DNA of 20,989 nucleotides from a virus: positions 1 through 20,989 of the IMG/VR virus record IMGVR_UViG_3300004369_000642, one strand, 5' to 3'. The translations under genes were made by a program, and so were the position numbers. Within the stretch, counting starts at the first letter, position 1; each line of letters starts with the position of its first letter. This document shows, piece after piece, positions 1 through 20,989 of the stretch. The notes under the pieces are model-generated. The model was given only the letters and a program-made list of their open reading frames with translations. It searched no databases and was not told where the DNA came from.

Positions 1-1
1 A

Positions 2-637
2 TTAAACGTACCGACACTACCAAACTCTGCTTCGATTGAAGCATCGAAGGATAAGATGTATGCTAACCAGATTCTGGCACAAGCAGGACTTCCTATCCCC
101 AAGACAATGCTTACGAGGTTTCCTTGTAACCCAGAATTGGTTGAGAAGCAAGTAGGATTTCCATGTGTAATTAAAGTTGTCACTGGATCACATGGAGCAG
201 GAGTTTACTTGTGTGAAACTCCAAAACAATTTGAAGATCTATCAGAACTTATTTCTTCACTGGACTTTAAGAACTCCATGATTGTTCAGGAGTACATCAA
301 ACACTCCGAAGGAAGAGATCTGCGAGTCATTGTCATCGGTGGTAGAGTTGTTGGTGCCATGCAACGCACCTCTACCGATGGATCATTCAAAGCCAATATT
401 TCCCGTGGAGGTCAAGGGGAAGCATACGATGTTGACGACGAAATGGAAATGCTTGCTATTCAGGTTGCAAAAGTTCTCGATCTTGATATTGCTGGTGTTG
501 ATTTATTATTTCATCCTGACGGATATAGAATATGCGAGGCAAATTCATCACCAGGATTCAAGGGGTTTGAAGCAGCGTTAGGGATTAACATCCCGCAGAA
601 GGTATTCGACTATGCAAAACTTAGATCTAATATATAA
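2..637 (+). CDS. RimK-type ATP-grasp ligase, 5' end outside window
   Basis: The frame is open from base 2, and the residues before the first internal ATG (base 56) already match the family (an SIEASKDKM-like stretch equivalent to RimK's DKM region). The gene is therefore cut by the window edge and base 56 is not its start. The visible 211 residues cover the ATP-grasp catalytic core of RimK, which adds glutamate to a protein C-terminus (ribosomal protein S6 in E. coli) or to related carboxylates, using ATP. Visible marks are a VIKVVTGSHGAGV nucleotide-binding loop, the IVQEYIK segment, the arginine-rich RDLRVIVIGG strand, and the metal-binding CEANSSPGF motif near the C-terminus. The N-terminal domain lies upstream. 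Ligase type is sure; the substrate is unknown. It is an accessory gene, plausibly host-derived, next to a nuclease gene 19 bases downstream. Confidence 0.9.
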   Translation, partial: LNVPTLPNSASIEASKDKMYANQILAQAGLPIPKTMLTRFPCNPELVEKQVGFPCVIKVVTGSHGAGVYLCETPKQFEDLSELISSLDFKNSMIVQEYIKHSEGRDLRVIVIGGRVVGAMQRTSTDGSFKANISRGGQGEAYDVDDEMEMLAIQVAKVLDLDIAGVDLLFHPDGYRICEANSSPGFKGFEAALGINIPQKVFDYAKLRSNI

Positions 638-656
638 AATAGACGATTAATCAATT

Positions 657-1115
657 ATGGGTGCTATGTTGCCACCAAGTCGGAAGAGTTGTTACAATTT
701 TAGAGTAACTAGTATAGATAGAGTGCTCGACGGCGATACGATCGATGTCACGATTGATCTCGGTTTTGATCTTTATAAAAAAGAAAGAGTTAGAGTTGCT
801 GGTGTTGACACCCCAGAGAAACGCACCAAAGATGATGAAGAAAAAGCACTCGGATATGACGCAACACACTGGCTTGAAGAGCGACTTAAAGGCGCTATTG
901 AAGGGGATGACGATCTCGTTATCCGCACTGAGCTTGTTGGTGGCGTTGGAAAGTATGGGCGTCTTCTCGGCTGGCTCTACGTCGGAGACGCCGAGTTGTC
1001 CCTCAACGAACAAATGATCGAAGAGGGGTATGCTTGGTCATATGATGGTGGAACCAAGAAGAAAGACTTTGAGGAACTCAGAGAAATTCGAAGAGCAAAA
1101 GGCACATTGGTATAA
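657..1115 (+). CDS. Staphylococcal-nuclease-like (thermonuclease) protein
   Basis: A 152-residue SNase-fold nuclease. The three catalytic blocks are visible: DGDTIDV (calcium-binding aspartate), RVRVAGVDTPEK (catalytic Arg and the Glu of the DTPE motif) and KYGRLLGWLYV (second catalytic Arg). Family members cut DNA and RNA with calcium. No signal peptide or membrane segment is seen, so it should act inside the infected cell, for example in host nucleic-acid breakdown or genome processing (inference). There is no clear Shine-Dalgarno before ATG 657; an in-frame ATG at 666 is an equally possible start and removes three residues. The stop codon overlaps the next ATG by one base, so the downstream small ORF is probably translationally coupled. 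Confidence 0.88.
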   Translation: MGAMLPPSRKSCYNFRVTSIDRVLDGDTIDVTIDLGFDLYKKERVRVAGVDTPEKRTKDDEEKALGYDATHWLEERLKGAIEGDDDLVIRTELVGGVGKYGRLLGWLYVGDAELSLNEQMIEEGYAWSYDGGTKKKDFEELREIRRAKGTLV

Positions 1116-1279
1116 TGAAAATCGTCAATATTGAATTGGGTAAAGACTTACAAGATGAGTATGAATATTGGTTAACAGCAAAGGAATCACTCGGTATTGA
1201 AAGATCTATTAACAATTTTTTATACTACATAGATCAGTATGGGACATTTAAAAATCCCAAAATTCCGAGTGATGAATAA
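1115..1279 (+). CDS. Small protein of unknown function (54 aa)
   Basis: The ATG overlaps the nuclease stop codon by one base (TAATG), and its own stop overlaps the next ATG by one base. This tight packing is the main reason to believe it is a gene. The product (starts MKIVNIELG, ends KIPSDE) is mixed charged and aromatic with no membrane segment or cysteines. I recognise no family. It lies where T4 carries the small terminase gene 16, but it is far shorter than gp16 (about 160 residues) and I see no gp16 signature, so I do not assign that role. Confidence 0.6.
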   Translation: MKIVNIELGKDLQDEYEYWLTAKESLGIERSINNFLYYIDQYGTFKNPKIPSDE

Positions 1280-1374
1280 TGGTACATTTATTAGTTTTTG
1301 GTTTTGTCTTTTTACTTTGTTGGGCAATGGAATCAACCTGGCCAACTGGTACAAAAGGAATTAAAAGGTATTGA
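1279..1374 (+). CDS. Tiny membrane protein candidate (31 aa)
   Basis: An ORF whose ATG overlaps the preceding stop by one base and which ends two bases before the terminase ATG, filling the gap exactly. Residues 2-18 (VHLLVFGFVFLLCWAME) form one hydrophobic helix, long enough to span a membrane, followed by a short positively charged tail ending KGIKRY. This is consistent with a small inner-membrane protein. No family is recognised. The AAAAGG near 1363-1368 inside its 3' end is probably the ribosome binding site of the terminase gene. Confidence 0.5.
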   Translation: MVHLLVFGFVFLLCWAMESTWPTGTKGIKRY

Positions 1375-1376
1375 TT

Positions 1377-3026
1377 ATGAATACGGCTGATAGCATTTAT
1401 CTTGGTAATCCGAATCTAAAAAAAGCAAATACTCCGATTGAATTTACAGAGGAACAAGTTATCGAGTTTCTCAAATGTAAAGATGATCCAGTTTATTTTG
1501 CTAAAAATTACATCAAAATCGTTTCTCTGGATGAAGGTCTAGTTCCTTTTAGCATGTACGATTTCCAAGAGGATATGGTGCAAAGATTCCACGAGAATAG
1601 ATTTAATATTGCAAAACTTCCAAGACAGACAGGAAAATCAACCACTGTTATTTCTTATCTATTGCATTATATTATTTTTAATGATAATGTAAACATTGGT
1701 ATTCTTGCAAACAAACTATCTACCTCTAGGGAACTCTTGGGTAGACTTCAACTTGCTTATGAAAATTTACCAAGATGGATGCAACATGGCATTTTATCTT
1801 GGAACAAAGGTAATGTAGAATTAGAAAATGGATCTAAAATTCTTGCCGCATCAACATCGAGTTCAGCAGTCCGAGGGATGTCATTCAACATCATCTTCTT
1901 GGACGAATTTGCGTTCGTTCCAACTCATATCGCTGAACAATTTTTCTCGTCTGTATATCCCACTATCTCGTCTGGTAAATCAACGAAAGTAATTATCATT
2001 TCCACCCCAAATGGGATGAACATGTTCTACAAGTTATGGCATGATGCCGAACTTGGAAGGAATGAGTATAAAACTACAGAAGTTCATTGGTCTCAGGTTC
2101 CTGGTAGAGATGCCGCTTGGAAGGAACAGACAATTAAAAACACTTCTGAAAGACAGTTCACGCAAGAATTTGAGTGTGAATTTTTGGGATCGGTTGACAC
2201 ATTGATCACACCATCAAAATTAAAAACGATGGTGTATGAAGAACCAATCGAGTCAAGCAATGGACTCCAGATATATGAAAAAGTTAAAAAAGATCATACT
2301 TATTTAATGACAGTTGACGTTTCTAGAGGCGTCAGCAATGACTATTCAGCTTTTACACTTATTGATATTACAACAATACCTTATAAGGTTGTTGGTAAAT
2401 ACAAAAATAATCAAATAAAACCCATTATTTTTCCAAACATTATAAACCAAGTTGCTATAAATTACAACCATGCATTTGTGATGGTTGAAGTAAATGATAT
2501 TGGTGGTCAGGTTGCAGATATTATGCAGTTTGATTTGGAATATGATAACTTACTAATGTGTGCGATGCGAGGGCGTGCCGGTCAATTAGTCGGACAGGGT
2601 TTTTCACACAAGTCACAGTTGGGCGTGAAAATGACATCTACAGTCAAAAAGACTGGTTGTTCCAATTTAAAAGCACTCATTGAAGATGATAAATTGTTGA
2701 TAAATGATTATGACATTATTTCAGAACTAACAACATTCATCCAAAAGAAGCAGTCTTTTGAAGCAGAGGAAGGGTGTAACGATGACTTAGCGATGTGTCT
2801 GGTTATTTTTGCTTGGTTGGCTACATCGGACTATTTCAAAGAACTGACATCAGACGATGTTAGAAAAAGAATTTTTGAAGATCAAAGAGAATCTATAGAA
2901 GAAGATATGGCACCATTTGGATTTATTAATGATGGTTTTGAAGAAGACACTTTTATAGATAATAGTGGTGATGTTTGGAAAGTTGATGAATACGGTGATA
3001 GATCTTTTATGTGGGACTATCGATGA
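1377..3026 (+). CDS. 17: Large terminase subunit gp17 (packaging ATPase/nuclease)
   Basis: The motor that pumps phage DNA into the prohead through the portal and cuts the concatemer. With ATG 1377 it has 549 residues (T4 gp17: 610). The ATPase domain has the Walker A-like LPRQTGKST at residues 81-89, Walker B IIFLDE at 172-177, and the coupling motif STPNG at 209-213. The C-terminal RNase H-fold nuclease has its first metal-binding Asp in the TVDVSRG segment near residue 313, with acidic residues later (VMVEVND; EGCNDDLAM). The frame extends two codons upstream to a TTG at 1371. ATG 1377 is preferred because AAAAGG sits 8 bases before it and it clears the upstream stop. The 3' end overlaps the next gene by ATGA. 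Confidence 0.97.
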   Translation: MNTADSIYLGNPNLKKANTPIEFTEEQVIEFLKCKDDPVYFAKNYIKIVSLDEGLVPFSMYDFQEDMVQRFHENRFNIAKLPRQTGKSTTVISYLLHYIIFNDNVNIGILANKLSTSRELLGRLQLAYENLPRWMQHGILSWNKGNVELENGSKILAASTSSSAVRGMSFNIIFLDEFAFVPTHIAEQFFSSVYPTISSGKSTKVIIISTPNGMNMFYKLWHDAELGRNEYKTTEVHWSQVPGRDAAWKEQTIKNTSERQFTQEFECEFLGSVDTLITPSKLKTMVYEEPIESSNGLQIYEKVKKDHTYLMTVDVSRGVSNDYSAFTLIDITTIPYKVVGKYKNNQIKPIIFPNIINQVAINYNHAFVMVEVNDIGGQVADIMQFDLEYDNLLMCAMRGRAGQLVGQGFSHKSQLGVKMTSTVKKTGCSNLKALIEDDKLLINDYDIISELTTFIQKKQSFEAEEGCNDDLAMCLVIFAWLATSDYFKELTSDDVRKRIFEDQRESIEEDMAPFGFINDGFEEDTFIDNSGDVWKVDEYGDRSFMWDYR

Positions 3027-3253
3027 ATCTAGAAGAAGAGTTTGAATTAGAACATCTAATATTTAAAGAAAGACGTTGTAGGTCTTGCAAGAAAATAAAA
3101 GATTTACTGTCAGACTTTTATTTGACCAGAAAGGATCGGGGTAAGTATCCCTCTTCATATTCTTATGAGTGTAAGGCTTGTACTATCAGAAGAATAACAG
3201 TTAGTAGAACTACAAATAGAATCTTCGATAGATGGGAATATCCTGACTGGTAG
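3023..3253 (+). CDS. Small zinc-ribbon-like protein (76 aa)
   Basis: The start is taken at ATG 3023, which overlaps the terminase stop as ATGA; a GTG four codons earlier is in frame but less likely. Two CxxC pairs, RRCRSCKK and YECKACTI, are separated by about 33 residues containing SDFYLTRKDRGKYPSS. This layout is common in small phage zinc-ribbon or treble-clef proteins and resembles the zinc-binding half of HNH/endonuclease VII-type proteins. No catalytic HNH residues are visible, so a DNA- or RNA-binding helper is more likely than a nuclease (inference). It may be made together with gp17 by translational coupling. Confidence 0.75.
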   Translation: MNLEEEFELEHLIFKERRCRSCKKIKDLLSDFYLTRKDRGKYPSSYSYECKACTIRRITVSRTTNRIFDRWEYPDW

Positions 3254-3293
3254 TGTGTTCATGCACAGTTTCCCCACTGAAAAAATGCCTAAT

Positions 3294-3301
3294 AATAAAT
3301 A
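3294..3301 (+). promoter_or_regulatory. Late promoter box before gp18 (AATAAATA)
   Basis: Close match to the T4 late box TATAAATA read by gp55-loaded RNA polymerase. By T4 spacing, transcription would start near 3307, giving a leader of about 29 bases to the gp18 ATG at 3336. Confidence 0.75.
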
Positions 3302-3305
3302 GTTT

Positions 3306-3321
3306 TGAGAAATAAATCTCA
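3306..3321 (+). other. Leader hairpin of tail sheath mRNA
   Basis: TGAGA / TCTCA inverted repeat with an AATAAA loop, lying between the late promoter box and the AGAGGA ribosome binding site (3323-3328). It would sit at the extreme 5' end of the transcript starting near 3307 and could protect the mRNA end. The stem is only five base pairs, so function is uncertain. Confidence 0.4.
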
Positions 3322-3335
3322 TAGAGGATATAAAC

Positions 3336-5603
3336 ATGGCGTTTGCTTCACCAGGAGTAAGTATCAAAGAGGTTGATCTAACAGCAACCGTTAATGTCTC
3401 AGACCAAAACATTGGTGTGGTCGCTATCGCTGCAGATAAGGGCCCTACCGATGAAGTAACTTATGTTTCCAGTGAGAGAGAACTTGTAGAAATTTTTGGA
3501 GCTCCTACTCCAGAAAATTATGAGTCTTGGTTTGCCGCTGCTACTATTATTCAGTATGGCGGTATCGCAGCAGTAATCAGACCAGCCGGCGGTGAGCCAG
3601 GTTCTTCTGCTGATTTGGCTCTGAGAACAGCTAACGTTGGTACGACTAATACCACTAGTACTTCACTTCTAATTAACAATCAATCGGACTACGAAGAGAA
3701 TTACATTTCTACAACAGCATTTGCTTTTGCTGGTAGATATGGTGGTTCTTTCCACAATGGAATTAAAGTTTCCATGGTTGACGTTGGTGCTCACCAACGT
3801 GTAACCGTTACTCCAGCTGCAACTTCTGTTCTTGCAGTTGACGGAGAAACCAATCTTGCTGCAGATAATACCAGAACTCTAAGTTCTTCTTTTGATATTA
3901 CAGTTGCTGGTGGTTCTTCCACTACTTCTGCAGTATTTACAGTTGCTATCGATGGTCTTGGTGCTGCTACAGTTACAGTCAAGTCTCCTGGTGTTGGATA
4001 CGTTGACGGTGAAACACTAACTCTACCTAGAGCAGGTGCTTACGAGGGTGCTACAGACATCACTGTCGATGTTGATGGCGTCGGTGCAGTTCTTCTGGGT
4101 GCAGGTTCTTACATTAAGTGGGGAACTTCTGAGGGAACTGTATACTCCAATGATAGTGTAGATTCTTACGACGTTACACTGTGGGATACCACAAAGAGAC
4201 TTGTAGTTAATGCTGTACTTCTAGATGATTCTGGTTCTACTGTTGCTACGGTAACAGCAATCGAATCTAACGATGTATATTCCACCAAAGAATATGCTTC
4301 TGGTAAAAAGTGGGTTTCTATTGCACCACAACCAGGAACTTCTCCATTCGTTGCTCAACGTGGTGGTAAGTTTGACGAGTTCCACATCGCTCTTGTAGAT
4401 ACTCTGGGTAATGTAACTGGTAATCCAGGAACTCTAATCGAGACCTTTACTTATCTTTCCAAAGCATCTGATGCTAAGAGCACAGAAGGTGATGTTAAGT
4501 TCTGGAAAAAGATCTTAGAACTAGGTTCCCAGTATGTCTATGGTGGTGACCCCACACTCACACAACCTTCTGATCTAACTGCAGTTGAGAACGCTTCTGG
4601 TGTTGCTTCCTCCGCAGCAATTGGAAATACATCTGCAAACTCTGTATTCCCACTGTTTGATAGTGTTCTTTCTAAGACTCTACAAAGTGGTGCAAATTAT
4701 AATTGGGTTGGTGCTGCTTCTTCGATTCAAGCACAAGTTGAAGCATCTTATGACATCGTTCTTGACCCAGAAGAATTTGGTGATATCGACTTCCTGGTTC
4801 CTGGTAAGATTACCGCAGCCGGTGCTGACAAACTGATCACCATTGCTGAATCCAGAAGAGATTGTATCGCAGTCGTTTCTCCTCTAAGATCCGACGTTAT
4901 TAACTCGAATACTTCTACCAAGAAGACTGATTCAATCGTTGACTTCTTCAACGAGCGTGGAAGTTCTTCCTATGCAATTTTTGATTCTGGTTACAAGTAC
5001 ATGTACGATAAGTACAATGATACTTACCGTTATGTTCCTTGTGCTGCTGACGTTGCAGGACTTTGCATCAATACAACAATTAACTCCGAAACATGGTTCT
5101 CCCCTGCTGGTTACAACAGAGGTAACCTAAGAAATGCAACTAAACTTGCATATTCTCCAAAACAGGCAGAAAGAGACAGACTCTATACCGCAAGAGTTAA
5201 TCCAATCGTCGCTTTCCCTGGTCAGGGTATTGTTCTATTCGGTGACAAGACTGGTCTTGCTTCTCCTTCCGCTTTCGACAGAATCAACGTTCGTCGTTTG
5301 TTCATCGAACTTGAAAAGAACATCGCCAGATTCTCGAAGTTCCAACTCTTCGAAATCAACGATGAAATCACAAGATCCGCTTTCAAGGGTGCAGTTGATC
5401 CTTATCTGAGAAACGTTCAGGGAAGAAGAGGTCTTTATGACTTCCTCGTTGTCTGCGACAATACAAACAACACTCCTGATGTCATTGACCGCAACGAATT
5501 CCAAGCAGAGATTTACATCAAACCTGCAAGGTCGATCAACTTCATTACGATCACTTTCGTTGCCACTAGAACGGGTGTTTCTTTCAATGAATTAATTGGT
5601 TGA
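3336..5603 (+). CDS. 18: Tail sheath protein gp18
   Basis: Contractile sheath subunit surrounding the tail tube. It has 755 residues against 659 in T4, in the longer range seen in cyanophages. The N-terminus (MAFASPGVSIKEVD, then IGVVAIAADKGP) and the C-terminal part (GRRGLYDFLVVCDNTNNTP, ending FVATRTGVSFNELIG) are classic sheath signatures. The middle is variable; residues about 188-248 are a Ser/Thr/Gly-rich beta-type insert with a GVGYVDGETL motif, suggesting a surface domain on the outside of the sheath. It is preceded by its own late promoter box and by AGAGGA, 7 bases before the ATG. Confidence 0.96.
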   Translation: MAFASPGVSIKEVDLTATVNVSDQNIGVVAIAADKGPTDEVTYVSSERELVEIFGAPTPENYESWFAAATIIQYGGIAAVIRPAGGEPGSSADLALRTANVGTTNTTSTSLLINNQSDYEENYISTTAFAFAGRYGGSFHNGIKVSMVDVGAHQRVTVTPAATSVLAVDGETNLAADNTRTLSSSFDITVAGGSSTTSAVFTVAIDGLGAATVTVKSPGVGYVDGETLTLPRAGAYEGATDITVDVDGVGAVLLGAGSYIKWGTSEGTVYSNDSVDSYDVTLWDTTKRLVVNAVLLDDSGSTVATVTAIESNDVYSTKEYASGKKWVSIAPQPGTSPFVAQRGGKFDEFHIALVDTLGNVTGNPGTLIETFTYLSKASDAKSTEGDVKFWKKILELGSQYVYGGDPTLTQPSDLTAVENASGVASSAAIGNTSANSVFPLFDSVLSKTLQSGANYNWVGAASSIQAQVEASYDIVLDPEEFGDIDFLVPGKITAAGADKLITIAESRRDCIAVVSPLRSDVINSNTSTKKTDSIVDFFNERGSSSYAIFDSGYKYMYDKYNDTYRYVPCAADVAGLCINTTINSETWFSPAGYNRGNLRNATKLAYSPKQAERDRLYTARVNPIVAFPGQGIVLFGDKTGLASPSAFDRINVRRLFIELEKNIARFSKFQLFEINDEITRSAFKGAVDPYLRNVQGRRGLYDFLVVCDNTNNTPDVIDRNEFQAEIYIKPARSINFITITFVATRTGVSFNELIG

Positions 5604-5607
5604 TTTT

Positions 5608-5615
5608 ACTAAATA
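5608..5615 (+). promoter_or_regulatory. Late promoter box before gp19 (ACTAAATA)
   Basis: CTAAATA variant of the late box. Expected start of transcription is near 5621, right at the GGAG ribosome binding site (5622-5625), so the predicted leader to ATG 5637 is only about 16 bases. Confidence 0.65.
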
Positions 5616-5636
5616 ACACACGGAGATTAGAAGAAA

Positions 5637-6269
5637 ATGGCAAAAGGCATTACAGAGTTTAAATCAAAACTAACTAGAGGGGGCGCACGCCCCAATCTAT
5701 TCCTGGTACGTCTCAACTTCCCAAACCTTGGTGGAGTTGTTGACATCGGGCAAGATTCTTCCAAAGCGGCAACAGAAACTTCTGAATTTCTAGTCAAGAC
5801 TGCACAAATTCCTGCATCTACACTAGGAGTTATCGAAGTTCCTTACAGAGGTAGAATGTTGAAAGTTGCTGGAGACAGAACTTTCGAACCATGGTCGGTA
5901 ACTGTTATCAACGATGGTGACTTCAATATCCGTAAGGCATTTGAAAAGTGGTCCCGTGGTATCAACGCTCATACAGAAAACGTTGCCCAATTGGGTTACG
6001 GTGCTGATGGCGGTGAGACCTATTGCAGAGACATGACTGTTTATCAACTCAGTCGTGATGGTATTCTTCCTTCCAAAACACCAAGCAACATTGAAGCTCC
6101 TGGTGTTGATGGAATGGATGTTATCCGTGCTTATCGTTTCTACGATGCATGGCCATCTGCAATTTCTGCGATCGATCTCTCTTACGAGTCGAACGACCAG
6201 ATTGAAGAATTCACAATTGAGTTCCAGTACAACTTCTTCGAAGTAACAAAAAACTCTCTTCAGGGTTGA
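5637..6269 (+). CDS. 19: Tail tube protein gp19
   Basis: Forms the inner tail tube through which DNA passes. It has 210 residues against 163 in T4 and is similar in length to cyanophage versions. The gene follows gp18 directly and precedes the portal gene, as in T4. Family-type segments include RPNLFLVRLNFP near the N-terminus, FLVKTAQIPASTLGVIEVPYRGR (residues about 50-72, the typical tube-protein motif of targets and path to the beta-barrel) and a C-terminal IEFQYNFFEV strand. GGAG lies 11 bases before the ATG. Confidence 0.95.
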   Translation: MAKGITEFKSKLTRGGARPNLFLVRLNFPNLGGVVDIGQDSSKAATETSEFLVKTAQIPASTLGVIEVPYRGRMLKVAGDRTFEPWSVTVINDGDFNIRKAFEKWSRGINAHTENVAQLGYGADGGETYCRDMTVYQLSRDGILPSKTPSNIEAPGVDGMDVIRAYRFYDAWPSAISAIDLSYESNDQIEEFTIEFQYNFFEVTKNSLQG

Positions 6270-6277
6270 TATAAATA
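6270..6277 (+). promoter_or_regulatory. Late promoter box before gp20 (TATAAATA)
   Basis: An exact copy of the T4 late consensus TATAAATA directly after the gp19 stop. The predicted start of transcription is near 6283, about 25 bases before the portal ATG. Confidence 0.8.
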
Positions 6278-6304
6278 GTGGTGATACGAAAATAACACTA
6301 CTAT
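6275..6304 (+). other. Hairpin overlapping gp20 late promoter and leader
   Basis: ATAGTGGTG (6275-6283) can pair with CACTACTAT (6296-6304): nine pairs including one G-U, with a 12-base loop. Its 3' arm ends three bases before the gp20 start codon at 6308. The 5' arm lies in the promoter box and upstream of the predicted start of transcription, so only read-through RNA from upstream could fold it. Confidence 0.5.
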
Positions 6305-6307
6305 AAC

Positions 6308-7939
6308 ATGGCTCAACTGTTTGGATTCTCAATAGAGGAAAGAAAAAAGCAGGGGAAGGTGTATTCCCCTGCCCCACCAGATAGTGATGACGGCACCTCA
6401 GCAGTAGCTGCAGGTGCCTATTTTGGTCAGTATCTAGATTTGGATGGCGTAGGTAGATTTAATAACGAGTTTGAATTTATCCGTAAATACAGAGAAGTTG
6501 CTCTCCACCCAGAATGTGATTCTGCAATTGATGACATCATCAATGAATCTATTAGTAGTGATTTAGATTATGCTCCCGTAGAAATTGAACTTTCTAATCT
6601 TCCAGCAAGTGAAAGGATTAAGAAAGCAATCAGAGAAGAATTTAAGCATATCATTAGACTTCTAGATTTTGATAAGAAGTCTCACCAAATTTTCCGTCGT
6701 TGGTATATCGACGGTAGACTATTTTACCACAAACTAATTGATTTTGAAAAACCAGAAGAAGGCATTAAAGAACTAAGATACATTGATGCCCTCAAAATCA
6801 AGAAAGTTAGAGAAGTTAAAAAAGAAAAACAAAGAGGAACCGAGTTAGAATCTGGTGTAAGACTAGACTACGGTGATACTTTAGATTATTACATTTATTT
6901 CCCCAAAGGTTATAAAGGTAGTGACAACCAAGGAATTAAAATTGCCGAAGATGCAATTTCTTATGTTCCTTCTGGTGTAATGGATCATAACCGTAATATG
7001 GTTTTATCCTATCTACACAAAGCAATTAAATCTGTCAATCAACTAAGAATGATTGAAGACTCTCTCGTTATTTACAGAATTTCGAGAGCACCAGAACGTA
7101 GAATTTTCTATATTGATGTTGGTAATCTACCAAAGATGAAAGCGGAACAATATCTCCGCGAAGTTATGAGTCGTTATCGTAACAAACTTGTTTACGATTC
7201 TGCGACTGGTGAAATGAGAGATGATCGCAAGCACATGAGTATGCTTGAAGATTTTTGGTTGCCACGTAGAGAAGGTGGACGTGGTACAGAAATCACTACA
7301 CTTCCTGGTGGACAAAATCTAGGTGAACTAGAAGATGTTAAGTATTTCCAGAAAAAACTTTACAAGTCTCTGAATATTCCACTCTCAAGATTGGAACAGG
7401 AATCTTCTTTTACGATCGGTCGTTCCAATGAGATTACCCGCGACGAATTAAAATTTGCTAAATTTGTTGGTCGTCTCCGTAAGCGTTTTTCAGAGTTATT
7501 CCATGATATCCTGAAAACTCAACTTATCCTTAAGGGTATCATTTCCCCAGAAGATTGGGAAGAACTGAAAGAAGATATTCAATACGATTTTATCTTCGAC
7601 AACCATTTCACAGAACTAAAGGAAATGGAAATGTTGACGGAACGTATGAATGCTGTCAACTTATGTGAACCATTCTTAGGTAAGTATTTTTCTGTTGATT
7701 ATGTCCGCAGACAAATTCTAAAACAGACTGAAGATCAAATTGAAGAAATTGATTCTCAGATCGAAAAAGAAAAACAGTTAGGAATTATCCAAGATCCAAT
7801 GGCAGCAATGGATCAAATGGGTGGTGAGGAAATGCCGGCTGAGGGTGGAGAAGCTCCTCCCGAAGGTGGTGGCGGAGATTTAGATTCCGCATTTTCATCT
7901 ATGATCTCCCCAGGCGACTACGGTAAAGGAGATATTTGA
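6308..7939 (+). CDS. 20: Portal vertex protein gp20
   Basis: Dodecameric ring at one capsid vertex: nucleates prohead assembly, docks the terminase and later joins the tail. It has 543 residues (T4 gp20: 524). Recognised from YREVALHPECDSAIDDIINE, then RRWYIDGRLFYHKLID, the DSLVIYRISRAPERRIFYIDVGNLP block and the SRLEQESSFTIGRSNEITRDE region, all typical of myovirus portals. The last 50 residues are rich in Gly, Glu and Pro (GGEEMPAEGGEAPPEGGGG), a flexible tail. No Shine-Dalgarno is visible before the ATG; the leader is short and overlaps a possible hairpin. Confidence 0.96.
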   Translation: MAQLFGFSIEERKKQGKVYSPAPPDSDDGTSAVAAGAYFGQYLDLDGVGRFNNEFEFIRKYREVALHPECDSAIDDIINESISSDLDYAPVEIELSNLPASERIKKAIREEFKHIIRLLDFDKKSHQIFRRWYIDGRLFYHKLIDFEKPEEGIKELRYIDALKIKKVREVKKEKQRGTELESGVRLDYGDTLDYYIYFPKGYKGSDNQGIKIAEDAISYVPSGVMDHNRNMVLSYLHKAIKSVNQLRMIEDSLVIYRISRAPERRIFYIDVGNLPKMKAEQYLREVMSRYRNKLVYDSATGEMRDDRKHMSMLEDFWLPRREGGRGTEITTLPGGQNLGELEDVKYFQKKLYKSLNIPLSRLEQESSFTIGRSNEITRDELKFAKFVGRLRKRFSELFHDILKTQLILKGIISPEDWEELKEDIQYDFIFDNHFTELKEMEMLTERMNAVNLCEPFLGKYFSVDYVRRQILKQTEDQIEEIDSQIEKEKQLGIIQDPMAAMDQMGGEEMPAEGGEAPPEGGGGDLDSAFSSMISPGDYGKGDI

Positions 7940-7945
7940 TAAATA
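7938..7945 (+). promoter_or_regulatory. Late promoter box before gp67-like gene (GATAAATA)
   Basis: ATAAATA overlapping the end of gp20 (TGATAAATA; the TGA is the gp20 stop). Predicted start near 7951, with a leader of about 21 bases to ATG 7972. No clear Shine-Dalgarno follows. Confidence 0.75.
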
Positions 7946-7971
7946 ATAGATGTAACACATAATATTTTAGT

Positions 7972-8238
7972 ATGGAAACTGAAATTGATCAGCAATTTTC
8001 CGGCATTGTAGATTCTATTCTTGACAAAGATAATATCAATGCCAATGAAAAAATTTATAATGCCCTATACGGAAAGAGTGCTGAATATATCACCGCGAGA
8101 AAAGCTCAAATTGCTAAAACCATGTTCAATGGTCCTGATCAAGAGCAACCAGATGTGGATGCTTACGATGAGGTAGAACCCATTGTTCAAGTTGATGATA
8201 GCGATGATACTGAAGAACAACCAGAAGAACAACCATGA
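7972..8238 (+). CDS. 67: Prohead core protein, gp67-like
   Basis: A small 88-residue protein between portal and prohead protease, exactly where T4 has gp67 (80 residues). The build matches gp67: a helical N-terminal half with an ARKAQIAKTMF segment comparable to gp67's lysine/alanine helix, then a strongly acidic C-terminal tail (VDDSDDTEEQPEEQP). In T4, gp67 is an internal scaffold-core protein needed for correct head shape and is cut by gp21. Sequence identity is too low to judge by eye alone; assignment rests on position, size and the acidic tail. Its stop overlaps the gp21 start (ATGA). Confidence 0.72.
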   Translation: METEIDQQFSGIVDSILDKDNINANEKIYNALYGKSAEYITARKAQIAKTMFNGPDQEQPDVDAYDEVEPIVQVDDSDDTEEQPEEQP

Positions 8239-8885
8239 AACTCATTGCAGAAGAAATTATCGATGTTTCTTTTTTAACAGAAGAAAATAACGGTAAGAAA
8301 AGTCATTTCATTGAGGGTATTTTTCTCCAAGCGGAATTAAAAAATCGCAACGGGAGAATGTATCCCATTGCGACTCTGCAAAGAGAAGTAGACAAATATA
8401 ACGAAAGTTATGTTGCCAAAGGTCGTGCTCTTGGTGAATTAGGTCATCCAGATGGCCCATCTATCAATTTAGATAGAGTGTCCCATAAAATTATCTCACT
8501 AAAACAAGAGGGTAATAATTTCATCGGTAAAGCAAAGCTTCTAGAAACCCCTATGGGTAGAATCGCCAAACAACTTCTAGATGAAGGTGTAAAACTTGGT
8601 GTTTCTTCTAGAGGACTTGGTTCCATTGAAAGAAAGGGTGATACGAATATCGTTAAAGACGATTTCATGTTATCCACAGCAGCAGATATTGTTGCTGATC
8701 CTTCTGCTCCAGATGCTTTCGTCGAAGGTATCATGGAAGGAAAGGATTGGGTTTGGAATAATGGACTCTGGAAAGAGGAAGATATTTCTGCTGTAAAAAG
8801 AACAATTGATAACTCAAATAAGAGTGATCTCACGGAAAAGAAACTCGCTGCGTTCGAGAATCTACTCCGTAACTTAAAATTTTGA
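8235..8885 (+). CDS. 21: Prohead core protease gp21
   Basis: Serine protease that digests the scaffold and trims capsid proteins during head maturation, then destroys itself. It has 216 residues, close to T4 gp21. Visible features are AELKNRNGRMYP near residue 33, the histidine in GELGHPDG (H71) and the serine in GVSSRGLGS (around S124-S125), the two conserved active-site regions of this herpesvirus-like protease family. The DDFMLSTAADIVADPSAPDAFV segment is also typical. The start overlaps the gp67-like stop by four bases, implying coupled translation. T4 gene 68 is not found between them. Confidence 0.94.
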   Translation: MKLIAEEIIDVSFLTEENNGKKSHFIEGIFLQAELKNRNGRMYPIATLQREVDKYNESYVAKGRALGELGHPDGPSINLDRVSHKIISLKQEGNNFIGKAKLLETPMGRIAKQLLDEGVKLGVSSRGLGSIERKGDTNIVKDDFMLSTAADIVADPSAPDAFVEGIMEGKDWVWNNGLWKEEDISAVKRTIDNSNKSDLTEKKLAAFENLLRNLKF

Positions 8886-8891
8886 TAAATA
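8884..8891 (+). promoter_or_regulatory. Late promoter box before gp22 (GATAAATA)
   Basis: ATAAATA formed over the gp21 stop codon (TGATAAATA), the same arrangement as at gp20/gp67. Predicted start near 8897; an AAGGGG ribosome binding site (8915-8920) precedes ATG 8929. Confidence 0.78.
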
Positions 8892-8928
8892 TTATTAGAA
8901 AATACACACTTTCCAAGGGGATTTTCCA

Positions 8929-9930
8929 ATGTCTGTTGATAAAGAATTTGAAACTCTAGAGGAGCAGCATCCAGTTACTGCAAACGCGCAGGCTGGAGAT
9001 AAGGCTCCTAAGAAACTAGAAGGCGAAACTCCAGGTAACTCTACTTCCGCTGAAGATCTGGGTGGTCCTGTAGTTGAGCCAATGGATAAAAAGTCCATCG
9101 GTAAAGCCGCTTCGGGTAAAATGTCCCATGAAGGTGACAAGTCCCTGAAGACCAAGCCTTCCGCCGCTTCCGCAAAAGCAGAAGAAACGGAAGTAGAAGG
9201 TTCTTCGATTGAAGAAACCATCGAGATCGATGTTAAAGCCGATGTCGATGCTCTCCTAAATGGAGAGGAATTCTCCGAAGAATTCAAGTTTAAAGCCGCC
9301 ACGATTTTTGAAGCCGCTGTTAAGGCTCAAGTCGTTGAGCAGCTTGAAAAGTTTGAAGCAATCTACGAAGAGAAACTCGTCGCTGAAGTTGAGTCTCTCA
9401 AAGAGTCCATGGAAGCTCGTGTAGATGCTCACCTTGATTATGTTTCCGAACAGTGGGTCAAAGAGAACCAACTCGCCATTGATTCGGGTCTTCGCAATGA
9501 AATCACCGAAGAGTTCATCACTGGTTTGAAGAATCTCTTCGCTGAAAACTACATTGATATTCCAGATGATAAGTATGATGTCCTCGGCGGTATGTCTGAG
9601 GAACTTGATGAAATGGAAACAAAACTCAATGAACAAATCGAACAAAATATTGAGCTTAACAAGCAACTCGGTTATTATATCAAAAATGGAATTGTAAGTG
9701 AAGTATCCGAGGGTCTTGCTCAAACACAAAAAGAAAAGTTCGCCTCCTTGACGGAAGGTGTTGAGTTTGATAGTGAAGAATCTTTCCGCGAAAAAGTTGA
9801 GACCATCAAGGAAAATTATTTCCCTAAGTCTCAGATCGCGCATCGTGAAGATCTGGTGGAAGAAACAAAACAAGATCAAGTTCAAGGTCCAATGGCTGCT
9901 TACATGGCTGCGATTGAACGTTGGAAATGA
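8929..9930 (+). CDS. 22: Prohead scaffold protein gp22
   Basis: Major internal scaffold of the prohead, later degraded by gp21. It has 333 residues (T4 gp22: 269). Composition is typical: a disordered Ser/Glu/Lys-rich N-terminal part (about 1-95), then long acidic helices likely to form coiled coils (about 95-310, rich in EELDEMETKLNEQIEQ-type repeats), ending with VQGPMAAYMAAIERW. Several Leu/Ile-x-Glu triplets, the kind of site gp21 cuts, occur throughout. The position between gp21 and gp23 supports the call. Confidence 0.93.
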   Translation: MSVDKEFETLEEQHPVTANAQAGDKAPKKLEGETPGNSTSAEDLGGPVVEPMDKKSIGKAASGKMSHEGDKSLKTKPSAASAKAEETEVEGSSIEETIEIDVKADVDALLNGEEFSEEFKFKAATIFEAAVKAQVVEQLEKFEAIYEEKLVAEVESLKESMEARVDAHLDYVSEQWVKENQLAIDSGLRNEITEEFITGLKNLFAENYIDIPDDKYDVLGGMSEELDEMETKLNEQIEQNIELNKQLGYYIKNGIVSEVSEGLAQTQKEKFASLTEGVEFDSEESFREKVETIKENYFPKSQIAHREDLVEETKQDQVQGPMAAYMAAIERWK

Positions 9931-9936
9931 TCTCCG

Positions 9937-9944
9937 CATAAATA
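9937..9944 (+). promoter_or_regulatory. Late promoter box before gp23 (CATAAATA)
   Basis: ATAAATA seven bases after the gp22 stop. Predicted start near 9950 gives a leader of about 39 bases, the longest among the late leaders here, containing a tandem CTTAACA and a strong ribosome binding site. Confidence 0.78.
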
Positions 9945-9972
9945 ATCTTAGATTCCTAACTTAACACTTAAC

Positions 9973-9978
9973 AAGGAG
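9973..9978 (+). promoter_or_regulatory. Strong ribosome binding site of gp23
   Basis: AAGGAG ten bases before the ATG at 9989, followed by an unstructured A-rich spacer. It is the best Shine-Dalgarno in the virion block, as expected for the most abundant virion protein. Confidence 0.8.
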
Positions 9979-9988
9979 TTACAAAAAA

Positions 9989-11356
9989 ATGTACAATTCG
10001 GAAAGACTACAAGAGAAGTGGTCTCCTATTCTGGAGCACACTGGTCTCGAAGGTATTAAAGATAACCACAGAAAAGCTGTTACAGCTATTCTTCTAGAGA
10101 ACCAAGAGCGCTTCCTCCGTGAAGAGCGTTCCCTACTTGGTGAGGTTGCTTCCTCCCCAACCAACTCTGCAGGTACTGGTGGTTTCACTGGTAGCGCCGC
10201 TGGTGCTGGTCCTGTTGCTGGTTTCGACCCCGTTCTGATCTCCCTGATCCGTCGTTCCATGCCTAAACTGATGGCATACGACATCTGCGGCGTTCAGCCA
10301 ATGTCTGGTCCTACTGGTCTGATCTTCGCAATGCGCGCCCACCGTGGTACTGACCGCGATGGTAACGGTGCAAACCCTAACGTCTTCACTAACGAGACAT
10401 TCTTCGGTGAAGTTCCTTCTGGTTATTCTGCTGCTGGTGGTACTTATTCCGCCGCTACTGGTGAGACCGCAACCAACCCTGCTGTTCTCGCTGCTGGTGG
10501 TAACTACGCCGCTGTTGGTGGTATGAACACCACCGCCCTCGAGCAACTCGGTTCTGACCCTGCTGCTGCCTTCCGCGAAATGTCTTTCTCGATCGAGAAA
10601 GTCACCGTTGAAGCAAAAGCACGTGCTCTGAAAGCTGAGTACTCGTTGGAACTCGCTCAAGACCTCAAGGCAATCCATGGTCTTGATGCTGAGACTGAAC
10701 TCGCCAACATCCTCTCCACAGAGGTTCTTGCTGAGATCAACCGTGAAGTCGTTCGTACCATCTACACCGTTGCTAAGCCTGGTGCTCAGAACAACGTTGC
10801 TAACACTGGTTCTTTCGACCTCGACGTTGACTCCAACGGTCGTTGGTCTGTTGAGAAGTTCAAGGGTCTCATTTATCAGATCGAAAGAGATGCTAACGCA
10901 ATCGGTCACGAGACTCGTAGAGGAAAGGGTAACTTCATCGTCTGCTCTGCTGACGTTGCTTCTGCCCTGAACATGGCTGGTGTTCTTGATTACACCCCTG
11001 CTCTCTCTACCTCTGGTACTCCTGACGACACCGAGTCCACCCTTGCTGGTGTTCTCAACGGTCGCATCAAGGTCTACGTTGATCCTTATTCTGCTAACAT
11101 TGCAGATGACCACTACTACGTCATGGGTTATAAGGGTTCTTCTGCTTATGATGCAGGTCTCTTCTACTGCCCATATGTTCCTCTCCAAATGGTTCGTTCC
11201 ATCGGTCAGGACACCTTCCAGCCTAAGATCGGCTTCAAGACTCGTTACGGCATGGTTGCTAACCCATTCGCAGGTGGCACCACTCAGCGTTCCGGCGCTC
11301 TGGTCGCTAACGATAACGTCTACTACAGACGCACCCGCGTTCTCAACCTCATGTGA
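9989..11356 (+). CDS. 23: Major capsid protein gp23
   Basis: HK97-fold protein forming the hexamers of the head. It has 455 residues (T4: 521; cyanophage versions are shorter). The N-terminus MYNSERLQEKWSPILEH and the segments MPKLMAYDICGVQPMSGPTGLIFAMR and VEAKARALKAEYSLELAQDLKAIHGLDAE are hallmarks, the latter two being standard for T4-like gp23. A likely gp21 maturation cut is LGE|VA after Glu52 (Leu/Ile-x-Glu rule), leaving about 403 residues. The gene is richer in G+C and in C-ending codons than its neighbours, fitting very high expression. It has its own late promoter, a strong Shine-Dalgarno and a terminator behind it. Confidence 0.98.
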   Translation: MYNSERLQEKWSPILEHTGLEGIKDNHRKAVTAILLENQERFLREERSLLGEVASSPTNSAGTGGFTGSAAGAGPVAGFDPVLISLIRRSMPKLMAYDICGVQPMSGPTGLIFAMRAHRGTDRDGNGANPNVFTNETFFGEVPSGYSAAGGTYSAATGETATNPAVLAAGGNYAAVGGMNTTALEQLGSDPAAAFREMSFSIEKVTVEAKARALKAEYSLELAQDLKAIHGLDAETELANILSTEVLAEINREVVRTIYTVAKPGAQNNVANTGSFDLDVDSNGRWSVEKFKGLIYQIERDANAIGHETRRGKGNFIVCSADVASALNMAGVLDYTPALSTSGTPDDTESTLAGVLNGRIKVYVDPYSANIADDHYYVMGYKGSSAYDAGLFYCPYVPLQMVRSIGQDTFQPKIGFKTRYGMVANPFAGGTTQRSGALVANDNVYYRRTRVLNLM

Positions 11357-11375
11357 TCCATCACTGAGATTTTCC

Positions 11376-11400
11376 AAGGACCCTTCGGGGTCCTTTTTTT
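11376..11400 (+). terminator. Intrinsic terminator after gp23
   Basis: AAGGACCC-TTCG-GGGTCCTT: an eight-pair perfect stem with a very stable UUCG tetraloop, running into an uninterrupted T tract. It is a textbook Rho-independent terminator 20 bases after the gp23 stop and separates the capsid gene from the next late unit. Confidence 0.95.
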
Positions 11401-11403
11401 ATG

Positions 11404-11411
11404 CCTAAATA
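11404..11411 (+). promoter_or_regulatory. Late promoter box before gp3-like gene (CCTAAATA)
   Basis: CTAAATA variant just after the gp23 terminator. Predicted start near 11417; AGGGG (11425-11429) then ATG 11434. It should restart late transcription into the gp3-like gene, uvsY and uvsW. Confidence 0.65.
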
Positions 11412-11433
11412 TTAGAAAAACTTTAGGGGTATA

Positions 11434-11982
11434 ATGGCAGCCAATTTTATTAACAATTCTGGGTGCCCTTCAAACTTTTTGTCGGGTATTGGATTCCAAT
11501 TTCAATTAACCAAATATCCTGAAGTTGCTTTTTTCTGTCAATCAGCAAATGTTCCTAGTTTAAATTTAGCAAATACTCTACAAGCAACTAGGATGAATTA
11601 TATTCCCCATCCTGGGGATGAGGTTAACTTTGATGATTTGAGTATTAGATTTTTAGTTGACGAAGATCTAAAAAATTATAGAGCAATCCACAATTGGATT
11701 CGTGGATTGGGTCATCCCAAATCTGGATATGATTATCAGAACTTATTGGTAGGTGAAGATTATGAAGAAAGAACTTATTCCGATGGCAATCTTTTTATTC
11801 TAGATTCAAATTTCAATAAAAAATTTGCTGTCAATTTCAAAGATCTATTCCCAGTAACTCTGGGTGCATTGAATTTTGATTCGACTTACAACGACACTGA
11901 ATACTTTGCCGTTGATGTTGTGTTTAAGTACACAATTTATGACATTTATGATAAAAATCTGAACGACTATGATTACACTTGA
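11434..11982 (+). CDS. 3: Tail completion protein, gp3-like (tube-fold family)
   Basis: A 182-residue protein of the phage tube/tube-end fold. The N-terminal block FQFQLTKYPEVAFFCQSANVPSLNL and the central DEVNFDDLSIRFLVDEDLKNYRAIHNWIRGLG are the pattern shared by T4-like tube-related proteins (gp19, gp54, gp3). In cyanophages the gene between gp23 and uvsY is usually annotated as gp3, which caps the tail tube and stabilises the sheath. I rely on that position and the size (T4 gp3: 176). The alternative is another tube-like baseplate protein. The 3' end overlaps uvsY by 14 bases. Confidence 0.65.
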   Translation: MAANFINNSGCPSNFLSGIGFQFQLTKYPEVAFFCQSANVPSLNLANTLQATRMNYIPHPGDEVNFDDLSIRFLVDEDLKNYRAIHNWIRGLGHPKSGYDYQNLLVGEDYEERTYSDGNLFILDSNFNKKFAVNFKDLFPVTLGALNFDSTYNDTEYFAVDVVFKYTIYDIYDKNLNDYDYT

Positions 11983-12400
11983 AGACATTAAATCCCAATG
12001 GGCTGAAGACTGTAAAATTGATAACGATTTACTTGACAACGAATCCACCAGAATTCCACAACTTCATAGCAAATATTTAAATTATTTTTCTGACGTAAGA
12101 CTTTTAAAACTCCGAAAGCAACAAGAGTACAAAGTTTTGATCAGAGAAAAATTTGAATATTACACAGGTAAAGCAGATGAATCTGTTTATCAACAGAATC
12201 CATTTGACCTGAAAGTATTAAAACAAGACGTTCCGATGTATATGGATGCCGATCCTGAAATACAGAACGTTACAACACGCATAAATTATTATGAAGAGAT
12301 GATATTTGTTTTAGACAATATCATCCGACAAATTAACAATCGTACTTTTCAAATAAAGAATAGTATCGAGTGGCAAAAATTTATGCAAGGTAGTATTTAA
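11969..12400 (+). CDS. uvsY: Recombination mediator UvsY
   Basis: Loads the UvsX recombinase onto single-stranded DNA coated with gp32 during recombination-dependent replication. It has 143 residues (T4: 137). The N-terminal MITLEDIKSQWAEDCKID and the basic LLKLRKQQEYKVLIREKFEYYTGKAD segment (DNA-binding region) are characteristic, as is the C-terminal helix for hexamer formation (NYYEEMIFVLDNIIRQINNRTFQIKN region). The ATG lies inside the end of the preceding gene, and the stop shares one base with the uvsW start, so all three are translated from one message. Confidence 0.93.
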   Translation: MITLEDIKSQWAEDCKIDNDLLDNESTRIPQLHSKYLNYFSDVRLLKLRKQQEYKVLIREKFEYYTGKADESVYQQNPFDLKVLKQDVPMYMDADPEIQNVTTRINYYEEMIFVLDNIIRQINNRTFQIKNSIEWQKFMQGSI

Positions 12401-13881
12401 TGACTGATGTTAAAATCCAGAAGCGCAATGAAGTCTACCTATCTGTAGAGTGTGAGACACACATAAAATACGAACTCTCAGAATACTTTAGTTTTGATGT
12501 TCCTGGGGCAAAATTTATGCCTCAGTATAAAAAAAGAATATGGGATGGTAAGATCAAACTATTCAGTCCTGCAAATGGACAAATATATTGCGGTCTTTAT
12601 GGGTATTTAACAGACTGGTTAGAGACCAGAGGTTACTCTTATGAAGATGTAAACAATAATTTTTATGGCACCCCAAATGAAAAAAATTCAGACATAACTC
12701 CTGGTGCTGTATATGATTATGTTAAGAGTTTAAATATTCCTCTAACTGTCAGGGATTACCAACTTAATGCGATCTACAAAGCGCTAAGACATAACAGAAA
12801 ATTATTATTATCGCCAACTGCGTCTGGCAAATCTTTGATGATCTATTGCATCGTAAGATGGTTCTTTGACAAGGGTTCTGACATTTTAATTGTTGTTCCG
12901 ACTACATCTTTGGTCGAACAATTAGTTGGCGATTTTAGCGAATATGGATGGAATCCCGATGATTATTGTCACAAGATATATGCGGGAAGGGAAAAAAATA
13001 GTTCCAAACAAATTACAATTACAACGTGGCAATCAATTTATAAGATGCCAAAGAAGTGGTTTGAAAAATTTGACTGTGTAATCGGTGATGAAGCACACCA
13101 GTTCAAAGCAAAGTCACTGACTCAGATCATGACTAAATTGCATAACTGCAAACACAGAATTGGTTTTACTGGAACGCTAGATGGATCAAATGTAAATCAA
13201 TTAGTTTTAGAAGGACTCTTTGGAACTGTTGACAAAGTTATTAAAACTAATCAATTAATTGATAAAGGATATCTATCTACTTTAAAGATTAATGTGTTGC
13301 TTTTACAACACGATCCAGTAAAATTTGAAACATATAATGATGAATTGGAATATATTTGCTTATCGGAAAAAAGAAATAATTTTATCAAAAACCTAGTTCT
13401 GGACTTGGAAGGTAACACACTCATTCTCTTTAGTCGGGTATCTACCCATGGAGAACCACTTTTCGATTTAATAAATAGCAGTGTGTCCAGCGACAGAAAA
13501 GTATTTTTTGTCTATGGTGGAGTAGATACCGAAGAACGAGAACAAGTTAGAGCAATCACAGAACAGCAAGATAATGCTATTATTGTTGCTTCTTACGGTA
13601 CATTCAGTACAGGTATTAATATCAAAAATTTACATAATGTTGTTTTTGCAAGTCCATCCAAATCAAGAGTTAGAAATCTACAATCAATCGGTAGAGTCTT
13701 GAGAAAAGGTAACAGAAAAACAAACGCAGTTCTTTATGACATCGCTGATGATTTTAGTGTAGGAGAAACAAAAAATTATACTCTCAATCATTTAATTGAA
13801 AGGATAAAAATTTATTCACATGAAAAATTTAATTATGAAATTATTCCAGTCAATTTTCGAAAGAAAAAAGATGAACAATAA
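12400..13881 (+). CDS. uvsW: DNA helicase UvsW
   Basis: Superfamily 2 helicase that unwinds R-loops and branched DNA, shifting phage replication from origin-dependent to recombination-dependent mode. It has 493 residues. Motifs: Walker A SPTASGKS at 138-145, motif Ia VVPTTSLVEQL near 165-175, DEAH at 230-233, motif III FTGT near 256-259, and motif VI QSIGRVLRKG at about 428-437. The N-terminal 110 residues (KRIWDGKIKLFSPANG) form the substrate-recognition domain. The one-base overlap with uvsY and the late promoter upstream match T4, where UvsW is made late. Confidence 0.96.
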   Translation: MTDVKIQKRNEVYLSVECETHIKYELSEYFSFDVPGAKFMPQYKKRIWDGKIKLFSPANGQIYCGLYGYLTDWLETRGYSYEDVNNNFYGTPNEKNSDITPGAVYDYVKSLNIPLTVRDYQLNAIYKALRHNRKLLLSPTASGKSLMIYCIVRWFFDKGSDILIVVPTTSLVEQLVGDFSEYGWNPDDYCHKIYAGREKNSSKQITITTWQSIYKMPKKWFEKFDCVIGDEAHQFKAKSLTQIMTKLHNCKHRIGFTGTLDGSNVNQLVLEGLFGTVDKVIKTNQLIDKGYLSTLKINVLLLQHDPVKFETYNDELEYICLSEKRNNFIKNLVLDLEGNTLILFSRVSTHGEPLFDLINSSVSSDRKVFFVYGGVDTEEREQVRAITEQQDNAIIVASYGTFSTGINIKNLHNVVFASPSKSRVRNLQSIGRVLRKGNRKTNAVLYDIADDFSVGETKNYTLNHLIERIKIYSHEKFNYEIIPVNFRKKKDEQ

Positions 13882-14290
13882 CCAACAACCAGAAATCAGA
13901 GAATTTACTGCCGTAATCAAAATGATTCATGGCGAAGAAATAATTGGTAAAGTATGTGTAACCGATGGTGAAGATGGTTTTGTTGTGGACAGTCCTTTTG
14001 TTTTAAAGTCAACGATAATCAATACATCTCATGGGGAAATGTTTAAAGTAGATCTTATTCCTTGGTTGAAATTTGCCAAGGATGAGGTTTGTTTTATCGA
14101 TAATGAAAAAATATATGTAATTACAGAAGCTGATGATAGAATTAGAAGACTCTATAATGCAACTTTAAGAAAATATTATATGGGTGATGAAGCTACAAAC
14201 CAAGTAGAACTTACTAAATCAGAAGGACGCATTGGTAGTGTAGATGAAGCAAGATCTCTATTAGAGAATATCTATAAAAGCTCTAATTAA
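13871..14290 (+). CDS. Conserved phage protein, possible Sm-like beta-barrel
   Basis: A 139-residue protein. ATG 13871 is chosen over an in-frame ATG at 13820 because it follows an A/G-rich stretch (GAAAGAAAAAAG) and overlaps uvsW by 11 bases instead of 62. The N-terminal half (FTAVIKMIHGEEIIGKV, then FVVDSPFVLKS) has alternating hydrophobic residues and a Gly-Glu turn resembling an Sm-like fold, an RNA-binding beta-barrel; this is judged by eye. The C-terminal half is helical and charged, ending in LLENIYKSSN. Function is unknown; an RNA-related role is only a suggestion. It ends the late unit begun by the gp3-like gene. Confidence 0.78.
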   Translation: MNNNQQPEIREFTAVIKMIHGEEIIGKVCVTDGEDGFVVDSPFVLKSTIINTSHGEMFKVDLIPWLKFAKDEVCFIDNEKIYVITEADDRIRRLYNATLRKYYMGDEATNQVELTKSEGRIGSVDEARSLLENIYKSSN

Positions 14291-14319
14291 TCCCTTGAAC
14301 CCTGGCAGAGTTATTATAG

Positions 14320-14361
14320 TGACATTTTAAGTGCTTGTCAATGGCCCCTTGTCAAATGTCA
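14320..14361 (+). repeat. TGTCA repeats and dyad at gp55 promoter
   Basis: TGACATTT (14320-14327) and AAATGTCA (14354-14361) form a perfect eight-base inverted repeat. TGTCA also occurs at 14336 and 14350, with the third direct copy at 14357, spaced 14 and 7 bases. The copies surround and include the -35 hexamer, as an operator would. Confidence 0.5.
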
Positions 14362-14377
14362 GTTACCATAGTATAAT
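14349..14377 (+). promoter_or_regulatory. Sigma70-type promoter of gp55 operon
   Basis: TTGTCA (14349-14354), a 17-base spacer, then TATAAT (14372-14377). The -10 is perfect and the -35 has five of six consensus bases. It lies in the 108-base gap before gp55 and should allow transcription by unmodified host polymerase. Confidence 0.85.
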
Positions 14378-14398
14378 GTTATCAAACTCAAACTAGAC

Positions 14399-14866
14399 AT
14401 GACAAAAAAGAAAGAACATTACGTCAATAACAAAGAGTTTTTGGAAGCACTTGTTGTGTATCGTAAAAAAGTTCAACAAGCTGCATCCAAAGGAGAACCA
14501 CATCCAAAAGTTCCAAATTACATTGGTGAATGTTTTTTGAAAATTGCAACTCATCTTTCATATCGTCCTAATTTTGTGAACTATATGTTCAAAGATGATA
14601 TGATTTGTGACGGAATTGAAAATTGCTTACAGTACATTGATAACTTTGATCCTGAAAAGAGTTCCAATCCATTTGCGTATTTCACGCAAATCATATACTA
14701 TGCCTTCTTGCGTCGTATTCAAAAGGAAAAGAAACAGTTGGATATCAAAACCAAACTCCTAGAGAAATCTGGTTTTGATGAAGTCTTTAGTGTTGATAGT
14801 GGAATGGGATATAGCACTTCTGATATGAATAGCATTAAAGAAACTTTGGAAATTCGTAACCGATGA
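14399..14866 (+). CDS. 55: Late-transcription sigma factor gp55
   Basis: Directs the host RNA polymerase core to late promoters of the TATAAATA type. It has 155 residues, close to T4 gp55 (185). The core of sigma region 2 is evident: LQYIDNFDPEKSSNPFAYFTQIIYYAFLRRIQKEKKQ at about 79-115, the most conserved part of this family. The matching boxes lie upstream of gp18, gp19, gp20, gp67, gp22, gp23 and the gp3-like gene in this same window. It is transcribed from a consensus sigma70 promoter, as needed for a factor made before late genes. The stop overlaps the next start as ATGA. Confidence 0.95.
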   Translation: MTKKKEHYVNNKEFLEALVVYRKKVQQAASKGEPHPKVPNYIGECFLKIATHLSYRPNFVNYMFKDDMICDGIENCLQYIDNFDPEKSSNPFAYFTQIIYYAFLRRIQKEKKQLDIKTKLLEKSGFDEVFSVDSGMGYSTSDMNSIKETLEIRNR

Positions 14867-15162
14867 TTGAATCTGGACCATATCCTGACGAGATGTTTGA
14901 TGAAGCAGAACGTCGTGAAAAAGAAAGGAAAAAAATCGAACACCCAGAAATTGCAGAAGTCGAATGGATCGACGATTGCTTTAGAGTTTATAAAACCAAA
15001 TATGGTATTTGGCACAGTGCTAAAAAAGACGGTACTGAACTTGTCACGGCACTCAGTGAAGAACTGTGTGTTAGAATGACACGTTTCTACCTCAAAGGTC
15101 TTCAAGATGGATGGGGAGAAACTCGTGTTCTTAATGATGGAATTGTTGGAGGAAAGCTTTGA
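14863..15162 (+). CDS. Unknown protein between gp55 and gp47 (99 aa)
   Basis: A small soluble protein: a very charged N-terminal helix (FDEAERREKERKKIEHPE, about 13-30), then a compact part with many aromatics (VEWIDDCFRVYKTKYGIWHSA) and a helix ending LKGLQDGWGETRV. The start forms an ATGA overlap with gp55 and the end overlaps the gp47 start, so all three are coupled. I recognise no family. Placement beside the late sigma factor could hint at a transcription partner, but I see no match to the gp33 co-activator. Confidence 0.8.
   Translation: MIESGPYPDEMFDEAERREKERKKIEHPEIAEVEWIDDCFRVYKTKYGIWHSAKKDGTELVTALSEELCVRMTRFYLKGLQDGWGETRVLNDGIVGGKL
15148..15153 (+). promoter_or_regulatory. Ribosome binding site deciding the TTG start of gp47
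   Basis: GGAGGA five bases before the TTG at 15159. This strong site and the need to keep the metal-binding DQH motif at residues 8-10 support TTG as the start. Confidence 0.8.
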
Positions 15163-16202
15163 CAGTAGCTCTTATCACCGATCAACATCTTGACGGTAGA
15201 AAAAACTCTCAAATTTTTTGGGATTATTTTATCAAATTTTATGATGATGTATTTTTTCCAACTCTAAAGAAAAATAACATCAAGACTATTATTGATCTTG
15301 GCGATACTTTTGATAATAGGAAAGGTATCGATTTTTCTGCATGGCATAGAATCAAGACAAGGTACTATGAAGTTCTTGCTGATATGGGAATCCATATTCA
15401 TATGTTGGTTGGTAATCATACAACATACTACAAGAACACAAATGCAATCAATACTCCATCACTACTTTTAGATACTTTTGATAATATCACTATCTATGAT
15501 GAGGTAACTGATGTTGAGATTGACGGCGGCAAGTTTACAATGCTTCCTTGGATCAATCAAGAAAATGAGAAAAAGGTATTAGAACATCTAAAGAATACTG
15601 ATTCCGATATTGTTTGTGGTCATCTAGAACTGAATGGATTTGCGGCTCTTCCTGGGCATGTCTTTAGTGGTGGATGGGACAAAGAAGTATTTTCAAAATT
15701 TAAAAGAGTATTTTCTGGACATTTTCACCATCAATCCTCCAAGGGTAATGTGACTTATCTTGGCAATCCGTATGAATTATTTTGGAATGATTGTGGAGCA
15801 AAAAGAGGATTTCATTTATTTGAACCATCAACTCTAAATTTAAAATTCTACAGAAACCCTTATAAGATCTTCAAAAAAATATTCTATAATGAAGACACCT
15901 GGGACAGTACTAGTTTTGATGCTTCTGAATATAAAAATTGTTATGTTAAACTAATTGTTGAAAACAAAAAAGAATCTATTTGGTTTGACCGTGTGGTAGA
16001 AAAACTCTATGATGCAGGAGTTCATGATTTAAAGATAATCGATGATACTGTAGTGAGTGATACTAATATGGAAAGTGTTGAGCACGAAGACACCCTCACC
16101 ACATTAAATAGATACATAGAAGATATAAATGAAGAACTTGACAAAAATGAACTTAAAACTATCATAAAGTCAATATACTTAGAAGCCTGTGAGGTTCAGT
16201 AA
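15159..16202 (+). CDS. 47: Recombination nuclease subunit gp47 (Mre11/SbcD-like)
   Basis: The phosphoesterase half of the gp46-gp47 complex, which resects DNA ends for recombination and degrades host DNA. It has 347 residues (T4: 339). Metal-binding motifs run in order: D8-x-H10, GD49 in IDLGDTFDNR, GNH at 85-87, a CGHLELNG histidine, and GHFHHQ near 187-191. The start is a TTG overlapping the previous stop as TTGA; the first in-frame ATG is well inside, after the first two metal motifs, and would ruin the enzyme. The stop shares one base with the next ATG. The partner gp46 lies one gene downstream. Confidence 0.95.
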   Translation: MTVALITDQHLDGRKNSQIFWDYFIKFYDDVFFPTLKKNNIKTIIDLGDTFDNRKGIDFSAWHRIKTRYYEVLADMGIHIHMLVGNHTTYYKNTNAINTPSLLLDTFDNITIYDEVTDVEIDGGKFTMLPWINQENEKKVLEHLKNTDSDIVCGHLELNGFAALPGHVFSGGWDKEVFSKFKRVFSGHFHHQSSKGNVTYLGNPYELFWNDCGAKRGFHLFEPSTLNLKFYRNPYKIFKKIFYNEDTWDSTSFDASEYKNCYVKLIVENKKESIWFDRVVEKLYDAGVHDLKIIDDTVVSDTNMESVEHEDTLTTLNRYIEDINEELDKNELKTIIKSIYLEACEVQ

Positions 16203-16477
16203 TGCATTACATTCTAACCATAGAAGGAAAAGAAAATGAAGGTGCTTATGCAGTGACTGCCCAAGACGGCAGCAAAATCCTTCAGATCTTTGAGGAGAGA
16301 GACGATGCAGAAAGGTTTGTTGTACAACTAGAAGCAATTGACCATCCTCCTATGACAGTCTATGAAATAGAATGTGAACAGGCCATTGCAGCATGTGAGA
16401 ATTTCGGGTATAATTACACCATAATAACCTCAGATGACTGTGTAATTCCAACACAAGAAGAATATGATTACATTTGA
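16202..16477 (+). CDS. DUF3110-like protein between gp47 and gp46
   Basis: A 91-residue protein. The segment IFEERDDAERFVVQLEAIDHPPMTVYEIECEQAIAACENFGY has the order of conserved residues I associate with DUF3110, a domain known from cyanobacteria: a DAER helix, an LEA followed by prolines, then an acidic stretch before a Cys-containing helix. Its function is not known. Its presence in both cyanobacteria and their phages suggests gene exchange with the host. It overlaps gp47 by one base and gp46 by 14, so it is made with the nuclease complex. A search against the DUF3110 profile would settle the family. Confidence 0.75.
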   Translation: MHYILTIEGKENEGAYAVTAQDGSKILQIFEERDDAERFVVQLEAIDHPPMTVYEIECEQAIAACENFGYNYTIITSDDCVIPTQEEYDYI

Positions 16478-18182
16478 AAACATTAGTTATAAAAATTTTC
16501 TTGCAGCTGGTAACACACCTATAAAATTAGATTTAAATGGCAGTGCAACAACATTGATTGTTGGTCAGAATGGTGCTGGTAAAAGTACTCTGATTGAAGC
16601 AATTGTGTTTGCTCTTTTCAATAAGTCTTTTAGAAAAGTAAATAAACAACAACTAATCAATTCCATTAACGAAAAGGACTGTTTGGTTGAAGTTGATTTT
16701 AGTATTGGTAAGAAAAAATATAAAGTTGTTCGTGGAATGAAACCCAACAAGTTTGAGATTTGGGTTGATGGTAAAATGCTAGATCAAGTTTCTTCTGTCA
16801 TTGATCAACAAAAGTACCTAGAACAAAATATCTTAAAACTAAATTACAAATCTTTTACACAGATTGTAATTCTGGGTAGTGCATCTTTTGTGCCATTCAT
16901 GCAACTTCCAGCTGCTGCACGACGAGAAATTATCGAAGATCTTCTGGACATTAGAATTTTCTCTACCATGAATGTCATCCTCAAAGACAGGATGAAAGTC
17001 ACAAATGAAGAGATAAAAGAAAATGAAAGAACGATTGCTTTTCTGAAAGATAAAGCACAAATGCAACAAAGTCATGTGCATCGTCTTGAGAAGTCTGCAA
17101 GAAAAACTCTAGATCAAAAAGAATTAAAGATTCGTGAGATCGAGAATAAGAATCTTAAGTTGGAAAAAATTGTAGAAGATATTCAAAGTCAATTAGATAA
17201 GTATACTCATGAACTATTAGACAATACGAGTATTGCTAATAAAATGAAATTATTAGAAAAACAAGTAACTACGAATTCTAATCTTATTAGTAGGATAGAA
17301 AAAGAAAAGTTGTTCTTTGAACAGAATGATACTTGTCCGAAGTGTACACAACCACTCTCCAATGAAGTCAAGACATATCATATTGATGAGAGTACAAAAA
17401 TTATTCAACAATCATCATTGTCTTTAGTAGAATTTAAAAAAGAAATAGACTCCCTAACTCTAGAGCTTGATAAGATTGCCAAAAACAATCAAACAGTGTC
17501 TTCTTATAATTGGGAAATTAAAAGTAATTTTGATGAGATCAAAAAGAACAATAAAATCATCAAAGAGATTCAAGAAGAGATAGATGATATTAGAAACAAT
17601 ACTCATGACATAGATTGTGAAAAGAAAAAGCTCACCGAGATTGCCACGGAGGGAATGACAATTCACAAGAGAACTAAAGATCTCAAAAAGAATAAGTCAA
17701 ACTATGACATTGTAACTTCTCTATTGAAAGACACTGGAATCAAGAGTCATATCATTAAAAAATATTTACCAGTCATGAACCAAATGATTAATAAATATTT
17801 GAAAGAACTTGATTTTTACGTCAACTTCACTTTGGATGAAGAGTTTAACGAAAGCATCAAATCTAGACACAGAGATGATTTTTCTTATTCCTCTTTCAGT
17901 GAAGGTGAAAAGATGAGAATTGATCTTGCTCTAATGTTTACATGGAGATCAATTGCTAAACTTAAGAATTCTGCGAATACTAATCTTCTAATTCTTGATG
18001 AAGTGTTTGATTCTTCGCTAGATGTTTCTGGTACAGATGAATTTTTAAGAATCATCAGAGGCGGTCAACCAGATACTAATATTTTTGTGATCTCTCATAA
18101 GAGTGAAGTTTTACACGATAAATTTGAAAGAGTGTTGAAGTTTGAGAAGAAGAAAAACTTTAGTAAGGTAGAAGTTATATAA
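16464..18182 (+). CDS. 46: Recombination ATPase subunit gp46 (Rad50/SbcC-like)
   Basis: SMC-type ATPase that drives the gp47 nuclease. It has 572 residues (T4: 560). The N-terminal Walker A GQNGAGKST is at 34-42, followed by two long coiled-coil arms (about 170-285 and 305-420) separated by the zinc hook CPKC at 291-294, which joins two complexes tip to tip. The C-terminal ATPase half has the SFSEGEKMRIDLAL signature near 478, Walker B NLLILDEVFDSSLD near 507-520 and the switch histidine in FVISHK. The start overlaps the preceding gene by 14 bases. It ends the gp55 operon. Confidence 0.96.
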   Translation: MITFENISYKNFLAAGNTPIKLDLNGSATTLIVGQNGAGKSTLIEAIVFALFNKSFRKVNKQQLINSINEKDCLVEVDFSIGKKKYKVVRGMKPNKFEIWVDGKMLDQVSSVIDQQKYLEQNILKLNYKSFTQIVILGSASFVPFMQLPAAARREIIEDLLDIRIFSTMNVILKDRMKVTNEEIKENERTIAFLKDKAQMQQSHVHRLEKSARKTLDQKELKIREIENKNLKLEKIVEDIQSQLDKYTHELLDNTSIANKMKLLEKQVTTNSNLISRIEKEKLFFEQNDTCPKCTQPLSNEVKTYHIDESTKIIQQSSLSLVEFKKEIDSLTLELDKIAKNNQTVSSYNWEIKSNFDEIKKNNKIIKEIQEEIDDIRNNTHDIDCEKKKLTEIATEGMTIHKRTKDLKKNKSNYDIVTSLLKDTGIKSHIIKKYLPVMNQMINKYLKELDFYVNFTLDEEFNESIKSRHRDDFSYSSFSEGEKMRIDLALMFTWRSIAKLKNSANTNLLILDEVFDSSLDVSGTDEFLRIIRGGQPDTNIFVISHKSEVLHDKFERVLKFEKKKNFSKVEVI

Positions 18183-18203
18183 GTAGAACTTATCTATTGG
18201 CTC

Positions 18204-18232
18204 TTGACTCCTTAGCGGTTTAACGATATTAT
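18204..18232 (+). promoter_or_regulatory. Sigma70-type promoter of the CobT-like gene
   Basis: TTGACT (18204-18209), a 17-base spacer, then TATTAT (18227-18232): five of six bases match in each hexamer. The spacer contains TAGCGGTT (18213-18220), also found in the cobS promoter. Transcription would start near 18240, with a leader of about 18 bases to ATG 18257. Confidence 0.82.
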
Positions 18233-18256
18233 GGCTGTATACCAAACGAGGTCGCC

Positions 18257-20431
18257 ATGAACCAAGGGGTCAAGACTAATCTTGCTAAACTTCTTGCCAC
18301 TGAAAATCTGGTGGTAGAACATAAGAATGTTGAAACTGCATCGTTTGATGTACGGAATCGAGTGTTGACTCTTCCGATCTGGGAGGTGAGTGATACTGTA
18401 TATGATATGCTTGTCGGCCATGAAGTCGGACACGCCCTGTATACTCCAGTGGAATGTGATGCTCCTGATGTTCCTGGTTCTTTCATTAACGTTGTAGAAG
18501 ACGCTCGTATCGAGCGTATGATGAAGACCACATATCCTGGTTTGAATAAATCATTTTCTCGTGGTTATAAAGAACTGAATGAGAAAGATTTTTTCGAGAT
18601 TAAAGACAAAGACCTTAAGAAAGAGTATAGTCTGATTGATAGGATTAATGTTTATTTCAAACTTGGCATTCACGATGTTACCTGCATCGTTCCCTTTGAT
18701 GTTGAAGAACAAGAATATGTAGAACTTTGCCGCAAAGCAGTTACGTTTGAAGATGTAATTAATGCTGCAGCTAAAATCTATGAGTTCATGAAGTCAAAGA
18801 AAACTGAGGATAAGAAACCAGATCAGGATGTATCTTTGGTTGATCAAGGTTCTTCTGGTACTTCTTCTCAACAAGTAGAAACTGAACCTTCACAATCCAA
18901 CTCAGAAGATTCTGATTCTAAAGAGTCTTCAGACAATACCAAGGGTAACGATGATACAGATCTTGATACTCCTAGTTATGATGGTGGACAGGCTGAAGAA
19001 GAAACTGTCGATGAGTTTGAAGTAAAAACTGAAGAATCTTTTAATCGTAATCAGAAACAAATTATTTCTGATGAGAAATGGGAGTATATTACTCCTCCAG
19101 TAGTTAATTGGGAAAATCACATTACCTACAACGACGAATATGTTGATGACATGTTGTCGCTAAAGGAAAAGATTTCAACCAAACATTATTTTTCTGGTTC
19201 TACTGCTGTTTTTTACGGTAGTCTTAGAATTGATCGGTGGAAAACTGAACTGAATACTTACATCAAAGAAAGCTCAAAGTCTGTCTCTTATCTTGTAAAA
19301 GAATTTGAGATGAAGAAGAGTGCCAAAGAGTACAATCGTTCTTTTGTTTCTAAGACTGGTGTTCTCGATACCAATAAAATTTATTCTTATCAGTGGAACG
19401 AAGATCTTTTTAAGAAGAGTAATGTAGTACCTTCTGGTAAAAATCATGGACTTCTTATGTTTGTTGATTGGTCTGGATCTATGTCAACCAACATCGTTGC
19501 CACGATGAAACAACTTCTGAATCTGGTTCAGTTTTGTAAAAAATCATCTATCCCATTTGAAGTTTATTCTTTTGTGGAAAATGGTTCTGAAGTATATGAA
19601 AGAATGAAAGGTGTTGATCGTTCAATCTCTGTTGGGATTGGTTATCGATTAATCCAACTGTTTTCTTCTCAGAGAGGATCTGCAAAAATTGATAAACAAA
19701 TTGAAGCAGCATGGATTCTCGTCAATGCATTGAAAGAAGATCTGATCACATATAAAGATGAAGATGGTCGGATGAAAAAATATGATATGGGTAGCACTCC
19801 TCTCAACGAAACTATTTTTTCTGCCATCTATCTTTATAACAAGTTTCGCAAGAACTTCTCTGTCGAAAAGGTAAACACCGTATTCCTGACAGATGGGGAA
19901 TCAAATCAACTTTGTTGTAATGTTGAACGATACAATGAACTCACCGACGAGAATTATATTGTTCGTCGTCCAGCAAATAGAATGTATGGTACATACATTA
20001 GTTTCCGTGATCCCAAATCTGGTTATCAACATCACAAACTTTGCGATCCTAGTTACAGTAACGGATATGCAGTTGGAGGAATTCACGTCACTGCTCATTT
20101 GATGGAATACTATCGATGGATGACGGGATCCAATTTGATTGGATATAGAATTTGTGATTCAATTCCATCTATGCTTCAGAAAGCTGGATCATATGATTAT
20201 GATGATTTTCGTAAAGAGTGGAAGAAAAATCAATACATCATTGAAAAAAATCTTGGATACAGTGAGTTGTATGCAATTAGAGTGAACAGTGATTTTGCTG
20301 GTGAAACTCAAGAGATCAATGCAAATTCTTCTTCGACCCAAAGTAAACTACGCAATGAATTTAAAAAACATTTGAAAGGGAAGAGCTTTAATAAGATCAT
20401 CTTATCTAAGTTCGTAGACCAAATCGCTTGA
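18257..20431 (+). CDS. CobT-like VWA protein with metallopeptidase motif
   Basis: A 724-residue protein. Residues 1-180 carry GHEVGHALYTP with HExxH at 55-59 and, 18 residues later, NVVEDARIE at 78-86. Together these look like the zinc site of a metallopeptidase, with Glu81 a possible third ligand. Residues about 181-260 are an acidic Ser/Asp/Glu-rich linker. The C-terminal half is a von Willebrand A domain with the metal-binding DWSGSMS (D404, S406, S408), STPLNET and VFLTDGES. Acidic linker plus C-terminal VWA is the layout of CobT, the partner of CobS in aerobic cobalt chelatase, and a cobS-like gene follows. Cyanophage homologues are often annotated only as peptidase. Ribosome binding: GAGG at 18248-18251. 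Target unknown. Confidence 0.85.
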   Translation: MNQGVKTNLAKLLATENLVVEHKNVETASFDVRNRVLTLPIWEVSDTVYDMLVGHEVGHALYTPVECDAPDVPGSFINVVEDARIERMMKTTYPGLNKSFSRGYKELNEKDFFEIKDKDLKKEYSLIDRINVYFKLGIHDVTCIVPFDVEEQEYVELCRKAVTFEDVINAAAKIYEFMKSKKTEDKKPDQDVSLVDQGSSGTSSQQVETEPSQSNSEDSDSKESSDNTKGNDDTDLDTPSYDGGQAEEETVDEFEVKTEESFNRNQKQIISDEKWEYITPPVVNWENHITYNDEYVDDMLSLKEKISTKHYFSGSTAVFYGSLRIDRWKTELNTYIKESSKSVSYLVKEFEMKKSAKEYNRSFVSKTGVLDTNKIYSYQWNEDLFKKSNVVPSGKNHGLLMFVDWSGSMSTNIVATMKQLLNLVQFCKKSSIPFEVYSFVENGSEVYERMKGVDRSISVGIGYRLIQLFSSQRGSAKIDKQIEAAWILVNALKEDLITYKDEDGRMKKYDMGSTPLNETIFSAIYLYNKFRKNFSVEKVNTVFLTDGESNQLCCNVERYNELTDENYIVRRPANRMYGTYISFRDPKSGYQHHKLCDPSYSNGYAVGGIHVTAHLMEYYRWMTGSNLIGYRICDSIPSMLQKAGSYDYDDFRKEWKKNQYIIEKNLGYSELYAIRVNSDFAGETQEINANSSSTQSKLRNEFKKHLKGKSFNKIILSKFVDQIA

Positions 20432-20456
20432 CCGCTGCTAGCGGTTCTGTTATACT
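20428..20456 (+). promoter_or_regulatory. Sigma70-type promoter of the cobS-like gene
   Basis: TTGACC (20428-20433), a 17-base spacer, then TATACT (20451-20456); five of six bases match in each hexamer. It overlaps the stop codon of the preceding gene. The spacer has a six-pair inverted repeat ACCGCT-GCT-AGCGGT (20431-20445) and the octamer TAGCGGTT (20439-20446). Confidence 0.85.
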
Positions 20457-20479
20457 GTACAAGTAATCAAGGAAACCAA

Positions 20480-20989
20480 ATGACCGTCTCTACCGAAAAA
20501 CTGATTGACACTCTGGTCTCTGAACATGGAACTATTGTAAATCGTTCCCAACTTCAACAGACTGCTTCTGAACTGGGTATCTCTTTGTCTACTATTATCA
20601 ATCGATTGTCTTCATATAAACAAGGTCGTGGTGTGTGGAATCTGACTGTTCAAGAGAAACTTGAACAAACCTATAATGCTCCTGCAGCTAATGTTACCGT
20701 TCGGGATAATTTTAACTTGATTCCTACTAAAGATGACAATTTTATCCCGTTCGGGAACTTTTCTGATCTGAAAAAGATCATTAAATCTGGAGTTTTCTAT
20801 CCTACCTTTATCACTGGTCTGTCTGGTAACGGTAAGACTGTTTCGGTTGAACAATCTTGCGCCCAACTAAATAGGGAGTTGATCCGAGTTAACATTACCA
20901 TTGAGACTGACGAGGATGATCTTATTGGTGGGTTCCGTCTTGTTAATGGCGAAACTGTCTGGCATAATGGACCCGTCGTGGAGGCTCTT
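20480..20989 (+). CDS. cobS: CobS-like AAA ATPase, 3' end outside window
   Basis: The frame is open from ATG 20480 to the last base (170 residues seen); AAGGAAACC precedes the start. Walker A GLSGNGKT is at 113-120, followed by RVNITIETDEDDLIGGFRL and VWHNGPVVEAL, the pattern of CobS/MoxR-type AAA ATPases that work with a VWA-domain partner. CobS drives cobalt insertion in aerobic cobalamin synthesis together with CobT and CobN. The partner-like gene is directly upstream; no CobN is in view. The first 60 residues look like a small helical, possibly winged-helix, domain (ELGISLSTIINRLSSYKQGRGVW) rather than a CobS start. Walker B and the arginine finger lie beyond the window. Confidence 0.88.
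   Translation, partial: MTVSTEKLIDTLVSEHGTIVNRSQLQQTASELGISLSTIINRLSSYKQGRGVWNLTVQEKLEQTYNAPAANVTVRDNFNLIPTKDDNFIPFGNFSDLKKIIKSGVFYPTFITGLSGNGKTVSVEQSCAQLNRELIRVNITIETDEDDLIGGFRLVNGETVWHNGPVVEAL

Follow-up and report, generated by a model that had tools for sequence, protein, structure and literature searches.

A putative MoxR-type AAA+/VWA remodelling machine with a zincin-like domain in T4-like marine phages

Described pairs of MoxR-type ATPases and VWA proteins

The closest described system is a gene pair of group 2.2 jumbo phages, in which the gene for a MoxR ATPase stands with one for a vWA protein that has a metallopeptidase domain at its N-terminus; Iyer et al. (2021; PMC7824862) treat it in one sentence and propose a role in virion assembly. 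The architecture of the pair analysed here, which is alike by description, is already known from that source, and the passage concerned draws no link to cyanophage core genes, to plasmids or to CobT. In T4-like cyanophages cobS is a core gene (PMC3037559), and Liu et al. (2021; PMC8651126) read the pair as a CobST that uses the CobN of the host, calling the peptidase label mistaken; the paper on phage Mae-Yong1326-1 (PMC9503304) repeats this reading. Like the phage pair, NorQ/NorD (PMC13036017; 9qh6) combines an AAA ring with an N-domain, a flexible linker and a VWA domain, and in its structures a finger of the VWA domain sits in the ring pore, the N-domain lies at the side of the ring and the linker is stretched as the ring turns; unlike the phage protein, NorD has no HExxH reported in the portion of that paper considered here, and its target is nitric oxide reductase. 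CobS and CobT (structures 9ujv and 9uka) are homologous to the phage AAA protein and, over its full length, to the VWA subunit, whereas SMALR replaces HExxH in CobT, and the phage pair scores far below the equivalog cut-offs and has no CobN beside it in nine complete phage genomes. The N-terminal domain in turn is predicted to share three strands, a HExxH helix and a Glu on a second helix with zincins (minigluzincins, the M48 protein ZMPSTE24, ArdC, IrrE/PprI and SPRTN), although the likeness is modest (Z only 4.5–6.7; Foldseek E values no better than 0.09) and none of these is fused to a VWA domain or known to us to be driven by a MoxR ring.

On the basis of sequence, predicted structure and analogy, we favour with moderate confidence the reading that the pair forms an early-expressed MoxR-type AAA+/VWA remodeller with an N-terminal zincin (gluzincin-like) domain, and not a cobalt chelatase. 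The portions of the literature considered here do not state together the identity of such a pair with the 'cobS'/'peptidase' core pair of cyanophages, the putative loss of the site in CobT and the apparently early, replication-side setting of the genes.

The locus and its two proteins

The window, i.e. the whole stretch of DNA analysed, is a 20,989-base IMG/VR virus record whose gene order is T4-like according to its ORF list and PHROG matches, with genes for terminase, tail sheath, tail tube, portal, head maturation protease, capsid, UvsY, UvsW, a late sigma factor, gp47 and gp46. The contig opens with an ORF (56–637) that matches PHROG 2599 (ribosomal protein S6 glutaminyl transferase-like). 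The gene of interest (18257–20431, plus strand, as are all features of the pair) lies directly after gp46, and its upstream neighbours, the late sigma factor gp55 and the recombination nuclease gp47 and gp46 (14399–18182, plus strand; PHROG matches), keep this order in relatives. It encodes a protein of 724 amino acids assigned to PHROG 459 'peptidase' (E 6e-209), with HEVGH at residues 55–59 (18419–18433), NVVEDARIE at residues 78–86 (18488–18514), an acidic, Ser-rich linker at residues 190–247 (18824–18997; pLDDT <50) and a VWA domain from about residue 395 to 724 (19439–20428). The MIDAS motif of the latter is complete, comprising D404-W-S406-G-S408 (19466–19480), T514 (19796–19798) and D546 (19892–19894). 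The adjacent ORF (20480–20989) encodes a CobS/MoxR-type AAA+ ATPase that matches PF07728 above cut-off and PHROG 249 'porphyrin biosynthesis' (E 1.5e-46); it is incomplete, the contig ending at 20989, so that 170 residues are visible, among them the Walker A motif GLSGNGKT (20816–20839). Walker B, which falls past the end of the contig, was seen in relatives, and a full-length relative matches the structures of CobS, NorQ and CbbQ. All the elements noted in the preliminary description, namely a HExxH...NVVEDARIE site joined by an acidic linker to a VWA domain with complete MIDAS, and a MoxR/CobS-type ATPase gene beside it, were thus found at the positions given above.

The site is strongly conserved. 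In a set of 84 homologues, most of them approximately 35–46% identical to the window protein, H55, E56, H59, N78, E81, D82, R84 and E86 are identical in all 84, and the MIDAS residues are kept in at least 83. Across 61 N-terminal domains that include divergent ones, P40, H55, E56, H59, N78, E81, D82, R84 and D128 are invariant. Judged from this pattern of conservation, the HExxH and Glu site is under strong selection and is no chance motif; E81 is the candidate third metal ligand. A sequence search of the PDB returned no relative of the HExxH–VWA protein. An identity with DUF2201_N (PF13203) was considered and rejected, the window giving no match, as was a role in anti-phage defence, for which the window pair had no support from PADLOC.

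In the full-length AlphaFold2 model (pLDDT 80, pTM 0.75) the linker is predicted to be disordered. Modelled alone, the N-terminal domain (pLDDT 92.5) consists of three strands, a helix carrying HExxH (residues 46–62) and then a helix carrying NVVEDARIE (residues 74–92), so that the further Glu, E81, is predicted to lie on the helix that follows the HExxH helix. Its best 20 solved matches are all zinc metallopeptidases or zincin-fold proteins, and include ZMPSTE24, ArdC, abylysin, IrrE/PprI, BlaR1, jannalysin, selecase and SPRTN, with Z at most 6.7. When predicted structures of viral proteins are compared, its matches bear the names CobT or VWFA, and some of them belong to haloarchaeal tailed viruses. 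The VWA half is closest to the NorD VWA domain among solved structures (Z 17.5, 261 residues, 5.9 Å rmsd) and also matches the MIDAS domains of Midasin (MDN1/Rea1; Z 15–17), both of which partner AAA rings. The invariant residues and the zincin-like predicted fold favour the earlier suggestion that a peptidase-like site has been retained, and comparison of the model with MoxR–VWA proteins, proposed at the same time, placed the VWA half nearest to NorD and Midasin.

Distribution, loss of HExxH and relationship to CobT

Nearly all T4-like marine cyanophages carry the pair, usually labelled as vitamin B12 genes. By tblastn the HExxH–VWA protein was found in 463 phage records and the ATPase in 465 (query coverage of at least 80%), i.e. 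in a ratio of approximately 1:1, and the two genes have equal record counts for Synechococcus (365), Cyanophage (61) and Prochlorococcus (24). On viral contigs the ATPase gene comes next after the HExxH–VWA gene at 69 of the 70 loci that could be tested. By its ATPase type, this adjacency, the MIDAS motif and the VWA fold, the pair belongs to the MoxR-type AAA+/VWA pairs. A HExxH–VWA protein with a CobS-like AAA protein also occurs in unrelated phages of Stenotrophomonas (DLP6), Microcystis (Mae-Yong1326-1), Vibrio (ICP2), Gordonia (UBSmoodge), Rhizobium (RHEph10) and Roseobacter (CRP-810), in the Ochrobactrum phage OC, in SSU5-like phage-plasmids, on plasmids (IncC and those of Pseudomonas putida and Klebsiella) and in a genomic island of the SXT type; IncHI and other plasmids have homologous modules as well. 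The modules of these phages, phage-plasmids, IncC, P. putida and Klebsiella plasmids and the island share, with variations, HExxH, a helix of the ED-x-R/F-I-E type, an acidic or Gln-rich linker, a MIDAS-bearing VWA domain and an adjoining CobS-like ATPase. With the DLP6 and ICP2 proteins as queries, scans of the viral contigs yielded no relatives.

Several relatives have lost HExxH and kept the pair (in Acinetobacter L104, Pseudomonas Nican01 and Stenotrophomonas BUCTxx99), so that proteolysis cannot be needed everywhere. In an unrooted tree of the VWA domain alone, a branch with 100/100 support separates the T4-like clade, in which 12 of 12 members have HExxH, from the rest, in which 14 of 20 have it and to which CobT belongs; HExxH on both sides of this branch makes its presence the simplest ancestral state. 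About four changes of HExxH are needed on this tree (three to five among bootstraps), of which the supported branches force only one, and repeated loss is likely on these grounds. The motif has decayed to QEVAK in L104 (3412–5334), SEISK in L012 (2457–4538) and REVST in L130 (8992–10977), which are natural dead-enzyme versions.

A profile of the phage and plasmid HExxH–VWA proteins matches residues 19–615 of Rhizobium CobT (E ~5e-46), and PF06213, the Pfam model of the CobT N-terminal domain, matches the E. coli phage-plasmid protein, whose HExxH is intact, with 97 bits and the SXT-like island protein just above cut-off. CobT has SMALR aligned at the place of HExxH and keeps EQARVE at that of EDARIE. 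With the N-terminal profile alone Rhizobium CobT was not found among decoys, and hhalign of the N-domain against CobT scored approximately 23, with 23.8 for the best decoys; the homology is accepted from the full-length profile and from the PF06213 match on an intermediate only. DEKMH of CobT was considered as a decayed HExxH and dropped, Sinorhizobium having DARVH there and the profile placing SMALR on HExxH. The best reading of these alignments is that CobT is a full-length homologue without HExxH, whose active site was lost and which was reused in B12 synthesis. The preliminary description had mentioned an ExxRxE-like stretch in the N-terminal region of CobT and had suggested that CobT may descend from a protein of this kind, an idea that the full-length profile and the PF06213 match support well. 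A Caulobacter vibrioides control genome contained CobT by PF06213 and no CobN by PF02514, and CobST may also act without CobN in cells.

Promoters, gene neighbourhoods and possible function

Both genes of the pair have their own sigma70-like site in the window, TTGACT-17-TATTAT (18204–18232) for the HExxH–VWA gene and TTGACC-17-TATACT (20428–20456) for the ATPase gene. Sites scoring at least 10 of 12 occur upstream of the HExxH–VWA gene, mostly about 50 bases before it, in 19 of 78 homologous regions (24%) vs 1.1% of shuffles, and before the ATPase in 18 of 81 regions vs 3.1% of shuffles. The T4 late motif is not enriched upstream (9% vs 8.6% background, in a scan without a late-promoter positive control), and the phage promoters of the module look early, suggesting early expression. 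In PMC5082946 we found no expression data for the gene pair. Both promoters of the window carry TAGCGGTT in the spacer; the pattern TAGCGGTTN3-8TAT occurs in the window at these two places only (0.03 expected), and its TAGCGG core is absent upstream of the HExxH–VWA gene in the homologues examined. Just before gp55 (14313–14377) each strand has a strong sigma70-like site, one scoring 12/12 and the other 11/12.

In most lineages inspected the pair lies beside replication or recombination genes, in an informal survey by inspection and with the proviso that early phage genes cluster in any case. It is located between gp46 and gp45 in T4-like relatives, with uvsX and after a primase-helicase, between ligase and dnaE, before dnaE, or with DnaB/primase and dnaE in other phages, and with ssb-recT/bet-exo on plasmids. 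In Tsukamurella TIN4 it has no annotated replication neighbour, and in Roseobacter CRP-810 only repair or recombination genes lie within 10 kb.

If the pair works as NorQD does, the ATPase ring would hold on to the VWA domain of its partner, and ATP hydrolysis would twist or stretch the linker that separates this domain from the N-terminal one. With such a geometry, a target would be presented to the zincin domain, so that a bound protein would be opened and shown to the putative metal site, most likely for cleavage. The target would probably belong to DNA replication or recombination, e.g. a protein or complex on DNA, or an obstructing host factor.

Two published readings differ from this proposal, and we consider both less likely than a remodelling machine, in which proteolysis by the zincin domain is plausible. 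That the pair is a viral CobST which hijacks host CobN to raise cobalamin synthesis seems very improbable, even though CobT is a true full-length homologue and the AAA protein is related to CobS. Cyanobiaceae hosts have PF02514 in 61 of 61 cases and CobT in none of 61, a gap that a phage CobST could fill, but PF02514 includes ChlH, so that the cyanobacterial CobN count is overstated. On the CobS equivalog TIGR01650 (cut-off 558.55) full-length phage relatives score 68.4 and 94.8, against 651.9 for the Rhizobium control; the window ATPase, incomplete at the contig end, scores 17.4. The window protein matches none of TIGR01651 (the CobT equivalog, on which Rhizobium CobT scores 1110.7), PF06213 and PF11775, and HExxH is invariant in the phage clade and absent from CobT. 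The preliminary description, in which the cobalamin label was possibly misleading and the pair possibly a self-contained machine, had suggested surveying phage genomes for cobN; none of nine complete phage genomes has CobN (PF02514), and an E. coli control genome lacks PF02514 as well, though the module is present in phages and plasmids of E. coli. The equivalog misses, the absence of CobN from the nine genomes and the E. coli phages make the label doubtful and agree with a self-contained MoxR–VWA pair, whereas the absence of cobN from the window itself means little, the contig ending within the ATPase. In Pelagibacter phage HTVC008M genes for both ribonucleotide reductase subunits, large and small, are present, a set that we take to mark the class I enzyme, which is B12-independent. 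A B12 role in cyanophages, which might make use of a CobN of the host, is weakened, judged from these sequence comparisons.

The proposal of Iyer et al. (PMC7824862) for jumbo phages is a role in virion assembly, with processing of structural proteins. In its favour, tail assembly of an archaeal virus is reported there to need a MoxR–vWA pair that lacks the peptidase, and many phages use maturation proteases. Against it, a gp21-type head maturation protease is already encoded in the window. Homologous modules are found on conjugative plasmids and an SXT-like island, where there is no virion, the phage pair lies in the replication region outside the structural cluster, and early-type sites are enriched while the late motif stays at background; a virion function is accordingly unlikely. 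A somewhat better chance, still low, is given to the same machine with a zincin domain that binds metal or peptide without cleavage, acting as a pure remodeller or a metal-insertion chaperone. The relatives that lost HExxH and keep the pair speak for it, as do the characterised MoxR–VWA pairs, all of which to our knowledge work without proteolysis, and NorD and CobT, which act in metal insertion. However, in the 84 proteins, and likewise across divergent phages, the catalytic Glu E56 varies no more than the metal-binding His residues, a constancy that binding alone would not call for. It is also possible, to a similarly small degree, that the pair is a metalloprotease of phages and plasmids which is driven by its AAA+ ATPase and coupled to replication, a counterpart of the Spartan/Wss1 type that unfolds and cuts DNA-bound proteins and is of the kind from which CobT arose when the active site was lost.

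Should the pair prove to be a remodelling protease, a viral gene pair of high abundance would gain a testable enzymatic role near DNA replication, and CobT would originate from an older machine of the HExxH–VWA/AAA kind. The inferences on B12 drawn from cobS, which is frequently presented as a B12 auxiliary metabolic gene in marine viruses, would then fall.

Several plasmids have a DUF3150 gene next to the ATPase and HExxH–VWA genes or between them (L102, 11647–12924; L105, 6987–8342; L106, 7138–8265; L099, 5557–6669), and its product is possibly a third subunit or a target. A 188-kb contig in a Nonlabens xiamenensis assembly (L112) encodes the T4-like phage protein and probably represents a phage genome deposited under a bacterial name.
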